Below the pieces are notes generated by a model. It saw only the letters and a list, made by a program, of their open reading frames with translations. It was not told the DNA's origin and did no database searches. A DNA stretch of 64,000 nucleotides from a virus, in IMG/VR virus record IMGVR_UViG_3300035670_000121, positions 21,616 through 85,615 of that record; one strand, written 5' to 3'. This document shows, one piece after another, positions 1 to 64,000 of the stretch. The position numbers and the translations under genes are program-made. The first letter of the stretch is position 1; the number at the start of each line of letters is the position of its first letter.

Positions 1-1
1 G

Positions 2-1927
2 CAGCCCAACTGGGGTTTTAATGGTCTTGGTTATATAGTATATAAAAGAACTTATGCTCGATTAAAAGATGATGGCAATACTGAAGAATGGTGGGAAACA
101 GTCGCTCGCTGTATTAATGGTGCTCAAAAAATCGGCGCTCAATATTCTCAAGAAGAAGCTGAACGTATTTATGATTATGTTTTTAATCTAAAGTGTAATT
201 TTGCTGGTAGAATGCTTTGGCAGCTTGGGACATCAACTGTTGATCGATTTGGAGCTAATTCTCTTCTTAATTGCTGGGCAACAGCAATGCGTGAACCAAA
301 AGCGTTTCTTTTTCTTTTTGAAAATCTAATGCTCGGTGGTGGTGTAGGTTATAGTATTCGTCGCGAAGATGTTCATGAGCTTCCTAAGATCAAGAAGGGA
401 GTTGTTGTTTCTCATGAAGCTACTAAAGATGCAGATTTTATTGTTCCTGATTCACGAGAGGGTTGGGTTAAGTTGCTAGCTAATGTTCTTGATGCTTTTT
501 ATGTAAATGGAAAGTCTTTTACATATTCTACTATTTTAATTCGTGGTTATGGAGAACTCATCAGAGGATTCGGCGGAAAAGCAAGTGGACCACAAATTCT
601 CATTGATGGAATTGAAAAGATCACAAAGATTTTCCAGAGTAGAGAAGGTAAAAAACTTCGTTCTATTGATGTACTTGATATTTGCAATATTATTGGAAGT
701 GTTGTGGTTGCTGGTAATGTAAGACGTTCAGCAGAAATCGCTCTTGGAGATCCTGACGATATTTTATATCTTCGCGCTAAAAACTGGAGTTCTGGTAACG
801 TTCCAAATTGGAGAGCAATGAGCAACAATACTATCTATGCCGATAATTTCGACCATATCATGGAAGAAGTATGGAAGAATGGATATGAAATAAACAAGCA
901 AACAGGATATGCTAATGGTGAGCCTTATGGTTTATTTAATCTTCCTCTTTCTCAAAAATATGGTCGTATTGTTGATGGCCCTATTAGCGAATCAAAATTG
1001 TATCCAACAGATGTAGATAATTGTGAAATGACTAATCCTTGTGCTGAAATTAGTCTTTCAAATTATGAATGTTGTAATCTTTGTGAATTGTATTTAAATA
1101 ATATTCAATCAAAAGAAGAACTAATTGACTGCGCAAAACTACTTTATAAAACACAAAAAGCTATCGCTGCACTTCCGTTTATTCATGAAGAAACAAATCG
1201 TATCGTTCACAAAAACATGCGTCTCGGTCTTGGCGTTACTGGTGTTTGCCAGTCTCTTGATAAGCTCGATTGGCTTAATGATTGTTATGTTGCTTTGCGT
1301 AAGTTTGATAAGCAATGGAGTAAGGAAAGAGGATGGCCCGAAAGCATCAAGCTTACCACAGTTAAGCCCAGCGGAACTTTGAGTTTGCTTGGTGGAGCTA
1401 CTCCGGGTGTTCATCCTGCATATAGCCAGTATTATATGCGCACTGTTCGCATGTCTAGCTCTGATGCTCTTGTTCAAATCTGCAAAGACATGGGATATCA
1501 TGTTGAGTATTTAATTAATTTTGACGGTACAGAAAACCATGATACCGTTGTTGTTTATTTTCCATGTGAAACTCCAGCAGGATCAATTCTTGCAAAAGAC
1601 ATGGATGTAATTAAGCAGCTCGACATGGTTAAGAAGCTTCAAACTGTTTGGTCTGATAACGCCGTATCAGTTACTGCATATTATAAGGAAGAAGAACTTG
1701 CCGCTCTACAAAACTGGCTAAAAGATAACTATGAAAAGAATATCAAGAGCGTTAGTTTCTTATTATTTAAAAATCACGGCTTTAAGCAAGCTCCATATCA
1801 AGAAATTGACGAAAAGTCATATCTAGCCGCTAAAGCTAAAGTTAAGCCATTAAGTGCTTTATCTATCAATTCTAATGAAATGTTAGATATGGCAGAATGT
1901 GCAGCAGGAATATGTCCTATTAGATAA
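2..1927 (+). CDS. nrdJ: Adenosylcobalamin-dependent (class II) ribonucleoside-triphosphate reductase, 5' end cut by window
   Basis: Reduces ribonucleoside triphosphates to dNTPs in the cytoplasm using vitamin B12. The frame is open from base 2, so the N-terminus lies outside the window; the visible part is 641 residues. Seen: the first active-site cysteine region (LLNCWATAMREP), a glycine-rich LMLGGGVGYSI segment, the NPCAEI motif that carries the thiyl-radical cysteine and the Glu of this family, a VKPSGTLSLLGG segment, and a C-terminal C-x4-C (CAAGIC) that would act as the swinging dithiol. This fits monomeric RTPR of the Lactobacillus leichmannii type. A hairpin terminator follows directly, so the gene ends its transcription unit. 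No intein or intron interrupts the visible part. Confidence 0.95.
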   Translation, partial: QPNWGFNGLGYIVYKRTYARLKDDGNTEEWWETVARCINGAQKIGAQYSQEEAERIYDYVFNLKCNFAGRMLWQLGTSTVDRFGANSLLNCWATAMREPKAFLFLFENLMLGGGVGYSIRREDVHELPKIKKGVVVSHEATKDADFIVPDSREGWVKLLANVLDAFYVNGKSFTYSTILIRGYGELIRGFGGKASGPQILIDGIEKITKIFQSREGKKLRSIDVLDICNIIGSVVVAGNVRRSAEIALGDPDDILYLRAKNWSSGNVPNWRAMSNNTIYADNFDHIMEEVWKNGYEINKQTGYANGEPYGLFNLPLSQKYGRIVDGPISESKLYPTDVDNCEMTNPCAEISLSNYECCNLCELYLNNIQSKEELIDCAKLLYKTQKAIAALPFIHEETNRIVHKNMRLGLGVTGVCQSLDKLDWLNDCYVALRKFDKQWSKERGWPESIKLTTVKPSGTLSLLGGATPGVHPAYSQYYMRTVRMSSSDALVQICKDMGYHVEYLINFDGTENHDTVVVYFPCETPAGSILAKDMDVIKQLDMVKKLQTVWSDNAVSVTAYYKEEELAALQNWLKDNYEKNIKSVSFLLFKNHGFKQAPYQEIDEKSYLAAKAKVKPLSALSINSNEMLDMAECAAGICPIR

Positions 1928-1933
1928 CCAAAG

Positions 1934-1962
1934 AGCCGCCGAAAGGCGGCTTTAATTTTTTC
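1934..1962 (+). terminator. Rho-independent terminator after nrdJ
   Basis: Perfect 7-bp stem AGCCGCC/GGCGGCT around a GAAA tetraloop, followed by a T-rich tail. It separates nrdJ from the next unit. Confidence 0.9.
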
Positions 1963-1979
1963 TAGGTATTGCTATTATA

Positions 1980-1995
1980 GTGTATAAATCTTTAT
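1980..1995 (+). promoter_or_regulatory. GTGTA-type (late-like) promoter motif
   Basis: GTGTATAAAT lies 16 bases before the ATG at 1996, just after a terminator. It matches the recurring GTGTAA(A/T)A motif of this genome, and TATAAAT resembles the T4 late consensus. Promoter role is inferred. Confidence 0.5.
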
Positions 1996-2469
1996 ATGGA
2001 TATAGTAGTAGATTTATCTAATTTGATTGCTAAAAAAAGACAAGGGCCTAAAAGCTCTGCTCAAACTCCAGCTAAATCTGAAGAAAAGAAAAAAGGTTCT
2101 AAAATAAATGAACCTGGTTCTGCTGGAACAACTCCTGATGCTAAAGAAAGAGCTAAAGAAGTATTAAAAAGAAAAGATGAGAAACAATTAGTAAGCAAAG
2201 CTGAAATTACATTTAGTGAAAAAGTAACTAATGCATTAAAAGAAAAAGTTAAAAATCATAATGCTAAACATTCAAAAAAAGTAACTTTATCACAGTTAAA
2301 AAAAGTTTACAGAAGAGGATTAGGAGCATTTAGTTCTAGTCATCGCCCCGGAAAATCTAGAGCACAATGGGCTATGGCAAGGGTAAATACGTTTTTAAGA
2401 ATGCAAGGTGGCGGTAAAGTAAAAGACGCTTATCGTCGCGCAGATCAAGATATCGCAAACAGTAAATAA
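1996..2469 (+). CDS. Conserved phage protein, DUF5824-like
   Basis: A 157-residue, lysine-rich soluble protein. Residues 1-75 are low-complexity and charged. The C-terminal part carries the block LKKVYRRGLGAFSSSHRPGK, then an AQWAMARVNTFL stretch and an AYRRADQDI end, which I recognise as the DUF5824-type domain of phage proteins. Its function is unknown; the basic, helical composition suggests nucleic-acid or capsid association, which is inference. It opens a new unit after the nrdJ terminator with a GTGTA motif just before the ATG. Confidence 0.8.
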   Translation: MDIVVDLSNLIAKKRQGPKSSAQTPAKSEEKKKGSKINEPGSAGTTPDAKERAKEVLKRKDEKQLVSKAEITFSEKVTNALKEKVKNHNAKHSKKVTLSQLKKVYRRGLGAFSSSHRPGKSRAQWAMARVNTFLRMQGGGKVKDAYRRADQDIANSK

Positions 2470-2472
2470 TTT

Positions 2473-2697
2473 ATGAAATACACAACAACAGCAACATCTG
2501 GCCCCGGATCAGGACCAACAACCGGACCAGTTAAACCCAAAACCACAACAAAACCTAGTACAACAACAGGTCCCGCAACTGGCCCCGGATCAGGACCAAC
2601 AACTGGGCCATCCAAATCCAAAACCACAACAAAACCTAGTACAACAACAGGTCCTGCAACAGGCCCAAATAGTACAACTGGCCCCAAAAAGAAGTAA
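2473..2697 (+). CDS. Small Gly-Pro-Thr-rich repeat protein
   Basis: 74 residues made almost entirely of G, P, T, S and K. It contains two 27-residue repeats (81-bp DNA repeats at 2500-2580 and 2581-2661) built on GPGSGPTTGP and KTTTKPSTTTGPAT, then a shorter third piece ending in KKK. It starts 3 bases after the previous stop and stops 2 bases before the next start, which supports the + strand reading over the antisense frame. No signal peptide is present. It is probably an extended linker or surface fibre-like peptide; no family was recognised. Confidence 0.6.
   Translation: MKYTTTATSGPGSGPTTGPVKPKTTTKPSTTTGPATGPGSGPTTGPSKSKTTTKPSTTTGPATGPNSTTGPKKK
2500..2661 (+). repeat. Two tandem 81-bp coding repeats
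   Basis: Two head-to-tail 81-bp units, nearly identical, encode the 27-residue Gly-Pro-Thr repeats of the surrounding gene. Differences are mainly in the VKPK/SKSK region and at third positions. Confidence 0.85.
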
Positions 2698-2699
2698 TC

Positions 2700-2837
2700 A
2701 TGAATGATAAAGTTGTAGATATTTATCATTTTGATGATTTTGATGAAGAAGATTTTGCGGCAGCTTTTTCTGATTTAAAAGAATTTGGTGTAAATGATGA
2801 TGAATTAAATTTAAATTATATAGAAGTAGAGGAATAA
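2700..2837 (+). CDS. Small acidic protein (45 aa)
   Basis: A 45-residue, strongly acidic frame starting MNDKVVDIYHFDDF and ending IEVEE. The stop is directly adjacent to the next ATG (2838), and the gene fits the gap exactly. Not recognised. It could be a small DNA-mimic or adaptor, but nothing specific supports that. Confidence 0.65.
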   Translation: MNDKVVDIYHFDDFDEEDFAAAFSDLKEFGVNDDELNLNYIEVEE

Positions 2838-3203
2838 ATGAATATCGTAACTAAACTTCTAACATATCAAAATCAAGTTAAAATTTTGCATTGGCAAACA
2901 ACGTCATACTCTGAACATAAATCATTAGGTGATTTATATGACGGCCTTTCTGAACATATCGATCAATTTGTTGAAGTGTTTATGGGTAAATATGGTAGAA
3001 TTGTAAGCCCATCAACATTTCATTTAATTCTCGAAAATTATAAAAATTTAGGTCCAATGTCCCTCATGAATGAGATGGAAACGTATTTGGTAAACGATGT
3101 GCCAACAATGTTAGACGCTAAGAAAGATACTGACTTGTTAAATATTAGAGATGAAATGTTAGCTGATGTAAATAAAACCAAGTATCTATTAACTTTAAAG
3201 TAA
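2838..3203 (+). CDS. Dps/ferritin-like phage protein (DUF5856-like)
   Basis: 121 residues. The N-terminal QVKILHWQTTSYSEHKSLG followed by YDGLSEHIDQFVEVFMGKYG resembles the first helices of Dps-type ferritin folds, including the His/Trp and Asp/Glu pattern of phage DUF5856 proteins. Cellular Dps binds DNA and detoxifies iron and peroxide; whether this short form keeps a ferroxidase site is unknown. A GAGG at 2828-2832 may serve as ribosome site. The 3' end overlaps the stop of a minus-strand homing endonuclease by 9 bases. Confidence 0.75.
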   Translation: MNIVTKLLTYQNQVKILHWQTTSYSEHKSLGDLYDGLSEHIDQFVEVFMGKYGRIVSPSTFHLILENYKNLGPMSLMNEMETYLVNDVPTMLDAKKDTDLLNIRDEMLADVNKTKYLLTLK

Positions 3204-3788
3204 TTTATAATTGGGATATTTCTTAGATAAAGCTTTTGCTAAAATAGCATGATGATTAGAGTTATGTTCTAAAGCTGCATGTCTGAGTGAGTTATAAACA
3301 ACTCCATCTATTTCAATTTTTGTACCTCTTGTTTGGCTCATCTTAAGTTTGGTTTCATTTGAATGAGTTAAACCAAACATTGGACCATTTGGATATTTTG
3401 TTTTGGCATTTTTTCTTCTTTTGTCTTTTAAATTTTTACAACAAGCAGCTTTTCTTGTGTTTTCGAGTTGCTTTTTTCTTATTTGTTCCTTAAAAGGATG
3501 ATTAGAAATCATATCTCCACCAGAAGCGTTTTTATTAATATTAAAAGCAGGTTTAAGCGTGTCTAAATAATATTGTTCTTTTTTCTTAACGTCGTCACAT
3601 AATTCTATTATTTCTAACCATAAAGTTTCTTCACCATATTTATTGAAATGTTGCTGCAACCAATAGTTTGAATGATTATTGTTTTTTAATTGAGACAAAT
3701 GCCTATTCCATCTTTTTTTAATATTGATAGAACTTCCTATATAAAAATCATTATTGATTTTGTTTTTTATTTTATAAACGCCTTTCAT
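3195..3788 (-). CDS. GIY-YIG homing endonuclease, free-standing
   Basis: 197 residues on the strand opposite to all neighbours. Residues 1-85 form a GIY-YIG domain: GVYKIKN, then DFYIGSS, the Arg in KKRWNRH, and a later Glu (E~73) and Asn as expected for the catalytic core. A NUMOD3-like GPMFGLTHSNETKLKMS segment and a C-terminal NUMOD-type DNA-binding region follow. It lies between two ordinary genes, not inside an intron, so it is a mobile free-standing element. A GTGTAAAAA motif sits 15 bases upstream of its ATG. Confidence 0.9.
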   Translation of the reverse strand: MKGVYKIKNKINNDFYIGSSINIKKRWNRHLSQLKNNNHSNYWLQQHFNKYGEETLWLEIIELCDDVKKKEQYYLDTLKPAFNINKNASGGDMISNHPFKEQIRKKQLENTRKAACCKNLKDKRRKNAKTKYPNGPMFGLTHSNETKLKMSQTRGTKIEIDGVVYNSLRHAALEHNSNHHAILAKALSKKYPNYKLL

Positions 3789-3803
3789 ATTTTATTTTTA
3801 CAC
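3789..3803 (-). promoter_or_regulatory. GTGTAA-type (late-like) promoter motif
   Basis: On the minus strand GTGTAAAAATAAAAT directly abuts the ATG of the GIY-YIG gene. It is the same motif as upstream of + strand genes, so the mobile gene seems to carry its own late-type promoter. Confidence 0.5.
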
Positions 3804-3841
3804 GAAGATGCAAAATATGGGATTTCACTTTTTCAAAAAAA

Positions 3842-3853
3842 GTGTAATAATAT
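3842..3853 (+). promoter_or_regulatory. GTGTAA-type (late-like) promoter motif
   Basis: GTGTAATAATAT directly precedes the ATG at 3854, divergent from the motif serving the endonuclease at 3788. Confidence 0.5.
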
Positions 3854-4723
3854 ATGTTAATGAATGTATATATTAATTTAAGCTCTGAAATACAAGGAGC
3901 AAAATTAAAAAAAGTATTAAATAAACCTTTTCGTACTCCCAAAGGACCGAAAAAATTTTCTGTTTATGTCAAAAATGACAAAGGAAATGTTGTTAAAGTA
4001 AATTTTGGTGATCCTAATATGGAAATCAAACGCGACGATCCGGCTCGTCGTAAGAGTTTTCGCGCTCGTCATCAATGCGACACAAATCCTGGACCTCGAT
4101 GGAAAGCAAAATACTGGAGCTGTAAATTTTGGCAAAGCAAAAAATCTGTTTCTGATTATCTTTCAAACGGTTGCATCAATGATATTATTCATCAATGGGA
4201 TGGCGAAACATTATGGGATCAAGAAGATTTATTGAAATTGATGCCATCTTTGGCTCAAGCTCCTGAAATAACAGAAGAAATAGAAGAAAATAATTCTGAA
4301 TTGATTGAAGAAAGTTATGAAATGGCTTTAGGTCAATTAGCTTATATTTCAGACTATTCAAAAGATTTACTTGAAAAACTCAGAGCAAATCCATCATATG
4401 CTTCTAAATTAGAACCTTGGGTACAAAGCAAAATTACATTAATGGAAGATTATTTATTTGCTGTACATAACTATATAATATATTCTCAAGAAGGTGGCCC
4501 ACACGAAAACAAAAACATGCAAGAAGGTATGCGTGTTTTAAATGTTAATGCCAGCTGTAAACATTTTGGCAGTGAAGGCATCATTAAAGAAATTAAAAAC
4601 TTAGACAACGACATGGGTCAAGTAATTGCATACGAAGTCACCAACAATGGATCTAATTTTAAAGAAGGTGATATTTTAACAAAAACAATCGATCAATTAA
4701 ATTTATTAGAAGGTACAAAATAA
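3854..4723 (+). CDS. Conserved three-part phage protein, possibly virion/scaffold associated
   Basis: 289 residues in three parts. The N-terminal ~100 residues form a conserved phage domain (KKFSVYVKNDKGNVVKVNFG, RARHQC, RWKAKYWSC). Residues ~155-210 are helical (ALGQLAYISDYSKDLLEKL). The C-terminal ~65 residues are beta-rich and KOW-like (GMRVLNVNASCKHFGSEGII, then KEGDILTKTIDQL). I know this modular arrangement from large myovirus genomes, often near prohead genes, but not its function. An alternative start at 3863 (ATGAATGT...) is possible. The next gene starts right after its stop. Confidence 0.75.
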   Translation: MLMNVYINLSSEIQGAKLKKVLNKPFRTPKGPKKFSVYVKNDKGNVVKVNFGDPNMEIKRDDPARRKSFRARHQCDTNPGPRWKAKYWSCKFWQSKKSVSDYLSNGCINDIIHQWDGETLWDQEDLLKLMPSLAQAPEITEEIEENNSELIEESYEMALGQLAYISDYSKDLLEKLRANPSYASKLEPWVQSKITLMEDYLFAVHNYIIYSQEGGPHENKNMQEGMRVLNVNASCKHFGSEGIIKEIKNLDNDMGQVIAYEVTNNGSNFKEGDILTKTIDQLNLLEGTK

Positions 4724-5344
4724 ATGAAAGCAAATTTAAAATTTAACAATAAACAGTTTATCGCAGAAGTTTCACTTTCAAATGTTTTAGAAACAGATGA
4801 AAATGAAATTCATAGTGCATATATGAGCGAATGCATGATGAATGATGCCATGTTTGTTAATACCGCTGGCATGTCAACAAGTGACGCTAAATATATGTGT
4901 GGTATGTCATACATGAAAAATCGTCCAATGCTGATGGAAGGCGCTGGCGAACTTAGCGAAAAACAAATGACATTACCAACAGCTATTAAAAAAGGCATTT
5001 TAAAACGTTATGAAAAAGCTGGAACTCTTTCAGAGGAAGGCAAGAAACAATTAATGAGTTTAAGTTCAACAGTTGAAATCGAAGTTAAAGATGAAGAAGA
5101 GAATGAAAATGAATCTGGTGATGAAGGCGAAAATGGCGAAAATGGCGAAAAAGAAGACATGCAAGAAATGCAGGCCGAACCAACCGCAGTTTTCGTTCAA
5201 GATCCTGCTCCAGCAAGCGGTGAAATCACTCCAAAAGCTGCTGAAGAAGGTCTTAAAATAGACGAGAAGCTGCAAAAAGAACAAGAAGCTGCTGCTCCTA
5301 AAAACCCTCAGTTGCAAAGCCCCACATTTAATTCAAAACTTTAA
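4724..5344 (+). CDS. Hypothetical phage protein with acidic low-complexity centre
   Basis: 206 residues. The N-terminal ~110 residues look folded, with a methionine-rich segment (AYMSECMMNDAMF, YMCGMSYMK). Residues ~115-150 are Glu/Gly/Asn-rich with a tandem ENGENGE repeat, and the tail is Ala/Pro/Gln-rich. Coupled to the upstream gene with no gap and closed by a terminator, so the pair forms one unit. The acidic, helix-prone composition is compatible with a scaffold or prohead core protein, but this is only inference. Confidence 0.7.
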   Translation: MKANLKFNNKQFIAEVSLSNVLETDENEIHSAYMSECMMNDAMFVNTAGMSTSDAKYMCGMSYMKNRPMLMEGAGELSEKQMTLPTAIKKGILKRYEKAGTLSEEGKKQLMSLSSTVEIEVKDEEENENESGDEGENGENGEKEDMQEMQAEPTAVFVQDPAPASGEITPKAAEEGLKIDEKLQKEQEAAAPKNPQLQSPTFNSKL

Positions 5345-5363
5345 TAACAATAAACAACATACA

Positions 5364-5389
5364 ACCGCTGGGAAACCAGCGGTTTTTTT
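5364..5389 (+). terminator. Rho-independent terminator
   Basis: 8-bp stem ACCGCTGG/CCAGCGGT with GAAA loop and a run of seven T. Confidence 0.92.
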
Positions 5390-5394
5390 GTATC

Positions 5395-5423
5395 TTGACA
5401 TCTTTACTGTTCTCTGTTATTGT
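5395..5423 (+). promoter_or_regulatory. Sigma70-like promoter, leaderless design
   Basis: TTGACA (5395-5400), 17-base spacer, TATTGT (5418-5423). The ATG at 5430 is 6 bases past the -10 box, where transcription should begin, so the mRNA would start at or next to the start codon. Confidence 0.75.
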
Positions 5424-5429
5424 TCTGTC

Positions 5430-5750
5430 ATGAATAAAAGACGGTTATTACAAAAACTGTTGTTTGCGCCTAATAAAAAGAATCCAAAATTCTGGCAGAA
5501 ACAATATTCTTTATTAAATAAATTACTTAAAGATTTTCCCGATATGAAATTCTGGGAAACTCATGAGTTTGATAAAGTAAATTGTCTAACTTTATTTCTA
5601 GCCGAAAGAAAGTATGAAATAACAGATAAATATAAATGGTTCCTTTTTCAACCTGAATTTAAGAATCCAGAAATAAACATAGGCGATAAAACGGGTGATG
5701 ATTATAATATAGAAAGCAAACCAAAAACAATTAAGCAATTTTTAAAATGA
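5430..5750 (+). CDS. Small conserved phage protein upstream of recombinase
   Basis: 106 residues, basic and aromatic-rich (NPKFWQKQYSLLNKLL, DFPDMKFWE). The ATG at 5430 is preferred over the upstream TTG at 5388 because that TTG lies before the promoter start point. Its 3' end overlaps the recombinase gene by 4 bases (ATGA), so the two are translationally coupled. I recall similar proteins next to UvsX/RecA genes in other phages; the role is unknown, perhaps a recombination accessory factor. Confidence 0.75.
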   Translation: MNKRRLLQKLLFAPNKKNPKFWQKQYSLLNKLLKDFPDMKFWETHEFDKVNCLTLFLAERKYEITDKYKWFLFQPEFKNPEINIGDKTGDDYNIESKPKTIKQFLK

Positions 5751-6922
5751 GTAGAAAATCAAAAGACGAATCAACTGAAGCAGGAAGTATATTAACTTCT
5801 CAAGAACAGCTTAAAAGCTTTCTTAAGCAGAATAAAGAGTCGCATTATAATTTTGAAGAAACTATAGATTATCGCGTATCTAGCGGTAGTTTAATTTTTG
5901 ACTATAAACTAGGTGGCGGTTTAGGCACTGGATTGCATCGTTTTGTAGGTATGAACGAAGGCGGCAAGACTAGTTGCGCTTTACAATTCATGAAGAATTT
6001 TCTAGATACTCAAAAAGACGGTAAAGGTTTTTATATTAAAGCCGAAGGACGATTGAGTAAGGAAATGATTGAAAGGTCTGGTGTTAAGTTTGTTTTTTCA
6101 GAAGATGAATGGGTAAAAGGTACTTGTTTTGTATTTGAATCTAATATTTATGAAACTGTATTTGATGCGCTCAGACTTCTAGTTGGTAAAAATGATGAAA
6201 AGAATAGGTATTTCTTTTTGTTAGATTCTGTAGATGGTCTTATCAGAAAAGGCGATTTAGATAAGACTTTTGAAGAATCTCAAAAGGTTGCTGGTGGAGC
6301 CGTTATTGCCGCTGACTTAATGAAGCGCATGTCTATTTCGCTTCAAAAGCGTGGGCATATATGCATATTTATTTCACAGGTTCGTGCAGATATCAAGCTA
6401 GATCCATATAGCAAAGCTCCAATTCGTCAAACCAGCGCGACTGGCGGTAATGCACTATTGCATTTTGCGAATTGGATTATTGAATTCGAACCTCGTTTTA
6501 AAGGCGATCTAATTCTACAAGATGAAAAAGCTAACTATGATGAATATAAGAATCCTTATATTGGTCATGTTGTAAAAATAACAGTTAAAAAGTCAACTAA
6601 CGAAAAGACAAATTCTGTTATCAAATATCCAATTAGATACGGTCGCAAAAACGGAACATCAAATTGGATAGAAAAGGAGATATTTGATTTTCTATTAATG
6701 TGGAATTTTGCTGAACAAAAAGGAGCTTGGATAAATTTCGAAGAAGACTTTTTAAACATTCTTAAGGATGCAGGTTTTACAGATTTTCCTGAAAAGATTC
6801 AAGGGTCTGCAAAATTTGAAAATCTAATGAATGATAATGAAGCTTTGAAGAAGTTTTTGTTTAAATATATCAGTGAAAATCTACTAAGCTTTGGCGATGG
6901 AATTTCTGACGCTGACCAATAA
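5747..6922 (+). CDS. RecA/UvsX-like recombinase
   Basis: 391 residues. ATP-dependent strand-exchange protein expected to coat single-stranded DNA and drive recombination-dependent replication and repair. Seen: Walker A GMNEGGKT (residues 68-75), a Walker B-type strand FFLLDSVD, and the ISQVRADI segment followed by the TGGNALLHFANWIIEF region typical of phage RecA-like recombinases. It is slightly longer than E. coli RecA (353). Overlaps by 4 bases with the upstream gene and by 26 with the downstream nuclease gene, showing an operon. Confidence 0.93.
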   Translation: MSRKSKDESTEAGSILTSQEQLKSFLKQNKESHYNFEETIDYRVSSGSLIFDYKLGGGLGTGLHRFVGMNEGGKTSCALQFMKNFLDTQKDGKGFYIKAEGRLSKEMIERSGVKFVFSEDEWVKGTCFVFESNIYETVFDALRLLVGKNDEKNRYFFLLDSVDGLIRKGDLDKTFEESQKVAGGAVIAADLMKRMSISLQKRGHICIFISQVRADIKLDPYSKAPIRQTSATGGNALLHFANWIIEFEPRFKGDLILQDEKANYDEYKNPYIGHVVKITVKKSTNEKTNSVIKYPIRYGRKNGTSNWIEKEIFDFLLMWNFAEQKGAWINFEEDFLNILKDAGFTDFPEKIQGSAKFENLMNDNEALKKFLFKYISENLLSFGDGISDADQ

Positions 6923-7304
6923 AAAGAAACGATGTAAAAATCTTAAACGATATATCATAGATTGGGATATAGATAGCAGAAGTAAGTTCCAAACCAGTGT
7001 TAAAAAGTTTGTTAAAAAATACTGGTTTGGAAATATTGTTTTTGAAGAATTTCCAATTGTTGGTACTCGTTTAACATTAGATTTTTATAACGCTAATAAA
7101 AAAATTGCTATAGAAGTGCAAGGAAGACAACATACACAATATGTTGAGTTCTTTCATCAAGATCGTATTAATTATCTTCATCAATTGAAAAGAGACCAGA
7201 TAAAAGAGCGGTTTTGTGAACTAAATAATATAAAACTTGTAACTATTTACGAAAACGATATAATAAATACGTATCTATTTGAGTCTCAGGGTGTAATATT
7301 ATAA
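6897..7304 (+). CDS. Vsr/PD-(D/E)XK-type endonuclease
   Basis: 135 residues. A restriction-endonuclease-like core is visible: LTLDFYNANKKIAIEVQG supplies the Asp and E-x-Q metal-binding pair, with the conserved GRQH after it and a C-terminal RDQIKERFCELNNIKLV helix-strand. Related phage proteins sit in recombination loci; likely substrates are branched or nicked DNA, but specificity is not readable. Start chosen at ATG 6897; a TTG at 6891 is the alternative. It overlaps the recombinase end by 26 bases. Confidence 0.8.
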   Translation: MEFLTLTNKKKRCKNLKRYIIDWDIDSRSKFQTSVKKFVKKYWFGNIVFEEFPIVGTRLTLDFYNANKKIAIEVQGRQHTQYVEFFHQDRINYLHQLKRDQIKERFCELNNIKLVTIYENDIINTYLFESQGVIL

Positions 7305-7309
7305 TATAA
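7291..7309 (+). promoter_or_regulatory. GTGTAA-type (late-like) promoter motif
   Basis: GTGTAATATTATAATATAA directly precedes the ATG at 7310, overlapping the last codons of the nuclease gene. Confidence 0.45.
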
Positions 7310-7567
7310 ATGAAAAAACAACCGTCAGGTGAAGATTTTAAGAACTTTAAAATTCCAGATAATTATTTTAATAAATTATATGAGTTCACTGGATCTGATG
7401 AATCTTCTAAAGGGTTTATTGTTGCATACGTATCACAAGACGGTTGTCCTATGATTTATACAAAAGTTGCAAGTCCTCTTGTAGAAATGGGTTTAATTAA
7501 GGCTATAGAAAAATATTTAAACGAAATCGATAACGCTGAAGAATCTATTGACATGTCTGGAGATTGA
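7310..7567 (+). CDS. Hypothetical phage protein (85 aa)
   Basis: 85 residues with a small mixed alpha/beta pattern (GFIVAYVSQDGCPMIYTKV, then a helix MGLIKAIEKYLNEID). I do not recognise a named family. The 3' end contains the -35 box of the helicase promoter. Position between recombinase and helicase suggests a replication or recombination accessory role, by context only. Confidence 0.7.
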   Translation: MKKQPSGEDFKNFKIPDNYFNKLYEFTGSDESSKGFIVAYVSQDGCPMIYTKVASPLVEMGLIKAIEKYLNEIDNAEESIDMSGD

Positions 7568-7576
7568 GGCTATACT
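7548..7576 (+). promoter_or_regulatory. Sigma70-like promoter, leaderless design
   Basis: TTGACA (7548-7553), 17-base spacer, TATACT (7571-7576). The helicase ATG at 7585 follows 8 bases after the -10 box, so a leaderless transcript is predicted. The -35 lies inside the previous gene. Confidence 0.8.
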
Positions 7577-7584
7577 GCTTCAAA

Positions 7585-9099
7585 ATGATATACTCTTACG
7601 ATTTAGAGACGCAGTTGTTAGCTGGTTTGATTAAATATCCAGATCGATACAGTGAGATAGCTTCATTTATAACAGAAAAAGATTTTTGGAGTGAGAGTTC
7701 TAAAATCAACAGAACTATATTTTTAGTTTTACGCCAAGCAATTGAGAATGGAGAAAAAATTGATGAAGTTGTAATTTCTCAACGTGTTAAAAACTACGGT
7801 ATTAGTTTTGAGGATAATATAAATCCCTCTGACTACATTGAGTCTCTATCACTTAAAAAGCTTTCTGCTGATTCTATTATTTCAGTAGCTAAAGAATTAA
7901 AGAAATATACTATTCGTCGAGAAATAGCTTTATGTGGTGCTGAAATAAATAAGAAGATGCGAGCTATATCAACTTCTGCTGATTATAGCTCGATCATTGA
8001 AGAAGCTGATAAGCTATACAATCAACAAATTAATCTCTACGAAACTGGTACAGATCAGCCAGAAAATATTTTCGATGAGATGGAACAATTGGTTGAAGAA
8101 CGAGGAAACAATCCTGTTACAGAGTTTGGTTTTGCTGGTCCACATCCTAAGCTTCAGGATATGTATGGATCTTTATTGAGGCCCGGAAATATAACTGTCA
8201 TAGTTGCTCGTTCTGGTGTTGGTAAAACTCAATTCTGTTTAGATTTTACCACTAAGGTTTCTGAACAATATTCTGTGCCTGTTCTTCATTTTGATAATGG
8301 AGAAATGAGTAAGGAAGAATTAATCTTTAGACAGTGCGCCGCAATGTCTAAGGTTCCGATGTATTTACTTGAAAGTGGAAATTGGAGAAAAGCTGGAACT
8401 GAAGTGGTGGAGAATGTTCGATCTGTCTGGAAAACTCTTAAGAACAGATATAAACATTTATATTACTATAATGTTGGTGGCATGACTGTTGACGCTCAAA
8501 TAAGCGTATTGAAAAGATTTTATTATTCTAAAATCGGTCGCGGTAATCCCATGATTTTTAGTTTCGATTATATTAAAACCACAACAGAAGCTAATAGTAA
8601 CAAAACTGAATGGCAGTTAGTTGGTGAAATGGTTGATAAATATAAAAGAACTATTCAAAGAGATATTAAATCTGACAAAGGTCCATGCATTTCAATGATG
8701 ACTTCTGTTCAGTCTAATCGTGCTGGTATCGTTACAAATAAACAAGCAGCAAATATTACAGATGATGAAAGCATTGTTTCGCTTTCTGATAGAATCACTC
8801 AGTTTTCATCGCACATGTTTATTCTTAGAAACAAAACATTCGATGAGCTACAAAGCGAACCGGGATTTGGAACTCATAAGCTAATTAATGTAAAAGCTCG
8901 CCATCTAGGAAAAGATATTGCTGGCGCTATCAATCCAGTAAAAATGGCAGATAACACATTAAAAAAGAACTTCGTGAATCTTGAAATTGCTAATTTCTGC
9001 GTTAACGAAAAAGGCGATTTACGTGACATTGTTGATTCTTTGACTGCAACAGCAACCGTAGCTAAAGATGGAGGTGATGATGTACCAGAACTTGACTGA
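7585..9099 (+). CDS. dnaB: DnaB-type replicative helicase
   Basis: 504 residues. Hexameric 5'-3' DNA helicase that would unwind the phage fork and load primase. Residues 1-120 match the DnaB N-terminal helical domain. The RecA-like motor carries Walker A ARSGVGKT (about 209-215), LHFDNGEM (H1a-like), and Walker B MIFSFDYIK; an AxHLGKD segment follows. Start set at ATG 7585 because the upstream TTG (7564) lies inside the promoter spacer. The 3' end overlaps the primase gene. Close to normal DnaB length, and not interrupted by an intein. Confidence 0.95.
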   Translation: MIYSYDLETQLLAGLIKYPDRYSEIASFITEKDFWSESSKINRTIFLVLRQAIENGEKIDEVVISQRVKNYGISFEDNINPSDYIESLSLKKLSADSIISVAKELKKYTIRREIALCGAEINKKMRAISTSADYSSIIEEADKLYNQQINLYETGTDQPENIFDEMEQLVEERGNNPVTEFGFAGPHPKLQDMYGSLLRPGNITVIVARSGVGKTQFCLDFTTKVSEQYSVPVLHFDNGEMSKEELIFRQCAAMSKVPMYLLESGNWRKAGTEVVENVRSVWKTLKNRYKHLYYYNVGGMTVDAQISVLKRFYYSKIGRGNPMIFSFDYIKTTTEANSNKTEWQLVGEMVDKYKRTIQRDIKSDKGPCISMMTSVQSNRAGIVTNKQAANITDDESIVSLSDRITQFSSHMFILRNKTFDELQSEPGFGTHKLINVKARHLGKDIAGAINPVKMADNTLKKNFVNLEIANFCVNEKGDLRDIVDSLTATATVAKDGGDDVPELD

Positions 9100-10180
9100 A
9101 AATTCCGCAGAAAGAATCGAAAAGATTCTTTTAGAACTTGGTTATAATTTAAATGATCGCGGTAAATATTGGCAAACAAATGCTGTTTATCGTAATGGAG
9201 ACAATAGAACTGCTTTGCAAATTTGGAAGGATACTGGAATCTGGAAAGATTTTGTAGCTAACACAACTTATCAACCATTTAAAAAGCTTATTGAATTAAG
9301 TTGTCAAGATGACATAAGGCTCAAAGAATTTTTTGAAGTAATCGAAGATAAAAATCATTGTTTTATAGATGTAATAAAAACTCCTAAAATGGAAGCTGAT
9401 CAATTTTTCAGTCATGATGAAGTTAAAACCTTACTTCCTCATTATCAATTCTACAATAATAAAAAAATATCTGATGATATATTAAAAACATATCGATCAG
9501 GATTTGCAATGTCAGGTAAAATGAATGGCAGATTTGTTTTTCCTGTTTTTGATGAAAATCAAAAAGTTATTGGATTGAGTGGCAGACACATGTTATGGAA
9601 AGAAAATTCAGCTTTTCCTAAATGGAAACATCTTGGTCGAAAAGCTAATTGGATATATCCAATAAATTTACCTTCTGATATTTTCAGTAAAACAATTGAA
9701 GAAAAGAAAGAAATAATACTTATTGAAGGTATTGGAGATAGTTTGGCGTTATCGCAACAAGGCTTATATAATCACCTTGTTGTTTTTGGTCTTGAAATCA
9801 GTTCAAAGCAGTTATCTTACTTGATGTCCTTATCATTAAATAAGATATATATATCAACAAACAACGATCAAGATAAAACAGATAATCGCGGACTTCTCGC
9901 AGCTATTAAGATATATTTAAAACTTATTAAGTACTTTGATATAAATAAAGTTGAGATTAGACTTCCTGTTGTTAAAGACTTTGGCGAAATGCTTGAAAAA
10001 GATATTAGTATCGATAAGTGGATCAACAAGAAAGTAAATAAAATCAGCCAAGTAGAATATATTCTTAAAGAATTGTATAATAATAAATCTGACAAGAAAA
10101 TTATTTCATTACTTGAAGATTATCTGGAACAATTAAATGTTGAAAGAAACGCTATCCGCCAGCAAGATCAAGACGCTTAA
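9080..10180 (+). CDS. DNA primase with Toprim domain
   Basis: 366 residues. Makes RNA primers for replication. Toprim signatures are clear: LIEGIGDSLAL (Glu ~216) and STNNDQD (Asp ~263 and ~265). The preceding GKMNGRFVFPVFD and VIGLSGRH match the DnaG core. The usual Cys zinc finger is not visible; instead the N-terminus has a KYWQTNAVYRNGDNRTALQI beta-hairpin-like region, so it may be a reduced zinc-binding domain. A GGAGG at 9070-9074 sits 5 bases before the ATG at 9080 and decides this start over 9068. One of few strong ribosome sites here. Confidence 0.88.
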   Translation: MYQNLTENSAERIEKILLELGYNLNDRGKYWQTNAVYRNGDNRTALQIWKDTGIWKDFVANTTYQPFKKLIELSCQDDIRLKEFFEVIEDKNHCFIDVIKTPKMEADQFFSHDEVKTLLPHYQFYNNKKISDDILKTYRSGFAMSGKMNGRFVFPVFDENQKVIGLSGRHMLWKENSAFPKWKHLGRKANWIYPINLPSDIFSKTIEEKKEIILIEGIGDSLALSQQGLYNHLVVFGLEISSKQLSYLMSLSLNKIYISTNNDQDKTDNRGLLAAIKIYLKLIKYFDINKVEIRLPVVKDFGEMLEKDISIDKWINKKVNKISQVEYILKELYNNKSDKKIISLLEDYLEQLNVERNAIRQQDQDA

Positions 10181-11174
10181 ATCTTGTTCTTGGTTATATT
10201 GGTGCAAGTATCCTTTAAAGCTTCCAGATAAAACAAACAGTGGAGCTTTAAAAGGAGAAATTGTGCATTTAGTTTTTGAATGTCTTGGCATCGATAGACA
10301 TAAAAAGCATTATGATCTTATTCTAAAAAAGAAAAATCCTTTTGCATCAAAAGCTGTCAAACGTCTTGTTTTAAAACACGTTAAGAATAAAAATATTTAT
10401 GAAGACGAGCATGTAGACGATATCAAAGAAATGATATATAAAGGTTTGCTTTATGATTTTTTTGGAAATAAGTTTGGTAAGCCTACAGAAGTCATTTCTG
10501 AAAAAGACTTTGAAATCGAAGTGAATGAAAATGATATAAAATACAAGATAAAAGGTTTCATCGATAAGCTTTTTATTTATGGTAATAACAGTGTTGTTTT
10601 AATACGCGATTTTAAAACTAATAAGAAAAAATACGAAGGCAAAGAAGTATCAGATAATTTACAAGATTATATGTATACTCTGGCTATTCGAAAGCTTTAC
10701 CCCAATCTTGAAAATATAAAGATGGAATTTTTGTTTTTAAAACAAGATTTAGATGTTGATGGTGTTATGGAAATGATACCTAAATCTAAATACGAACTAC
10801 TTGGATTTGAACACGAATTAACAGCTTATCAAAAATACGCTGATGGCTTTACTGAAAAAACCGCTATTTCAAATCTTGCATACAACCAAGGTATGCCAAA
10901 AGATGGCAGCTTTAGCGGTAAATTAATGTGTGGTTTTGCATCTAAGCCTAATGAATTAAAAAAAGATGGCAATCCTAAATGGTATTGTACATATAAGTTT
11001 CCTTTTCATTACTATAGTATTATTAATTCTGACAACAAAATTATAAAAAGCGCTTTCCAAAAAGAAGATTTGTTACAATATAAATTAAAAAACGATGAAA
11101 AAATTGTTAAAAAATACTATCAAGGATGCCCAGCATTTAATAAGAAAGACGAATTTGATCTTGACAATTTTTGA
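10137..11174 (+). CDS. Cas4/AddB-like iron-sulfur PD-(D/E)XK nuclease
   Basis: 345 residues. RecB-family nuclease core: LKGEIVHLVFE (His44, Glu48), IKGFIDKLFI (Asp143) and RDFKTNKK (Asp158, Lys160). Four cysteines that could hold a 4Fe-4S cluster flank the core as in Cas4/AddB: Cys17 near the N-terminus (KSCSWLYWC) and cysteines in MCGF, WYCTY and YQGCPAF near the C-terminus. Predicted to trim DNA ends for recombination or degrade host DNA. It overlaps the primase end by 44 bases in another frame, so it belongs to the replication operon. Confidence 0.87.
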   Translation: MLKETLSASKIKTLKSCSWLYWCKYPLKLPDKTNSGALKGEIVHLVFECLGIDRHKKHYDLILKKKNPFASKAVKRLVLKHVKNKNIYEDEHVDDIKEMIYKGLLYDFFGNKFGKPTEVISEKDFEIEVNENDIKYKIKGFIDKLFIYGNNSVVLIRDFKTNKKKYEGKEVSDNLQDYMYTLAIRKLYPNLENIKMEFLFLKQDLDVDGVMEMIPKSKYELLGFEHELTAYQKYADGFTEKTAISNLAYNQGMPKDGSFSGKLMCGFASKPNELKKDGNPKWYCTYKFPFHYYSIINSDNKIIKSAFQKEDLLQYKLKNDEKIVKKYYQGCPAFNKKDEFDLDNF

Positions 11175-11189
11175 TCGATAACATATATT
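11161..11189 (+). promoter_or_regulatory. Sigma70-like promoter, leaderless design
   Basis: TTGACA (11161-11166), 17-base spacer, TATATT (11184-11189). The ATG at 11199 lies 9 bases after the -10 box. The -35 overlaps the end of the nuclease gene. Confidence 0.78.
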
Positions 11190-11198
11190 CACTTGTAT

Positions 11199-11963
11199 AT
11201 GTTAGCTTTATTTAAGAGTTGCTATTCTATTGGTAAATCTATACTTACTTTAGATGATCCAAAGAAAACTTCGCCAGAGGGTTCTGACAGTATTTTTAAA
11301 ATTGCATTGGAAAACGATTTAAAAGAGATTATTCTGGTTGAGGATTCGTTGATTGGTTTTTTTGAAGCTTTTAAGAGATCAAAAGAGCTTAAGCTGAAAT
11401 TAATATTTGGATTAAGACTGTCGATGCGTAATTCTTCTTTGCCTGAAGACTCAGATAGTCAGCATAAAGTTATTATCTTTGCAAAAAATAGTGAAGGCTG
11501 CAAACTGCTAAATAAAATATATTCTAAAGCTTTTTGTGATTTTAGCGGTTTTTTGAATTATGAATCCCTTAAGGACTTATGGAATGACGATGATGTAAAA
11601 CTTGTTATTCCTTTTTATGATTCGTTTATACATGTTAATTCTTTATCTTTCGCAAATGCGATACCTGATTTCTCATTTACAAAGCCAACTTTCTTTTTAG
11701 AAGATAATGGTTTAGCGTTAGACATGCTTCTTCAAGAAAAGGTTTTAGAGTTTACAAAAAATAATAATTTTGAAACTCAAACGGCTAAAAGCATTTATTA
11801 TAAAAATAACGAAGATGTTGACGCTTTCATGACTTACAAGATTATTTGTAACAGAAGTCATGGAAAAGATCGGTCATTAGAAAAGCCTGAACTCGCTCAT
11901 TTTTGCAGCGATCAGTTTAGTTTTCAATCTTGGAAAAATAAAATTAATTATGGTCACTCTTAA
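11199..11963 (+). CDS. Stand-alone PHP-like domain of DNA polymerase III alpha, metal ligands lost
   Basis: 254 residues. Resembles the N-terminal PHP region of DnaE: a Ser-Ile-Gly segment after the first strand (FKSCYSIGKSILTL), EIILVEDSLIGFFEAF, a KLIFGLRLS strand and the later VIIFAKNSEGCKLLNKIYSKA block, typical of DnaE PHP insertions. The usual HxHT/HxHS metal-binding start is replaced by FKSCYS, so PHP phosphoesterase or proofreading activity is probably lost. It is separate from the polymerase core, which starts 1.7 kb downstream; it may bind it in trans. Start ATG 11199 fits the promoter better than TTG 11193. Confidence 0.8.
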   Translation: MLALFKSCYSIGKSILTLDDPKKTSPEGSDSIFKIALENDLKEIILVEDSLIGFFEAFKRSKELKLKLIFGLRLSMRNSSLPEDSDSQHKVIIFAKNSEGCKLLNKIYSKAFCDFSGFLNYESLKDLWNDDDVKLVIPFYDSFIHVNSLSFANAIPDFSFTKPTFFLEDNGLALDMLLQEKVLEFTKNNNFETQTAKSIYYKNNEDVDAFMTYKIICNRSHGKDRSLEKPELAHFCSDQFSFQSWKNKINYGHS

Positions 11964-12315
11964 AATTAACAATCAAAAAGAACAACTTGTTGCTTCTGAA
12001 GATATTAGTTCTGGAACAACTGTATTTGTTTCTAATTGGTTTGATCAGGAAACTAAGAATCCTTTTTATCTTCCTAAGTCAGAAATCAAGATACAAGATA
12101 AACCTTGTATTAGCACTGATGATCTATTTACTCCTGTATCGTTAACTAGCTTTGGTGAATACATCAAACCAGATGCTCAAAACTATAACACAACAGCTTT
12201 AATTGATTACAAAAACAAACAGGTTTCTTTTGTTGCGGTTAAAAACATTAAGAAAAACGACGAACTGGTTTATACTTTAAATATTAATTTTTTCCCTAAT
12301 GTTACGATTCAATAA
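11950..12315 (+). CDS. SET-domain-like small protein
   Basis: 121 residues. The N-terminal VASEDISSGTTVFV and C-terminal VAVKNIKKNDELVYTLN match the two conserved beta blocks that open and close SET methyltransferase domains (generic A.rdI..Ge..). The central NHS/C motif of active lysine methyltransferases is not present (KPDAQNYN instead), so activity is doubtful. It overlaps both neighbours (14 and 17 bases) and lies between two DNA polymerase parts. Its function in a polymerase locus is unclear; a modified binding module is the simplest idea. Confidence 0.6.
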   Translation: MVTLKINNQKEQLVASEDISSGTTVFVSNWFDQETKNPFYLPKSEIKIQDKPCISTDDLFTPVSLTSFGEYIKPDAQNYNTTALIDYKNKQVSFVAVKNIKKNDELVYTLNINFFPNVTIQ

Positions 12316-12928
12316 AGATCAAAAATATATTTGCTTTGATTTTGAAACTTGTCATCTCAATTTAGTCAATACAGACAATAAGCCTTGGCAATTAAGTTAT
12401 CTTATCGCAAAAGGCAATCAGATTATTAAAGAAGTAGATAATTATATTTATTGGCCTGATCTGAAATTGTCAGAAGGAGCTAAAGAGGTTACTCATTTTG
12501 ACGAAAGGCGGTATCATTCATTAGCTGCCGATCCCAAAGACATACTTTCTTCTTTTGAAGATTATATTTATGATAGCGACTATCTAATAGTAGGACAAAA
12601 TCTTCTTGGTTTTGACGTATACATACATAATATATACCGAAAACTTCTAGGTAAGTCGCCTGATTTTTCTTATGTTAAACGCATTCTCGATACAAATTGC
12701 ATCGCTAAAGCGATTAAAAAGAATATTAAACCACAAAAGGATTTAGACTTTACTTGTTGGCAGTATAGATTAAATGATTTCCGAGAAAAAGGATTAAAAA
12801 CAAGCATAAAAGCTCAATTAAAAGATTATAAGATTGATTTTGATGAGAGCATGTTGCATAATTCTATGTACGACGTTCAGATGAACTTCAAAATCTTTCA
12901 GAAGCAGCTTTGGCAAATCGAAATATGA
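12299..12928 (+). CDS. DEDDh 3'-5' exonuclease, proofreading type
   Basis: 209 residues. DnaQ-like exonuclease expected to proofread for the phage polymerase. ExoI motif CFDFETCHLN (Asp, Glu), ExoII VGQNLLGFDVYI (Asp) and ExoIII HNSMYDVQ (His and Asp five residues later) are in order and spacing. Its last codons overlap the polymerase start as ATGA (12925-12928), consistent with stoichiometric coupling of polymerase and exonuclease. Confidence 0.88.
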   Translation: MLRFNKDQKYICFDFETCHLNLVNTDNKPWQLSYLIAKGNQIIKEVDNYIYWPDLKLSEGAKEVTHFDERRYHSLAADPKDILSSFEDYIYDSDYLIVGQNLLGFDVYIHNIYRKLLGKSPDFSYVKRILDTNCIAKAIKKNIKPQKDLDFTCWQYRLNDFREKGLKTSIKAQLKDYKIDFDESMLHNSMYDVQMNFKIFQKQLWQIEI

Positions 12929-14685
12929 ATTTTTTACAAGATATTCAGAGTTATGACGACGCAATGTTGCCGGGTGTAAGATTGCCTCAAATATCAATCG
13001 ATAGTAAATATTATGATTTACTGAAGATTCCAACGTCTTCAGATAATTTTACTTTTCTTAAAACTTTATGCTATCGCAGTTTAGAGAATAAGAATCTAAA
13101 TAAGAAAGAGTATGTAGATAGATTAGAGATGGAGTTGCAGATTTTTCATGAACTTGATTTCGTTGATTATGTGTTACTGAATTGGGACATTCTTAATTTC
13201 TGTCACGAAAATAATATTCCAACTGGTCCCGGTCGAGGTAGCGCTGCGGGTTCATTGGTTTTGTTTTTGGTTGATGTCACTAAAGTAGATCCAATTCGAT
13301 ATGGACTTTTCTTTGAGCGATTTGTGAGTAAGTCTCGCGCAAAGAAGATTATCAAAAACGATATTACATATCTTGATGGCTCGCTATTGCCAGACGTAGA
13401 TAACGACATTAGTTATGATCGCAGAAGTGAGGTTATTAAATATATTGAAAACAAGCATTTTGGTAAAACTTCAAAAATCTTAACTCTTAATACTTTATCT
13501 AGTAAACTTTGTATCAAAGAGTGCGGTAAAATTGTTGGCGGTTATTCTGAAACGGAAGTAAACGAAATTAGCGATCTAATTCCAAAACAATTCGGTCGCG
13601 TTTTTGGCTTAGAAGAAGCCGCTAAGGAAAACGATAAGTTTAAAAAGTGGTGCGACGATAATCCTAAGCTATTTAAAATAGCTAAGAAAATTGAAGGCTT
13701 AAACAAGAATACTGGTGTTCATCCTTCTGGTATTGCTATTTCTTATTACAAGATAGATGAAGTTTGTCCTGTTCAGAAAACTTCAGATGGAGATTTAGTT
13801 AGCGGATATGATATGAATTATGTCGCTGAACTAATGGTAAAATTTGATGTTCTTGGATTAAGAACTTTAACTGTTGTTAATGAAGTATGCAAAATGTTGA
13901 ACATGGATATGACAAGTATCGATCCTGAAGATCCATTTATATATGAAAATTTGCAAAATCTAAAGACTCCTCAAGGTTTATTCCAAATTGAAGCTGATAC
14001 TAACTTTAAAGTCTGTAAAAAAGTTAGACCAAAGTCGCTTGAACAATTAAGCGCTGTTATTGCTATTGCTAGGCCGGGTGCATTAGATTTTGCTGATCAA
14101 TACGCCACTTATTCGGCGTCTACAATAGCGCAAGTAGTTCATGATTTTTTTCAAGAAGAATTATTATACACTGGTGGTATTCCTCTGTATCAAGAACAGT
14201 TAATGAAAATGGCTGTACGCTTAGGATTTACTCTGGATGAAGCTGAACAATTAAGACGTATTGTCGGCAAGAAGAAGGTAGACCAAATGCCTCAATGGCA
14301 AGGAAAAATTCGTCAAAAAGTCATTGAACAGAATCTTGATCCTGCTATTGGTGATGTATTATGGAAAGTTGCAGAAGATTCTGCCAATTATAGTTTTAAT
14401 AAATGTTTATTACCTGAAACCCTGGTTGAAACGAAATCTGGATTTAAATGTTTAAATGATGTCAAAAAAGGAGAAATGGTTTTAGCGTATGATGTTGATA
14501 ATGATAAAGATCATTATGTAGAAGTTGTAAACATTCATCAAAATGAAGTTGAAGTTTACGAAGTAGAAATGGAAGACGGAACAAAAATATCATGTTCTAT
14601 GGATCATAAGTTTCTATGTCAAGACAGAAAAATGCACACTCTTAGAGAAATAATTTCCCATAATTTAGAAATTATGTGTAAATAA
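12925..14685 (+). CDS. dnaE: DNA polymerase III alpha, N half, fused to split N-intein
   Basis: Residues 1-493 (to base 14403) are the palm, thumb and fingers of a bacterial C-family polymerase without PHP: GPGRGSAAGSLV, catalytic Asp pair in LLPDVDNDIS, third Asp in VKFDVLGLRTLT. The protein stops being polymerase after YSFNK; Cys at 14404 starts 93 residues of N-intein: block A (CLLPETLVET) and block B (GTKISCSMDHKFLC). It then ends, so the gene is broken at the conserved FNK/SHS site. The C half lies beyond an endonuclease gene (from 15619). Protein trans-splicing is needed to make a full polymerase. Start ATG 12925 is coupled to the exonuclease stop. Confidence 0.93.
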   Translation: MNFLQDIQSYDDAMLPGVRLPQISIDSKYYDLLKIPTSSDNFTFLKTLCYRSLENKNLNKKEYVDRLEMELQIFHELDFVDYVLLNWDILNFCHENNIPTGPGRGSAAGSLVLFLVDVTKVDPIRYGLFFERFVSKSRAKKIIKNDITYLDGSLLPDVDNDISYDRRSEVIKYIENKHFGKTSKILTLNTLSSKLCIKECGKIVGGYSETEVNEISDLIPKQFGRVFGLEEAAKENDKFKKWCDDNPKLFKIAKKIEGLNKNTGVHPSGIAISYYKIDEVCPVQKTSDGDLVSGYDMNYVAELMVKFDVLGLRTLTVVNEVCKMLNMDMTSIDPEDPFIYENLQNLKTPQGLFQIEADTNFKVCKKVRPKSLEQLSAVIAIARPGALDFADQYATYSASTIAQVVHDFFQEELLYTGGIPLYQEQLMKMAVRLGFTLDEAEQLRRIVGKKKVDQMPQWQGKIRQKVIEQNLDPAIGDVLWKVAEDSANYSFNKCLLPETLVETKSGFKCLNDVKKGEMVLAYDVDNDKDHYVEVVNIHQNEVEVYEVEMEDGTKISCSMDHKFLCQDRKMHTLREIISHNLEIMCK

Positions 14686-14689
14686 TAGT

Positions 14690-15637
14690 ATGAACAATGT
14701 TAAATATAATGATTCAATAAAATTCATATCTATTAATTATTTCGATATATGTCAGCTTGATGGAAAATCAAAAAAAGAAATAATTAATTTATTTCCTAAA
14801 AGGCAAGATGGTGCTTATTATTTGAATAAATTTATTAATTATATCGAAAAATATTATAAAATTTCAATTCAAGAATATGTATTTAAATATTTAAATATTA
14901 AATGGCCTACATGCCCAGTTTCAAAAGAAAAAGTTGGTTTTCGAGTTAACGGAAAAGGAATTTTCTTTTCAAAATTTAAAAAGGGTAAAGTTTGTAAAAA
15001 ATATTCTACAGCTTTTCAAAAAGCTTGCGAAAAATTTTCTCAAAATAGAAAAGGTAAAAACAATCCAATGTTCGGAAAAAAATCTTGGAATTCGGGTTTA
15101 TCAAAAGACTCTGACGCGAGAATAAAAAAAATATCCGACGAACGAAAAGGAATTGTTTTTAAGCAAACACATAAAAATAAACTCAAAGAAGCTAGAGCAA
15201 ATCATCCGTTAAAAGCTCGGCACGTCACTAAACATACTGATGAGTCTAAGAAAAAAATGAGAGAAGCCACTATTAATAGATGGCAAAAAGGTGATTTTAA
15301 TTTTAAAAAAACAAGTATAGAAAAAAAAGTTGAACAATGGTTGTTAGATAATAAGATCGATTTTCAATTTCAATATAATGTTGATTATTTTATAGCTGAT
15401 TTTGCTTGTTTGAATGAAAAAATCTTGATAGAATGCCAAGGTGATTTTTTTCATTGTAACCCTCATTTTGAAAAATATAAAAATCCAAAATATGAAGTTC
15501 AAAAGAGAAATGTTTTTCGAGATAAAATAAAAAAACAAAAATACAAGCAATTAGGTTGGAAACTTATAGAATTATGGGAATCAGATATTAATTCTGGCGA
15601 ATTTAAAAATATACTAAAATGCGAACTCAAAAAATAA
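14690..15637 (+). CDS. EDxHD/Vsr-like homing endonuclease inside fractured dnaE
   Basis: 315 residues, starting 4 bases after the N-intein stop and overlapping the C-intein gene by 19 bases. The middle has NUMOD3-like DNA-binding motifs (NNPMFGKKSWNSGLSKDS and a repeat near HTDESKKKMREA). The C-terminal ~100 residues form a Vsr-like nuclease: Glu in TSIEKKVEQWL, Asp in YFIADFACL, ECQGDFFHC, then a C-terminal GWKLIELWESDI. This matches the EDxHD family known from 'fractured genes' with split inteins. It presumably cuts intact dnaE alleles and spreads the break together with itself. Confidence 0.9.
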   Translation: MNNVKYNDSIKFISINYFDICQLDGKSKKEIINLFPKRQDGAYYLNKFINYIEKYYKISIQEYVFKYLNIKWPTCPVSKEKVGFRVNGKGIFFSKFKKGKVCKKYSTAFQKACEKFSQNRKGKNNPMFGKKSWNSGLSKDSDARIKKISDERKGIVFKQTHKNKLKEARANHPLKARHVTKHTDESKKKMREATINRWQKGDFNFKKTSIEKKVEQWLLDNKIDFQFQYNVDYFIADFACLNEKILIECQGDFFHCNPHFEKYKNPKYEVQKRNVFRDKIKKQKYKQLGWKLIELWESDINSGEFKNILKCELKK

Positions 15638-16806
15638 TTTCAATTAAATCTTTAGGAAAAAGAAAAACTTTAGATTTAGAAGTAAATCATAAAGATCATA
15701 ATTTTTATGCTGAAGGTCTTGTTTCGTCAAATTCACATTCCATAAGCTATGCTATTCTTGCGGCTTGGACGACTTACTTGAAGTTTAAACATCCAAAAGA
15801 ATTTTTTCTAGCTTTATTGAAGCTTTCTAAGTTTGAGCCTGATTCTCATAAAGAAATTAATAAAATATCAAAAGAGTTAATGTTTTTTGATATTGAATTG
15901 CTTCCTCCTGACTTAGCTAAATCTGCAATCGATTTTAATATTGAAGATAAGAATATTCGATTTGGATTAAATTCTATCAAAGGTGTTTCAGAAAAGACGC
16001 TTGAATCACTTCAGCAATTTAGAGAAACCAATACTCCTAATAAGTTCGATATCTTTATTACAGCTAAACAAGCTGGAATCAATATTGGCTTATTGTCTTC
16101 TCTGATTCAAGCTGGAACATTAAGCTCTTATACTCATCGTAGATCAAGATTGGTTCTCGAAGCTCAAACGTTTAATCTACTTACAGACAAAGAAAAGAAG
16201 TACGCTTATTCTATTGGAGATAAATATAATTACGATATTCTCACAATCGTTAGCGAATGTGCTTTTAAGAATAAGAATATAAATCAAGATGGTAAGCCAT
16301 TCATGTCAGATAAAAGAAAGGCGACCTTCAAGAAAAAGTACGATGAGTATAAGAAAATATATGATCAAAACAAGAATCATGAAAAATTTGCTAATTGGGT
16401 ATTCGAAAACAAACTGCTTGGTTATACTCCATCTATTAAACTGAAAACTGTTTTTGAACAACCTGAAGCTACTTTTACTGATACTTTAGAATTTCAATCT
16501 ACTTTAAAGAATGATTTAGTTAAAATTGTTGGAGTTGTAGATGATGTTTATAAAGGAAAGAGTAAAAAGAGTAATAATCAATTCTTTAGAATTGCTTTGA
16601 AAGATGAAGTTGGAACCGTGATGGGTTTATTTATGGATGGTGGAAAAAAAGCTCGTTTATCAGAGTATTTAGAAGATGGCTTAAAGATTCCAGAAAAAGA
16701 AAACATTGTAGTTTTTACTGGACGAAAAGGTGATGATGTGTTATGGATAGAGAACATTGCAATACTTGATGATAAAATCTATATGAAGCTATCTGACGTA
16801 GAATGA
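15619..16806 (+). CDS. dnaE: Split C-intein fused to DNA polymerase III alpha, C half
   Basis: Residues 1-38 are a C-intein: a KRKTLDLEVN strand, HNFYAEGLVSSN block F/G ending in Asn38 (bases 15730-15732), with Ser in place of the usual penultimate His as in cyanobacterial DnaE inteins. Ser39 (15733) is the +1 extein nucleophile and begins SHSISYAILAAWTTYLK, the direct continuation of the N half. The remaining 357 residues hold the rest of the fingers, the HhH region and an OB fold (LVKIVGVVDDVY, GTVMGLFMDGG). Spliced polymerase would have about 850 residues without the PHP part. Overlaps the Clp gene by 4 bases. Confidence 0.93.
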   Translation: MRTQKIISIKSLGKRKTLDLEVNHKDHNFYAEGLVSSNSHSISYAILAAWTTYLKFKHPKEFFLALLKLSKFEPDSHKEINKISKELMFFDIELLPPDLAKSAIDFNIEDKNIRFGLNSIKGVSEKTLESLQQFRETNTPNKFDIFITAKQAGINIGLLSSLIQAGTLSSYTHRRSRLVLEAQTFNLLTDKEKKYAYSIGDKYNYDILTIVSECAFKNKNINQDGKPFMSDKRKATFKKKYDEYKKIYDQNKNHEKFANWVFENKLLGYTPSIKLKTVFEQPEATFTDTLEFQSTLKNDLVKIVGVVDDVYKGKSKKSNNQFFRIALKDEVGTVMGLFMDGGKKARLSEYLEDGLKIPEKENIVVFTGRKGDDVLWIENIAILDDKIYMKLSDVE

Positions 16807-19211
16807 AAAATTTAAATCTTACACCAAGAGCGCAAAAGCTTATCAAAGAAGCCTTGAAAGTGGCTTTAGCGCATAGAAACATTAGAATCACGCATCTTCA
16901 TTTATTTAATGCGTTTCTAAATCTTAGCAATAATCAAATAGAAGAAGCTTTTCTGCAATTTGAATTAGATGTAGTTAAGATAAAAGAAAAATGCTCAAAG
17001 TTTATAGATGACAACTATTCTGTAACAAATAAAAAGAACAATAAGCCTTCTTTAGCTGATGCAGCTAAATCCATTTTTACTTGCGCCAAAGAAATATCAG
17101 CAAAATTTGATCATAAATACATTGGACTTGAACATATTTTTCTAGCTATGTTTGAGGTTCAATATGATTTATTTCAATTGTTTTTATCTAGTATAGATTT
17201 TAATTTCGAAAATATTGTAGACTATATCGAAAGCAAATTAGAAGAAGATGATTTGATGTCTATTAAAGAAGACATCTCAAAACCAGAACAAAAGATGTCA
17301 GAATCTTTTGATGCTAGAAAATATAAAACACTTAATACATATGCTTCCAGTCTCAATGCACAAGTAATTTCTGGTAAGATTAATAATCTTCATATTAATG
17401 AAGAATTAATTAAAAAGATATCTGAAGTTCTTTGTAGAAAGACAAAGAATAATCCTTTGATTGTGGGTGAAGCTGGTGTCGGAAAAACGGCTTTAGTCGA
17501 ATCGCTAGCTCAAGCTATTGTAAATAATCAATGCTCTGATCTATTAGGATTGAAGCAGATTTATACATTGGATATACCAATGATGATTGCAGGTTGTAAA
17601 TATAGAGGAGAATTCGAAGAAAAGATCAAGAACTTATTAAAAGAAATAGTAAATGATCCTTATATCATCTTATTCATCGATGAAATCCATACAATCATTG
17701 GCGCTGGAAATCCAGAAAATGGGCATGATGTCGCTAATATATTAAAGCCTTATTTAGCTAGAGGAGAAATCAGTTGTATTGGCGCGACTACTTTTGATGA
17801 ATATCGTAAAACAATAGCTGATGATCCTGCATTAAGTCGGCGTTTTCAAATGATCAAGATCGAAGAACCGACAAAAGAGCAGACTTTCGACTTGATTAAA
17901 AATATTAAGAAAGATTATGAAACTTATCACATTATTGAGTTTACAGATGATATATTAAAATTTATTATTAATACTGCTGAAAAATACATTGAAGGTAGAT
18001 TTCCAGATAAAGCTTTAGACATTATTGATCAAGTAGGATCTAAAGCTAAGTTAAAGAATTTTACTAAAACGCCAGAAATGATTAAGATCGAAAGTAAAAT
18101 CATGAAGGCTGCTAAAAAAGATAAAATTGCAAGTGAAAATCAATTTACTCCAAATATCCAATCTCTTTTATCAAAATATCAAGGAGTTGTTGAAAAATTG
18201 GTTAACAAATTAAAGAGTAAAAAATATAAGATTACCGAGGATGATGTTTTACAAGTCGTATCTGATAAAACTAATATTCCTTTTAATGATTTAAAAAAGC
18301 AAGATTTTGAAAAAGTTCAACAAGTCAAAAAAGAACTTCAAGATAATGTTGTAGGTCAAAGTGAACAAATAGATCAAATATATAAATGTTTGATACGCGC
18401 TAAAGCTGGTTTTCGCAATCAGAATAAGCCGATATGTTCAATGTTGTTTGCGGGGTCAACTGGAATCGGTAAAACGATGACAGCCAAACTTCTGGCAACT
18501 AATCTTTTTGTTAATAAAAACAATTTCATCTTTATCGATATGTCAGAATATGCTGATAAAACAGCTGTAAATAAACTAATTGGTTCTAATCCAGGTTATA
18601 TTGGTTTTGATAAAGGTGGTGTTTTAACAGAAAAAGTCAGAAAGAATCCATATTCTTTAATTTTATTTGATGAAATCCAAAAAGCAGATGAAGAAGTTTT
18701 ATTCTTATTATTACAAATACTAGAAGAAGGAAAATTATCTGACTCCTCTGGAAAGATAATTGATTTCTCTAATAGCATTATTGTAATGACCACTAATGTT
18801 GGCGCTCAAGCGGTAAATAATAATTCTATTGGATTTGTTACTGCTAAAAATTCTATAAAAACTGATATTTTAAGTTCAGTAAAAAAATATTTTCCTCCTG
18901 ACTTATTAAATAGGTTAGACGAAATAGTTGTATTTAATCCATTACAAGAGTCTCAAATCAAAGTTATCATCGAAAAAGAAATGAATCAGTTCAAAAAAGA
19001 ACTGAGCGCTAAAAATATTGACATTGATTATTCAGAAGAAGTTATAATGTATGTATTCAAGAAAATTCAGTTTGATAATTTTGGCGCTAGACAAGTAATT
19101 AAAACTATTCAGCGCGAAATTCAAACTTTAATTGCAGAAAAAATATTAGAGAATAAAGAAATTTCTAATATAAAAATTACTGTAAAAGATAATAATATTT
19201 GTGTAACATAA
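16803..19211 (+). CDS. Clp/Hsp100 AAA+ unfoldase (ClpA/ClpC type)
   Basis: 802 residues. Two-ring AAA+ unfoldase. The Clp N-domain repeat occupies ~1-145. AAA1 has Walker A GEAGVGKT and Walker [14 protein letters not shown]2 has GSTGIGKT and [10 protein letters not shown]. The linker between them is short, unlike the long coiled coil of ClpB, so ClpA/ClpC type. In AAA2, [11 protein letters not shown] places an IGF tripeptide where ClpA/ClpX carry the loop that docks on ClpP. No ClpP is in the window, so it may recruit the host peptidase to degrade chosen proteins. Starts within the polymerase stop (ATGA). Confidence 0.93.
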
Positions 19212-19215
19212 ATAT
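19201..19215 (+). promoter_or_regulatory. GTGTAA-type (late-like) promoter motif
   Basis: GTGTAACATAAATAT directly precedes the ATG at 19216. It contains ATAAATA, close to the T4 late core. It overlaps the last codons of the Clp gene. Confidence 0.5.
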
Positions 19216-19419
19216 ATGCCACTTCCCAAAGTTCGTAAGAAAGAGACAGAACAAGAATTTGTAAGTCGTTGCATGGGTGACGACATGATGAATAAGGACT
19301 TTAAAGATCAAAAGCAACGAGCTGCCGTTTGTTATTCTCAATTTAAAGTTAGAGAGCGTATGAAAGGCGAAGCTAGTTGGGACGATGTTAGAATGGGTGA
19401 TAGTTTAAATCTTTTATAA
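19216..19419 (+). CDS. Small conserved phage protein with [18 protein letters not shown] motif
   Basis: 67 residues starting [20 protein letters not shown], then [15 protein letters not shown]. This short block is widespread in phages, alone or at the N-terminus of prohead proteases and other virion-assembly proteins. Function unknown. It follows the Clp gene by 4 bases and is 1 base before the tubulin-like gene, with its own late-like motif. Confidence 0.78.
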
Positions 19420-19420
19420 T

Positions 19421-20569
19421 ATGAGCGAATATAATCCTCTTTACAATGTCAACGCAAACAATGATGGCAAAAACGATACATTCGATTTTGCTATGCCTGA
19501 CATTCCAGATCCAGTAGAACCAGCACAAGTCGAATTAAAAGATAAAGACGCTGTAGGTTTTAAGTTTGGTTTTATTGGAGCTGGTCAAGGAGGAAGTAAA
19601 CTAGCAGAAACCTTTTCTCAAATTGGTTATGCTAGAGTTGGCGTAATTAATACTGCTGATCAAGATTTAGCAACTATCAATGTTAAAAACAAGTTGAAGT
19701 TTGGCGAGCAACAAGGCGCTGGCAAAAATAGAGAGTTCGCCAAACAAGCATTTATTAATCACAAAGAAGATGTAGTTGATTTTATTAAACAGTCTGTTGG
19801 AACTGATATAGATCGTGTGTTTGCTGTTGTTGGAGCTGGCGGTGGCACTGGAGCTGGTGTTTGTTCAGAATTAGTTAAAACTCTTAAAGAATATCAAACA
19901 ACAGTCAAAGCTACATCTCCATACGTTGGATTGATATTGGCGTTACCTAAGCTATCTGAAGGTAAGAAGGTAAGTGAAAACGCTTATGCTACACTAAAAG
20001 AAGCTTGTAAATTAGTTGAAGATAAAATCGTTTCTCCATTAATTATTCTAGATAATGAAAAGATTAATAACTTATATCCTAAATTATCTGTAAATAAGTT
20101 CTGGCAAGTAGCAAATGCTAATATTTGTGCGTTATTTCATTTATTTAATAATATTATAACTAAAAATAGTCAATATAGTACATTTGATACAAATGATTTT
20201 CGTACTGTTTTAGATTCTGGTATTATGGTGTTTGGCGCAGCTAATATCACTGAATTTAAAAATGAAGCTGAAATTTCTAAAGCTGTTAGAGAAAATCTAA
20301 AGCGTAACGTTCTCTGTGGTGAATTAGATCTAGCTACTGGCAGTGTTGCTGCCGCTGTAGCAATCGGTGATGAAAAAACTCTAGATAGTATTCCTCAAGA
20401 ATATCTAGATAACGCTTTCAATCAATTAAATAGAACTCTAAAAACTAATAGCACAGTTCATCAAGGCATTTATAAAGGCGTTAAAGATGGTTTATCTATA
20501 TTTACTGCTATTGGTGGTATATCAACTCCAAATGGTAAATTAGAAGCGCTTCTAAAAGCTAGTCAATAA
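19421..20569 (+). CDS. FtsZ/tubulin-like GTPase
   Basis: 382 residues. Tubulin-superfamily GTPase expected to form dynamic filaments. GFIGAGQGGSKLAE opens the Rossmann-like GTP domain; the signature GAGGGTGAG (residues ~138-146) is intact; NTADQDL resembles the T3 region; and FDTNDFRTVLDSGIMVFG matches the T7 synergy-loop/H8 area that completes the GTP site of the next subunit. The first ~40 residues are a Pro/Asp/Asn-rich disordered tail. In jumbo phages PhuZ tubulin centres the phage nucleus or moves capsids; this one looks nearer to FtsZ in motifs, so the role could also be interference with host division. Confidence 0.88.
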   Translation: MSEYNPLYNVNANNDGKNDTFDFAMPDIPDPVEPAQVELKDKDAVGFKFGFIGAGQGGSKLAETFSQIGYARVGVINTADQDLATINVKNKLKFGEQQGAGKNREFAKQAFINHKEDVVDFIKQSVGTDIDRVFAVVGAGGGTGAGVCSELVKTLKEYQTTVKATSPYVGLILALPKLSEGKKVSENAYATLKEACKLVEDKIVSPLIILDNEKINNLYPKLSVNKFWQVANANICALFHLFNNIITKNSQYSTFDTNDFRTVLDSGIMVFGAANITEFKNEAEISKAVRENLKRNVLCGELDLATGSVAAAVAIGDEKTLDSIPQEYLDNAFNQLNRTLKTNSTVHQGIYKGVKDGLSIFTAIGGISTPNGKLEALLKASQ

Positions 20570-20586
20570 GTGTAATATTAAACATA
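20570..20586 (+). promoter_or_regulatory. GTGTAA-type (late-like) promoter motif
   Basis: GTGTAATATTAAACATA sits between two genes and directly before the ATG at 20587. Confidence 0.5.
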
Positions 20587-20811
20587 ATGAATAATAATTT
20601 CGTCCCATTTTGTACTTTTAATACTGGAACTACTATTAGTTGCCCAAGCGAAAGAAGCATATATGTCACTGCTGCTTTAGGTAGTATTAGCGGTAGTGCT
20701 GGTGTTGTTTCAGTCGGTGCTAATCAAGTTCTTCAGCCTTCTGTGCCTGTTAAATTTGATTCAAATATTAGTGGCGCTGCTCGTACAATTTTCTATTATA
20801 TTGCTGATTAA
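20587..20811 (+). CDS. Hypothetical beta-rich protein (74 aa)
   Basis: 74 residues, rich in Ser, Gly, Val and Thr, with the look of a small all-beta domain (YVTAALGSISGSAGVVSVGA). No Lys and only three Arg, unlike nucleic-acid-binding neighbours. It has its own late-like motif. It could be a small virion decoration or fibre-associated protein, which is only inference from composition and promoter type. Confidence 0.6.
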   Translation: MNNNFVPFCTFNTGTTISCPSERSIYVTAALGSISGSAGVVSVGANQVLQPSVPVKFDSNISGAARTIFYYIAD

Positions 20812-20850
20812 TTGGTAGAAATTTTGCTTCGCAAGACTTATCATCTTGCG

Positions 20851-21420
20851 ATGAATCTACAAATTTATAAGCCTAATTCGAAGAATACCGGCTGCGCTAT
20901 TAGTTTTCAAATTTCCCAAAAGAACGATCAAGAGCCTCAGTTCTACGTAAATTGTATTGCACAACATTCTTGGGACGAACAAAAGAAAACAGGTTCTTTT
21001 GCAGAGAGCAGGAATAATCCCGCAAAGACTATCGCCATCAAGTTCAATGAATTTGAACTTGGTGAAATAATTAACGCTTTTCAAACAAAAGCTAATTATT
21101 CTGCTTTTCATTCAAGCGAGTCAAACAAGACTCAAATTAAGTTTGGTCCATATGAAAAGAAGAAGGGTACTGGCGAATATACTGTGACTTATACAGCTTA
21201 TGGATTATCATTTATCAGAAATGGAGCTGATACGTTTAAGGTTCCACTTGAACCTGGCGAAATGGTTCGATTAGTAGCTTTCATCAATAAGTTTTATTCA
21301 TTGCTAGACGATACTCGAAAGATAGCTCCAAAGGGGGATTATAAGAATCAAGCTTCAAAAGCTCAAGCTCCAGCGCCAGCGAAGACCAATAAAGTTGAAA
21401 CTGAAGATTCTGAATTCTAA
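20851..21420 (+). CDS. Conserved viral protein, possible ssDNA-binding/PC4-like
   Basis: 189 residues from ATG 20851 (a TTG at 20812 is less likely). N-terminal MNLQIYKPNSKNTGCAISF, then AFHSSESNKTQIKFGPY and a LSFIRNGADTFKVPLEPGE segment form a beta-sheet and terminal helix; an Ala/Pro/Lys-rich tail and acidic end (TEDSEF) follow. Acidic tails are typical of phage ssDNA-binding proteins, and the fold pattern recalls PC4/Whirly-like proteins seen in large viruses. I cannot confirm a family. It overlaps the next gene by 1 base. Confidence 0.68.
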   Translation: MNLQIYKPNSKNTGCAISFQISQKNDQEPQFYVNCIAQHSWDEQKKTGSFAESRNNPAKTIAIKFNEFELGEIINAFQTKANYSAFHSSESNKTQIKFGPYEKKKGTGEYTVTYTAYGLSFIRNGADTFKVPLEPGEMVRLVAFINKFYSLLDDTRKIAPKGDYKNQASKAQAPAPAKTNKVETEDSEF

Positions 21421-23306
21421 TGCGTAAAAAAAGAATTCTTATTCATAGTAATCATTGCAAAATGTTTACCGGATTCGGTAAGCATAAGAAAAATTTGTTA
21501 AAATATTTGCACAACACAGGTAAATACGAAATCATTGAATTCAGTAATGGTTATCCGTGGTCTTCTGATGAGTTGCAGTATACTCCTTGGAAAAGCTATG
21601 GATCTTTACCTGATGATCCTGAACATCAAAAAGAAATAGCTAACGACGAAAGAAAAAAATCAACTGCTGGTTATGGCGGTGAAATGATTGATCGGGCTAT
21701 TTATGAATTAAAACCTGGTATTTATTTAGGAATAGAAGATATTTGGGGATTTAATGGATTTTTTGAAAAGCCTTGGTGGAACAAGATTCATTGTATTATA
21801 CATACAACACTAGATAGTTTGCCTATTTTGCCAGACGCTGTAAATGTCGCGTCTAAAATAAAAAATTATTTTGTATGGGCAAGTTTTGCAGAAAAAGCTT
21901 TACACAAATTAGGTCATACACATGTTAAAACAGTACATGGAACGTTAGATGTTAATAATTTCTATAGACTTCCAGACGATGCTCGTTCAAGACTTAGAAA
22001 ACATTTTAATCTAGAAAAAAGTTTTATAATTGGATTTGTATTTAGAAATCAACTAAGAAAATCAGTCCCTAATTTGCTTGATGGATTCAAAATGTTTGAT
22101 GAAGCAAATCCATCTGCTAACGCTAAATTATTATTGCATACATTTTGGAACGAAGGTTGGGATATTCATAGATTATTAAAAGAAAAGGACATTCCTCTTA
22201 ATAAAGTACTTACAACTTATTATTGTAAAAACTGTTACAATTATCATATCAAGCCATTTCAAGGGCAGATTTTAAAATGCGATTATTGTCAACATCCTAA
22301 TTCATGCGAAACAACAAATATTAAAAGTGGCGTAAATGAACAACAGTTGAATGAGATTTATAATTTAATGGATGTTTATTGCCATCCTTTTACAAGCGGT
22401 GGACAAGAAATACCTATTCAAGAAGCAAAACTTACTGAACTGATAACATTAGTAACTAATTATAGTTGTGGTGAAGATTCTTGTAGCTCTGAAAGCGGCG
22501 GCTTCCCTTTAGACTGGGCTGAATACCGAGAACCCGGTACTCAATTTATTAAAGCTTCAACACTACCTACAAGCATTAATGAAAAATTAAAAATGGTATA
22601 CGAAATGGCTTTTGATGAAAAAGTATTACTTGGTAAAAAATCACGTAACTATGTAATCAATAAATATAGTATTGAAATCGTAGGAAAATATTTTGAAGAT
22701 TTATTTGATTCATTTCCTGAAGTCGAATTTGATTATGAGAAAGTGGATATGACTCCAAATGCATATTTTGAACCCAACAATTCTTTAAATGATAAAGAAT
22801 GGATTGAGTCATTGTATGAAAATCTTTTAAAACGAAAAGATTCGTCTGGCGTTATTCATTGGTTGCAACGCTTGAAGACTGATTTAAAAAGACAAGATGT
22901 ATTAACTTATTTTAGAAAAGTTGCGCTATCAGAAATACAAAAAGCTGAATTTGAGAAAATGCTCAAAATTCTAAATGAAGATAAAAGTCTTAAGAAAATC
23001 GCTTATATTCAACCTGATGGAGCTGAAGAAGTTTTGATCGCTACATCAATTCTTCCTTCTATTCAAAAAGTTTATCCTGACCATAAAATTTATTTCTTTA
23101 CAAAAAGCGAGAATTTCGATTTAATAAATTCACATCCAAATGTTTATAAAACATTATCGTATTTTAATAAATTAGATGATCCTCTTTACCTAGAAGGAAA
23201 AGGCAATTTAAATAAATATTTTGATATTGTATTTGCTCCGTATTTATCAATTAGAAACAATTATTTTAGAAACGCTCAAGATATTTTAGAGTATCAAACA
23301 ACATGA
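21420..23306 (+). CDS. Multi-domain glycosyltransferase: GT4 - zinc ribbon - DUF4214 - GT9-like N part
   Basis: 628 residues. Residues 1-430 form a GT-B glycosyltransferase of the GT4 kind, with HPFTSGGQEIPIQEAK as the donor-binding E-x7-E region; a zinc ribbon is inserted (Cys269, 272, 287, 290). Residues ~455-500 match DUF4214 (IESLYENLLKRKDSSG). From ~525 a new Rossmann fold starts (AYIQPDGAEEVLIATSILPS), like the N-terminal half of GT9 heptosyltransferases. The matching C-terminal half seems to be in the next gene, which overlaps by 4 bases. Likely modifies virion or host surface glycans, or phage DNA. Confidence 0.82.
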   Translation: MRKKRILIHSNHCKMFTGFGKHKKNLLKYLHNTGKYEIIEFSNGYPWSSDELQYTPWKSYGSLPDDPEHQKEIANDERKKSTAGYGGEMIDRAIYELKPGIYLGIEDIWGFNGFFEKPWWNKIHCIIHTTLDSLPILPDAVNVASKIKNYFVWASFAEKALHKLGHTHVKTVHGTLDVNNFYRLPDDARSRLRKHFNLEKSFIIGFVFRNQLRKSVPNLLDGFKMFDEANPSANAKLLLHTFWNEGWDIHRLLKEKDIPLNKVLTTYYCKNCYNYHIKPFQGQILKCDYCQHPNSCETTNIKSGVNEQQLNEIYNLMDVYCHPFTSGGQEIPIQEAKLTELITLVTNYSCGEDSCSSESGGFPLDWAEYREPGTQFIKASTLPTSINEKLKMVYEMAFDEKVLLGKKSRNYVINKYSIEIVGKYFEDLFDSFPEVEFDYEKVDMTPNAYFEPNNSLNDKEWIESLYENLLKRKDSSGVIHWLQRLKTDLKRQDVLTYFRKVALSEIQKAEFEKMLKILNEDKSLKKIAYIQPDGAEEVLIATSILPSIQKVYPDHKIYFFTKSENFDLINSHPNVYKTLSYFNKLDDPLYLEGKGNLNKYFDIVFAPYLSIRNNYFRNAQDILEYQTT

Positions 23307-24496
23307 ATTTAGTAGATAAAATAGCTTTAGATTGTGGAGTTAAAGTTGGAAAACCTTATATAGATAGGCTATTCATGCCTTTGAAAAATCATGACTTTAT
23401 AATTTTTGATACAAGAAGTAAATATTCTCATGGCACATATGATTATTTTGGCGATGTATATGATATTATTCGCGCATATTTAAAACAAAATAATATTGAA
23501 ACATTTCAAATAGCAAATGAAAACTCTCCTCGTTTGCCTTGCGATAAATGTTTTGTAACAATAAATAAGAAGCAAGAAGCTTATCTAATATCAAAAGCTA
23601 AGTTAATTATTTCTAACGAAAATTATAGTTTATATTTCGCTTCAATACTAAATACTAAATCAATAGGATTATATTCTATTAATAATCCTAAAAACACTCA
23701 ACCTATCTGGAACAGAGATTCGCAAATCGTTTTAGAATCTTCAAGAGATGATAATTTACCCAGTTATGGTCAATTAGCAGAAAGCCCCAAAACAGTTAAT
23801 CTAATCGATCCATATCAAATTGCTAGAAATATTTTAAACTCACTAAATATAAAAAATGATTTAAATAAATTTGAATTAGTTCATCTAGGAAAAAATTTTA
23901 ATCAAAGAATTATCGAAGTAATACCAGATTTCACAGCTTCCGCAGAAGTATTAAAAGGAGCTTCAATCAATTTAAGATTAGATTACATAGACGATTTAAA
24001 TCAAAATGTATTTTATTATTGGTTAAGCAACAGAAAAGTAAATATTTTAACAAATAAAAATTTAAATATTAAATCTCTATTGCCATTTAAAAATAATATT
24101 ATTATGATAACAGTTATCATGTCAGATAATATTGATGAGACATTTTTAAAACAGTGCAAACAAAATGGTTTTCGCGTCAGACTTCATTGTCGAGAACCTG
24201 AAAAGATCAAAGATTATCAATATAAATTTTTTGATTGGAATATCGAAAAAGATTTTAAAACAGAATTAAAACTTAAAGGCTTTTCAAATATAAATGAAAA
24301 ATCTTTTTTTATTAGTTCAAAAGTATTAATTTCAAAAGGTAAACAATTTTCTTGTCGAGCTAATCAATTGCAAAACAAATTTCTTGACAAAACCCAAGAA
24401 ACTGTTATCTTCTCTGAAACGTTTGAAGAAGAGTTAGATTATTTTAAAATATACAATGAAAGAGAAGAATCAAGTTTCAATTCCTCAACAGCGTAA
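23303..24496 (+). CDS. GT9-like C-terminal part with an additional unknown domain
   Basis: 397 residues. The first ~170 residues look like the acceptor/donor half of a heptosyltransferase-type GT-B enzyme (DTRSKYSHGTYDYFG, then AYLISKAKLIISNENYSLYF and a SIGLYS strand), completing the fold begun at the end of the upstream protein. The C-terminal ~220 residues are not recognised; they have Rossmann-like strand-helix alternation (NIIMITVIMSDNI). The ATGA overlap suggests co-translation of two half-enzymes. It overlaps the following gene by 41 bases. Confidence 0.7.
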   Translation: MNLVDKIALDCGVKVGKPYIDRLFMPLKNHDFIIFDTRSKYSHGTYDYFGDVYDIIRAYLKQNNIETFQIANENSPRLPCDKCFVTINKKQEAYLISKAKLIISNENYSLYFASILNTKSIGLYSINNPKNTQPIWNRDSQIVLESSRDDNLPSYGQLAESPKTVNLIDPYQIARNILNSLNIKNDLNKFELVHLGKNFNQRIIEVIPDFTASAEVLKGASINLRLDYIDDLNQNVFYYWLSNRKVNILTNKNLNIKSLLPFKNNIIMITVIMSDNIDETFLKQCKQNGFRVRLHCREPEKIKDYQYKFFDWNIEKDFKTELKLKGFSNINEKSFFISSKVLISKGKQFSCRANQLQNKFLDKTQETVIFSETFEEELDYFKIYNEREESSFNSSTA

Positions 24497-25205
24497 TGCT
24501 TGGGGATTAATTGAAGGCATTAATTATATTAATAATGAAGATGGCTCTATTAACTGGAGAGCCATGGTTAAGCCTGATCATTTATTCCCTAATAAAGGAT
24601 GGTTTGAAACAAGAAAGCAAGTAGTACCAAATAACATTGAAGGATTAGGCGATCATCAACTCTTAATCAAGTTGGCTGGAATTAAAGAAGTAGCAAAGCT
24701 TCGTGGTTACAAATCAGTTAAGTACGATATTATTAAGTGTGAATCTAGTTATGTTGCAGTAAAATGCGGTATAACTTGGATTCCAAATTATGAAAGTCAA
24801 TATGAAAGTTATTATGAAGATGTGGCAAACGCTACGGTCAATAACACTACGGATTTTGCTGTCAAATTTTTGGAGACGATTGCAGCTAATCGCGCATTCA
24901 TTAGGGCTGTAAGAAACTTTCTTAACATTCATATTGTCGGCAGCGACGAAATTGATTCATCTAAAAAAGGAACTCCAGCCTTATTTGAAGAAGAAGCTGA
25001 AACTGCTTTACCCTCGTCTCAAAACATGCTAGAAAAAACAGCAAAAGCTCATGGTCTATCTAGCTTTGAAGAGTTTCAGGATTATTTAAGAAAAGCTTGG
25101 AAGATGAATGTTTATCGTAATGAAGAAACAAAAGTTTGGACTTCATACAGCGATATTCCTGCAAAAGAAGCTAGAATTTTAATGTCTATTATTAAAGATA
25201 AATAA
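24456..25205 (+). CDS. Conserved phage protein, candidate Rad52-like annealing protein
   Basis: 249 residues. Conserved core: LLIKLAGIKEVAKLRGYKSV, a beta strand SYVAVKCGITWIPN, then FLETIAANRAFIRAVRNFLN. The order strand-strand-helix with a basic AxxRAxxRAxRN helix resembles the core of Rad52/Sak-type single-strand annealing proteins, but similarity is faint and not proven. Residues ~195-249 form a separate helical piece ending in an acidic linker region (LFEEEAETALPSS). The setting, near dUTPase and recombination genes, agrees but does not decide. Confidence 0.65.
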   Translation: MKEKNQVSIPQQRNAWGLIEGINYINNEDGSINWRAMVKPDHLFPNKGWFETRKQVVPNNIEGLGDHQLLIKLAGIKEVAKLRGYKSVKYDIIKCESSYVAVKCGITWIPNYESQYESYYEDVANATVNNTTDFAVKFLETIAANRAFIRAVRNFLNIHIVGSDEIDSSKKGTPALFEEEAETALPSSQNMLEKTAKAHGLSSFEEFQDYLRKAWKMNVYRNEETKVWTSYSDIPAKEARILMSIIKDK

Positions 25206-25211
25206 TATAAA

Positions 25212-25652
25212 ATGCATAAGCAATATATTTCAATTCCTATTAAGAAGCTTTCTGACAAAGCTACTATTCCTAGTCAAGGCAGTACTGAAGCTGCTGGATA
25301 TGATCTTTATGCAGCTGAAAACGTAGTTGTTTATAGCTTGAGCCGAGCATTAATTAAGACAAATATTTCAATTGCAATCCCTGAAGGTTATTATGGACGA
25401 ATTGCCCCACGATCAGGGCTAGCTTATAAAAATGGAATTGATGTTTTAGCTGGTGTTATTGATTCAGATTATCGTGGCGATATAGGTGTTATTTTATTTA
25501 ATACGAGCACAACAAATGAGTTTCAAGTAAAAGCAGGCGATAGAATAGCTCAAATCATTATAGAAAAATGCCATAATGTTCATTGGGATTTAGAAGAAAA
25601 TCTAGATCAGACTAAAAGAGAACAGAAAGGATTCGGTAGTACCGGAGTATGA
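25212..25652 (+). CDS. dut: dUTPase
   Basis: 146 residues. Trimeric dUTP pyrophosphatase that yields dUMP for thymidylate synthesis and keeps uracil out of DNA. All five motifs are present: AAGYDLYAAE, PRSGLA, GVIDSDYRGDIGV, GDRIAQIIIEK and the C-terminal GFGSTGV that closes over the active site. Normal length. It overlaps the next gene by 4 bases and cooperates with dCMP deaminase and ThyX encoded further on. Confidence 0.96.
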   Translation: MHKQYISIPIKKLSDKATIPSQGSTEAAGYDLYAAENVVVYSLSRALIKTNISIAIPEGYYGRIAPRSGLAYKNGIDVLAGVIDSDYRGDIGVILFNTSTTNEFQVKAGDRIAQIIIEKCHNVHWDLEENLDQTKREQKGFGSTGV

Positions 25653-25927
25653 ACTTAAAACATATTAAAAAAATTATAGACAAGCAATTTAAGATTGCTG
25701 GTATTGATTTAAAGTATGAAGATGTTTGTAATAACCAGATACCTGAATGGTATAGAAAATTAACTTGTACTCAAGAGCAGAACGAAAAATGGAAGAATTG
25801 GACTCTTAAGTATATGAAAGATAAGCTTAAACTTACAAAAGATAAAGCTTATATTGAAACCTCATGGTTAAATTTAAATTACGGACTAAAAGTAAAAAAT
25901 AAAAAGAATGAAAATTCTAAAAAGTAA
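25649..25927 (+). CDS. Conserved hypothetical phage protein (92 aa)
   Basis: 92 residues, basic, mainly helical (WYRKLTCTQEQNEKWKNWTL) with a conserved-looking C-terminal SWLNLNYGLKVK. I have seen this type in several phage genomes but know no function. It overlaps dut by 4 bases and the following IMPDH/GMPR-like gene by 20 bases, so it sits inside the nucleotide metabolism operon. Confidence 0.72.
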   Translation: MNLKHIKKIIDKQFKIAGIDLKYEDVCNNQIPEWYRKLTCTQEQNEKWKNWTLKYMKDKLKLTKDKAYIETSWLNLNYGLKVKNKKNENSKK

Positions 25928-26870
25928 ATCCGTTTATTATGATGATGTAAATTTAATTGCGCAGCCATCAGAAATAATATCTAGATCGCACATTGAACGT
26001 GAACTTCACAGAATTATTGTTTCGCCAATGCAAGCTGTTGTTGGAAAAACATTTGCTCGAACTGCTTATAATTATGGCGTTTCTGTTGCGCTTCATAGAT
26101 TCTGCAAAATTAACGAATTAATTGAAACATTCAAATATGTCAATGAGAGCAATGATATAAGTAAAGGCAATAAAATTTGGTGTTCTATTGCTTTGAATGA
26201 TTATTCTTCTTTTGAAGCTTTATATGATAATGGCGCTAGAAATTTCATTATTGATATTGCTAATGGATATTTGAGTTCTGTTGATTCTATGATTAAGTGT
26301 TTGAATTATGATTATAAAGGCTCTGAAACTTCAATAATGGTAGGTAACGTTCATACTGAACAAGGTCTTAATTTATATAAAAATTATGATAATGTTTGGG
26401 TAAGAGTTGGAATTGGTCAAGGATCAGGTTGCACGACTAAAGATCAAACAGGCTACACAAGAGGTCAAATTACTGAAATTAGTGAATGTTATAATGATAG
26501 AGTTAATTCTAATAATATAATTGCAGATGGCGGAATTAAAAATGGTGGCGACGCAGCTAAAGCTTTTGGTGCGGGTGCTGACTATGTTATGATGGGTGGT
26601 TATTTCGCTAAAACAAATGAAGCACAAAATGTAATTGATGGTGTTTATCAATTTTGGGGTTCAGCGAGTAAAAAACAATTAGAGTTAAGCGGTAAGAAAA
26701 GAGATCACGCTGAAGGCAGAACTTACGATATTGATCAAACACAAATTGAACCCTTAAAGAATAAAATTGATGAATTATGGAGTGCTATTTCTTCTGCTGT
26801 TTCTTATTCAGGTTATAATAGTTTAAGTGAATTTATAGGAAGAGGGGTTTATGAAATCAAAGAAAGATAA
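25908..26870 (+). CDS. IMP dehydrogenase/GMP reductase family enzyme, GMPR-like
   Basis: 320 residues, TIM-barrel. The catalytic loop VRVGIGQGSGCTTK places Cys175 as the covalent nucleophile; IIADGGIKNGGDAAKAFGAGADYVMMGG forms the phosphate-binding region, and SGKKRDHAEGR resembles the mobile flap. No CBS domains, and the length matches GMP reductase (about 325-350) better than IMPDH (about 490). It would adjust IMP/GMP balance for nucleotide supply. A relative (IMPDH) is a known host of a split intein in fractured-gene phages; here it is intact. Confidence 0.88.
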   Translation: MKILKSKSVYYDDVNLIAQPSEIISRSHIERELHRIIVSPMQAVVGKTFARTAYNYGVSVALHRFCKINELIETFKYVNESNDISKGNKIWCSIALNDYSSFEALYDNGARNFIIDIANGYLSSVDSMIKCLNYDYKGSETSIMVGNVHTEQGLNLYKNYDNVWVRVGIGQGSGCTTKDQTGYTRGQITEISECYNDRVNSNNIIADGGIKNGGDAAKAFGAGADYVMMGGYFAKTNEAQNVIDGVYQFWGSASKKQLELSGKKRDHAEGRTYDIDQTQIEPLKNKIDELWSAISSAVSYSGYNSLSEFIGRGVYEIKER

Positions 26871-27132
26871 TCTCCTTTTTAATGCATGTAAAATACTTGA
26901 TACTGATTATGTAGATTATGGCGGCAAAATAACTCGTTGGGCCGATCCAGATAATAATTATTTAGATTGCAGTTGTGGTTGTAAATTTTTCAATCCATTA
27001 TATAATAATAGGTATGATGGAGCTGATATGGATTTTGGCGTTTGTTTAAATCCAAAAAGTAAAAGATATGGCTTGTTGACATTTGAGCATCAAGCAGGTT
27101 TTGGATGTTTCGAAATAGAAAAAATTAAATAA
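26851..27132 (+). CDS. Small cysteine-rich conserved protein
   Basis: 93 residues with a Cys cluster DCSCGCKFF, then GVCLNPKSKRYGLLTFEHQ and GFGCFE; five cysteines could bind zinc. A strong ribosome-binding site (AGAGGGG, 4 bases before ATG 26851) fixes the start. This family occurs in phages and bacterial genomes; the function is unknown. The next element, 1 base after its stop, is tRNA-Gln. Confidence 0.75.
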   Translation: MKSKKDNLLFNACKILDTDYVDYGGKITRWADPDNNYLDCSCGCKFFNPLYNNRYDGADMDFGVCLNPKSKRYGLLTFEHQAGFGCFEIEKIK

Positions 27133-27133
27133 C

Positions 27134-27208
27134 TGAGGCGTCGTATAACGGCTATTACTTCTGGTTTTGGCCCAGAAAATGGAGGTTCGATCCCTTCCGC
27201 CTCAGCCA
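27134..27208 (+). tRNA. tRNA-Gln (UUG)
   Basis: 7-bp acceptor TGAGGCG/CGCCTCA, anticodon stem TCTGG/CCAGA with loop TTTTGGC giving anticodon TTG, T-arm with TTCGATC loop, discriminator G and encoded CCA (27206-27208). It stands alone, away from the main tRNA cluster. Confidence 0.93.
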
Positions 27209-27214
27209 CTCTCA

Positions 27215-27418
27215 ATGCAAAATAAATTAGAAGAAATTAAAAAAATCGTTCAAGAACTATCTGACAATATCTATAATGTAAATACAGATCAAAAAACTGC
27301 ATTCATTATTAAAGAAATCGATAAGCTTGTTCAAAAATGTTATACTGAAATATATAATGTTACTGATACAAAATACCAATTAAATAGTGTAAGTGATAAA
27401 CATGGACACTGCTGCTAA
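27215..27418 (+). CDS. Small hypothetical protein (67 aa)
   Basis: 67 residues, helical (LEEIKKIVQELSDNIYNV, FIIKEIDKLVQKCY), ending DKHGHCC. ATG 27215 is chosen because longer in-frame starts would lie inside tRNA-Gln. It overlaps the next gene by 17 bases. Not recognised. Confidence 0.6.
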   Translation: MQNKLEEIKKIVQELSDNIYNVNTDQKTAFIIKEIDKLVQKCYTEIYNVTDTKYQLNSVSDKHGHCC

Positions 27419-27575
27419 AATAACGACTCCATGTATTAGAGTTTGTAAATTATTAAATGACGTTTGTTATGCTTGTCAAAGGACAAGACAAGAAATAACG
27501 AACTGGTCTTTCTATTCTGAAGATAAAAGAAAAGAAATAATGGAGGAATTAAATGAGCGCAGGAAAAGGAAGTAA
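27402..27575 (+). CDS. DUF1289-family zinc-binding-type peptide
   Basis: 57 residues matching DUF1289: TPCIRVCKLLNDVCYACQRT gives four cysteines in the family spacing, followed by the EEITxWS-like QEITNWSFYSEDKRKEIM helix. DUF1289 proteins are short bacterial proteins of unknown function, probably zinc- or Fe-S-binding. ATG 27402 preferred to GTG 27393. Its end contains GGAGG serving the next gene. Confidence 0.85.
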   Translation: MDTAAKITTPCIRVCKLLNDVCYACQRTRQEITNWSFYSEDKRKEIMEELNERRKRK

Positions 27576-27702
27576 ACCCAGAAACTGTTTCAGTAAAGAT
27601 TTTAAAAATAATTACGATTCAATTGATTGGAAAAACAAGGACAAACAATGCCCTACGAATACAAAGCAAAATTCAAAAAAGTCATCGATGGAGACACTTT
27701 AA
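27553..27702 (+). CDS. MSAGKG-type small phage peptide
   Basis: 49 residues beginning MSAGKGSKPRNCFSKDFKNN, a short motif conserved in many phages. GGAGG at 27543-27547 lies 5 bases before the ATG and supports it. It overlaps the DUF1289 gene (23 bases) and the nuclease gene (55 bases) in other frames, so three reading frames are stacked here. Function unknown. Confidence 0.78.
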   Translation: MSAGKGSKPRNCFSKDFKNNYDSIDWKNKDKQCPTNTKQNSKKSSMETL

Positions 27703-28100
27703 TATTAGATATTGATTTGGGTTTCAATATTGTATTATCTAATCAAACTGTAAGATTGATTGGTATCGATACTCCAGAAAGCCGTTCTAAAGACAAGATA
27801 GAAAAAATCTTTGGAATTCTTAGTAAAAAAGCTGTCGAAGAATTCATGAAAGCGGAAGATAAATTAATTATTCAAACTGTTTTTAATGACGACAATGAAG
27901 ATAAATTTGGTAGAATACTTGGTAAAATAATTACTTCTAGCAAAGTATGCTTGAATGATTGGTTGATTGATCATAATTATGCTGTTCTATACAAAGGCGA
28001 AAATAAAGAATTAGTTAAACAAGCTCATTTAAAAAATAGAAAAACTTTAATAGATAATAAGATAGTACAAATATCATATGCTGAAGCTGGAATAATTTAG
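27648..28100 (+). CDS. Staphylococcal-nuclease-like thermonuclease
   Basis: 150 residues. SNase fold: FKKVIDGDTLILDIDLGF, catalytic Arg/Asp/Glu in VRLIGIDTPESR, and the second catalytic Arg in DKFGRILGKI. Ca2+-dependent nuclease that could degrade host DNA or RNA, or process phage intermediates. ATG 27648 with an AAGGA eight bases upstream is preferred over TTG 27627. No signal peptide, so it acts in the cytoplasm. A terminator follows. Confidence 0.9.
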   Translation: MPYEYKAKFKKVIDGDTLILDIDLGFNIVLSNQTVRLIGIDTPESRSKDKIEKIFGILSKKAVEEFMKAEDKLIIQTVFNDDNEDKFGRILGKIITSSKVCLNDWLIDHNYAVLYKGENKELVKQAHLKNRKTLIDNKIVQISYAEAGII

Positions 28101-28131
28101 TTTATAAATATATAATAAGCGTGAAGAAACG

Positions 28132-28160
28132 AAGACAAGATTAATTTCTTGTCTTTTTTT
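28132..28160 (+). terminator. Rho-independent terminator
   Basis: 8-bp stem AAGACAAG/CTTGTCTT, 8-base loop, then seven T. Ends the 21-28 kb operon. Confidence 0.88.
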
Positions 28161-28168
28161 ATTTTAAA

Positions 28169-28182
28169 GTGTAAATAAATTT
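28169..28182 (+). promoter_or_regulatory. GTGTAA-type (late-like) promoter motif
   Basis: GTGTAAATAAATTT lies directly before the ATG of a virion protein and right after a terminator, so a promoter is required here. This is the clearest example of the motif. Confidence 0.6.
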
Positions 28183-29472
28183 ATGGCTGAATTATTCGCA
28201 ACTCAAGCGCCTCAAAATGTAAATTGTACTCTTATTTACGATAAAACAAGAGAATTTTATCGACCTTTTACGAATTTTGATTTTGCTGGTGGACAAGCTG
28301 GTGTTGATGCTTTCGGTAGACAAAGAGTATCAAATCCAGAAATGATATTTAACACTAAACAGATATTTGATAATCAGCCTTTATATTTTGATGATATTCA
28401 AGAAAGTGGCTCTGGCACGACTTCAACATATGATAAAAATAGAGCATCAAGCACATTAGCCGTATCAGCTAATACAACTGGTAAAAGAACGCGACAAACA
28501 TTTATGCGTTTTAATTATCAGTCAGGTAAAGCGCAATTAATTTTTATAACTGGTATTTTAAAAAAATCAGGTGGCGGTACAGGAATAACTACTAGGATGG
28601 GTTATTTCGATGATCAAAACGGTATATTTTTACAAAGATCTGGTTCAACCGTTGGTATTGTTTTAAGATCTTATATAGATGGTTCTGTTTCTGATACGAT
28701 TGTCACACAGTCTAATTGGAATATAGATCAAATGCAAGGTAATGGACCAAGCGGCGTAGAATTAGATTTCAGTAAAACTCAAATTTTAGTTATAGATTTT
28801 GAATGGTTAGGAGTTGGCAGAGTTAGAATTGGTTTTAATGTAGACGGGGTTACATATTATTGCCATGAATTTTTAAATGCTAATAATAAAACAGGAGTTT
28901 ATATGTCAACTCCTAATTTGCCTGTTAGATATCAAATTGAGAATAACGGTTCTGGTGTTGCTTCATCTATTGAATGTATTTGTTGTGCTGTTATTAGTGA
29001 AGGTGGACGCGAAGAAGTTGCAACAAATGGATATATATCAACAAATGGAACTTCAGTAGAAGCTACAAAAACATATTTAAATGCGATTTTAGCGATTAGA
29101 TTAAAAACTGGTTATGTTGGCACTACAGTTGATATTCTAGATTTAAGTTTAATTACAACAAGTAATGACAATTATGAATGGAAATTAGTTTTAAATCCAT
29201 CAGGCATAAATGGTTTAAACTATTCTAGTATCGACAACAGTAGTTTGGAATATGCTATTGCGCCTAATCAAACTCATATATCAGGAGGTTATGCTATGGC
29301 TGGTGGTTACGCTCAAGCTAAAACTGATATTCAAGCCGATTCACTCAAATCTTTATTAAAATTAGGTTCATCAATTACGGGATTAAGAGATCAATTAGTT
29401 TTAGCTTGTTATCCTCTCGGGTCTTCTAATTCTGTAGTTTATGGAGGTTTAAATTATAGAGAATTTAATTAA
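28183..29472 (+). CDS. Phage virion structural protein
   Basis: 429 residues, beta-rich. The series FGRQRVSNPE, RTRQTFMRFNYQSGKAQL, GYFDDQNGIFLQRSG, FEWLGVGRVRIGF, LPVRYQIEN and AVISEGGREE is a widely shared block in structural proteins of large tailed phages and some giant viruses, probably part of a fibre or neck. Gly/Ser-rich loops and lack of a signal peptide fit a virion protein. Single-gene unit between a terminator and the next promoter motif. Confidence 0.8.
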   Translation: MAELFATQAPQNVNCTLIYDKTREFYRPFTNFDFAGGQAGVDAFGRQRVSNPEMIFNTKQIFDNQPLYFDDIQESGSGTTSTYDKNRASSTLAVSANTTGKRTRQTFMRFNYQSGKAQLIFITGILKKSGGGTGITTRMGYFDDQNGIFLQRSGSTVGIVLRSYIDGSVSDTIVTQSNWNIDQMQGNGPSGVELDFSKTQILVIDFEWLGVGRVRIGFNVDGVTYYCHEFLNANNKTGVYMSTPNLPVRYQIENNGSGVASSIECICCAVISEGGREEVATNGYISTNGTSVEATKTYLNAILAIRLKTGYVGTTVDILDLSLITTSNDNYEWKLVLNPSGINGLNYSSIDNSSLEYAIAPNQTHISGGYAMAGGYAQAKTDIQADSLKSLLKLGSSITGLRDQLVLACYPLGSSNSVVYGGLNYREFN

Positions 29473-29491
29473 TCTATTTGATTAATTTTTT

Positions 29492-29505
29492 GTGTAAAAG
29501 TTTGT
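29492..29505 (+). promoter_or_regulatory. GTGTAA-type (late-like) promoter motif
   Basis: GTGTAAAAGTTTGT precedes the GTG start at 29506. Confidence 0.42.
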
Positions 29506-30462
29506 GTGCATAGGTATCTTTATATAGCTTTAAGCTGTATTATTTTAAGCGGATGCGCCGTACTTCGCGGCACTAAAGCTAATACAGCCAGTCAAACAGC
29601 TATTATCAAAGAAGAGAAAAAAGCTTTAGATATCGATAAAGCTATTCAAAATAATTCCAATGAACAGTTAAAACAAACCGCTGCTTATGCATACGGAGTA
29701 GGCTACTCATTAAATCAAGTCCAGAATCCTTCTGTTGAAGTTATAACAGCAGGCAGAATGAACGACAGAGTAGTTGCAATAGTCGGCGCTCCAAATTTAA
29801 AAGAAAGTGAAAGAATCCGCAAATTAGTCGATTATTTAAATTCCGAAATAGACAACGAACGATCTAAAGGAGAAAAAATACTAATAGAAAAAGATAAAGA
29901 AATAACCGGGCTTCAAACACAAAAAAATGAATTAGAAAAAAATTACGATGCGCAAATAGAAAAATTAATCGCACAATCCAAAGAAGTAGCTAAAAAATCA
30001 GACGAAAAACAAACCACTCTAGATTCGATGAGTGGTCTTATGGGTTTAAATGCTGTATTTTGGGGACTTAAAAAATTTTTTTTTACAACATTAACTTGGA
30101 TAGTTATATTTGCAATTATATTCTTAATTTTAAGAATCGCTTCAGCAACCAATCCGATAGCTGCTGCTGCATTTTCCATTTTTAATATTATAGGTTCATT
30201 TATAATTAATTTATTCAAAACACTCACGCCTCAAGCTTTTGGTCTATGTAATCTTGTTAAAAGTAATGACATGGTTAAATATAAAATCACATTAACTAAA
30301 ATAGTTGATGTGATTCAAGAATTTAAAACGAAAGAAGATCAGAAAGATGGCGACGAGTTCAGCTTGAATGAATTTTTAACAAAATTATCAATTGATATGG
30401 ATCAATCTGATAAAAACACTGTAAATGAAATTTTAATAGAAGAAAAGTGGAAAAAATCTTAA
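29506..30462 (+). CDS. Membrane lipoprotein with coiled coil and C-terminal membrane segments
   Basis: 318 residues, GTG start. An N-terminal lipoprotein signal ends in the lipobox LSGC (Cys17). Residues ~95-170 are a charged coiled coil (KGEKILIEKDKEITGLQTQ). Hydrophobic segments follow at ~187-210 and ~215-240, then an acidic cytoplasm-like tail. A protein with a lipid anchor at one end and membrane helices at the other could span the periplasm, as spanin-like proteins do, but this is inference. Upstream of a PAS membrane protein, 9 bases apart. Confidence 0.7.
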   Translation: MHRYLYIALSCIILSGCAVLRGTKANTASQTAIIKEEKKALDIDKAIQNNSNEQLKQTAAYAYGVGYSLNQVQNPSVEVITAGRMNDRVVAIVGAPNLKESERIRKLVDYLNSEIDNERSKGEKILIEKDKEITGLQTQKNELEKNYDAQIEKLIAQSKEVAKKSDEKQTTLDSMSGLMGLNAVFWGLKKFFFTTLTWIVIFAIIFLILRIASATNPIAAAAFSIFNIIGSFIINLFKTLTPQAFGLCNLVKSNDMVKYKITLTKIVDVIQEFKTKEDQKDGDEFSLNEFLTKLSIDMDQSDKNTVNEILIEEKWKKS

Positions 30463-30471
30463 TATTTTAAA

Positions 30472-31074
30472 ATGAGTGGTTTATCTTTTTTATATAATCA
30501 TTTAGGCGATATTGCCAGTTTTTTAACTTCAACAGGTATGATTTATCTTTTTATATGTAAAGCTATGAAAAGATTGCAACCATATACCGATCTAACCGAT
30601 CATGTTGATAGTATAAATTCAGAAATCAAAGATATTAAAAAAGAATTAACAAATAATTCTGGAACTTCATTAAAAGATTTAGTTAGCAATATAAGAGTAG
30701 ATGTTAAATCCAACACTGAATTAACAACTACTATTTTAAATAGACAAAGATGGATGTTAGATAATCGCTCAGAACCAATTTTTGAAACAAATAAAGAAGG
30801 TAAATTCACTTGGGTTAATGATTCTTTTATTAGATTAACAGATCGTGGATTTAAAGATTTAAAAGATAATAACTGGATAAATATTTTACACGAAGATGTT
30901 AGAAGCGATGTGACTAAAGATTGGTATTTAGCTTTACAAACAGCAAGAAATTTCGAACACACAGTAAAAATTACAGATGGTAAAAATAATTGTTTTCAAG
31001 CTAAAATAATAGCTCATAGACAAGAAGATGGAAATTATATTGGCACATTAAATAATATAGTTAAAAATAATTAA
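30472..31074 (+). CDS. Membrane-anchored PAS-domain protein
   Basis: 200 residues. One membrane helix at ~12-32 (IASFLTSTGMIYLFICKAM), a short coiled coil to ~95, then a PAS domain at ~98-198: SEPIFETNKEGKFTWVNDSF, the helix after it, and HRQEDGNYIGTLNNI as the last strands. No kinase, HD or GGDEF output domain is present, so it may act as a sensor or adaptor. Possibly regulates lysis timing given the neighbouring lipoprotein; this is a guess from context. Confidence 0.75.
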   Translation: MSGLSFLYNHLGDIASFLTSTGMIYLFICKAMKRLQPYTDLTDHVDSINSEIKDIKKELTNNSGTSLKDLVSNIRVDVKSNTELTTTILNRQRWMLDNRSEPIFETNKEGKFTWVNDSFIRLTDRGFKDLKDNNWINILHEDVRSDVTKDWYLALQTARNFEHTVKITDGKNNCFQAKIIAHRQEDGNYIGTLNNIVKNN

Positions 31075-31082
31075 GAAAATTA

Positions 31083-31110
31083 TTGCAATCCTCATCGATT
31101 CTGATAACAT
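31083..31110 (+). promoter_or_regulatory. Sigma70-like promoter, leaderless design (weak)
   Basis: TTGCAA (31083-31088), 16-base spacer, TAACAT (31105-31110), with the HNH gene ATG 6 bases after the -10 box. Confidence 0.45.
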
Positions 31111-31116
31111 GCAGTC

Positions 31117-31710
31117 ATGTCGGGTTATGCTAATCAGATAACCACTTTATTATTAGATAATTCTTTTTTACCTTATTCGTTCTTAACAGGGCGAGCAGCA
31201 TTCATTCATTTAATTAAAAATAATATTAAATGTTTTGATGCTTCAGAAAATATCGTAGATAATAATTTTGAATGGTTTAGAAACGAAGGGCTTTCATTCT
31301 ATGAAGATCAGCCTTTTTTAACTTCGAAAGATAAGATTTGGTTCATTCCCACCATTGCAGTTATCAAGAAAAGTTTTTTCTATAATAGAAAAAGAATGCC
31401 GCGCACTCTCAACATTCAAAAATTATGTTTGATTTTTGATTATACTTGTCAAATTTGTTATGAAAGATTTGATAAAAGCCAGCTAACAATCGAACATCTA
31501 TTTCCTAAAAGCAAAGGCGGAACAAAAGAATTAGAAAACATTACTTTAACTTGTCATAAATGCAATCAGATTAAAAAAGATATATATCCTTTCTTGAATG
31601 TTAAGAATGAATCTATATCATCTGTACCAATGCCTATACCAGTTCTTCCTACTAAACCTACTAAAATAAGAGAAGAATGGCGCAAATACTTTCTATATAA
31701 GAAATTATAG
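31117..31710 (+). CDS. HNH endonuclease
   Basis: 197 residues. The C-terminal half is an HNH nuclease: CQICYERF, LTIEHLFPKSKGGTKELEN and TCHKCNQIKK supply two zinc-binding CxxC pairs, the catalytic His and the Asn. The N-terminal ~95 residues are unassigned and probably bind DNA. It looks like a free-standing homing or restriction-type endonuclease; IscB-like HNH layout (CxxC...EH...N...CxxC) is standard. The next gene starts 1 base after its stop. Confidence 0.85.
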   Translation: MSGYANQITTLLLDNSFLPYSFLTGRAAFIHLIKNNIKCFDASENIVDNNFEWFRNEGLSFYEDQPFLTSKDKIWFIPTIAVIKKSFFYNRKRMPRTLNIQKLCLIFDYTCQICYERFDKSQLTIEHLFPKSKGGTKELENITLTCHKCNQIKKDIYPFLNVKNESISSVPMPIPVLPTKPTKIREEWRKYFLYKKL

Positions 31711-31711
31711 T

Positions 31712-31897
31712 ATGAACGTTTCAGAATTCGAAAGAACAAAACCAACAATCACATTAAAGAAAATTAATAATTTAATTTCTTTGATTGATGATGAAAGAGA
31801 AAAAACAGAAAATCTCTATAAAGACAGAGTTAAAAGCTTAGAAAAAATTAATGATATGCTTAAAGATTTGAAGAATAGTTTCAAAAAGGGTGAATAA
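31712..31897 (+). CDS. Small coiled-coil protein (61 aa)
   Basis: 61 residues, highly charged helix (ISLIDDEREKTENLYKDRVK). It overlaps the next start by 1 base. No family recognised. Confidence 0.6.
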   Translation: MNVSEFERTKPTITLKKINNLISLIDDEREKTENLYKDRVKSLEKINDMLKDLKNSFKKGE

Positions 31898-32550
31898 TGA
31901 GCTATCTTCAAGCAAATATACCAATACAATCAGCTTATCTTGATAAATCTTTTTTGAAAAATGAAGAAGCTGGTACGATTGATGAATATTTGCCTGTAGA
32001 AATATTTTCTATCACTTCTATTCCAAGAAGGTGTTTATTATTTAATGTAATGAGTGAATACGGCGCTCAATTTACAAGAGTGCCAATTCAATATTTAAAA
32101 AATAAACTGAATTGCGCAACTATTTATCCATTGGATTGGATACAATTATGGGATAGTTTCAGTTATTATTTCAATATAATAAGATTTGACTATTTGAAAA
32201 ACAGCAATGCTTATATAATTCTTAAAAATAAAGAAAAGATTGTAGGCAAATATGTTTTTACTATTGATTGGTGCAATAGCGAAGAATACAATTTAGGTTA
32301 TTCAGAAGTTCAAGGTGGTCATAAATTAGCTCATGTATTTTGGGGCGAAAATGGACAAATGTTCGCTCAACCTAGCAATAGATGTTTATTCAGAGATTCT
32401 GGCGCTTGGATTTCTAAAAAGTTGCCTGATGATTTTAAAACATGGAAAGTTTTCTCAAAAGAATTTACTTGTGAAGGTAATGCATATAAATGGACTGCTG
32501 GTGATGATGAATTAATGTTTTATGAATTTGACAGAGACAAGATTAACTAA
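31897..32550 (+). CDS. Conserved hypothetical phage protein (217 aa)
   Basis: 217 residues, Trp/Tyr-rich and beta-rich. The N-terminal VEIFSITSIPRRCLLFNVMS and the C-terminal GGHKLAHVFWGENGQMFAQP and NRCLFRDSGAW stretches look conserved. I recognise the type from large phages without a function. It overlaps the dCMP deaminase gene by 29 bases, so the two are co-expressed. Confidence 0.7.
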   Translation: MSYLQANIPIQSAYLDKSFLKNEEAGTIDEYLPVEIFSITSIPRRCLLFNVMSEYGAQFTRVPIQYLKNKLNCATIYPLDWIQLWDSFSYYFNIIRFDYLKNSNAYIILKNKEKIVGKYVFTIDWCNSEEYNLGYSEVQGGHKLAHVFWGENGQMFAQPSNRCLFRDSGAWISKKLPDDFKTWKVFSKEFTCEGNAYKWTAGDDELMFYEFDRDKIN

Positions 32551-33025
32551 ATCAGAATATGGTTGTTATCTAGCTTTAGCTGCTAGATCAAGATCAGAAG
32601 ATCCACATACGCAAGTTGGAACAGTGCTTTTTGATGAAGACTGGCGAACTGTTTCAACTGGTTTCAATGGTTTTGCTCCTCAATTAATACCGCATGATGA
32701 TATAATTCAAAACAGACCATTAAAGTCCGATTTAATTAATCACGCTGAAATAAATGCTATTTTATACTCCTCTCGCCAACCGTATTACGCTTGTATGGTT
32801 TATAGCCCATGTATTCACTGCGCCAAAACAATCGCGGCTTCTAAAATAAAAGAAATTTATTTTCTTAAGCAATACAGGAAGTCCAATAGTGAAACACTTG
32901 ATGTCAAATATATGGATATTTTTAATTTTTCAGGAATAAAATACAATCAACTATCTATTGATAGTTTAAACAAGATTTTATTTTGGATAGATAAGGATAA
33001 AGAATTTATCAAATCTTTAATATGA
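32522..33025 (+). CDS. dCMP deaminase
   Basis: 167 residues. Zinc-dependent deamination of dCMP to dUMP, feeding ThyX. Zinc and catalytic residues: His74 and Glu76 in HAEINAI, Cys97 and Cys100 in SPCIHC. The GTVLFDEDWRTVSTGFNGF strand region is typical. Length is standard. The start lies inside the previous gene and the stop overlaps the next by 4 bases. Confidence 0.92.
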   Translation: MNLTETRLTKSEYGCYLALAARSRSEDPHTQVGTVLFDEDWRTVSTGFNGFAPQLIPHDDIIQNRPLKSDLINHAEINAILYSSRQPYYACMVYSPCIHCAKTIAASKIKEIYFLKQYRKSNSETLDVKYMDIFNFSGIKYNQLSIDSLNKILFWIDKDKEFIKSLI

Positions 33026-33213
33026 CGGCCAAAAATTTATATTTAAAAACAGGAAAATTTTTAAAAGATGAATCGAATAAAATAATGCGTAAACTTATTC
33101 ATTCAAAAGATAAAAAAACTTTAAATCAAGCTAGAAAAGAATTAGCCGCAATACGACGACGAATAGCTATCGAAATCGAATTACTAGAGAAGTTTAGTGA
33201 AGAAAATGATTGA
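33022..33213 (+). CDS. Small basic helical protein (63 aa)
   Basis: 63 residues, Lys/Arg-rich helices (RKELAAIRRRIAIEIELLEK). Coupled to the deaminase by ATGA. Not recognised; it could be a small nucleic-acid-binding factor. Confidence 0.6.
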   Translation: MTAKNLYLKTGKFLKDESNKIMRKLIHSKDKKTLNQARKELAAIRRRIAIEIELLEKFSEEND

Positions 33214-33237
33214 CACGACATGGGTTTCTGATATTAT
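33210..33237 (+). promoter_or_regulatory. Sigma70-like promoter with short leader
   Basis: TTGACA (33210-33215), 16-base spacer, TATTAT (33232-33237). The ATG is at 33271, giving a ~27-base leader that itself contains TATAAATAC before the ATG, like a T4 late core, so the gene may have both early and late starts. Confidence 0.65.
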
Positions 33238-33270
33238 TGGCCTCGTTAGCGTTACAACTATATAAATACT

Positions 33271-33594
33271 ATGAATAATAATGAAAAGCAGAGTGACTGG
33301 AAGAAAAGAGAAAAAGGCGCTTTTTGGAAAAAAACAAAAGGAAGCACCACTTATTTGACAGGTTATCTTTCAGTAACCGATCCTTTTGGAAATGTAATTA
33401 AAGAGCGTGTGATTATGTTTTCAAACAAAACAAAGACTAATGAAAACGCTCCTGATTTTATTCTATATAAATCTGAAGATCAAAATACAGAAAATGAGCC
33501 AAAGGCTGTCGCTGCAAAGCCAAAGCCTGTAAAGAAGGAGGTTAAGCAGCCGGAACCATCAAATGACGATGAGATTCCTGAAATCACAGATTAA
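33271..33594 (+). CDS. Conserved small phage protein with WKKREKGAFWKK motif
   Basis: 107 residues. The N-terminal ~75 residues (SDWKKREKGAFWKK, TYLTGYLSVTDPFGNVIKE, RVIMFSNKTK, APDFILYKSED) form a small conserved beta domain common in phages and in bacterial DUF736-like proteins. A Lys/Pro-rich linker and acidic tail follow. Function unknown. Monocistronic between promoter 33210 and terminator 33601. Confidence 0.75.
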   Translation: MNNNEKQSDWKKREKGAFWKKTKGSTTYLTGYLSVTDPFGNVIKERVIMFSNKTKTNENAPDFILYKSEDQNTENEPKAVAAKPKPVKKEVKQPEPSNDDEIPEITD

Positions 33595-33600
33595 GTAGTT

Positions 33601-33624
33601 AGCCCCCAGAAATGGGGGTTTTTT
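33601..33624 (+). terminator. Rho-independent terminator
   Basis: Stem CCCCCA/TGGGGG with GAAA loop and six T. The T-run abuts the ATG of the next gene (33625), so that gene has no space for its own promoter and must rely on read-through. Confidence 0.9.
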
Positions 33625-34095
33625 ATGATCAAAATCGAAAATTATAAATTGTTTGTTAACTCGAAAGATTTTGAATATTTAGTAAAAAAAGCAGAAATAG
33701 AATTAGCAGGTAGTAAATTACCATATTCAGAATCTTTAAAAAAATATCTTAAAAAATGTATAAATGATGAATCAATATTAGTATTATATGAAAATGAGTT
33801 GCCTATTGGTTTTTATATCATATATATTAACAATAGAAGAGTTGAATTAAGTTTTACTTATATAGTATCTCAATACAGGAATAAAGGTTACAGCCATGAA
33901 TTACGAATAGCTGCAATCGAAAAGTTCAAAGACAAATACGATAAAATTGAAACTTATATATTAAAAAACAATATAGCATCGCTAAAAGGACTAGAAAAAC
34001 TTTTAGAAATATATAAACCTCAATATGAAAAAAAACAAATTGTTGATCAATTCGGGAACCAATCATATCACTTTATCATACAAGGATTTAAATAA
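33625..34095 (+). CDS. GNAT-family acetyltransferase
   Basis: 156 residues. GNAT motif A is visible as YIVSQYRNKGYSHELRIAA (acetyl-CoA pyrophosphate loop, Q-x-x-x-K-G-x type), preceded by IGFYIIYINN and followed by ILKNNIASLKGLEKL (motif B). Transfers an acyl group from CoA to an unknown acceptor. The start codon follows a terminator immediately. It overlaps the citrate-synthase-like gene by 71 bases in another frame, so the two acyl-CoA-type proteins form a pair. Confidence 0.78.
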   Translation: MIKIENYKLFVNSKDFEYLVKKAEIELAGSKLPYSESLKKYLKKCINDESILVLYENELPIGFYIIYINNRRVELSFTYIVSQYRNKGYSHELRIAAIEKFKDKYDKIETYILKNNIASLKGLEKLLEIYKPQYEKKQIVDQFGNQSYHFIIQGFK

Positions 34096-34717
34096 ATCGT
34101 TTAATGATTTTGCAATAGATAAATTAAGCAGTAAAAAGTTAACAAAAAACGAGAAAAAACTATTGAATTTTATTTTAAATATTTTGCATACATATGATAT
34201 AAACGAATTGATGCCAGCTAGTTCAATGATCGCTTTTATGATGGGAGGTTGCGGTTTAGATTATCCACAGGTATTATCTTCAGCTATAAATTCTTTTGGC
34301 GGTAATCATTTTTGTTTTACAAAGATGGCCGAATTCATGATTAATAATTTTACTACTCATGAGGATTATTATCCAGGTTTTGGACATCCAATATTTAAAG
34401 ATAAAGATCCAAGAGTAGAAGCTATTTTGCAAAAAATGAAATCATTAAATATTAAAAGTCCAACAGTGAATAAGTGTTTAAATTTTTCAAAACAAAAAAA
34501 ATTAATTTTAAATATAGGCGGTGTTTCTGTTGCTATATTATTAGATCTAGGTTTCGATAAATATACGGTGAATTATTTTCCTATTATTTCTAGAATGCTG
34601 GGAATAACTCTTATTTATAAAAAAATAAAGCAAAACAAATTAAGATTTGCTACGTCTTTAGATAATATAGACAAATATAAAAATTTATTTCAGCATTCAA
34701 GCCTTGACAATGTTTAA
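34025..34717 (+). CDS. Citrate-synthase/citryl-CoA-lyase-like protein, catalytic Asp replaced
   Basis: 230 residues, similar to the large domain of citrate synthase or the citryl-CoA lyase domain of ATP-citrate lyase. SAINSFGGNHFCF holds His95 (the first catalytic His position), GFGHPIFKDKDPR holds His121, and LILNIGGVSVAILLDLGF leads to TVNYFP, where enzymes have the catalytic Asp (VDFY); here it is Asn183. Much shorter than citrate synthase (about 430). With Asp to Asn, normal condensation is unlikely; it may cleave, bind or sense acyl-CoA. Paired with the GNAT gene. Confidence 0.75.
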   Translation: MKKNKLLINSGTNHITLSYKDLNKSFNDFAIDKLSSKKLTKNEKKLLNFILNILHTYDINELMPASSMIAFMMGGCGLDYPQVLSSAINSFGGNHFCFTKMAEFMINNFTTHEDYYPGFGHPIFKDKDPRVEAILQKMKSLNIKSPTVNKCLNFSKQKKLILNIGGVSVAILLDLGFDKYTVNYFPIISRMLGITLIYKKIKQNKLRFATSLDNIDKYKNLFQHSSLDNV

Positions 34718-34732
34718 CTTTCTTGATAAGGT
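34704..34732 (+). promoter_or_regulatory. Sigma70-like promoter, leaderless design
   Basis: TTGACA (34704-34709), 17-base spacer, weak TAAGGT -10 (34727-34732); ATG 34741 lies 8 bases after it. Confidence 0.5.
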
Positions 34733-34740
34733 TCATACCT

Positions 34741-35691
34741 ATGAAGCTTGGACTAGTTTGTATCTCTGAACTTTTGCGTGAAAAATCTCCCGAGTTGAAG
34801 TTCAAAACCATGACTCGCACTCAGTTCCTTAAGAAAGATAGAGAAGAGTCTATACAAGAACTTTCGCGTAGAATTTCGCATAATCTAACTGTTACAATTG
34901 AAACAATCAAACACTGCAAAGAGATAGGAATTAAACACTATCGCATTTCTTGTAAGTTGTTTCCTCTTATAACCGATCCAACTCTTAAACTCGACCTAAG
35001 TCTTTTTCCTTATTTCAATGTAATTGAGCAAAAGTTAATTGAAATTGGCAGAACCGCCAAGGAATTAAATATATCCGTTTCAGTTCATCCTGATCAGTTT
35101 GTTGTGCTTGGTTCTGAATCAGATGATATTTGCGCTAATTCCATACGTGAATTAAATTTTCATGCTTGGGTGTTAGATATGATGCGTATGCCACAGGATT
35201 TTACTTGTCCGATTAATATTCATCCTAGTTTGTCAAATTTTTCTAGCGCTGAGAATTTTGTTAAGAAATTTATTCTTAACTTTTTTCAATGCGATATTGG
35301 TGTTAGAAACCGTTTGGTATTAGAAAATGAAGATAAAGGATTTTGGAATTGTTCTAATCTTTATGAATATTTTCATTTATTCATGAAGGCTTCGTATACA
35401 TTTCATATTCCATTGACTTTGGATAATTTGCATGATGAGTGCAATCCTAGTTATGATGTAGAAGGTAAGGTTATTCCTTATCAGAAACACTATATGAAAT
35501 TTTATCAAACTTGGCCTGTTCCTCCTGTATTTCATTGGAGCGAAGGGATTAATGGAACACTTAAACATGCAGATAAACTAACGATTCCTCCTCCAGACAT
35601 GGGATTAGATTGCACTTATGAAATTGAAGTAAAAAAGAAAGATAAAGGGTTCTTACAATTTCTTCCAAAAAAATCAGCTATTGCTATTTAA
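34741..35691 (+). CDS. uvsE: UV damage endonuclease UvdE/UvsE
   Basis: 316 residues. TIM-barrel endonuclease that nicks 5' of UV photoproducts (pyrimidine dimers, 6-4 products). Family motifs in order: MKLGLVCISE, HYRISCKLFPL, VSVHPDQFVVLGS, PINIHPS, RLVLENEDKG, LTLDNLHDE and FHWSEG, which supply the three-metal site His/Glu/Asp ligands. Length is normal. Start at ATG 34741 because TTG 34723 would precede the transcript start. Suggests a virus exposed to sunlight. Confidence 0.95.
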   Translation: MKLGLVCISELLREKSPELKFKTMTRTQFLKKDREESIQELSRRISHNLTVTIETIKHCKEIGIKHYRISCKLFPLITDPTLKLDLSLFPYFNVIEQKLIEIGRTAKELNISVSVHPDQFVVLGSESDDICANSIRELNFHAWVLDMMRMPQDFTCPINIHPSLSNFSSAENFVKKFILNFFQCDIGVRNRLVLENEDKGFWNCSNLYEYFHLFMKASYTFHIPLTLDNLHDECNPSYDVEGKVIPYQKHYMKFYQTWPVPPVFHWSEGINGTLKHADKLTIPPPDMGLDCTYEIEVKKKDKGFLQFLPKKSAIAI

Positions 35692-35720
35692 AATGTTTAA
35701 CATTTATATATTATTATATA

Positions 35721-35900
35721 ATGAAAAGCGTTACAATTAAGATTGGTGATGATGATTTGACTGATTTAGCTAATATTTTTAAAAATGAGGCTTCATTTAA
35801 GCCTATGGCTAAAGAAGATCGTTTGATTATTCAAATTCTAAAACAAGTTTTAGACAATCCTAAAAATGAGATTATCGAGGCACAAGTTATCGATTCATGA
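35721..35900 (+). CDS. Small hypothetical protein (59 aa)
   Basis: 59 residues (MKSVTIKIGDDDLTDLANIF then a helix RLIIQILKQVLDNP). A TATATTATTATATA stretch directly precedes the ATG. Its stop overlaps the next start as ATGA. Not recognised. Confidence 0.65.
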   Translation: MKSVTIKIGDDDLTDLANIFKNEASFKPMAKEDRLIIQILKQVLDNPKNEIIEAQVIDS

Positions 35901-36175
35901 AGGCTAAATTAAATATAGTCGGCTCAAATGAAGGCGGATCTTTTTTAAAAGAATATCAAGATCAAATTGTTAACATTGAGAGTTTATATAAAAATATTGA
36001 AGCTAACGCTCCACCACTTGGAATACTCAGAACAGAAAATAATAAACAATTAAGCATTCAATTAATAGATATTAGATTTATCCAAGAATCTATTTATATA
36101 CAATGCTTTGTTATGAAAGAAGATGATAGCAAAGGCGGTAAAGTTCTGATTCAATTAAAACCTATCGGTGAATAA
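35897..36175 (+). CDS. Hypothetical phage protein (92 aa)
   Basis: 92 residues, beta-rich (LGILRTENNKQLSIQLIDIR, YIQCFVMKEDD, KVLIQLKPIGE). Coupled by ATGA to the upstream gene and abutting the downstream one. Not recognised. Confidence 0.62.
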   Translation: MKAKLNIVGSNEGGSFLKEYQDQIVNIESLYKNIEANAPPLGILRTENNKQLSIQLIDIRFIQESIYIQCFVMKEDDSKGGKVLIQLKPIGE

Positions 36176-36475
36176 ATGTTTCCAGAAATCAAGAGTATTT
36201 TTGAGAAATATGATGATCATGTTTTTATAGTATCTGTTAAAATTGACGATATAAAAGCTTATGACAGTTTAGACTGTTTAAAAAATATAATGTTTCTTGA
36301 TATTATATCAGAATTATTATCAAACGATGAAATTAAATATATTTTAAATGATGATTTCAAATACGAAGTCGCAAAACAACTAATTTTAGAGAATTTACGA
36401 TTCTATAAATTACAAGAATATATAATTTTAGTTCTTAAAATAAATAAACTCCCCGAAATAACAGAAAACTCTTGA
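36176..36475 (+). CDS. Hypothetical phage protein (99 aa)
   Basis: 99 residues, acidic and helical (LDIISELLSNDEIKYILNDD). Starts directly after the previous stop. The -35 box of the next promoter overlaps its stop codon. Not recognised. Confidence 0.62.
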   Translation: MFPEIKSIFEKYDDHVFIVSVKIDDIKAYDSLDCLKNIMFLDIISELLSNDEIKYILNDDFKYEVAKQLILENLRFYKLQEYIILVLKINKLPEITENS

Positions 36476-36500
36476 CTTTTACATAAACATACAATATACT
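36472..36500 (+). promoter_or_regulatory. Sigma70-like promoter
   Basis: TTGACT (36472-36477), 17-base spacer, TATACT (36495-36500); start point near 36507, giving a ~40-base leader that carries an inverted repeat. Confidence 0.72.
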
Positions 36501-36510
36501 TTACCCGAAT

Positions 36511-36528
36511 TTTGTACGATTGTACAAA
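36511..36528. promoter_or_regulatory. 7-bp inverted repeat in leader, possible operator
   Basis: TTTGTAC-GATT-GTACAAA is perfectly symmetric and sits just downstream of the predicted start point of the promoter at 36472, a typical place for a repressor site. It could also be a small RNA hairpin. Confidence 0.4.
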
Positions 36529-36546
36529 TACATAAAAACTAAATAT

Positions 36547-36807
36547 ATGAATGAGACTGCTACTATTACTCAACCTGTTGTCTTGTTGAATGCTATCACC
36601 AAGGCGACGCCTGAACAAATCGACACGCTGTGGTCGATTCTAAAGTATAAGGAGATCGGCATCTATCGAAAGATCAAGTGTATGAGTTCTGTGCTTGGTT
36701 TGAATTTTGATTCAGTGGTTACTGATCTTCCAAAAGATGAAAATGGCAGAATTCTAGATTTTAAGACTCGCCATTTGATTCATGATGTTCTAATCAAGAA
36801 TTCCTAA
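36547..36807 (+). CDS. Hypothetical early-type protein (86 aa)
   Basis: 86 residues (LNAITKATPEQIDTLWSILK, then KCMSSVLGLNFDSVV). ATG 36547 chosen over TTG 36520, which lies in the inverted repeat. G+C and codon use are higher than in most neighbours, similar to the 51.4-52.4 kb genes. Not recognised. Confidence 0.68.
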   Translation: MNETATITQPVVLLNAITKATPEQIDTLWSILKYKEIGIYRKIKCMSSVLGLNFDSVVTDLPKDENGRILDFKTRHLIHDVLIKNS

Positions 36808-36809
36808 TA

Positions 36810-37001
36810 ATGAATAAAAGATATATTGTTCGTGATAAGGACGGCGCATATCAGTCTGCTTATAATCTATCCTTTGGTAAGGATAAGGCTTATGATTGGG
36901 CTTTGCAATGTGCTAAGTCTATTAATGGAATAATTTATTATTCAGAAGGAGAAAATACAAAAGAACAAGAGGTGTATAGGGCACCTGATCCTAAAAAGTA
37001 G
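36810..37001 (+). CDS. Hypothetical phage protein (63 aa)
   Basis: 63 residues (MNKRYIVRDKDGAYQSAYNL, YDWALQCAKSINGIIYYSEG), a small strand-helix-strand pattern seen in many tiny phage proteins. Follows the previous stop by 2 bases. Confidence 0.65.
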   Translation: MNKRYIVRDKDGAYQSAYNLSFGKDKAYDWALQCAKSINGIIYYSEGENTKEQEVYRAPDPKK

Positions 37002-37021
37002 AAGTAGGACTAGGAAGGTTT

Positions 37022-37050
37022 GCGGTCATCCTTAAAACCGCTTTTGTTTT
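37022..37050 (+). terminator. Weak hairpin terminator candidate
   Basis: GCGGT/ACCGC stem with a 10-base loop followed by CTTTTGTTTT. The stem is short, so partial termination only. Confidence 0.45.
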
Positions 37051-37056
37051 ATTCAA

Positions 37057-37203
37057 ATGAAGAAGTGTGATATCTGTCGTAAAGAGACGACTTTATTAGA
37101 GGATCTTGATTATTGTTCTGTTTGCACAGATTGTTTAATAGAAATTGAAGATACAAATAAGCAAGACGATTTATTCAAAGATATACAAATAAATGAAGAA
37201 TAA
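37057..37203 (+). CDS. Small zinc-ribbon protein (48 aa)
   Basis: 48 residues with CDICRKE then YCSVCTDC, giving CxxC...CxxC as in a zinc ribbon, and an acidic tail. Ends at a strong bidirectional terminator. Similar in design to the small protein at 51023. Function unknown; likely a protein- or nucleic-acid-binding module. Confidence 0.68.
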   Translation: MKKCDICRKETTLLEDLDYCSVCTDCLIEIEDTNKQDDLFKDIQINEE

Positions 37204-37230
37204 AAAACCCCGCAATCGCGGGGTTTTGTT
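37204..37230. terminator. Bidirectional terminator
   Basis: Perfect 10-bp stem AAAACCCCGC/GCGGGGTTTT with AATC loop, A-run on the left and T-run on the right. Serves the + strand gene ending at 37203 and the minus-strand gene ending at 37236. Confidence 0.93.
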
Positions 37231-37235
37231 TTTTC

Positions 37236-37427
37236 TTATTTGTGATTTTCTTTTTTTGGATGATCTTGGCGATCTGGATGTACTTTTCTAGGACCATGAC
37301 GCTTTTTGCGTTTTCCTTCTTGTTTTTGTTCTTTGTTTGGTTTTTTATGTTCTTGATTTTGTTTAGGTTCGTCAGCGAATAAATTTGCTGAAAATAATAA
37401 AGCGATTATAAATATGATGTATTTCAT
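37236..37427 (-). CDS. Small secreted basic protein
   Basis: 63 residues. A typical Sec signal peptide (MKYIIFIIALLFSANLFA) precedes a mature part of ~45 residues made almost wholly of Lys, Arg, His, Gln, Glu and Pro. It is on the opposite strand, ends at a bidirectional terminator and has a TATAATATATTAT stretch directly before the ATG. Export plus strong positive charge suggests it interacts with the periplasm or envelope (LPS, peptidoglycan, nucleic acid). No family recognised. Confidence 0.65.
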   Translation of the reverse strand: MKYIIFIIALLFSANLFADEPKQNQEHKKPNKEQKQEGKRKKRHGPRKVHPDRQDHPKKENHK

Positions 37428-37492
37428 ATAATATATTATACATAGTTATTTTATAAAAAGAAAAACTTTTACAATTCCTTTACAAAAAATAT

Positions 37493-38071
37493 ATGAATGA
37501 TGTATTTACAGATATTTATCTGAAAAAAGAATGGCAACAAATAATAGGAACTTTTTCTGGTCCCGGCGCTTCATTAGAATGCTCAAGTCCATATTTAGAT
37601 TTTTTGCAAAATTTTATTAAAGATAATAATATTAAATCTATCTTAGATATCGGATGTGGCGATTTTAATTTGATGCAACATCTAAATTTTGAAAATTTAA
37701 ATTATAAAGGCGTTGATGTCGTTCAATTTTTAGTGGAAGAAAATAATAAAAAATATTCAAAATCAAATATAAAATTTGAGCATAAAGATTTAACTACACA
37801 AAAAGAGACAGAAATTTATGATCTGATTTTAATTAAAGATGTATTTCAGCATCTTTCGTTCAAAAATATTTTTCTTATATTAGAAAACATTAAAGGTAAA
37901 AATATATTGATTTCTAATGATTATTACAAGAATTATAATTTAGATATAGATGATGGCGGTTGGAGATATGTTGATATGTCATATCAACCTTTTAATTTGA
38001 AAGGTGACTATATTTTTCAGTGGCCTGTTTTAAGCACTACTAAAAAAGTATTTCATTATAAAAATGAATAA
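37493..38071 (+). CDS. Class I SAM-dependent methyltransferase
   Basis: 192 residues. ILDIGCGDFNLMQHL is motif I (SAM-binding), NYKGVDVVQ the acidic strand 2, and YDLILIKDVFQHLSF motif IV. The substrate is not readable; no DPPY-type DNA motif is present. It overlaps a beta-helix surface protein gene by 8 bases, suggesting glycan or virion-surface methylation. Confidence 0.83.
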   Translation: MNDVFTDIYLKKEWQQIIGTFSGPGASLECSSPYLDFLQNFIKDNNIKSILDIGCGDFNLMQHLNFENLNYKGVDVVQFLVEENNKKYSKSNIKFEHKDLTTQKETEIYDLILIKDVFQHLSFKNIFLILENIKGKNILISNDYYKNYNLDIDDGGWRYVDMSYQPFNLKGDYIFQWPVLSTTKKVFHYKNE

Positions 38072-39323
38072 AAACACTCCAGAATACTACGGTTATACTA
38101 TAGGTCAAAATATAGTACCATATATTAATAAATGTATCGATGAAAATGGCGAATGTTATGTTTCAGAAGGTGAACATGTTTTTGGTCGCAATGATGAAGA
38201 ATGGCATAAAGGTCATGTTTGGTCTGATAGTTGTATAACATGGGGTTGGAATAGGCATCATAATATTAAGTTAATTGGTGCTGGTCATGGTAAAACAATT
38301 TTCAAATTAATAGATAAAGTAAATAGTAGAAATTTATTTGGAACACCTGATCCAATTATTCACATGTTATCAACAAATTATGACGTTAGTTGCGATAATA
38401 ATTTAATAGAAGGTATAACATTTGATGGCAATTACCAAAACAATCATGATATTAGTACTGTTTGCGCGATGAGGATTCGCGGTTCTAATAATACAGTAAA
38501 AAATTGTCGATTTATCAATTTTGGTGTTGGCGATAAATCAGATCATGAATGTTTTCAAGTCTTTTGTGTAGGATATGGTAAATTAGACGAAGGTTCTAAA
38601 ATATTAAATAACATATTTGAATCTGTCGGCAAAAAGAAAAATAGCAAACAAGGGCATTGTCCCGAAAATACATTTGTTGCAGTTGGCGGCAAAGCGCCAC
38701 AAATAAAATATAATACATTTAAAAACTGCGAATTTGATACAGTAAATCAACAAAGTCCATTACATGCGATTACAATTGCTGATTCTTTAAATGCAGAAAT
38801 AACAGATAATATATTTGAAAACTTTCAAGGTAATTGCATTTACATAGATAGTTGGAAAAATAAAAATGCTGTAATAGTGAACAACCGTGGTACAAATATA
38901 TGGATTTTTATAGCTCTTACGTGTCAGTATTGGCAAAATCAAGATCAAATTAGTTACAGTGAAGATTTTTGCATAGAAAACAATGAAGTTGTTTTAAGCA
39001 ATGGGGATGTATATTATCAATGGGACCGGCAACCAATTGCGTCTGTGTTTTTTGCTTATAACCATGACCCTCAATTAAATATTAATATACATACAGGATT
39101 CAAAAATGTTATTGCAAAAGATAATAAAATCACTTTAGGCCATCGAATAATTAATGGCACTGTTGAAGCAAGCAATGTTTTGAAATGTTATTGGGGATAT
39201 ATGGCAAGTACTGATAAAATCCTATTGACAAACAATCAAATTTTCAGTAATATACCTAAACCAATTGAGAAGCTATCTATCTTTAGAAGATTTATTAATT
39301 GGTTATTAAATATATTCAAATAA
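38064..39323 (+). CDS. Right-handed beta-helix protein, tail-spike/pectate-lyase-like
   Basis: 419 residues. Repeated short strands with N-x-F/I patterns (NNLIEGITFDGN, NNTVKNCRFINF, KILNNIFESVG, IKYNTFKNCEF, AEITDNIFENF) define a parallel beta-helix as in tailspikes and polysaccharide lyases. No signal peptide. The C-terminus ends with a basic amphipathic helix (RRFINWLLNIFK). Possibly a glycan-degrading or glycan-binding virion protein. The ATGA overlap with the methyltransferase indicates joint expression. Confidence 0.8.
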   Translation: MNKNTPEYYGYTIGQNIVPYINKCIDENGECYVSEGEHVFGRNDEEWHKGHVWSDSCITWGWNRHHNIKLIGAGHGKTIFKLIDKVNSRNLFGTPDPIIHMLSTNYDVSCDNNLIEGITFDGNYQNNHDISTVCAMRIRGSNNTVKNCRFINFGVGDKSDHECFQVFCVGYGKLDEGSKILNNIFESVGKKKNSKQGHCPENTFVAVGGKAPQIKYNTFKNCEFDTVNQQSPLHAITIADSLNAEITDNIFENFQGNCIYIDSWKNKNAVIVNNRGTNIWIFIALTCQYWQNQDQISYSEDFCIENNEVVLSNGDVYYQWDRQPIASVFFAYNHDPQLNINIHTGFKNVIAKDNKITLGHRIINGTVEASNVLKCYWGYMASTDKILLTNNQIFSNIPKPIEKLSIFRRFINWLLNIFK

Positions 39324-39325
39324 TT

Positions 39326-39799
39326 ATGAAGAGACTAATCGCACTACTATCTATTATTACTGCACTCACGGCCAACGCTTTGGATTTCTCCATTGTTGGA
39401 AGTGGAAACACTCAAACTCAAGGACCAACTACGCCAACACAGTTTGCTACTGGTCTTCGTTTCGAAACTTTTGTTACTGATGCTATTAGCATTGGCGCTG
39501 TTCAATCGTTTGGATTGACTGCTGTTGATAATGTATTGTTTAATACTGAAGTATTTACTGCTTACAATATTAACTATACAATTTTTGGAATGAAGAATAC
39601 TGTATTCGCTGGCGGCGATGTTAATCTAGCTTATGGCGATGGAACTCAAAGCGCGTGGAAAGCTGGACCAATTCTAGGCAATCGATTTTTCCTAACTGAT
39701 AATACTTATATTCTCGCCCAAGCTGCTTACGATGTAGCTTTGAATGGCGTATCGAATAATCAGGTTCGATATACGTTAGGTTTGGCTTTTAGATTTTAA
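39326..39799 (+). CDS. Predicted outer-membrane beta-barrel protein
   Basis: 157 residues from ATG 39326. Sec signal peptide MKRLIALLSIITALTANA, then alternating hydrophobic/polar strands (GLRFETFVTDAISIGAVQSF, NTVFAGGDVNLAYGDG, NTYILAQAAYDVAL) and a final RYTLGLAFRF, whose terminal Phe and alternating pattern match the BAM recognition signal. About eight strands would fit. Phage barrels of this kind may remodel the outer membrane or block superinfection; the exact role is unknown. Ends at a strong terminator. Confidence 0.8.
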   Translation: MKRLIALLSIITALTANALDFSIVGSGNTQTQGPTTPTQFATGLRFETFVTDAISIGAVQSFGLTAVDNVLFNTEVFTAYNINYTIFGMKNTVFAGGDVNLAYGDGTQSAWKAGPILGNRFFLTDNTYILAQAAYDVALNGVSNNQVRYTLGLAFRF

Positions 39800-39827
39800 T
39801 TAGAATAATCTAAAAAATTTGTGTATT

Positions 39828-39859
39828 ATCCAGTAGGGGCCAAACCCTACTGGATTTTT
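39828..39859 (+). terminator. Rho-independent terminator
   Basis: 11-bp stem ATCCAGTAGGG/CCCTACTGGAT, 6-base loop and T-run. Confidence 0.92.
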
Positions 39860-39863
39860 ATTT

Positions 39864-42800
39864 ATGAAATGGGTTAAATTCCTGATAGTTAGTTTATTTC
39901 TTGTTTTTAATTTATATTCGCAAGTCATAACAAATACTGCTACATTATATTCTAACGTTACTCAAGCAGATAATAGTGTTATAACAGTTCCTATTCCTAT
40001 AACTATTGTTAGAACTAATGGAAGAATTGCCGAATTGTCATTAAATATTAGTAACGTTTCTCAAAATGCAAAACAAATCAATTTAAGAGTATATGAATTA
40101 ATTTATACCACAAATGTTGTTGAGACACCGCTAACAAATTCTACTACTACTGGAGATACAACAGGTGGAAGTACTGGAGACACAACAGGTGGTACAGGCA
40201 GCACAGATGGTGGAACAACAAGTGGAGATACTGGAGGTACAACAGGTGGAACTACAGGAGGTACAACTGGAGGATCAACAACTGGTTCTACTGGCGGAAG
40301 CACAGGCGGCACAACTGGAGGAGGAACAACATCAACAAATTATGTATATGTAACAAATAGTGTTACATTAAACGTAACTTTACAAACTCAAACTGGGACA
40401 ACAAATGACGTACAGATACCCGCTCAAACTGTTTGGCATAATGATCAATTAGAAAATATATTATTTGATATAACGAGCCTTCCACCTGATGCAATTATAT
40501 TGAGATTTAGAATATTAGATTATATTTATGATGAAAACGGTAATCTAGTAGGACCACAAGGATCAGGTACAAATAGCGGAGGAAGTGGAACTGGAGGATC
40601 TGGAACTGGTACAGGTGGAAGTGATACTGGATCTGGAGATTCAGGAACTGGCGGTGCGGATTCTGGGGGCGGATCGACAAGTCCACCATCAGCAGATACT
40701 ATACAATTTCCAGTAGAAGTACTTGGTGCTGATCAACACACAGAAGAATTTAAATTAGTTCTTAATGATAATTTAAATGATATCTACGGCGCAAGATTCA
40801 CTATACACGGTTTAGGATTTACAAATAAAGCTTCGGTTAGTATTAATGGATCACAATGGATTCCATTAAATAACAGAACGGTTATATTTCCAAGAAAATT
40901 TGAAAGAATATGGGTCGGAATTGGCGGTTTTCAAAACACATTAACAATGGTATTACCATTTGCCAGTAACAACATTATTCCTAGCGTAACTAATACGATT
41001 AAATTTAAGTTTAATGATATCACAAAACAAACCGTTGGATATAGAGTATTAAATGCTGATATTGTAAGAAGACAGGATACCGCTGAAAAAGAATATACAT
41101 TTGGACATCTTACAGGCAGGTTTTATACAAATACAGTTTATAACTACACGCCTACAACACTTGCTACAACCAAGGTTATTGATGATCCTAAAAATTGGAC
41201 ACCAGCATCAAGTGATCCTGTTGTGATTAATCAAGGAAAAGATTTATGGTTTAACGGTGATATTTCAGAGCGAGGAGTTGCTTTAAATGCTAAGTGTGGT
41301 GATTGTCATTTTACAGACGGATATGATTTGAAGTATTTCAATTATAGTGATAAATCAATTATAGCACGAAGTAAATATCATGGTTTGAGCGAGCAACAAG
41401 GTTTAGCATTAGCATCTTATATTCGTAGTTTGGATGTGCCATATCAAGAAAAAGGCAGACCTTGGAATCCACTTTATCAACCCGGACCCGGCATGAGTAC
41501 TGTGCCAATTGACAATTGGGCTGCTGGTGCAGGCATGGATTGGGTATTAGATGATGATATAAAATCATTTAATTATATTTTTCCTAACGGAACACAAGAT
41601 GGAATTGTATACAATGGTGTAGTTCAACCAATAGACATAAACAAAGCATACAACATTCATGAAATACCAATTGCAATGCAACTGCCAGATTGGAATCATT
41701 GGTTGCCTAAAGTTCATTTGAAAGATAGTGCGCCTGAAATCTGGGATTGGAGTTTGACGAAAGATGGTGGCAGTGGTCGTAGATTCTTTGATTGGTTTAT
41801 GGGTAGTATACCAAAAGATCAAGGAATGAAAGGTCTTGTTCAAATAATGAGATCATATGGAGAAAATACTGGTTATCAGTTGGTTCACATGGATCAATTC
41901 TTTCAGAAGAAATATTTTGATGCTGGAAAACGAATTCAATACATGAATGACATAAGAATGGCGTATCGTCATTGGGTAACCGTAAGAACATTAGAAATCA
42001 TGCAAAAATGGAAGATGCAAGATTTGGGTCATGATATTCTTGAAGATAATGCTAATACAAGAGATCAATGGGGAGAAAGAGGAGCAAGATCATATATTGA
42101 TTTAGGTAAGTTAGATAAAATCAAAGCACAATTTGGTAACAGTTATACGAATGTATTCAATGATAGAAGATGGTTTGCGAACAGTTTGCCTTTCCATCTA
42201 GCTCCACACATTGGAAATCTTGTAGCAGTGACGGATCAAAACGATCCTAATTTCACTTATGAACCTTATGGTGATCAGTCTCCACAATGGTATCAACTAC
42301 AAATGTATCTTGATGATAGCAATAGAATGCCAGAATATAACATAATTGATTGGGGATATTTACATAACTTCTTGTGGGGAGCAACAAGTCAATGGGGACA
42401 ATTAGCAAACTACAGTTTATATACAGGTAAACACAATGCTTTACAATTCATAAACACTTTAAAATCATATGAAGCATATGCATTTAATGGAGATTACAAA
42501 GGTTTGCTTGAAGGGCTTTTAGATGATCATCATCCGCACATAAGATTATTTGGAGGTACTGTTCTTTTACATGCCGATAGTTCAAGTGCAAATAAATTTA
42601 ATGAGTTCACAATGCATTATATTGATGCGTTACATACAAAAGAAAAGAAAGACATGATGGTCGGCATGTACAATCAAATACATAAAATACAAATAGATGT
42701 ATTAGAACAAAATCCACAAATTGCAGACTATAATAATCTTACAATGTCTGAAAACTTTTTAAGATATATGGGTGGTGATCCAAATCTAATTCAAAGATTT

Positions 42801-42890
42801 GTTAATTTTAGAAAATCAAAATGGCCTAATGATACTTGGACAAGTCAGATCAAACATCTTTGGCCTCAACCATTCTATCCTGCTTTGTAA
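39864..42890 (+). CDS. Large secreted multidomain protein with c-type cytochrome motif
   Basis: 1008 residues. Signal peptide 1-19 (MKWVKFLIVSLFLVFNLYSQ). Two related beta domains (~22-90 and ~160-232) are separated by Gly/Thr/Ser-rich linkers (~95-155 and ~240-282). A third beta domain spans ~285-450. A heme-c site follows: NAKCGDCHFTDGYD places Cys478, Cys481 and His482 as CxxCH, with KDLWFNGD before and GLALASYIRSLD after, as in single-heme cytochrome c domains; Met545 or Met557 regions (GPGM, GAGMDW) might give the distal ligand. The last ~430 residues, Trp-rich and helical, are unassigned. Periplasmic heme attachment would need the host Ccm system. The unit stands alone after a terminator. 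Confidence 0.85.
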   Translation: MKWVKFLIVSLFLVFNLYSQVITNTATLYSNVTQADNSVITVPIPITIVRTNGRIAELSLNISNVSQNAKQINLRVYELIYTTNVVETPLTNSTTTGDTTGGSTGDTTGGTGSTDGGTTSGDTGGTTGGTTGGTTGGSTTGSTGGSTGGTTGGGTTSTNYVYVTNSVTLNVTLQTQTGTTNDVQIPAQTVWHNDQLENILFDITSLPPDAIILRFRILDYIYDENGNLVGPQGSGTNSGGSGTGGSGTGTGGSDTGSGDSGTGGADSGGGSTSPPSADTIQFPVEVLGADQHTEEFKLVLNDNLNDIYGARFTIHGLGFTNKASVSINGSQWIPLNNRTVIFPRKFERIWVGIGGFQNTLTMVLPFASNNIIPSVTNTIKFKFNDITKQTVGYRVLNADIVRRQDTAEKEYTFGHLTGRFYTNTVYNYTPTTLATTKVIDDPKNWTPASSDPVVINQGKDLWFNGDISERGVALNAKCGDCHFTDGYDLKYFNYSDKSIIARSKYHGLSEQQGLALASYIRSLDVPYQEKGRPWNPLYQPGPGMSTVPIDNWAAGAGMDWVLDDDIKSFNYIFPNGTQDGIVYNGVVQPIDINKAYNIHEIPIAMQLPDWNHWLPKVHLKDSAPEIWDWSLTKDGGSGRRFFDWFMGSIPKDQGMKGLVQIMRSYGENTGYQLVHMDQFFQKKYFDAGKRIQYMNDIRMAYRHWVTVRTLEIMQKWKMQDLGHDILEDNANTRDQWGERGARSYIDLGKLDKIKAQFGNSYTNVFNDRRWFANSLPFHLAPHIGNLVAVTDQNDPNFTYEPYGDQSPQWYQLQMYLDDSNRMPEYNIIDWGYLHNFLWGATSQWGQLANYSLYTGKHNALQFINTLKSYEAYAFNGDYKGLLEGLLDDHHPHIRLFGGTVLLHADSSSANKFNEFTMHYIDALHTKEKKDMMVGMYNQIHKIQIDVLEQNPQIADYNNLTMSENFLRYMGGDPNLIQRFVNFRKSKWPNDTWTSQIKHLWPQPFYPAL

Positions 42891-42899
42891 AAATATAGC

Positions 42900-42928
42900 T
42901 TGACAAAACAATTGTTTTTGCTTATTAT
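42900..42928 (+). promoter_or_regulatory. Sigma70-like promoter, leaderless design
   Basis: TTGACA (42900-42905), 17-base spacer, TATTAT (42923-42928); ATG 42935 is 6 bases downstream. Confidence 0.78.
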
Positions 42929-42934
42929 TTTTGC

Positions 42935-43174
42935 ATGTTCGTATTCGAAAAATTAGGCAACGATAGATACGTTATAAAGTCACACGAAAGAATAAATGGC
43001 CGTCTTCTGAAAGATGATGACGGCTATTTTTATTACTGGCCTGAATTTAGAAATGAAAAGTGCTGGGACGCACTAACCATGAAAGTGATTGCCAAAAAAC
43101 TAGATGAATTAAATAAAGATTGGGATCGCGAATTAAATTCTAATTTTATTTCTAAAATAAAAATTATTGCATGA
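42935..43174 (+). CDS. Small early protein, paralogue of the gene at 61867
   Basis: 79 residues. DDDGYFYYWPEF and the C-terminal KVIAKKLDELNKDWDRELN align with DVDGFFYLWIED and ELADKLDKLNREWDIKI of the 75-residue protein at 61867-62094. A strand-rich N part and one amphipathic helix. Function unknown. Coupled by ATGA to a 34-residue membrane peptide. Confidence 0.72.
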   Translation: MFVFEKLGNDRYVIKSHERINGRLLKDDDGYFYYWPEFRNEKCWDALTMKVIAKKLDELNKDWDRELNSNFISKIKIIA

Positions 43175-43275
43175 TTTTTATGGATGAGTTTACATATAGA
43201 ATATCTACAGAATTAATTTATACTGTTTTTGCTTTATATGTGCTCTTCGTAATATATATTAAAAAGAAAAAATAA
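43171..43275 (+). CDS. Single-pass membrane micropeptide (34 aa)
   Basis: 34 residues: short polar N-terminus, one hydrophobic helix (LIYTVFALYVLFVIYI) and a KKKK end, as in small membrane proteins with a cytoplasmic C-terminus. Starts inside the previous stop (ATGA). Function unknown. Confidence 0.55.
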   Translation: MIFMDEFTYRISTELIYTVFALYVLFVIYIKKKK

Positions 43276-43278
43276 GCG

Positions 43279-43306
43279 TTGACTTTTCAGAGTTTTCTGA
43301 TATATT
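43279..43306 (+). promoter_or_regulatory. Sigma70-like promoter, leaderless design
   Basis: TTGACT (43279-43284), 16-base spacer, TATATT (43301-43306); ThyX ATG 43314 is 7 bases downstream. Confidence 0.75.
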
Positions 43307-43313
43307 GATTTAA

Positions 43314-44018
43314 ATGATTAACGAGAAAAACAATAATAAAGTTGAACTAATTGGTTTTTACGGTAATGATCAAATTCATGCTTGTTCAGCTTGGACTTCT
43401 ACAAGTAGAGATCTTTCAGATGAAAAAGTTAATAGAATTCCTAAGCTTCTTAAAATGTTGGCTGATGCGGGGCATCATACTCCTTTTGAAAAGTCTAGCC
43501 TACATTTCTTGGTGGACACTGATATTGCTAGCCACATTCATATCATTAAGCATCGTGTCGGTGTATCTGTTAATGGAGAATCTGCTCGTTATAAGGAAAT
43601 AAAAGAAGATAAATATTTGATTCCTGATGATTGGAAAGGCATCAAATGCACCGCTATAGGTGCTACTACGGGAATAGGTGGTCTTTTTAGTGAAGACTTA
43701 GAAGGTATTGATTGGTCAATAATTTTAAGCGAATATACTAAAATCGGAAATTTACTTTATCATGCTTCTTTCAAAGATCTTGAACCAGTTTTAGGTCGTA
43801 AGCGAGCTAAAGAATCGGCGCGTTATTTTAAAACTTATGGCTCTCAAATTCAAGCTGATGTTATGTTTAATTGGCGCAGCTTTTATCACTTCTTAAGTCT
43901 TCGGAATAAAGAAGACGCTCAAAAAGAAATCAGAGAAATCGCCGCGCACATGCTTCATTTAGTAAAGAGTATCGAAGGCAATCCTTTTCAACACACAATT
44001 GCTGCTTTTGGTCTATGA
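43314..44018 (+). CDS. thyX: Flavin-dependent thymidylate synthase ThyX
   Basis: 234 residues. Converts dUMP to dTMP using FAD, NADPH and methylene-tetrahydrofolate. The ThyX signature RHRxxSxNxxSxR appears as KHRVGVSVNGESAR, with Lys in place of the first Arg and one extra residue before Ser, so it is a variant. SLHFLVDTDIASHIHIIKHR precedes it and ADVMFNWRSFYHFLSLR near the end matches the dUMP-binding region. Tetramer expected. Coupled by ATGA to the next gene. Works with dCMP deaminase and dUTPase in this window. Confidence 0.93.
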   Translation: MINEKNNNKVELIGFYGNDQIHACSAWTSTSRDLSDEKVNRIPKLLKMLADAGHHTPFEKSSLHFLVDTDIASHIHIIKHRVGVSVNGESARYKEIKEDKYLIPDDWKGIKCTAIGATTGIGGLFSEDLEGIDWSIILSEYTKIGNLLYHASFKDLEPVLGRKRAKESARYFKTYGSQIQADVMFNWRSFYHFLSLRNKEDAQKEIREIAAHMLHLVKSIEGNPFQHTIAAFGL

Positions 44019-44269
44019 CAATACAAGAAGTAAAAGAATCATACGGTTCTGAATTATTGACAATGGATGGTTATGATGACTGCATTGAAGGTATTGTAAC
44101 GCGAGTCAATCAAGTTCCATTTATTATTTATAATTACGAAAAAGTAATTACTAAATTGATGAAACAAGGTATGACTTATCATGAAGCTGTAGACTTTCAC
44201 GAATTTAATCAAGCTTGTGTTTGGATTGGTGAAAGCACACCAGCTTTTTTACATAAGATAGATGAGTAA
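44015..44269 (+). CDS. Conserved small phage protein
   Basis: 84 residues: LLTMDGYDDCIEGIVTR, VPFIIYNYEKVITKLMKQGM, EAVDFHEFNQACVWIGESTP. This block is common in phage and bacterial proteins of unknown function. Stop and next start share one base (TAATG). Confidence 0.75.
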   Translation: MTIQEVKESYGSELLTMDGYDDCIEGIVTRVNQVPFIIYNYEKVITKLMKQGMTYHEAVDFHEFNQACVWIGESTPAFLHKIDE

Positions 44270-45039
44270 TGAAGATTTATCTACCAGTTATTTGTTATAA
44301 TCATACTGTATTGTCTCATTATATGTTTAGTATAATGAGATTAATATTTGAGGGACAAAAGAAAAACATATCATTCAGTTTAGACTGTATTTATTTTGAT
44401 AGTTTAATCGCAAGAGCAAGAAACGCCGCAGCCGCGAATTTTGTTAATAAAATGGATTGCGATTATATGATGTTTATAGATACAGATATTTCTTTTGAGC
44501 CAAAAAGCTTTTTTTCTTTAATTAATAGAAATAAAGATGTTATATCTGGTTTATATCCTAAAAAATATATCAGTGCTGAAAAATTAAGTAAACTTGTTTT
44601 ACTAAATGGCCCGATTCTTCCTGATAATTATAATCAATTATGTACAGATTTTGCTACAGAGATTAATCTAAAGAAAGAGCCACAACAAGTTGAAGAAGTT
44701 AATTATGCAGCAACTGGTTTTATGCTTATCAAAAAGAAAGCTTTATTAGATATAATTAAAAAGCGTCCAGATATTAGTTACAAAAATGATATTGATGGTT
44801 ATGCTAGCTATGGCGATACTTTTTATGATTTATTTCCATGCAAAATAAATACTCAAACAAAAAAGTATGAGGCTGAAGATTATGGTTTTTGCGATCTATA
44901 TAGAAGTGTTGGCGGCAAACTTTATGTAGATACAACATGCGAGCTTACGCATTATGGCTGGAAGGGGTATGAAGGAAATTATCATCAACAATCTATAATT
45001 TTTAATCGTGAACCTAGTTATCTGCCTACCCGGAAATAA
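44269..45039 (+). CDS. GT-A glycosyltransferase-like protein
   Basis: 256 residues. DCIYFDSLIARARNAAAANF (nucleotide-sugar loop) and DYMMFIDTDISFEPKSFF with a DxD metal site (Asp-Thr-Asp) define a GT-A fold. Later YAATGFMLIKK and EAEDYGFCDLYR resemble the acceptor side with the catalytic base. Overlaps the next, similar gene by 32 bases. Substrates unknown: virion glycans or phage DNA hydroxymethyl bases are options. Confidence 0.8.
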   Translation: MKIYLPVICYNHTVLSHYMFSIMRLIFEGQKKNISFSLDCIYFDSLIARARNAAAANFVNKMDCDYMMFIDTDISFEPKSFFSLINRNKDVISGLYPKKYISAEKLSKLVLLNGPILPDNYNQLCTDFATEINLKKEPQQVEEVNYAATGFMLIKKKALLDIIKKRPDISYKNDIDGYASYGDTFYDLFPCKINTQTKKYEAEDYGFCDLYRSVGGKLYVDTTCELTHYGWKGYEGNYHQQSIIFNREPSYLPTRK

Positions 45040-45655
45040 TTTTTCGGGCGCTTTTCTTGATAGTTTTTTGCAGTTTTATAATTGGTGTTCTATCAATAAT
45101 ATTAATGCTATCATATCTCGTAGATATGAATGTAATATATATTATGTTAGAAATATGTGCCTTGGTGGTGATAGCACGAAAGGTGAAAATCAAAAACCTT
45201 GGCAAGGCAAAGTTAATTATGATTACATGTTGTGGATAGATAGCGATATTATTTTTCATCCAAATGATTTTATTAAACTATATAATCTCAAAAAAGAAAT
45301 CGCGTCTGGATTATATTTTATGCAAAATGGTCAACAGTTTGCTACAGTTCAAGATTGGAACGAAAAAACTTTTGAAGAAACTGGCAGATTTGAATTTTTA
45401 ACACAGGAATATTTAAAAAATCAAAATAAACCTTTTATTGTTGACTATACAGGATTTGGTTTTATACTGATAAAAAATGGCGTTTTTGAAAAACTAAAAT
45501 ACCCGTGGTTCAGACCAATATGGAAAAAGTTTGGCAATGTAACTGAGTTCACAATGGAAGATGTAGCTTTTTGTCATTTAGTTAAAGAATTGAATCTCGA
45601 TGTTTGGGTACATCCAGAAGTAATTGTGAAACACGAAAAGAAAATTTTATTATAA
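45008..45655 (+). CDS. GT-A glycosyltransferase-like protein
   Basis: 215 residues, GTG start. YYVRNMCLGGD, YDYMLWIDSDIIFHPNDF (DxD), DYTGFGFILIKNGVFEKL and TMEDVAFCHLVKEL give the same GT-A layout as the upstream gene, so the pair may derive from duplication or act in sequence. The start is inside the previous gene; no closer ATG gives the conserved first strand. Confidence 0.8.
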   Translation: MNLVICLPGNNFSGAFLDSFLQFYNWCSINNINAIISRRYECNIYYVRNMCLGGDSTKGENQKPWQGKVNYDYMLWIDSDIIFHPNDFIKLYNLKKEIASGLYFMQNGQQFATVQDWNEKTFEETGRFEFLTQEYLKNQNKPFIVDYTGFGFILIKNGVFEKLKYPWFRPIWKKFGNVTEFTMEDVAFCHLVKELNLDVWVHPEVIVKHEKKILL

Positions 45656-45853
45656 ATGAGCAAGTACAAGTATACAATTAAAATTCATCTTGTAAAAGAT
45701 TTTGAAGAGTTGCAGAATATTTTGAATGACTATGGTCAATCGGGCCGTCGTGTTTTTCGTGTAGAAAAAATGGATCATTGTATTTACGAAGGTGGCACTT
45801 GCAAATATGTAGTTTATTTAGAAGAGAGAATAAAAAAAACTAAAAATGGATAA
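45656..45853 (+). CDS. Small hypothetical protein (65 aa)
   Basis: 65 residues, ferredoxin-like strand-helix-strand pattern (KYTIKIHLVKDFEELQNIL, GRRVFRVEKMD, KYVVYLEERI). Starts directly after the previous stop and overlaps the next gene by 8 bases. Not recognised. Confidence 0.66.
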   Translation: MSKYKYTIKIHLVKDFEELQNILNDYGQSGRRVFRVEKMDHCIYEGGTCKYVVYLEERIKKTKNG

Positions 45854-46043
45854 TTCACCAGTTAATATCGTTATCGTTTCTGAAAAAGAAGAGAAGAAAT
45901 ATCATCGCCTAAAGGAAAAAGAAAACATGCAAGTTGGCGATTTAGTTCATATTGTTAATGATAAATACGCTTTAATAAATGAAGGCTGTATACTTGCAAA
46001 GAAAAAAGCTTCTGAAAACGATAAAATACTAAGAAAGAAATGA
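45846..46043 (+). CDS. Small hypothetical protein (65 aa)
   Basis: 65 residues, charged, with a small beta segment MQVGDLVHIVNDKYALIN and Lys-rich ends. Not recognised. Confidence 0.6.
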   Translation: MDNSPVNIVIVSEKEEKKYHRLKEKENMQVGDLVHIVNDKYALINEGCILAKKKASENDKILRKK

Positions 46044-46089
46044 ATTTAATTTTAACAATAAAATAATGTTAGATTTCTAAGCTAAGATC

Positions 46090-46103
46090 GTGTAATATAA
46101 AGT
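46090..46103 (+). promoter_or_regulatory. GTGTAA-type (late-like) promoter motif
   Basis: GTGTAATATAAAGT abuts the GTG start of the LAGLIDADG gene. Confidence 0.5.
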
Positions 46104-46913
46104 GTGCAAAACACAAATTATTATAATTATTTTTTTGATTCCAGTAAAATAACTAAAGAAATAGCTTATACATTAGGTTTAATGTGGGCGGATGGATATA
46201 TTTATCCTAGACAAAATAGTATTTCCATAACATGCATCAAATCCGATTTAGATGATGTTACTGATGTTATAACAAAAACAGCTAATTGGAAAAAATATAT
46301 AAGAAAAGCTAAAGGAGTAAGAAAAGAACAATTAACATTTATGATTCACAATAAAAATTTTTGTGAATTATTGGCTGAATATAAGTATGTTTCAAAAAAA
46401 TATGATTCTGCCAATGCAATAATAAAAATTATTCCTATTGAATTACAAAAATACTGGTGGCGAGGTTTTTTAGATGGAGATGGATGCATTTATACAACTA
46501 AGAATTATCAAGTTTTTTTTACTTCAGCTTTAAATCAGGATTGGAGTTTCATTGATCTTTTACCAATAAAAGTCAATTGGAAAATTATTAAAAAAGAAAC
46601 CAATAAAGGAAGTTACTCTCGAAGATTATTGAATAATAAAAAAGATTGTTTGATTTTATTAAATTATATTTATGATGATTATGAAAATGATAAAATAGGT
46701 TTCACTAGAAAGTATGCTAAATTTTTAGAAGTGAAAAAACAAAAAATTAAAAAATTTCGCGGTAAAGGATATTATCTCAATAAAAAAGTAAATAAATGGT
46801 GCGCTAGAATAACTATTAACAATAAAGAAATAGCTTTAGGATATTTTAAAACAGAAGATGAAGCTAAAAAAGCTGTTTTGAATAAAAGAAAAGAATTAAT
46901 TTTAAAAAAATGA
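46104..46913 (+). CDS. LAGLIDADG homing endonuclease with C-terminal AP2 domain
   Basis: 269 residues. Two LAGLIDADG helices: YTLGLMWADGYIY (~20-32) and WWRGFLDGDGCIYT (~118-131), each ending in the metal-binding Asp. The last ~50 residues are an AP2/ERF DNA-binding domain: GKGYYLNKKVNKWCARITIN, IALGYFKTEDEAKKA. Free-standing monomeric homing endonuclease with its own late-like motif. GTG start at 46104 is uncertain. Overlaps the cREC gene by 4 bases. Confidence 0.9.
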   Translation: MQNTNYYNYFFDSSKITKEIAYTLGLMWADGYIYPRQNSISITCIKSDLDDVTDVITKTANWKKYIRKAKGVRKEQLTFMIHNKNFCELLAEYKYVSKKYDSANAIIKIIPIELQKYWWRGFLDGDGCIYTTKNYQVFFTSALNQDWSFIDLLPIKVNWKIIKKETNKGSYSRRLLNNKKDCLILLNYIYDDYENDKIGFTRKYAKFLEVKKQKIKKFRGKGYYLNKKVNKWCARITINNKEIALGYFKTEDEAKKAVLNKRKELILKK

Positions 46914-47257
46914 AAAACAAAAGACCTTATTATATATTTTTAGATGATGAGCGTTTTCCAAAAGACGTAAAATGGACAAAGATTCCTGATTTACATTGGA
47001 CAGTTATAAGAAATTATAGTAATTTTAAAGTACTTATAGAGTTAAAAGGCTATTTACCAGAATTTATTTCTTTTGATCATGATTTGGCAGACTATTCCAA
47101 ATATACAGAAAAAACTGGGTATGATTGTGCAAAATGGTTAATTCAATATTGTTCAGAAAATAATTTAAAAATACCAGATTATACTGTGCATTCTTTAAAT
47201 CCTATCGGCGCAAAAAATATTATTAATTTATTAGAAAGTTATAAACAATATGCATAA
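46910..47257 (+). CDS. cREC-like receiver-fold protein
   Basis: 115 residues: YYIFLDDERFP, then ISFDHDLADYSKYTEKTGYD, CAKWLIQYC, and TVHSLNPIGAKNI. This motif order (DDxR, S-D-H-D-L, TGYD, HSxNP) fits the 'cyclic phosphate-processing receiver' family predicted to act on 2',3'-cyclic phosphate ends in RNA repair. Enzymatic role is a family-level prediction. Starts in the stop of the LAGLIDADG gene and overlaps a lipoprotein gene by 8 bases. Confidence 0.72.
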   Translation: MKNKRPYYIFLDDERFPKDVKWTKIPDLHWTVIRNYSNFKVLIELKGYLPEFISFDHDLADYSKYTEKTGYDCAKWLIQYCSENNLKIPDYTVHSLNPIGAKNIINLLESYKQYA

Positions 47258-47468
47258 GATTTTATTATTGTTTATACCTATATTTTGTTCCGGTTGTCTT
47301 GTTTTTTTAAGATATCATTTTGAAGATGCTCTTAATAACTTACCGCCAAATTATAAACTAATCAGATTAACAAATACTTATATTGATTATAGTTTATATG
47401 GTACTAATTATCGGGCTTATTATACAGGCGATGAAGGTAAAATATATAAAACGCTTATTTTGAAATAA
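47250..47468 (+). CDS. Small lipoprotein (72 aa)
   Basis: 72 residues. The signal peptide MHKILLLFIPIFCSGC ends in a lipobox (CSGC, acylated Cys16), and a short tyrosine-rich domain follows (YIDYSLYGTNYRAYYTGDEG). Phage lipoproteins of this size often block superinfection at receptors or act as Rz1-type spanins; neither is shown. It ends convergently with a minus-strand membrane protein (14-base overlap). Confidence 0.68.
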   Translation: MHKILLLFIPIFCSGCLVFLRYHFEDALNNLPPNYKLIRLTNTYIDYSLYGTNYRAYYTGDEGKIYKTLILK

Positions 47469-47655
47469 AATCATTATCTTTAGCATCAGAATCTACAGAC
47501 TTTTGACCGAAATACCAACCAACAGCAGCCATAACTAAACTATTTAAAGCTTCGTTTTTAATTTCTAAAAAAACTGTGGTCGAAAAAATAACTATTAGTG
47601 TAAATACAATTATCGCTCTTACTGAAACTCCACCTATATTAGATTCGTTATTCAT
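47455..47655 (-). CDS. Small membrane protein, holin-like or phage DUF
   Basis: 66 residues from the minus-strand ATG at 47655. Two membrane segments: VSVRAIIVFTLIVIFSTTVF and LVMAAVGWYFGQK, with a charged C-terminus (SVDSDAKDNDF). The LV..VVGFYFGQK ending is a recurrent pattern of tiny phage membrane proteins. A GTGTAATAAA motif is directly upstream on the minus strand. A holin role is possible but unproven. Confidence 0.7.
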   Translation of the reverse strand: MNNESNIGGVSVRAIIVFTLIVIFSTTVFLEIKNEALNSLVMAAVGWYFGQKSVDSDAKDNDFISK

Positions 47656-47669
47656 AAATTTTATTACAC
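47656..47669 (-). promoter_or_regulatory. GTGTAA-type (late-like) promoter motif
   Basis: Minus-strand GTGTAATAAAATTT directly before the ATG at 47655. Confidence 0.52.
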
Positions 47670-47670
47670 C

Positions 47671-47898
47671 ATGACTGATCAAAGATACAATGAATTAATG
47701 TCAGAAAAAGATGTAGAAATAACCGACAAAGAATTTAATGATGGCTGGCATTTTTGTATAGATTGGGACGGCCAACTTGTTGGTCCGGGTATGCATTCTA
47801 TGCAGTTTTGTCGCTGTAAAGGCGTAAACAAATCAAAACATAAAGAAATTTATAGCAAGATACCCGATCAAGGTTATTTAGAAGATTGGGCATCTTAA
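47671..47898 (+). CDS. Conserved small phage protein
   Basis: 75 residues: FNDGWHFCIDWDGQLVGPGM then FCRCKGVNK. The DG.HFC.DWDG..V and C.C pattern is common in small phage proteins and may bind zinc. Starts divergently from the membrane protein, 16 bases away. Function unknown. Confidence 0.72.
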   Translation: MTDQRYNELMSEKDVEITDKEFNDGWHFCIDWDGQLVGPGMHSMQFCRCKGVNKSKHKEIYSKIPDQGYLEDWAS

Positions 47899-48038
47899 AC
47901 AAAATCTGGATATATCTTAAAAACATCTAGATACCAGAAATCAAAACTTAAAAATCTAAAATCATCGTCGCAACCACAGTTTTTTGCGATGTATGATTTT
48001 TTTATTGTATATTCTTCTTGACAGTACTCGCAGAACAT
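47895..48038 (-). CDS. Small cysteine-motif protein (47 aa)
   Basis: 47 residues from minus-strand ATG 48038: MFCEYCQEEYTIKKSYIAKN then CGCDDDF. CxxC plus CxC suggests a zinc knuckle. TATAGT lies next to the ATG with TCGACT 16 bases further upstream on the same strand, a leaderless-type promoter. Convergent with the + gene (4-base overlap). Could be spurious. Confidence 0.5.
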   Translation of the reverse strand: MFCEYCQEEYTIKKSYIAKNCGCDDDFRFLSFDFWYLDVFKIYPDFV

Positions 48039-48065
48039 ACTATATTCTAACCTGCAAAAGAGTCG

Positions 48066-48094
48066 AATAGTGAACAATATTGTTACAAATATAC
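48066..48094. repeat. Intergenic repeat element, copy 1
   Basis: AATAGTGAACAATATTGTTACAAATATA; the core AACAATATTGTT is a perfect 12-bp palindrome. A second copy is at 50945-50972 (24 of 28 positions alike), also in a divergent intergenic region. Possible operator. Confidence 0.5.
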
Positions 48095-48142
48095 AACAAA
48101 TCGTATTTGACTCTTATAAATTAATATTTATTATATAATATT

Positions 48143-48364
48143 ATGAACTTTCAAATGGCTAATTTCGTAAAAAATCTATTAAAAGAAAGCTGTTCTTTAA
48201 ATAGATTGGCTGAAGAATTTTATAATAAATTTGGTTCAACTGAATATTGTAAAGGTCCAACAGGACATTATTATGTCCGAGGAAAAAAGCTGCCACAATT
48301 TTCGACTTTTGATGGTAACGATATAAAAACTACTGCTTCTTCGATTTTAAACGAGCGGTTATGA
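48143..48364 (+). CDS. Hypothetical phage protein (73 aa)
   Basis: 73 residues (FVKNLLKESCSLNRLAEEFY, GPTGHYYVRGKKLPQFSTFD). Preceded by the A/T-rich TATATAATATT. Overlaps the deaminase gene by 4 bases. Not recognised. Confidence 0.65.
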   Translation: MNFQMANFVKNLLKESCSLNRLAEEFYNKFGSTEYCKGPTGHYYVRGKKLPQFSTFDGNDIKTTASSILNERL

Positions 48365-48765
48365 AGAAAAAGGTTTTAAAAAAAGCTGTTAATATAGCTC
48401 ATGCGATGTGTCCGAGTATGCGTAAAAACGGATTACGCGCATCTCATGTTGCTTTTCTAGTAAAGAAAAACAGAATAGTAAAAATCGGTTGGAATAAACC
48501 AAAAACAAATCCAAATAGCGAAAAATATCCGTATATTGGTGCTACTGGTGAAAAGATAACTGTAAATACTCACGCGGAGTTAGATGTAATACTGAAGGCG
48601 AACGAGGAGGATTTATCTGATCACGAAATTGTTGTTTTAAGAGTTGACGGCGAGGGAAAATTGAATAATAGTAAGCCCTGCAATGGTTGCTCGCATCTGA
48701 TAAAACAATTTTCAATTAAAAAAATTTACTACTCAAATTCTAAAGGAGAAATCTCTAATATTTAA
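48361..48765 (+). CDS. Cytidine/deoxycytidylate-deaminase-fold protein
   Basis: 134 residues. Zinc-site residues His71 and Glu73 in NTHAELDVIL and Cys107/Cys110 in KPCNGCSHL, with RASHVAFLVKKNRIVKIGWN as the first strands. Second deaminase of the window, shorter than the one at 32522 and without its dCMP-specific insert, so its substrate may differ (a cytidine, a modified base or an RNA). Translationally coupled to the gene upstream. Confidence 0.82.
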   Translation: MKKKVLKKAVNIAHAMCPSMRKNGLRASHVAFLVKKNRIVKIGWNKPKTNPNSEKYPYIGATGEKITVNTHAELDVILKANEEDLSDHEIVVLRVDGEGKLNNSKPCNGCSHLIKQFSIKKIYYSNSKGEISNI

Positions 48766-48768
48766 TAT

Positions 48769-48990
48769 ATGAACAAAGATCTATTTTATAATCGGCCATA
48801 TCCTGTTAAGTCTGATGATTTGAAGTATGACGGAAAGAATATTATCATTCCTTCTTATTATACTTCTATTCTTCTTGATTATCTAAAGACAACTGATACT
48901 CATGACATGAATGATGCTGATAAGGAAGATTTTAAAGCTTTTAAAAATTTCTTGTACGATGTTCAAGAGTATAAAAATAAAGGAAATTAA
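48769..48990 (+). CDS. Hypothetical phage protein (73 aa)
   Basis: 73 residues (DDLKYDGKNIIIPSYYTSIL, helix ADKEDFKAFKNFLYDVQEY). Ends 1 base into the next start. Not recognised. Confidence 0.65.
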   Translation: MNKDLFYNRPYPVKSDDLKYDGKNIIIPSYYTSILLDYLKTTDTHDMNDADKEDFKAFKNFLYDVQEYKNKGN

Positions 48991-49673
48991 TGAAAGAGAT
49001 TTTAGTATTTGCTCATAATTATTTAGTTAATGATTGGTTTGATATTGTACAAGATCAATTGAATTTACTTTTAAGTAAAGGTTTGTATAATGCTTCGCAT
49101 AAAATATATTATTGTGCATACAGTTCAGATTTGTTTCAAATTTATAAATTCATTGACTTAATTAAGAAGCTTGATACTAAAAATAAAATAAATATTATTG
49201 TGCATCCATATAATGATGGTGAAAAAAACACTATCATACTGCTACAAGAAATTTGTAAATCTTATGAAAACGCATTTGTCTTATATTATCACGCAAAAGG
49301 AGTTACATCAATTGTTCATTGTGATAGAGTTCGCAGAAATATTAAATCATGGCGTGAAATGTTGAATTATTTCAATATAGAAAAATGGGAATCATCTGTT
49401 TTATCGTTGAATAATCATGATGTTTTTGGTGTGATGCGTGGAGAATTTTCGTATCCAAATACCAGTGAAATTAAAACAATATATCCAGGAAATTTTTGGT
49501 GGGCAAGATCAAGTCATATTAATAAATTACCAGATGTTAAACAATTAAACAATCATTCAGATTTAGAATCTTTAATAACATCTATTCCTCATAGCTGGGC
49601 TAATGCTGATATGAGTTATGCAGGTAATATATACGAGCGTTATTTTGATCCTCAAGAGTATAGAAACGATTAA
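48990..49673 (+). CDS. Glycosyltransferase-like protein
   Basis: 227 residues. ILVFAHNYLVNDWFDIVQDQ, FVLYYHAKGVTSI, KSWREMLNYFNIEKWESSVL, HDVFGVMRGEF and GNFWWARSSHINKLP are the conserved blocks of a glycosyltransferase-type family found in phages and polysaccharide loci. The classic DxD is absent in that form, so activity is assumed. Belongs with the glycosyltransferases at 44-45.6 kb. Confidence 0.75.
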   Translation: MKEILVFAHNYLVNDWFDIVQDQLNLLLSKGLYNASHKIYYCAYSSDLFQIYKFIDLIKKLDTKNKINIIVHPYNDGEKNTIILLQEICKSYENAFVLYYHAKGVTSIVHCDRVRRNIKSWREMLNYFNIEKWESSVLSLNNHDVFGVMRGEFSYPNTSEIKTIYPGNFWWARSSHINKLPDVKQLNNHSDLESLITSIPHSWANADMSYAGNIYERYFDPQEYRND

Positions 49674-49678
49674 AAATT

Positions 49679-50269
49679 ATGGGTCTTTACGATACTATTA
49701 AATGTAAATATTCACTTCCCATGCCAGATGATCCTAAAGGATATTCTGGTTCTGAATATTTCCAAACTAAAGATTTAGATTGTTGTCTCGGATATTATGA
49801 AATTCGAGAAGACGGTGTTTTATGGAGCGAGCATCGAGAAAGTGAATATGTAGCAGGAAATCCTAAAGGGAAAAGCTTGATGGAAAAATTAGGTCGAATC
49901 GAAACTAAAAATAGTTGGTTCGAGCCTGATTATTTTCATGGTACAATAGAAATGTATGATTATATTGATCATGACAATAGCAAAGATTTCGATTATTTCA
50001 TTTCTTATGAAATACAATTTGATAAAGGAACTGTAAAAAATATCAGATTGTTAAATTTCGAAGCCACTCCTAATCAAAAAAGAAAAGAAAAAGATAAGAT
50101 TTTTAACGAAAATCTGCGTAAAGATTACGAGTTTCGGCAGACTAAAAAATATAAATACATTTACGCGCCATATAATAAAGCAATAAGATATATTTTTAAA
50201 AAAATATATAATATTAGTAGTAAAATACCTTCATTGATATTAAAATTAGAAAATAAAATATCATTATGA
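49679..50269 (+). CDS. Conserved MGLYDTIKCKY-type phage protein
   Basis: 196 residues. MGLYDTIKCKYSLPMPDDP, FQTKDLDCCLGYYEIREDG and the later VKNIRLLNFE form a known phage hypothetical family; the role is unknown. The C-terminal ~70 residues are basic and helical (KRKEKDKIFNENLRKDYEF). Overlaps the next gene by 4 bases. Confidence 0.76.
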   Translation: MGLYDTIKCKYSLPMPDDPKGYSGSEYFQTKDLDCCLGYYEIREDGVLWSEHRESEYVAGNPKGKSLMEKLGRIETKNSWFEPDYFHGTIEMYDYIDHDNSKDFDYFISYEIQFDKGTVKNIRLLNFEATPNQKRKEKDKIFNENLRKDYEFRQTKKYKYIYAPYNKAIRYIFKKIYNISSKIPSLILKLENKISL

Positions 50270-50601
50270 AATTTAAAAACTTCGAAGATGTAGAATATGA
50301 ATTAATATTCGCAATACCAAAGTTTAGTCGTGCTGTGGAAGGTTTGTGCGATAGTCCAGATACAGAGAGACCACAAATAATTGTAGATCCGCAGCTATTA
50401 AAAAGAAGAAAGCTTAATGTCCTTATAGAAGAGGTTTTTCACGCTCATCTATATGATTTGCCTGAATGGAAAGCTAGAAAATTTGCTGCTAATTTAGGTA
50501 AATTGATTTATAGCACTTTCATGGCAGAACCTTCAAGAAGGTGTGCCCGTAGAAAGCCAAGGAAGCGGAGGCTGAACAACAGGAGGAGTGATTTGATTTA
50601 A
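50266..50601 (+). CDS. Protein with degenerate HExxH-like motif
   Basis: 111 residues. LNVLIEEVFHAHLYDLPEW aligns with the phage LIHEALHA metallopeptidase-like motif but the first His is Glu (EEVFH), so a canonical zinc site is lost. Before it, PQIIVDPQL. The Arg-rich last ~25 residues are antisense to the C-terminus of the minus-strand gene and may be non-functional extension: the two genes overlap convergently by 69 bases. Confidence 0.6.
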   Translation: MKFKNFEDVEYELIFAIPKFSRAVEGLCDSPDTERPQIIVDPQLLKRRKLNVLIEEVFHAHLYDLPEWKARKFAANLGKLIYSTFMAEPSRRCARRKPRKRRLNNRRSDLI

Positions 50602-50892
50602 AATCTGTTGACCTGCACCGCTTTCAAATGCATTTTTTTGATCTTGTCCAATTGTATCCCAAACCCAAGTAAGTACTTGATTCTCAGTTAGATTTGCGTA
50701 AGGAATAAACTCTCCTGTATTTAGTGGCACCGAAGTGCAAGAATAAACTCTGCCATTAAAAGGACCGCCGCTTACTCCAGAGTAGTATGACAAACAATCC
50801 CAATGGACTGTAAAAACATAATCAACATATCCACTGAAATCGGGATAACAATCCATTGCGCCTACTCTCCATGTATAACCGATATCGCTCAT
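50533..50892 (-). CDS. Conserved phage protein with Trp-rich domain
   Basis: 119 residues: YTWRVGAMDCYPDFSGYVDY, VHWDCLSYYSG, FIPYANLTENQVLTWVWDTI, and a Pro-rich end PPLPWL. This block is conserved in structural or unknown proteins of many phages. Minus strand, with a GTGTATATTTTTT motif before the ATG. Convergent overlap with the + gene. Confidence 0.75.
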   Translation of the reverse strand: MSDIGYTWRVGAMDCYPDFSGYVDYVFTVHWDCLSYYSGVSGGPFNGRVYSCTSVPLNTGEFIPYANLTENQVLTWVWDTIGQDQKNAFESGAGQQILNQITPPVVQPPLPWLSTGTPS

Positions 50893-50911
50893 ATTTATAA
50901 AAAATATACAC
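50893..50911 (-). promoter_or_regulatory. GTGTA-type (late-like) promoter motif
   Basis: Minus-strand GTGTATATTTTTTATAAAT directly precedes the ATG at 50892 and ends in TATAAAT. Confidence 0.5.
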
Positions 50912-50944
50912 TATATTAATTGATAAATAGAAAAATTAAAGCTC

Positions 50945-50972
50945 AATAGTGAGCGATATACTTACAAATATA
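50945..50972. repeat. Intergenic repeat element, copy 2
   Basis: Second copy of the 28-base element at 48066 (AATAGTGAGCGATATACTTAC then AAATATA); the dyad is imperfect here. Located between the divergent genes at 50892 and 51023. Confidence 0.5.
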
Positions 50973-51022
50973 TAGATTTTCTAATAAACAACAGTATAAT
51001 ATTTCACATTTATAAATACTAA

Positions 51023-51211
51023 ATGTATTTTTATTTATTAAATATGAAAAAATGTTTATACTGTGAAGAATATATAGACACTGAGAACGATGATTTCCAA
51101 AAGGTAGGCAAAAAAATTATTTGTGCTTTTTGCTATGAAGATTATGCAGATGAATTAGATAATTTCGGCGCAGAAGATGATGATATAGAAGAAGAGAATG
51201 AAGATAATTAA
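51023..51211 (+). CDS. Small zinc-ribbon protein with acidic tail
   Basis: 62 residues. KKCLYCEEYID and CAFCYEDYADE give CxxC...CxxC; the last 20 residues are nearly all Asp/Glu/Asn. TATAAATAC ends 3 bases before the ATG at 51023, a T4-late-like core. ATG 51044 is an alternative start. Same design as the 48-aa protein at 37057. Confidence 0.68.
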   Translation: MYFYLLNMKKCLYCEEYIDTENDDFQKVGKKIICAFCYEDYADELDNFGAEDDDIEEENEDN

Positions 51212-51240
51212 AAATATATTCTCTTTATTATTATTTATAA

Positions 51241-51256
51241 GTGTAAATATATATAG
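51241..51256 (+). promoter_or_regulatory. GTGTAA-type (late-like) promoter motif without an ORF
   Basis: GTGTAAATATATATAG stands in a 230-base gene-free stretch and is followed by two hairpins and a terminator, not by a start codon. Confidence 0.48.
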
Positions 51257-51350
51257 CGCAAAATAAAACTGGTCCAACTTTTTTTCAAAAGTTCCAGTAA
51301 AGCCTCATAGCGCATTCATCACCTGTGTTTTGAAAGTGAGGCTTCTTTTT
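51257..51350 (+). ncRNA. Candidate small noncoding RNA
   Basis: No ORF. Hairpin 1: ACTGG-(TCC bulge)-AACTTTT, TTTC loop, AAAAGTTCCAGT (51268-51298), a 12-bp stem. Hairpin 2: AAGCCTCA/TGAGGCTT (51299-51344) with a 30-base loop and a T-run, i.e. a terminator. With the upstream motif this predicts a ~95-nt structured transcript. No family recognised. Confidence 0.5.
51299..51350 (+). terminator. Long-loop Rho-independent terminator
   Basis: 8-bp stem AAGCCTCA/TGAGGCTT, 30-base loop, then CTTTTT. Confidence 0.7.
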
Positions 51351-51363
51351 CCCCAAAAGTAGC

Positions 51364-51377
51364 AAAATCGCGATTTT
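51364..51377. promoter_or_regulatory. 14-bp perfect palindrome, possible operator
   Basis: AAAATCGCGATTTT, perfectly symmetric, 28 bases before the -35 box of the next promoter. Confidence 0.4.
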
Positions 51378-51404
51378 AGGCCGTTTTTTGAAGATTTTTA
51401 CCTG

Positions 51405-51432
51405 TTGACAAACCTAAAAAACCTGATACTCT
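51405..51432 (+). promoter_or_regulatory. Sigma70-like promoter with extended -10, leaderless design
   Basis: TTGACA (51405-51410), 16-base spacer ending in TGA, TACTCT (51427-51432); ATG 51442 is 9 bases downstream. Confidence 0.65.
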
Positions 51433-51441
51433 GATCACCGT

Positions 51442-51687
51442 ATGCTGAACACCGAAAAGAAACTGCGTGGCCGCCCCAAGGGAGCCACTTCTTGTATCAA
51501 CATCACTTTGGGAGATCTTCTCTCAAAGATTGGCACCAATCCTGCTACTGAGATTCAGGTCGGCAGGACGTGGCTTGCAAAGTTCAACGTCGTTGACGTT
51601 GAGACTAACAAGGAAGTCGATGAGCTTCCTGAGAACATCAAGCAGCAGCTAGAAGAGAACTCTAAGGTCGAGTTTGTCATTAGCTGA
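51442..51687 (+). CDS. Small AT-hook-type DNA-binding candidate
   Basis: 81 residues. The N-terminal KKLRGRPKGA contains an AT-hook core RGRP, a minor-groove DNA-binding motif; the remainder (TLGDLLSKIG, WLAKFNVVDVE) is mixed alpha/beta. Higher G+C and different codon choice than most of the window. Only 2 bases separate it from the RuvB-like gene, so it may act with it on DNA. Confidence 0.65.
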   Translation: MLNTEKKLRGRPKGATSCINITLGDLLSKIGTNPATEIQVGRTWLAKFNVVDVETNKEVDELPENIKQQLEENSKVEFVIS

Positions 51688-51689
51688 TC

Positions 51690-52613
51690 ATGTTTGATTC
51701 ACTAGTGGGTCAAGTGGAAGTAAAGCGTAAGCTGGCGTTCTATGCGTCAGCTTACGCAACTTCTCGCACCGTACCGTTTCTCAACTTTATCGGTGCTCGC
51801 GGTTTGGGCAAGACGAATTTTGTTCGTGCTTTCTCGAAATCGCTGCTGGATAGCAATGGACAGAAAAAGCCATTGCTTGAGATTAACAGTTCAAGCATCA
51901 AATCTTCTGCACATTTCTTTGAGCAGATTTTTATTAATCATGTTCAAGATAAAGAAGTTGTGCTGTTTTTTGATGAGTGCCACTGTCTTCCTGAGAATTT
52001 AGTATTTGCTTTTCTTACAATTCTAAATACAGAAGAAGGAAATGTTAAGCATTATAATCATGGCGACAATCTTTTTGTTTTTGATTTTACAAAAATAAAT
52101 ATATTGTTTGCAACTACTGAATCAGATAAGATCTTTCTACCACTGAGAGATAGATTAACTACAATAGAATTTGCTGATTATTCTAATAATGAATTAGAGC
52201 ATATTTTTAAGTTGAATCTTCCTCAGATTGAAATTGATAATGATGCGCTTGCAATGCTGGCTGATACTTCAAGGGGAAATGCACGGTCATGCGTTCTCCG
52301 GGCCAAGGAAGTAGCATTGTATTGCAAAAACTACAACGTCAAGAAGTTTACTATTGACGACGCCAAGAAGTTGGTTTATATTCTCGGCATACTACCTCAC
52401 GGTTTGAACCGGATTGAGTGGCAGATACTAAATATTTTGCGTCAAAATGGACATTGTTCTTTGTCTGCTTTGGCTGCAAAAACAGGTTTGTCACGCACTG
52501 CGATTCAAAAAGACCATGAGTTGTTTTTGATTAAGAAAAATTTAATCCACATTGATGGACTTAGAATGCTAACTACAAGCGGTGCAAAAGTTCTTCTAGA
52601 AAATAAAGTATAA
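51690..52613 (+). CDS. RuvB-like AAA+ ATPase
   Basis: 307 residues. Starts MFDSLVGQVEVKRKL as RuvB, with Walker A GARGLGKT, Walker B VVLFFDECH, sensor 1 FATTES, arginine-finger region PLRDRL, sensor 2 near SRGNARSCVLRA and a winged helix (GLNRIEWQILNILRQNGHCS). RuvB drives Holliday junction branch migration; no RuvA or RuvC is nearby, so it may pair with host RuvA or serve as a different AAA+ loader. The 5' part shares the G+C-richer codon use of the gene upstream, the 3' part does not. Confidence 0.87.
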   Translation: MFDSLVGQVEVKRKLAFYASAYATSRTVPFLNFIGARGLGKTNFVRAFSKSLLDSNGQKKPLLEINSSSIKSSAHFFEQIFINHVQDKEVVLFFDECHCLPENLVFAFLTILNTEEGNVKHYNHGDNLFVFDFTKINILFATTESDKIFLPLRDRLTTIEFADYSNNELEHIFKLNLPQIEIDNDALAMLADTSRGNARSCVLRAKEVALYCKNYNVKKFTIDDAKKLVYILGILPHGLNRIEWQILNILRQNGHCSLSALAAKTGLSRTAIQKDHELFLIKKNLIHIDGLRMLTTSGAKVLLENKV

Positions 52614-52619
52614 TTTATT

Positions 52620-52922
52620 ATGATTGTTCAATATATTCACGATCCAAAAAAGAATAAGCTGCGTGGCGTTCTTGTGGCAAGACGACCAATGGAAAATAAT
52701 TTTCCAATTATTAGTTGGTCATACACAAACGTAAAAGCTGGTGATCGCTTTGACAAGATTCGCGGTTATAATATTGCAGTTTGTCGTTTTACGACGAAAA
52801 CCAATGCGGTAATTCCGCATCATGTTAAAAAAGTGTGTAATAATTTTAAGAAAAGAGTTGCAAAATACTATAAAGTAGATATAAATAGTATTAATATTGT
52901 TGGTAAGGGTGAGAATTTTTAG
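52620..52922 (+). CDS. Conserved hypothetical phage protein (100 aa)
   Basis: 100 residues: KNKLRGVLVARRPM, ISWSYTNVKAGDRFDKIRGY, NIAVCRFTTK, then a basic helix. A conserved phage type (GVLVA..., GWS, F.K..G..IA..R) with unknown function. Last protein gene before the tRNA cluster. Confidence 0.7.
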   Translation: MIVQYIHDPKKNKLRGVLVARRPMENNFPIISWSYTNVKAGDRFDKIRGYNIAVCRFTTKTNAVIPHHVKKVCNNFKKRVAKYYKVDINSINIVGKGENF

Positions 52923-52928
52923 TTAGTG

Positions 52929-53003
52929 GCCTCCTAAGCATAGGCAGCGATGCAGGGGTTTTGTAAACCTCAGAGTTCGGCGCAAGCCCGGAAGGAGGCT
53001 CCA
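52929..53003 (+). tRNA. tRNA-Thr (UGU)
   Basis: Acceptor GCCTCCT/AGGAGGC, anticodon stem GGGGT/ACCTC (one G-T), loop TTTGTAA with anticodon TGT, T stem TTCGG/CCGGA, discriminator T and encoded CCA. The T loop (CGCAAGC) lacks the usual TT at 54-55. Confidence 0.88.
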
Positions 53004-53017
53004 CTTCAAAAAATCGC

Positions 53018-53046
53018 TTGACAAGTGTGTGTGTTTGATGTAGAGT
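53018..53046 (+). promoter_or_regulatory. Sigma70-like promoter of tRNA
   Basis: TTGACA (53018-53023), 17-base spacer, TAGAGT (53041-53046), 23 bases before a CAU tRNA. Confidence 0.75.
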
Positions 53047-53069
53047 TAGTGCGTTGAAAGTGAGTTAGT

Positions 53070-53146
53070 AGCAGGTTGGAGAAGTAGTCTATCTCGTCAC
53101 GCTCATAACGTGAAGATCGCTGGTGCAAATCCAGCACCTGCTCCCA
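53070..53146 (+). tRNA. tRNA-Met (CAU), initiator-like
   Basis: Acceptor AGCAGGT/ACCTGCT, D stem GAGA/TCTC, anticodon stem TCACG/CGTGA, loop CTCATAA (CAT), T stem GCTGG/CCAGC, encoded CCA. The body (TGGAG.AG, CTCGTC, GCTCATAAC, GAAG.TCG, CAAATCC) follows bacterial initiator tRNA more than elongator tRNA, but the three G-C pairs of the anticodon stem are absent and 1:72 is a weak A-U instead of a mismatch. Confidence 0.88.
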
Positions 53147-53158
53147 AATTTTTCTCTC

Positions 53159-53187
53159 TTGACAGAGGCAATATTCTAAGATAGAGT
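53159..53187 (+). promoter_or_regulatory. Sigma70-like promoter of tRNA-Lys
   Basis: TTGACA (53159-53164), 17-base spacer, TAGAGT (53182-53187), followed by a boxA-like element. Confidence 0.78.
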
Positions 53188-53193
53188 ATTGAA

Positions 53194-53205
53194 GTTCTTT
53201 AAAAT
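53194..53205 (+). promoter_or_regulatory. boxA-like antitermination motif
   Basis: GTTCTTTAAAAT between promoter and tRNA-Lys. Close to bacterial rRNA-leader boxA (TGCTCTTTAACA). Repeated at 54346 and 54476. Confidence 0.5.
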
Positions 53206-53279
53206 GGGATCGAAGCATTAAAGTGATGCAATGGTCTTTTAAACCATAGAAGAGGGAGCGTTACCCTCCGGTCCTACCA
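53206..53279 (+). tRNA. tRNA-Lys (UUU)
   Basis: Acceptor GGGATCG/CGGTCCT with two G-T pairs, anticodon stem ATGGT/ACCAT, loop CTTTTAA (TTT), T stem GAGGG/CCCTC, discriminator A and encoded CCA. Own promoter and boxA-like leader. Confidence 0.92.
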
Positions 53280-53306
53280 ATTTATTTTTGTTCTTTTTAT
53301 AATTAC

Positions 53307-53578
53307 GGGCCTTTAGCTTAATGGTTAAAGCAGCGAACTCATTTAATAAAAGTGCCTTATAGAAGAAATTCTATATTGAATCGCGTCAAAGTCGGTGAAA
53401 CCTAAACTACAAATAGTAGGCAATACCGAGCCAAGCTGTAGAAATACAGAAGGTGTAGAGACTTGACGGCGCGTTCCTAAAGTAGAAATACTATGGAAGT
53501 GGTAAAGTCCAGAGAGAATAGAAATATTCACAAATCCGAATTCGTTGAGTGAAGGTTCAAATCCTTCAAGGCCCCCCA
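53307..53578 (+). tRNA. tRNA-Ile2-type (CAU) with group I intron
   Basis: Exons 53307-53342 and 53539-53578. Spliced product: acceptor GGGCCTT/AAGGCCC, D stem GCTT/AAGC, anticodon stem GCGAA/TTCGT, loop CTCATAA, T stem GAAGG/CCTTC, encoded CCA. The sequence around GCGAACTCATAA resembles tRNA-Ile2, whose C34 is modified to lysidine to read AUA, more than tRNA-Met. The intron follows the T of CAT. Confidence 0.9.
53343..53538 (+). ncRNA. Group I intron in tRNA(CAU), Azoarcus-like
   Basis: 196 nt, no ORF. 5' site after T in CAT and last base G. P1: exon CAT plus TT pair with AAGTG, with the T-G wobble at the splice site; the internal guide GTG for CAT is the same as in the Azoarcus tRNA-Ile intron. 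Conserved core R-like GTGTAGAGACTTGACGG (53456 region) and S-like GGTAAAGTCCAGAG form P7. Expected to self-splice. Confidence 0.87.
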
Positions 53579-53580
53579 TT

Positions 53581-54255
53581 TTATTCTGTTCTTTTACATT
53601 TTGAATCAATAATATTTGTTATTATATCTACAAATTTTTGAACTCTGTCTGGTTTGAAATAAGAAATACTAGATACATCAATAATGCATAATTCTATATT
53701 CCGTTCTAAACAAGCTTGAAATTTTCTTTGATCATTATTTTGTGTTCTTAAAAGTTTTTCTTTACCATAAATAGGTTCATAATGAAAAATACCATTTAAT
53801 TCAAAAGCTAATTTCAAATCAGGAATATAAATATCTAACTCAGAATTAATAGTATCAATTCTATTAAAATGAAATTCTAAATCAGGATAACGATTTGGTA
53901 AAATTTCAGATAAATAAATTTCAAATTTAGATCTTCTACAACCATGAGTTTTATGAGTGTTGTTGTATGTTGCGGCGCATGATCTGTTACAAAAAGAATT
54001 TGGATGCCTTCGATGTTCTCCTGCTACTTTGAAAAATTCACTTCCGCATTGCTTGCATTCAACTTTAATTTTTGTAATTTGTTTAATACCTTGGCATTTA
54101 TTCGAACAATAATGTTTTGTTTGATTCTTTAATTTAAGATCGCTTTTTATTTGAGCTTGTCTTCTTTTAAAAATTTTTTGACAAGAATCGCATTTAACAT
54201 CTAAAAGATCCATTGATTTATAATTAGAAATTTGATCTATAGAAATTAATAACAT
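53581..54255 (-). CDS. Vsr/EDxHD-like homing endonuclease with zinc fingers
   Basis: 224 residues from minus-strand ATG 54255. N-terminal zinc fingers: KCDSCQKIF with HYCSNKCQ, and VECKQCGSEF with SFCNRSC. The C-terminal nuclease: Glu in SKFEIYLSEIL, SELDIYIPDLKLAFELNG, FHYEPIYGKEK and QNNDQRKF, similar in layout to the enzyme in the dnaE break. It lies between two tRNA genes, next to an intron-containing tRNA, and TATATAATATATATT precedes its ATG. Target unknown. Confidence 0.85.
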   Translation of the reverse strand: MLLISIDQISNYKSMDLLDVKCDSCQKIFKRRQAQIKSDLKLKNQTKHYCSNKCQGIKQITKIKVECKQCGSEFFKVAGEHRRHPNSFCNRSCAATYNNTHKTHGCRRSKFEIYLSEILPNRYPDLEFHFNRIDTINSELDIYIPDLKLAFELNGIFHYEPIYGKEKLLRTQNNDQRKFQACLERNIELCIIDVSSISYFKPDRVQKFVDIITNIIDSKCKRTE

Positions 54256-54310
54256 AATATATATTATATACATGATAAGATTCGAAATGTGAAATTCAAA
54301 TCTTTTGATG

Positions 54311-54339
54311 TTGACAAGAGCAAGTTTTCAGAGTAGATT
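54311..54339 (+). promoter_or_regulatory. Sigma70-like promoter of tRNA-Ile
   Basis: TTGACA (54311-54316), 17-base spacer, TAGATT (54334-54339). Confidence 0.75.
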
Positions 54340-54345
54340 GTTCGT

Positions 54346-54356
54346 GTTCTTTAAAT
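54346..54356 (+). promoter_or_regulatory. boxA-like antitermination motif
   Basis: GTTCTTTAAAT between the promoter at 54311 and tRNA-Ile. Confidence 0.5.
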
Positions 54357-54431
54357 GCATCTGTAGCTCAATTTCAGAGCCAACTCTTTATAAGGGTTAG
54401 GTTGCGCGTGAGAGTCGCGCCAGATGCACCA
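54357..54431 (+). tRNA. tRNA-Ile (UAU)
   Basis: Acceptor GCATCTG/CAGATGC, D stem GCTC/GAGC, anticodon stem AACTC/GGGTT, loop TTTATAA (TAT), T stem GCGCG/CGCGC, discriminator A, encoded CCA. Reads AUA directly, unlike most bacteria that use lysidine-modified CAU. Confidence 0.92.
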
Positions 54432-54440
54432 ATTTTTCCC

Positions 54441-54469
54441 TTGACAAAGGGCGTATCCAATAGTAGGAT
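54441..54469 (+). promoter_or_regulatory. Sigma70-like promoter of tRNA-Leu
   Basis: TTGACA (54441-54446), 17-base spacer, TAGGAT (54464-54469). Confidence 0.75.
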
Positions 54470-54475
54470 ATGTAC

Positions 54476-54487
54476 GTTCTTTAAAAT
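54476..54487 (+). promoter_or_regulatory. boxA-like antitermination motif
   Basis: GTTCTTTAAAAT, 12 bases before tRNA-Leu. Confidence 0.5.
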
Positions 54488-54499
54488 TGAAGGTTCTGT

Positions 54500-54781
54500 C
54501 GGGCAGTGGCGAAATGGCAGACGCATTATTACGGTGCATTTATAGCGAAAGCTATATCTAAACGGTGTAAATTCGGCGAACGGTTTAACCTCCCAACGCC
54601 GAGCGAAATCTCGAAAGAGAGACGTGTAGAGACTATAATCACCCATCTAAAGTAGTAATACTAAGATGAAGGCATAGTCCAGACTACAAACAGAGAAATC
54701 TGGTAACGAAAGTTATAGTAGTACGCAGACTTAAAATCTGAAGGTAGAAATACCGTAGGGATTCGAGTTCCCTCTGCCCGA
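54500..54781 (+). tRNA. tRNA-Leu (UAA) with group I intron in anticodon stem
   Basis: Exons 54500-54526 and 54726-54781. Spliced: acceptor CGGGCAG/CTGCCCG, D stem GCG/CGC, anticodon stem TCAGA/TCTGA, loop CTTAAAA (TAA), long variable arm GGTA-GAAA-TACC, T stem AGGGA/TCCCT. CCA is not encoded (ACAG follows). Only joining T at position 27 to CAGA restores the five-pair anticodon stem, which places the intron between nucleotides 27 and 28. Confidence 0.88.
54527..54725 (+). ncRNA. Group I intron in tRNA-Leu(UAA)
   Basis: 199 nt, no ORF. Exon GCAT pairs with intron GTGC in P1 with T-G at the 5' splice site; last base is G. P2-type hairpin TATAGC-GAAA-GCTATA, and core GTGTAGAGACTATAA with GGCATAGTCCAGAC pair as P7. 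The insertion site in the stem differs from the anticodon-loop site of the cyanobacterial tRNA-Leu intron. Confidence 0.85.
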
Positions 54782-54801
54782 CAGAGCCTTTAATTTATAA
54801 A

Positions 54802-54890
54802 TTTTGCAGCAATGAGGGCAGTCGTCACTAAGACGTAGCTTAAGGTAGCCAGTGAAAAGCCTCTCGGAAAGGATCTGGTAGAAATCAGGA
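54802..54890 (+). repeat. Structured RNA domain, copy A
   Basis: TTTTGCAGCAATGA then GGGCAGT, hairpin CGTC-ACTAA-GACG and TAGCTTAAGG. The same order recurs 194 bases downstream (copy B), with compensating changes in the hairpin. Confidence 0.55.
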
Positions 54891-54995
54891 CATTTAATTA
54901 GCGTAAAGTAGATGATGCTTTTCGAATCATCCGAGCTAAAGTATGTCGATATCTGATTGGGAACACATTAAGCACTGAACAACCTGATCTGCAAT

Positions 54996-55084
54996 TTTTG
55001 CAGCAATGACGGGAGTCGGTAATTGACCGTAGTTTGGGGCGCTGGAAATTCCGGGCACCAGACAACTCAGCGACGTGATCTGCA
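54996..55084 (+). repeat. Structured RNA domain, copy B
   Basis: TTTTGCAGCAATGA then GGGAGT, hairpin CGGT-AATTG-ACCG and TAGTTTGGGG, then CTGG/CCAG. The hairpin bases differ from copy A but remain paired, evidence for RNA function. Confidence 0.55.
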
Positions 55085-55351
55085 AAAAAACATACAGTGC
55101 GCCCAAGCGATCTTGTTTTGAGTCGCTTTACACTGAGCAAAAAATGGGCATTTAGTTCTTTTATAATAATTTTTAGGTTCAACCGCTAATGAAAGGTGTC
55201 ACCTATTGGTTTAGGGGATGGACACTGCGGATCGGAAAATAACCAATACACCGCATGAACCTAAAATTTCTTGCTAGAAGGAGAAAGAGGCTCATGCCTC
55301 TGTCCTGTAAGTTTTTAAATAAACGAGAAAGGCACTTTTAGCAAGATTAAT

Positions 55352-55427
55352 GCCCCGATGATGAAATTGGATATCATGTTTCGCTTCTAACGAAAACTTC
55401 CAGATTCGAGTTCTGGTCGGGGTGCCA
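55352..55427 (+). tRNA. tRNA-Arg (UCU)
   Basis: Acceptor GCCCCGA/TCGGGGT (first pair G-T), D stem GAT/ATC, anticodon stem TTTCG/CGAAA, loop CTTCTAA (TCT), T stem CCAGA/TCTGG with TTCGAGT loop, encoded CCA. Confidence 0.92.
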
Positions 55428-55434
55428 CTTTAAC

Positions 55435-55509
55435 TCTAGAGTATTTCAATGGTAGAAAAGCGAACTGTTAATTCGTTAGTTGGAAGTTCGAGTCTTCCCT
55501 CTAGAGCCA
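55435..55509 (+). tRNA. tRNA-Asn (GUU)
   Basis: Acceptor TCTAGAG/CTCTAGA, D stem TTTC/GAAA, anticodon stem GCGAA/TTCGT, loop CTGTTAA (GTT), T stem GGAAG/CTTCC with TTCGAGT loop, discriminator G, encoded CCA. Confidence 0.93.
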
Positions 55510-55513
55510 ATTT

Positions 55514-55659
55514 TTATTCGATGTCAGCAGGCTCACTATGCTGAAAAAAGATATATTAGTTCGAAATAATATAGTCGTGGAGAGTGAGTGGGTTAATTTA
55601 TATGCAAATATAAATAATAATAAGCTTCTAGAGCTTTCCCTTAAACCAACATCGAATAA
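55514..55659 (+). ncRNA. Structured intergenic RNA between tRNA-Asn and tRNA-Tyr
   Basis: No ORF. An 11-bp closing helix TTATTCGATGT/ACATCGAATAA encloses three further helices: CTCACT/AGTGAG, ATATTA/TAATAT and AAGCT/AGCTT. The arrangement is that of a multibranched RNA of about 146 nt within the tRNA transcript. No known family recognised. Confidence 0.55.
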
Positions 55660-55662
55660 TTC

Positions 55663-55744
55663 GGGAGTATCGTATAGCAGCAATTACAGGAGACTGTAAA
55701 TCTCCCGGCGCAAGCCTACATAGGTGCAAGTCCTATTGCTCCCA
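55663..55744 (+). tRNA. tRNA-Tyr (GUA)
   Basis: Acceptor GGGAGTA/TGCTCCC, D stem GTA/TAC, anticodon stem GGAGA/TCTCC, loop CTGTAAA (GTA), long variable arm with GGC-GCAA-GCC, T stem ATAGG/CCTAT. CCA is not encoded (A then T-run). Confidence 0.9.
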
Positions 55745-55754
55745 TTTTTCTTTT

Positions 55755-55943
55755 ATGAAATCATCTACAGCTACATTAATTAAAGCATTAGATATACTAT
55801 CTAATGAAATACAATCAGAAGATGGTGTTGCTAATGCTGCATTAGCTGAAGCGGCAGATAGACTAAAAATGCTTGACAAGCGTGTTATTGAACTAGAAGA
55901 TACGATATATAATGTAATCAAGCAACTGGAAGAAATTCAATAA
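55755..55943 (+). CDS. Conserved small phage protein (62 aa)
   Basis: 62 residues, one long helix: IQSEDGVANAALAEAADRLK is a block shared by many phage early proteins. Function unknown. First protein gene after the tRNA cluster. The antisense frame over the same bases has no such similarity. Confidence 0.75.
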   Translation: MKSSTATLIKALDILSNEIQSEDGVANAALAEAADRLKMLDKRVIELEDTIYNVIKQLEEIQ

Positions 55944-55945
55944 AA

Positions 55946-56143
55946 TTGAACATTCATGTTCCAGAAGAGATAAGAAAAAAATATCCACATATAGAATTTC
56001 GCGGTAAACTTAAACGAATTAAGAATCGCGATGTTCTTGTTGCGTTTAATCCTGCATTAAATACTACATTTCATTATTCTTTTCAAGAAGATTTTTTTTG
56101 GTTCGCGGGTCAGATACCTGATTATATTTTAGATGTCACATAA
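55946..56143 (+). CDS. Small hypothetical protein (65 aa), TTG start
   Basis: 65 residues (YPHIEFRGKLKRIKNRDVLV, TFHYSFQEDFFWFAGQIPDY). TTG at 55946 is the only start giving a complete frame. Beta-rich. Not recognised. Confidence 0.6.
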   Translation: MNIHVPEEIRKKYPHIEFRGKLKRIKNRDVLVAFNPALNTTFHYSFQEDFFWFAGQIPDYILDVT

Positions 56144-56168
56144 GAAACATTATACTATTTAATGTTTC
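56144..56168. promoter_or_regulatory. 9-bp inverted repeat
   Basis: GAAACATTA-TACTATT-TAATGTTTC is perfectly symmetric and contains TATACT. It could be an operator over a promoter for the next gene or a hairpin. Confidence 0.42.
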
Positions 56169-56192
56169 ATATACTGAACAATATTTATTTAA

Positions 56193-56288
56193 ATGATTAA
56201 TTTTGTAGTTTGGCTGAGTATTTTCTTGCTTCTTCTTGCTGTTGCGATTACTGTTTTGTTCGACGAAGATGACGATCATGAAAATTAA
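56193..56288 (+). CDS. Single-pass membrane micropeptide (31 aa)
   Basis: 31 residues: hydrophobic helix FVVWLSIFLLLLLAVAITVL-like segment (residues ~4-22) and an acidic DEDDDHEN tail. Preceded by ATATTTATTTAA. Overlaps the next gene by 11 bases. Function unknown. Confidence 0.5.
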   Translation: MINFVVWLSIFLLLLAVAITVLFDEDDDHEN

Positions 56289-56520
56289 TGCTATTCAATG
56301 CCCTTCTTGCGGCGATATCGTTTTCAGCCGCGCACGTCACGATATGCGATGGTGTAATTGTGGCGAAGTTGCCATAGATGGCGGTTTCGATTATGCTAAA
56401 GTCAGTTATTTAACTTCTTCTCCTAAACGAGTTGAGATTGAAGTAAATGCTACAAAAGCTGAACTATATAATGATTGGAATAATCGTATTGATAATTTTG
56501 GTTTAATTAAAAATAAATAA
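56278..56520 (+). CDS. Zinc-ribbon phage protein (80 aa)
   Basis: 80 residues from ATG 56278. AIQCPSCGDIVFSRARHDMR and WCNCGEVAIDGGFDYAK give CxxC...CxC, a recurrent phage zinc-ribbon family. The rest is a small alpha/beta part. Function unknown, perhaps binding nucleic acid. Confidence 0.78.
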   Translation: MKINAIQCPSCGDIVFSRARHDMRWCNCGEVAIDGGFDYAKVSYLTSSPKRVEIEVNATKAELYNDWNNRIDNFGLIKNK

Positions 56521-56525
56521 TTAGA

Positions 56526-56765
56526 ATGACAAGCAGTAATTATAGTTCTTTTAAAAAGAGACTTGACAACATCATCTCAAGTCTTGATTCTATCAAGGAA
56601 GATATCGAACACGCTGGAGGTTTTCAGACCGACACGATGAGTGAAGAATTCCTTGACAACATGGAGAGCGCGGTGATAAGTTTGCAGGACTGCATGGACA
56701 ATTTAGAGTCTGATGAAGCAGTAAAATCCTATAAAGATTCAGATGAAAATCCAGACGTATATTAA
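56526..56765 (+). CDS. Helical early protein (79 aa)
   Basis: 79 residues, acidic and helical (RLDNIISSLDSIKEDIEHAG, LDNMESAVISLQDCMDNLES). Overlaps the next gene by 23 bases. Not recognised. Confidence 0.65.
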   Translation: MTSSNYSSFKKRLDNIISSLDSIKEDIEHAGGFQTDTMSEEFLDNMESAVISLQDCMDNLESDEAVKSYKDSDENPDVY

Positions 56766-56946
56766 AAAACTACAACAGATTGCAAAAAATAATCCAGATG
56801 CAATTGTTATTTATTCGTCAGATGAAGAAGGAAATAGTTTCAACGAAGTGTTGCGCGAGCCAGAAGTAATTTACTACAATCGCGAAGAACGAGAGATTAA
56901 TGATGTTAAATATGATGGTTTTGTGACTGCTGTTTGTATCAACTAA
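56743..56946 (+). CDS. Small early protein (67 aa)
   Basis: 67 residues: helix KIQTYIKKLQQIAKNNPDA then strand IVIYSSDEEGNSFNEV, a common phage pattern (helix, then a D-x-E-G-N turn). Function unknown. Confidence 0.7.
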   Translation: MKIQTYIKKLQQIAKNNPDAIVIYSSDEEGNSFNEVLREPEVIYYNREEREINDVKYDGFVTAVCIN

Positions 56947-56960
56947 ATACTATATACATT

Positions 56961-57143
56961 ATGCTTAATAAAGAACAAATGTTTATTGTTCACGAATTCA
57001 TTGACAAGAATGCAACTAAAAATGTTTGGAACGTCAGTGATGAATTGATTAAAATGGTTTTTGAAGTTGTAGACGCGCAAGACTCTAATCAAATCAAATT
57101 GCTTGACGAGAAGCTGAAAGCACTGCAAGCTATTCCAGCATGA
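56961..57143 (+). CDS. Small early protein (60 aa)
   Basis: 60 residues from ATG 56961, helical (LNKEQMFIVHEFIDKN, LIKMVFEVVDAQDSNQIKLL). TAAATACTATATAC precedes the ATG. Overlaps the next start by 4 bases. Not recognised. Confidence 0.65.
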   Translation: MLNKEQMFIVHEFIDKNATKNVWNVSDELIKMVFEVVDAQDSNQIKLLDEKLKALQAIPA

Positions 57144-57289
57144 TCATGATTACTATCTACAAAGATTTGCATAACGAGTACAGTCTTTCCTATCTAGTTG
57201 CAAAAAATAATGAGCACAATGATATGTATCAGTTCGTTAAATTTCATCTAGAAGATTGGGAAGTCGGCCAATACATGGGTGGTAATTAA
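57140..57289 (+). CDS. Small early protein (49 aa)
   Basis: 49 residues (MIMITIYKDLHNEYSLSYLV, QFVKFHLEDWEVG). Starts in the previous stop (ATGA). Not recognised. Confidence 0.6.
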   Translation: MIMITIYKDLHNEYSLSYLVAKNNEHNDMYQFVKFHLEDWEVGQYMGGN

Positions 57290-57295
57290 TACCGC

Positions 57296-57323
57296 TTGAC
57301 AAGTGAAGTTTTTGCTCTATACT
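57296..57323 (+). promoter_or_regulatory. Sigma70-like promoter
   Basis: TTGACA (57296-57301), 16-base spacer, TATACT (57318-57323); leader of about 16 bases to ATG 57346. Confidence 0.78.
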
Positions 57324-57345
57324 GTACCCACAACAATAAAAAATT

Positions 57346-57789
57346 ATGGGACTTGATTCTTATTTGAGTGTGACTGTTAGCGTTGATAAAAGAGATGCAA
57401 ACTATCAGAAAGTAATTGATACTTTGCGTATCAAACCTGATCGAAGTGCTTCTTGGGTAGACGTTAATCATAATGTAGCTTATTGGCGAAAAGCTAATGC
57501 TATTCATTCTTGGTTTGTAAAGAATGTTCAAGATGGTGTTGATGATTGTCGCAAGGCTTTTGTATCGCGAGATCAACTAGAAAAACTTGTAGATCTTTGT
57601 ATTGATGTTAAAAACAATAAATTAAAGCCTGAAAATAGTTTGCCTACACAATCTGGCTTCTTCTTTGGATCCACAGAATATGACGATTATTATACGCGAG
57701 ATCTTGAATATACTATTGATGTCATATCTAGTATTTTAATGAATCCTGATTATAAAGAAGCAGATTTTTATTACCGATCTAGCTGGTAA
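57346..57789 (+). CDS. Conserved MGLDSYL-type phage protein
   Basis: 147 residues. MGLDSYL, VAYWRKANAIHSWFVKNVQD, LPTQSGFFFGSTEYDDYY and a terminal YYRSSW match a widespread phage and prophage hypothetical family. Function unknown; often among early genes. Has its own strong promoter. Confidence 0.82.
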   Translation: MGLDSYLSVTVSVDKRDANYQKVIDTLRIKPDRSASWVDVNHNVAYWRKANAIHSWFVKNVQDGVDDCRKAFVSRDQLEKLVDLCIDVKNNKLKPENSLPTQSGFFFGSTEYDDYYTRDLEYTIDVISSILMNPDYKEADFYYRSSW

Positions 57790-57797
57790 TTAATACA

Positions 57798-58469
57798 ATG
57801 AAATTGCTTGATCTATTTTGTTGTGCTGGCGGCGCTGGCATGGGTTATAATAAAGCTGGTTTTGATGTTACTGGTGTTGATATTAAAGATCAGCCTAATT
57901 ATCCTTTTACATTCATTAAAAATGATGTAATGGAAGTATTACAAGATAAAGATTTCTTGTCTCAATTCGATGTAATACATGCCTCGCCACCTTGTCAAGG
58001 TTATAGCAAAGCAACAAAAGATGATTCAGTTTATGTTCATTATTCTCAAGGCAAGCAAACTCCTAAACTGATTGAACCAGTTAGAAATGCTTTGATTCAG
58101 ACTGGTAAATACTATATTATTGAAAACGTTGTTGGCGCAAAGAATGATTTGATTGAGCCGTTTTATTTGACTGGATTTATGTTTGATCTGCCGATTGAAC
58201 GTAAAAGATTTTTTGAAACAAATTTTCCAGTCAAACAACCTGAAGCAAAAGCAAAGCGAGGCTTTACTAAAAAATACGCTGAAAAGAATAACATAGATTA
58301 TCGCGATATGAGCGTTACTGGAAAGTCTCGTCGCAAAGGCTCGATTGATGTATGGCGCAAAGTCATGGAAATGCCTTGGGCTGGTCGCGGTTGGGAGTTG
58401 ACAGAGGCTATACCTCCAGCATATACTCACTACATCGGTGAGCAACTGAAGGTGCATCTGAAAAATTAA
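57798..58469 (+). CDS. DNA cytosine-C5 methyltransferase
   Basis: 223 residues, shorter than typical C5 enzymes (300+). Motif I DLFCCAGGAGMG, motif IV ASPPCQGYS with the catalytic Cys, motif VI IIENV, and a C-terminal GEQLKVHL helix. The target recognition region between motifs VIII and IX is very short. It may protect phage DNA from restriction, act as an orphan enzyme, or be specific for a short site. No cognate restriction enzyme was seen. Confidence 0.9.
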   Translation: MKLLDLFCCAGGAGMGYNKAGFDVTGVDIKDQPNYPFTFIKNDVMEVLQDKDFLSQFDVIHASPPCQGYSKATKDDSVYVHYSQGKQTPKLIEPVRNALIQTGKYYIIENVVGAKNDLIEPFYLTGFMFDLPIERKRFFETNFPVKQPEAKAKRGFTKKYAEKNNIDYRDMSVTGKSRRKGSIDVWRKVMEMPWAGRGWELTEAIPPAYTHYIGEQLKVHLKN

Positions 58470-58511
58470 ACAATTGATTTTTAAGAAATTGAAAGTAAAA
58501 TAAGAGGCAAA

Positions 58512-58540
58512 TTGACGGCATTTTGGTATCTTGCTAGTTA
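58512..58540 (+). promoter_or_regulatory. Sigma70-like promoter without ORF
   Basis: TTGACG (58512-58517), 17-base spacer, TAGTTA (58535-58540). Only ~75 bases without an ORF separate its start point from the terminator at 58591, so it may drive a short RNA. Confidence 0.4.
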
Positions 58541-58590
58541 GACATCTGCCTGCGGCGTAATCAAATAAAATCGCTGCCTTTTAATTTCTT

Positions 58591-58621
58591 ACCCTTACTT
58601 ATAAAACAGTAAGGGTTTTTT
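58591..58621. terminator. Bidirectional terminator
   Basis: 9-bp stem ACCCTTACT/AGTAAGGGT, 8-base loop, T-run on the + side. Between the methyltransferase region and the end of the minus-strand HNH gene. Confidence 0.85.
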
Positions 58622-59318
58622 AATATTTATCATTCTTTGACAAATTATCTTCAGCCCAAAGAGGTTGAAGATTCGTGTAGTGAACAGCTTGTAATAGTTG
58701 TTCTTTATCCGTTAAATCAAATGAACTTAATGGTTTTATATGATCAATATGCCAACCATAAAATCCATGATTTTCCCAAGACATTCCGGGTTTGAATTTG
58801 GATTCTAAATAAACTTTAAGTTCATCTATACTACAGCCTAAATCTTTTACAGCACTACCAGATTTATAATTACCTCTCAAAGCAGATTTCAATCTTGATC
58901 GTAATGAACGAGACAGTCTAGCATTAACATTTTTTTTATTAGCATAATATTGTTTTCTTTTCTCATTAATTTTATCTCTGTTATTATTATAATAAATTTT
59001 TTTTTGCGTTTTTTCTTGTTCTTTGTTTATAGATCGCCAAATTTCTTTTCGTAATTTCACTTTCTCTTTATTGGCTTCAACATAAGCTTTTCCCCATTTT
59101 TTTATCTTATCTTTATTAGCTTCGCGCCAAACTTTGTTCACTGTTTTTACTTTATCTTTATTAGCTTTACGATAATCTTTAGCATATTTATTTGCTTTAT
59201 TTTTATTAAGCTTACGATAAATTCTTTGATAGATCTTCCATCTCAATTTCTTATCAGTAATATTTTTCCAACTGTTTAAAGTTAAATCATTACCTTCCAA
59301 TGAAAATTCGAGTTGCAT
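58620..59318 (-). CDS. HNH endonuclease with Lys-rich repeats
   Basis: 232 residues on the minus strand. Residues ~30-130 are repeats of the type YRKANKDKVK / EANKDKIK. The nuclease at the C-terminus has LGCSIDELKVYLESKF, GMSWENHG, WHIDHIKPLSSFDL (catalytic HIDH), and NLQPLWAEDNLSK. This is a known phage HNH type, free-standing and probably mobile. An A/T-rich TATAATATTATCAA precedes the ATG. Confidence 0.88.
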   Translation of the reverse strand: MQLEFSLEGNDLTLNSWKNITDKKLRWKIYQRIYRKLNKNKANKYAKDYRKANKDKVKTVNKVWREANKDKIKKWGKAYVEANKEKVKLRKEIWRSINKEQEKTQKKIYYNNNRDKINEKRKQYYANKKNVNARLSRSLRSRLKSALRGNYKSGSAVKDLGCSIDELKVYLESKFKPGMSWENHGFYGWHIDHIKPLSSFDLTDKEQLLQAVHYTNLQPLWAEDNLSKNDKY

Positions 59319-59365
59319 TTGATAATATTATAATTTTTCATTTCCTAAATTAAAGAAAAAATTTC

Positions 59366-59393
59366 TTGACTTCTTCAAACCATATCTTATACT
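59366..59393 (+). promoter_or_regulatory. Sigma70-like promoter, leaderless design
   Basis: TTGACT (59366-59371), 16-base spacer, TATACT (59388-59393); ATG 59399 is 5 bases downstream. Confidence 0.78.
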
Positions 59394-59398
59394 AAGCC

Positions 59399-59758
59399 AT
59401 GTTTAAATTCAGAGTCTGGGATAAGAAAAAAAATAAGTATTTAGATAATAGTTATGCACAAGCTATTACAAATAATGGTAAACTAATTATTGGCGACAGT
59501 GATTACTATACTTCATTTACAAATACAAATGAAGATGACTATATTGTAGAATATTGTACCGGATATAAGTCTATAAATAATGAAGATATTTATGTAAATG
59601 ACTACATTGAGTATAAGCTAGGTTTGAAAATGGTTCGCGGGCGAGTTGTCTATGATCACTTTGCATATTATGTTGCCGAGATTCGCGGTGGTTATATGCA
59701 ATTTACTCAGCAAAATTATACAATAATTGGTAATTATAATACAAATCCTGTTAATTAA
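59399..59758 (+). CDS. YopX-like phage protein 1
   Basis: 119 residues. MFKFRVWDKKKNKYL start, CTGYKSINNEDIYVNDYI, and IIGNYNTNP end are the YopX family blocks (FRxWD, YTGLxDxNGxxIYEGDI, GNIxENPEL). YopX proteins are hexadecameric phage proteins of unknown role. First of four in this window and the most divergent in the central motif. Confidence 0.88.
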   Translation: MFKFRVWDKKKNKYLDNSYAQAITNNGKLIIGDSDYYTSFTNTNEDDYIVEYCTGYKSINNEDIYVNDYIEYKLGLKMVRGRVVYDHFAYYVAEIRGGYMQFTQQNYTIIGNYNTNPVN

Positions 59759-59764
59759 TAAAAT

Positions 59765-59986
59765 ATGAAAGCAAAATTAGAGTACAATTTGCCCGAGGAT
59801 CAATCGCTGTTTGATGCTGCCTGTAAGGCAACTGATATGCGGAGCGCCGTTTCTGATTTCGATAATGAGCTTAGAAATTGGATAAAGCACGGCCACGATT
59901 TTAAGAATGCCGACGATGCTTTAGAGAAGGTTCGAGAGTCTTTGTATGTTTACTTAAATAGTTATGGTATAAATATACATGAGTAA
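59765..59986 (+). CDS. Conserved small phage protein (73 aa)
   Basis: 73 residues: AVSDFDNELRNWIKHGHDF and LEKVRESLYVYLNSYGI. This helix pattern (E/DFDxxLR...K) is common in phage early genes. Overlaps the next gene by 8 bases. Function unknown. Confidence 0.74.
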   Translation: MKAKLEYNLPEDQSLFDAACKATDMRSAVSDFDNELRNWIKHGHDFKNADDALEKVRESLYVYLNSYGINIHE

Positions 59987-60335
59987 TTACATATTCAGAA
60001 TTTGGGATAAAGAAGCTCAAAAATATGTAATGACCGGCGCACTTTACGGATGTGAAGGTGTTGCCGGTTTATCTACTTATTTCAATCGTAAAACACATAT
60101 TGTACAACAATTTAGTGGCTTGACTGATGTAAATGGTGAGAAGATTTTTGAAGGCGATGTATTAAAATATGGAACCAAATTAGGCATTGTTAATTTCACT
60201 TATGGATGTTTTTATGTTGACAATCTTGCATTGAATGAGTTTATTTGTAATGAAATTTCTGCTTCAATGGATTATCCGTGGATTGAATTAGAAAAATTTG
60301 GTAATGTATTAGAACATCCACAATTAATTAAATGA
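59979..60335 (+). CDS. YopX-like phage protein 2
   Basis: 118 residues: YIFRIWDKEAQKYV, VQQFSGLTDVNGEKIFEGDV, then GIVNFTYGCFYVD and GNVLEHPQL. Clear YopX. Overlaps the next gene by 4 bases. Confidence 0.88.
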   Translation: MSNYIFRIWDKEAQKYVMTGALYGCEGVAGLSTYFNRKTHIVQQFSGLTDVNGEKIFEGDVLKYGTKLGIVNFTYGCFYVDNLALNEFICNEISASMDYPWIELEKFGNVLEHPQLIK

Positions 60336-60577
60336 ATAAAGATCAAAAATTTATAATGTGCGACTGTCATAGTCACGCTCTTGTTGTTGAAAGATTTGAT
60401 GACGAAGAAGAAGTTTATATTGCATTATTTGAGCGCAGATTAGATGGCAGAAAGCTGTCATTTATAGAACGAATCAAATGGTGTTGGCAAATTCTTAGAC
60501 ATGGTAATCCTTGGAATGATTTGATTGTTTTAAATAAGGAAAAGCAAAAAGAACTTGCTGAATTTTTAAATCATTAA
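60332..60577 (+). CDS. Conserved small phage protein (81 aa)
   Basis: 81 residues: FIMCDCHSHALVVERFDDEE, YIALFERR, then a helix RIKWCWQILRHGNPWNDLIV. CxCHxH may bind metal. A recurring phage hypothetical. Starts in the previous stop. Confidence 0.74.
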   Translation: MNKDQKFIMCDCHSHALVVERFDDEEEVYIALFERRLDGRKLSFIERIKWCWQILRHGNPWNDLIVLNKEKQKELAEFLNH

Positions 60578-60578
60578 T

Positions 60579-60929
60579 ATGAGTGACCGTTTTAAATTCA
60601 GAATATTTTCTTTTTTAGAAAAGTCTTTCTATTTTTTCTCTATTGGAGATTGTGAAGATGGTTATCCTCAAGGCATTGCTGGTGGAGTTAGTGAAATTCA
60701 ACAATATACAGGTTGTCACGATTCATCCAACAAAGACATTTATGAAGGTGACATTGTTAAGTGGGGTAATTTAAATTATATTGTAGAATGGAATCATACA
60801 GCTTATAAATGGCAAGGCAGATGTCCATATTATCATCCATATAATCATCCAACTACAGAACATTTTAGAGACTTAATGAATGGTGTTATTGTTGGTAATA
60901 TTTTTGAGAACAAAGAATTATTAAGTTAA
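60579..60929 (+). CDS. YopX-like phage protein 3
   Basis: 116 residues: FKFRIFSFLEKSFYFF (FRxWD changed to FRIFS), IQQYTGCHDSSNKDIYEGDI, VGNIFENKEL. YopX family with a divergent N-terminus. Confidence 0.87.
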   Translation: MSDRFKFRIFSFLEKSFYFFSIGDCEDGYPQGIAGGVSEIQQYTGCHDSSNKDIYEGDIVKWGNLNYIVEWNHTAYKWQGRCPYYHPYNHPTTEHFRDLMNGVIVGNIFENKELLS

Positions 60930-60930
60930 T

Positions 60931-61146
60931 ATGAATAAAAGTGTTACTGAATTGTGTGCCGATTATCCCAATTTGGCAGAATATATTGTTCAATTGGAGA
61001 AACGAGAAAATAAACTTCTTAGAATTTTATATATGATTCGTAGTGGGAATGCTCCCCTATATGACTCTGATGACGCTATTAATTTTCAAAACGAAGTGGA
61101 TGATATACTTGACCCGTGGATTAGAAAAAATATTAATAAAGTATGA
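60931..61146 (+). CDS. Small helical protein (71 aa)
   Basis: 71 residues (LAEYIVQLEKRENKLLRILY, AINFQNEVDDILDPW). Between YopX genes, ATGA-coupled to the next. Not recognised. Confidence 0.65.
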   Translation: MNKSVTELCADYPNLAEYIVQLEKRENKLLRILYMIRSGNAPLYDSDDAINFQNEVDDILDPWIRKNINKV

Positions 61147-61589
61147 ATAACCGATTTAAATTTAGAGTGTGGGATAAAATGAGATTACAATTCATTTATC
61201 CTCATAATGACAATCAACAACACTTTATCATTGATTTAAATGGACGCTTCCATAATTTACAAAATGGTAGCGGTGGTGAGGATTATGTAATCCAACAATA
61301 TACAGGTTTAAATGATAAAAACAATAATCCTATTTTTGAAGGTGATATTGTTTCATTTTCATATAGAGCAAGCGAACACGATATAGAAGAAGAAATCGGT
61401 AAAGTGTTCTTTTCTGAGGGTATCTTTTATTTCGGCAAAAGTTTATTTGCTTCTAATGACAGTAATTTTATTACTGAGTCAATTAAAGTAATTGGCAATA
61501 TTTTTAATCCACCCTGCAACTTCGATGCGAACAACGAGTGTTTGATTTGCGATGATATTATTGATAATTGTCAGTTTAAAAATAAATAA
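61143..61589 (+). CDS. YopX-like phage protein 4
   Basis: 148 residues: RFKFRVWDKMRLQFIYP, IQQYTGLNDKNNNPIFEGDI, IKVIGNIFNPP, then a C-terminal extension with four cysteines (CNFDANNECLICDDIIDNCQ). The most canonical of the four copies; the Cys-rich tail is unusual. Confidence 0.9.
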   Translation: MNNRFKFRVWDKMRLQFIYPHNDNQQHFIIDLNGRFHNLQNGSGGEDYVIQQYTGLNDKNNNPIFEGDIVSFSYRASEHDIEEEIGKVFFSEGIFYFGKSLFASNDSNFITESIKVIGNIFNPPCNFDANNECLICDDIIDNCQFKNK

Positions 61590-61591
61590 CC

Positions 61592-61864
61592 ATGAAATAT
61601 AAAGTTACATATTATGATTATGATACTGATTCAACGATAACTAAAAATTGTATTAATATTGATTATAATACAAATGATAAAACTTTCAGTTTTTATCCAG
61701 TAGATGATCCTCCTCGCATTTATAAATCTGTTATTATAGACCATCCAACAGTTAGTATTTGTCAAAATGATCGTGGGCTTAGAATTACTGTAGATGGTTA
61801 TCAATGTATAAAATCAGGTGGCTATTGGAAAACAAAAACAATTATTGAAAGCGTAAATAAATAG
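61592..61864 (+). CDS. Hypothetical beta-rich early protein (90 aa)
   Basis: 90 residues (YKVTYYDYDTDSTITKNC, FSFYPVDDPPRIYKSVIID, TVSICQNDRGLRITVDGYQ). Looks like a small beta sandwich. Not recognised. Confidence 0.66.
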   Translation: MKYKVTYYDYDTDSTITKNCINIDYNTNDKTFSFYPVDDPPRIYKSVIIDHPTVSICQNDRGLRITVDGYQCIKSGGYWKTKTIIESVNK

Positions 61865-61866
61865 TC

Positions 61867-62094
61867 ATGAGTTCATTTAAATATAAAAAAGTAAAAGATT
61901 ATAAGGTTGAAGTTAGAACTAAAAATAATATTCTAGTTGCAACGATGGAAGAAGATGTAGATGGATTTTTTTATTTGTGGATTGAAGACGTGAATGGAGC
62001 TTGGCATTCACAAATTCTGCGCGAACTTGCAGATAAGCTTGACAAACTCAACAGAGAGTGGGATATTAAGATCCAACAAGATATTGGAAAGTAA
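61867..62094 (+). CDS. Small early protein, paralogue of the gene at 42935
   Basis: 75 residues. DVDGFFYLWIED and LADKLDKLNREWDIKIQ align with the 79-residue protein at 42935. Function unknown. Confidence 0.72.
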   Translation: MSSFKYKKVKDYKVEVRTKNNILVATMEEDVDGFFYLWIEDVNGAWHSQILRELADKLDKLNREWDIKIQQDIGK

Positions 62095-62096
62095 TT

Positions 62097-62399
62097 ATGA
62101 CTGATTCAGAAATCAATAAAACTATTGCTGAATATATTCAATGGAAGCCAGCAATCATTCCAAGAGACATGACTGGTAAGCCATTTGAAGGATGGGATAT
62201 TCCGCCTGATTATTGCAATAATTTAAATGAAATGCATGAGGCGGAGAAAATGCTAACAGCAGAACAAGCACGTTCCTATGACAAAGAACTTCAAAAGATT
62301 GGCTTTAGAAACCGTTTAGCTGGCGCATTTTGGTTGTGGCACTTTTCGGCAGCATGGAAAGCTGAAGCATTTCTAAAAACTATCGGTAAATGGAAATAA
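62097..62399 (+). CDS. Conserved 'IAEYIQW...LNEMHEAE' phage protein
   Basis: 100 residues: NKTIAEYIQWKP, PPDYCNNLNEMHEAEKMLT, then WKAEAFLKTIGKWK. This is a frequent phage early family (PDY..DLNAMHEAE, RAEAFLxTIGKW). Function unknown. Confidence 0.82.
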   Translation: MTDSEINKTIAEYIQWKPAIIPRDMTGKPFEGWDIPPDYCNNLNEMHEAEKMLTAEQARSYDKELQKIGFRNRLAGAFWLWHFSAAWKAEAFLKTIGKWK

Positions 62400-62403
62400 T
62401 AAT

Positions 62404-62622
62404 ATGAATGAATCTGAACTACTATCTATACTTCGCGATTCTAAATTTAAAAAAGAGTTGACGGCCAAAAAAACCGCCGAATTAGTTGAGGATAAAAAAT
62501 ATGTTGTTACTGGTTTTGTAGTAACAGATAAAAATGGTGATGTTGGTATAATTGATAAATCTGCTGTTAGATGGCTTGACAAGCATGATTTTTTTAGTAT
62601 GATGCATGAATATGAACAATAA
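62404..62622 (+). CDS. Small early protein (72 aa)
   Basis: 72 residues: basic helical N part (LLSILRDSKFKKELTAKKTA), then KYVVTGFVVTDKNGDVGIID and a short WLDKHDFFSMM helix, a strand-rich early-protein pattern. The promoter of the next gene lies inside its 3' end. Confidence 0.7.
   Translation: MNESELLSILRDSKFKKELTAKKTAELVEDKKYVVTGFVVTDKNGDVGIIDKSAVRWLDKHDFFSMMHEYEQ
62576..62603 (+). promoter_or_regulatory. Sigma70-like promoter, leaderless design
   Basis: TTGACA (62576-62581), 16-base spacer, TATGAT (62598-62603); ATG 62612 is 8 bases downstream, ATG 62606 only 2. Confidence 0.65.
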
Positions 62623-62866
62623 AGAAATACAATTTAGCGCCGAAAAGCTAATTGAAAGCGTTCAATCTTTTGCAAAAGATTTAGTAAGTTTAAATAATCA
62701 AAACTACTACATGGAAAAAGAGATAAATGAATTACAAAAATACAAATCATTTGTAAAATCATTGTTGAATCCTGATGAATATGGTCACGCTGTAACTGCT
62801 GAAGTGCGCGATCAAGCACGAATTTTGCTGGGTATGAAGCCAGTTGAAAGTAAATTAAAGAAATAA
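62612..62866 (+). CDS. Small helical early protein (84 aa)
   Basis: 84 residues from ATG 62612, chosen because ATG 62606 would precede the predicted transcript start. Long helices (AEKLIESVQSFAKDLVSL, MEKEINELQKYKSFVKSL) and a C-terminal VRDQARILLGMKP. Not recognised. Confidence 0.66.
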   Translation: MNNKEIQFSAEKLIESVQSFAKDLVSLNNQNYYMEKEINELQKYKSFVKSLLNPDEYGHAVTAEVRDQARILLGMKPVESKLKK

Positions 62867-62867
62867 T

Positions 62868-63335
62868 ATGACCCCCGAACGCCAACAATATCTAATCAAA
62901 ACTTTTCCTAAGATTTATACAGATAGCGGCGAAAATACGCCATTTAATCTGTTTCATTTTGAATGTGATGATGGTTGGTTTTTAATTCTAGTTAGACTTA
63001 GCCAATACATTCAAAAATATATTGATCAAAATAATGAATGGGCAGTTAAATATCCAGATCAATATAAAATAGTGCCCCAAGTTAAAGCTTTACAGATTAA
63101 AGAAAAGTTTGGTTCGTTGCGATATTATTTTACTGGTGGTGATGAACATATTTCTGCTATTGTAAGTTTTGTAGAATATAGTAGCAGTTTTACTTGTGAA
63201 ACTACTGGTAAAACAGAAGATGTTGGGCGCAATAAAAAAGGCTGGATTAAAACTCATCATGTCAGTCTAGCTCGCGGCAATGATTTTAATTTTATTGATG
63301 ATGAAGAACTTCGCAAGCTATATCTTTCCAAATAA
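62868..63335 (+). CDS. Conserved phage protein (155 aa)
   Basis: 155 residues. FHFECDDGWFLILVRLSQYI, QIKEKFGSLRYYFTGGDEH, VEYSSSFTCETTGK and KKGWIKTHHVSLA are the blocks of a widespread phage hypothetical family (GDGW, VKEKFGxLRFY, S...CExxG). Function unknown. Confidence 0.8.
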   Translation: MTPERQQYLIKTFPKIYTDSGENTPFNLFHFECDDGWFLILVRLSQYIQKYIDQNNEWAVKYPDQYKIVPQVKALQIKEKFGSLRYYFTGGDEHISAIVSFVEYSSSFTCETTGKTEDVGRNKKGWIKTHHVSLARGNDFNFIDDEELRKLYLSK

Positions 63336-63342
63336 AAAGTTT

Positions 63343-63370
63343 TTGACTTCCCACCAAAAACCTGTAGAAT
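63343..63370 (+). promoter_or_regulatory. Sigma70-like promoter, leaderless design
   Basis: TTGACT (63343-63348), 16-base spacer, TAGAAT (63365-63370); ATG 63380 is 9 bases downstream. Confidence 0.75.
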
Positions 63371-63379
63371 GTTTCCACG

Positions 63380-63574
63380 ATGAATGATTACCGAACTGAA
63401 GCTGAGAACGAATTGGCCGCTTATACTGCTTATGAACAAGTCCGGGCTGGCATAAACATTGGAACGGTGCTTAAGAATCTGGGTCGTTACGATCAGGGTG
63501 TTGTGGACGCTGCTACTGGTGCTGGCAAGCCTAAACCTACAGTCAAGAAAGCCAAGAAAGCCAAGAAAAAGTAA
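63380..63574 (+). CDS. Small protein with Lys/Ala-rich histone-like tail
   Basis: 64 residues: N-terminal helices (TEAENELAAYTAYEQVRAGI, VLKNLGRYDQG) and a tail PKPTVKKAKKAKKK that resembles H1-like or nucleoid-protein tails. Likely binds nucleic acid by charge. Own leaderless promoter; the next promoter follows 10 bases after the stop. Confidence 0.68.
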   Translation: MNDYRTEAENELAAYTAYEQVRAGINIGTVLKNLGRYDQGVVDAATGAGKPKPTVKKAKKAKKK

Positions 63575-63583
63575 AAAAAGCGG

Positions 63584-63611
63584 TTGACTTCTTCTGTGGT
63601 TGGTGTACACT
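63584..63611 (+). promoter_or_regulatory. Sigma70-like promoter, leaderless design
   Basis: TTGACT (63584-63589), 16-base spacer, TACACT (63606-63611); ATG 63621 is 9 bases downstream. Confidence 0.75.
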
Positions 63612-63620
63612 ATTTTCACG

Positions 63621-64000
63621 ATGAAGACAAATCATACTTATTATTTTGACTTTACAGTTTCCAATGAAAAAGAGAGTCAAGAAACTCTACAGGAGTTAAC
63701 AGATGAAATTTTCGGTAATCGTGGCAGTGTAGAGATTGTTGAGAAGTTATTTGATATTACATTTGCTTCTGGTATTGAGAATGGCAGGCTGATCTTCTTG
63801 AATTTGGATGGTGAAGATAGTGAAAATGATTATTTGATGAATAAGTATGACGGCAAGGTTTTGTTGACTACACCGCCATTAGATCATCAAACAAATAAGC
63901 CATTCGCCAAAACCAAACTCACTTTCAAGATTGAAACGAAAGAGATTGATAATGGATTTGTTGAGGTAACGGGGTTTATTAACTCCAAAATCAGAAATAC
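63621..64000 (+). CDS. Hypothetical early protein, 3' end cut by window
   Basis: 126 residues visible, open to the right edge. MKTNHTYYFDFTVSNEKESQ, then FDITFASGIENGRLIFLNLD and KLTFKIETKEIDNGFVEV; beta-rich and acidic. Higher G+C than most neighbours. Not recognised. Confidence 0.7.
   Translation, partial: MKTNHTYYFDFTVSNEKESQETLQELTDEIFGNRGSVEIVEKLFDITFASGIENGRLIFLNLDGEDSENDYLMNKYDGKVLLTTPPLDHQTNKPFAKTKLTFKIETKEIDNGFVEVTGFINSKIRN

What the first reader, a model, noticed from the sequence alone, without database searches (positions are those of the whole stretch)
54795..55345. 550-base structured noncoding region among tRNAs with an internal RNA duplication
No ORF fits. Two copies of a TTTTGCAGCAATGA domain 194 bases apart keep a hairpin whose bases changed together (CGTC/GACG versus CGGT/ACCG). 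Downstream, an 11-bp helix closes a likely pseudoknotted domain, followed by another closed domain. Size, phage location and tRNA neighbours match GOLLD RNA, a giant RNA of unknown role; a different, undescribed RNA is equally possible.
Basis: partly seen in the sequence, partly recalled or inferred. Interest (0 to 1): 0.75.

Follow-up and report, generated by a model that had tools for sequence, protein, structure and literature searches.

The report
Modular structured RNAs in phage tRNA array
Between the tRNA genes of a group of environmental phages sits a string of small folded RNAs matching no catalogued family, conserved in related phages and apparently swapped in and out as ready-made pieces, much like the still unexplained small RNAs of phage T4.

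Summary
In detail: 54795-55345 is noncoding, structured and lies between tRNA-Leu (split by a group I intron) and tRNA-Arg. The reading as one giant GOLLD-like RNA does not. GOLLD and ROOL models give nothing, and relatives show a string of separate modules: A-long (54802-54994), A-short (54995-55090), B, a pseudoknot (55091-55150), G (55171-55268) and C (55269-55346). A-short plus B is one ~155-nt unit, found once in each of 16 other virus records (a 17th has A-long plus B), always downstream of tRNA-Leu. Its fold (three-way junction plus pseudoknot) has 8 pairs with compensatory changes, 0/500 shuffles, five of them seen only in the window's own copy. Other modules come and go. G with its linker is 95-96% identical in two records that share almost nothing else with the window in the DNA compared. 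Module F, after tRNA-Asn, covaries more strongly. Most likely these are stable RNAs cut from the tRNA transcript and acting in trans, like T4 RNA C and D, to which no homology was detected. No transcript was seen; function is inferred.

The parts
54441..54469 (+). promoter-like site TTGACA-17-TAGGAT upstream of the Leu...Tyr run
   Evidence: 11 TTGACA-N17-TANNNT sites in the window, 1.4 expected; consensus match only
54499..54782 (+). tRNA-Leu (UAA anticodon) split by a group I intron (intron model match 54518-54703)
   Evidence: RF00028 44.5 bits, E 1e-9, below the gathering score of 50; exon halves read by eye; ARAGORN does not call it
54802..54994 (+). module A-long: P1 stem and three-way junction with an extra ~100-nt internal domain
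   Evidence: 79% identical to L006; 8 of 52 predicted pairs changed on both sides between the two
54995..55090 (+). module A-short: P1/P2 stem, three-way junction, arms P3 and P4-P5
   Evidence: covariation; MFE z -4.05; model R1, with B, 164.8 bits
55091..55150 (+). module B: pseudoknot (CAGTG/CACTG 55095-55099 with 55131-55135; hairpin 55106-55110 with 55123-55127; GCCCA/TGGGC 55101-55105 with 55145-55149)
   Evidence: hairpin pair seen as U-A, C-G and G-C; the pseudoknot helix varies on one side only
55151..55170 (+). A/T-rich linker AGTTCTTTTATAAT..., recurrent before modules and tRNAs
   Evidence: same linker travels with G in L040/L041; GTTCTTT sites
55171..55268 (+). module G, closed by an 11-bp helix
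   Evidence: 95-96% identical in L040/L041; two closing pairs differ on both sides from L040
55269..55346 (+). module C, closed by an 11-bp helix, inner GAGGC/GCCTC hairpin
   Evidence: z -4.33; a 35-nt match to L024, which in turn matches the C form of L007/L013/L015/L019
55352..55427 (+). tRNA-Arg (UCU)
55435..55509 (+). tRNA-Asn (GUU)
55516..55657 (+). module F (outside the finding): closed RNA with palindromic apical loop UUCGAA at 55560-55565
   Evidence: 9 pairs changed on both sides, 0/500 shuffles on the covariation score; 10 further records
55663..55744 (+). tRNA-Tyr (GUA)

Best explanation
The stretch is a string of independently folding noncoding RNA modules carried in a phage tRNA operon. 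It is transcribed with the tRNAs, probably from the promoter-like site before tRNA-Leu. The tRNA-processing enzymes that cut the 3' end of tRNA-Leu and the 5' end of tRNA-Arg would then free the material between them. The stable core is A+B, about 155 nt: a stem with a three-way junction (A) followed by a compact pseudoknot (B) that may protect the 3' end. Shown: sequence, conservation, covariation, position, modularity. Inferred: transcription, processing, stability. Inferred and weaker: the RNAs act in trans during infection through their shape, for instance as bait or inhibitor of a host protein that handles RNA (a tRNA-cutting defence nuclease, an RNase or a ribosome factor); their exchange as cassettes alongside tRNA genes fits that best. 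I put the first part (structured RNA genes processed from the tRNA transcript) at about 0.75 and the anti-host, trans-acting role at about 0.3.
For: A+B recurs once in each of 17 of 23 virus records searched whole (the other 6 had been fetched for module F), plus the window. Upstream of it, directly or after modules E/D, lies tRNA-Leu(UAA): called by ARAGORN in 14 of the 17 contigs, read by eye as a Leu-like or intron-split tRNA in the other three, L007, L013 and L024, and in the window. A starts 1-2 nt after the tRNA end in 7 loci. Covariation over 12 distinct sequences: 98.4% of cells paired, 8 pairs changed on both sides, 0/500 shuffles, slid controls 0-1 such pairs. RNAalifold independently recovers the A-long junction and MFE recovers A-short. 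A+B stays 74% identical to L019, where the phage DNA polymerase is 53% identical. T4 precedent: RNA D begins 1 nt after tRNA-Arg in the annotation; RNAC and RNAD are late RNAs of unknown role, seen by Northern blot (passages of PMC9697503 and PMC3014915).
Against: No transcript data. P1 and BP1 never vary and the pseudoknot varies on one side only, so those helices rest on complementarity. Five of the eight both-sided changes on A1 (columns 16-87, 19-80, 25-35, 28-34, 48-66) are seen only in the window's own copy, the last of them where that copy is aligned one column off; only columns 40-74, 41-73 and 121-138 change on both sides in other sequences. I looked at the sequences, including the window copy, before naming the structure. 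RNAalifold on the same alignment pairs the junction somewhat differently. No partner or target is known; no sequence feature points to a defence system. In L004, L006, L009, L012 and L014 the 58-59 nt before tRNA-Arg seem to hold a promoter of their own (by eye), so processing of a read-through transcript is not the only route.
Confidence: 0.6

Rival explanations
1. One giant RNA of the GOLLD/ROOL kind, with A, A', B, G and C as its domains.
For: Size of the stretch, phage, tRNA neighbours; GOLLD is described as near tRNA islands with a variable 5' region (passages of PMC12286853). The whole Leu-Arg interval could leave the transcript as one molecule.
Against: No match to RF02032 or RF03087 at E<=10; the interval is only about 155-170 nt in several relatives and modules occur apart.
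Confidence: 0.07
2. Cis-acting spacers: the modules only insulate or help fold and process neighbouring tRNAs, or keep RNA polymerase going, and have no role after processing.
For: Always among tRNAs; recurrent linker and promoter-like motifs.
Against: Many tRNAs in the same arrays are separated by a few nt with no module; modules are gained and lost while tRNAs stay; loop sequences inside A and F are conserved beyond what a spacer needs.
Confidence: 0.2
3. Mobile or decayed genetic elements (intron remnants, decayed tRNAs) without function of their own.
For: G with its linker moves between records; the array holds homing elements and introns; module E has an anticodon-arm-like hairpin.
Against: Compensatory changes keep helices, which decay would not; A+B is conserved at one place in 17 other records.
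Confidence: 0.13

Closest known systems
T4 RNA C and RNA D (species 1 and 2 RNAs)
   Same: Small (139 and 119 nt) noncoding RNAs at the end of a phage tRNA operon; RNA D is annotated 1 nt after tRNA-Arg; function unknown (PMC3014915 passage); no Rfam match at gathering scores.
   Different: No match to model R1 above 4.1 bits; predicted folds differ; no modular exchange known to me.
GOLLD RNA (RF02032)
   Same: Phage RNA of unknown function near tRNAs, with a variable 5' part (passages of PMC12286853).
   Different: No covariance-model match; here the conserved unit is ~155 nt, not 400-800 nt; modules occur independently.
ROOL RNA (RF03087)
   Same: Large phage RNA near tRNA islands, with pseudoknots (PMC12286853 passage).
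   Different: No match (the control rang nowhere, so that test alone is weak).
Group I introns in phage tRNA genes (RF00028)
   Same: Present in the same array, in tRNA-Leu just upstream.
   Different: Modules A, B, G, C and F do not match the intron model and do not interrupt a tRNA.

Membership tests
GOLLD (RF02032) | match to the Rfam covariance model | tested here: not met
   no match at E<=10
GOLLD (RF02032) | phage location near tRNAs | tested here: met
GOLLD (RF02032) | homo-oligomeric RNA cage | not testable with these tools
   needs cryo-EM or native mass measurement
ROOL (RF03087) | match to the Rfam covariance model | tested here: not met
   no positive control rang
T4 RNA C/RNA D | sequence and structure homology | tested here: not met
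   best 4.1 bits, E 1.8, filters off
T4 RNA C/RNA D | small RNA within the phage tRNA operon, starting next to a tRNA 3' end | tested here: met
T4 RNA C/RNA D | stable transcript in infected cells | not testable with these tools
   no RNA data
Group I intron | match to RF00028 within the finding | tested here: not met
   only 54518-54703, upstream
any Rfam 15 family | match with E up to 10 in 54795-55345 | tested here: not met
   one search lists none; T4 RNA C/D also lack one (gathering scores), so this alone is no proof of novelty

The most novel reading that the evidence does not exclude
Phages of this group carry a pool of exchangeable RNA cassettes, each a closed structured RNA (A/B, C, D, E, F, G, H, I, J) with its own linker, shuffled among tRNA arrays as tRNA genes are. 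Some self-associate through palindromic kissing loops (F: UUGCAA in nine aligned sequences, UUCGAA in the window), so that the array makes a kit of RNA parts that assemble into larger RNA-only or RNA-protein particles during infection.
Probability: 0.25. Interest if true: 0.82.

Novelty: new variant of a known kind. Interest (0 to 1): 0.6.

Why it matters
T4's two tRNA-operon RNAs have no assigned role; the two papers whose passages I read call it unknown (PMC3014915, PMC9697503). Here is a second, apparently unrelated phage lineage with such RNAs, with enough relatives to begin fixing structures by covariation and with modules that come and go. That gives defined ~100-200-nt RNAs to express, probe and use as bait. 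If the cassettes exchange like tRNA genes, phage 'tRNA arrays' are better seen as stable-RNA islands.

Tried and rejected
GOLLD and ROOL by covariance model: none. Pattern hits without the RNA, judged chance because they give no credible R1 match and, where checked, lack tRNAs: L003, L008, L010, L011, L022, L034, L035, L036 (L035 10.2 bits, E 0.62), L037, L038, L039; (L034 was not checked for tRNAs). Named phages: no A/B match by blastn. The clamp-loader-like protein 51690-52613 found no relatives in viral contigs. Protein coding: rejected. Recent local duplication of A: rejected. Pairing between the A-long loop and the window's F loop: no support. Literature: the searches listed no paper whose title or abstract start describes this RNA; preprints and most subscription papers are not held, so it may be in print elsewhere. 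Papers: passages read of PMC12286853, PMC3014915, PMC9697503, PMC2864571 and PMC9964418; the rest seen as search listings only.

Full report
Context. The window lies in an 85.6-kb virus record. Phage genes include ribonucleotide reductase, a DNA polymerase, a clamp-loader-like protein and a homing endonuclease by PHROGs. The finding sits in a tRNA array: tRNA-Ile 54357, an intron-split tRNA-Leu(UAA) about 54499-54782, then the finding, tRNA-Arg 55352, tRNA-Asn 55435, tRNA-Tyr 55663. TTGACA-N17-TANNNT sites occur 11 times in the window against 1.4 expected, all on the + strand, four of them in this array.

The observation. All the described features are there (see the observation check). The two TTTTGCAGCAATGA copies open two closed domains, A-long and A-short, whose 3' strands are also repeated (D3).

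Relatives. A pattern for the 5' end of A, scanned over IMG/VR, returned 15 contigs; further scans with B, the A 3' end, looser A patterns, module F and module G added more. Eleven pattern-hit loci (L003, L008, L010, L011, L022, L034-L039) were dropped as chance. A covariance model of A-short+B (R1) found one copy in each of 17 of 23 virus records searched whole; the six without it had been fetched for module F. In one of the 17, L006's record, the copy is A-long plus B. The window has two matches: 164.8 bits for A-short+B and 29.0 bits for A-long. No named phage record matched A/B by blastn, and the one GTDB scan gave three hits, none a convincing R1 match.

Structure of A+B. The alignment A1 holds 12 distinct sequences: the window's A-short+B and 11 others. 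Left out were L009, L012, L016 and L018 (identical or nearly so to included ones), the L020/L023 copy, which is split over two loci, and L006 as the long form. A structure of 42 pairs is formed in 98.4% of cells. Eight pairs change on both sides in at least one sequence; 0 of 500 shuffles reach the covariation score, and slid controls give 0-1 such pairs. The fold: P1 GCAG/CTGC; P2; P2b CAGU/ACUG opening a three-way junction; arm P3; arm P4-P5; then B. P4 is G-C or A-U and U-A or C-G in different clades; the B hairpin pair is U-A, C-G or G-C. The both-sided changes in P2, P2b, P3 and P5 come only from the window's own copy, and P1, BP1 and most of the pseudoknot do not vary; these are weaker. 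The structure was named after inspection of the sequences. RNAalifold, without guidance, gave the same three-way junction for A-long (52 pairs, 8 changed on both sides between the two available sequences) and on A1 a related but not identical arrangement at the junction. The minimum-energy fold of A-short shows the junction as named.

Modules. The architecture table shows, from tRNA-Leu: optional E, optional D, A+B always together, then optional I, H, J or G, optional F, optional C, then tRNA-Arg. A+B is followed by tRNA-Arg with no other recognised module between in eight loci (L004, L005, L006, L009, L012, L014, L016, L020). In five loci A begins 1 nt after tRNA-Leu and in two loci 2 nt after; in L017 and L018 D begins 1 nt after. 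F is between Asn and Tyr in the window, before Arg in L017, L018 and L021, and in other places in tRNA-rich records without A+B (L025, L026, L028-L030). So the 550-nt stretch is a string of modules, not one conserved RNA.

Mobility. The window and L040/L041 (contigs of one sample, by contig name) share 116 nt at 95-96% identity, window 55151-55266, which is the linker plus G; within the DNA held for those loci the only other match to the window at E<=1e-4 is 42 nt in L041. The interior of G is essentially unchanged while two pairs of its closing helix differ on both sides between window and L040. Searching whole records, G is found in 2 of 25 and F in 10 of 25.

F. Ten of the eleven F copies, window included, were aligned (the truncated L027 copy left out); eight rows are distinct. 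35 pairs, 99.6% of cells paired, nine pairs changed on both sides, seven of them in one hairpin; 0/500 shuffles reach the covariation score, 1/500 the number of both-sided pairs. Its loop is palindromic in all ten: UUGCAA in nine, UUCGAA in the window. PMC12286853 describes palindromic loops that switch between palindromes as intermolecular kissing loops in OLE and GOLLD (passage). Here it is one change event, so it is suggestive only. I also asked whether A-long (whose loop holds UUCGA) and the window's F loop might pair with each other: in L006's record, the other one with A-long, no F was found, so there is no support.

Evolution. A+B in the window is 74% identical to L019 and 80-83% to L002, L004, L005, L007, L013, L014 and L015, while the phage DNA polymerase is 53% (L019's record), 80% (L014's) and 87% (L006's) identical in protein. 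The two A copies of the window are 64% identical in their shared core, less than either is to its nearest relatives.

Interpretation. T4 makes RNAC and RNAD from its tRNA region, late in infection, roles unknown (passages of PMC3014915 and PMC9697503). The modules here resemble them in place, size and closeness to a tRNA 3' end, but share no detectable homology. I conclude that A+B and its neighbours are RNA genes processed out of a tRNA transcript; that they act in trans is the likeliest but unproven reading. They are not GOLLD or ROOL members by model.

Limits. The contigs are fragments, so absence of a module in a record is not firm. Host and expression are unknown.

Noticed in passing
window 53308-53577: A second tRNA split by a group I intron-like insert (CAT anticodon region, read by eye); ARAGORN does not call it.
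   Followed up: no
window 54484-54509 and 54771-54796: Leader and trailer of the split tRNA-Leu extend its acceptor stem to a 26-nt, 88% complementary inverted repeat.
   Followed up: no
L025 3456-3578; L026 3714-3836 (-); L030 700-822; L028 2573-2695 (-): tRNA-His-like genes of 123 nt with about 45 nt inserted in the anticodon loop, too short for a group I intron, conserved in four records.
   Followed up: partly
L028 2850-3010 (-): A tRNA-like domain lacking the acceptor stem (RF00005 35.7 bits, positions 7-64) embedded in a larger closed RNA; similar stretches in L025 and L026.
   Followed up: partly
L015 3387-3503 (-): Module E holds a hairpin resembling a tRNA-Ser(GGA) anticodon arm (by eye); E might be a remodelled tRNA.
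   Followed up: no
window 53194, 53290, 53588, 54346, 54476, 55155: GTTCTTT recurs on the + strand of the array, after -10-like sites and as a linker before modules: a possible processing or insertion signal.
   Followed up: partly
window 19421-20569: Tubulin/FtsZ-like protein by its GGGTGAG motif (recognised by eye, motif recalled); no PHROG match.
   Followed up: no
window 12910-16806: DNA polymerase gene interrupted by a stretch with an endonuclease-like ORF (14690-15637), intein-like junctions by eye.
   Followed up: no
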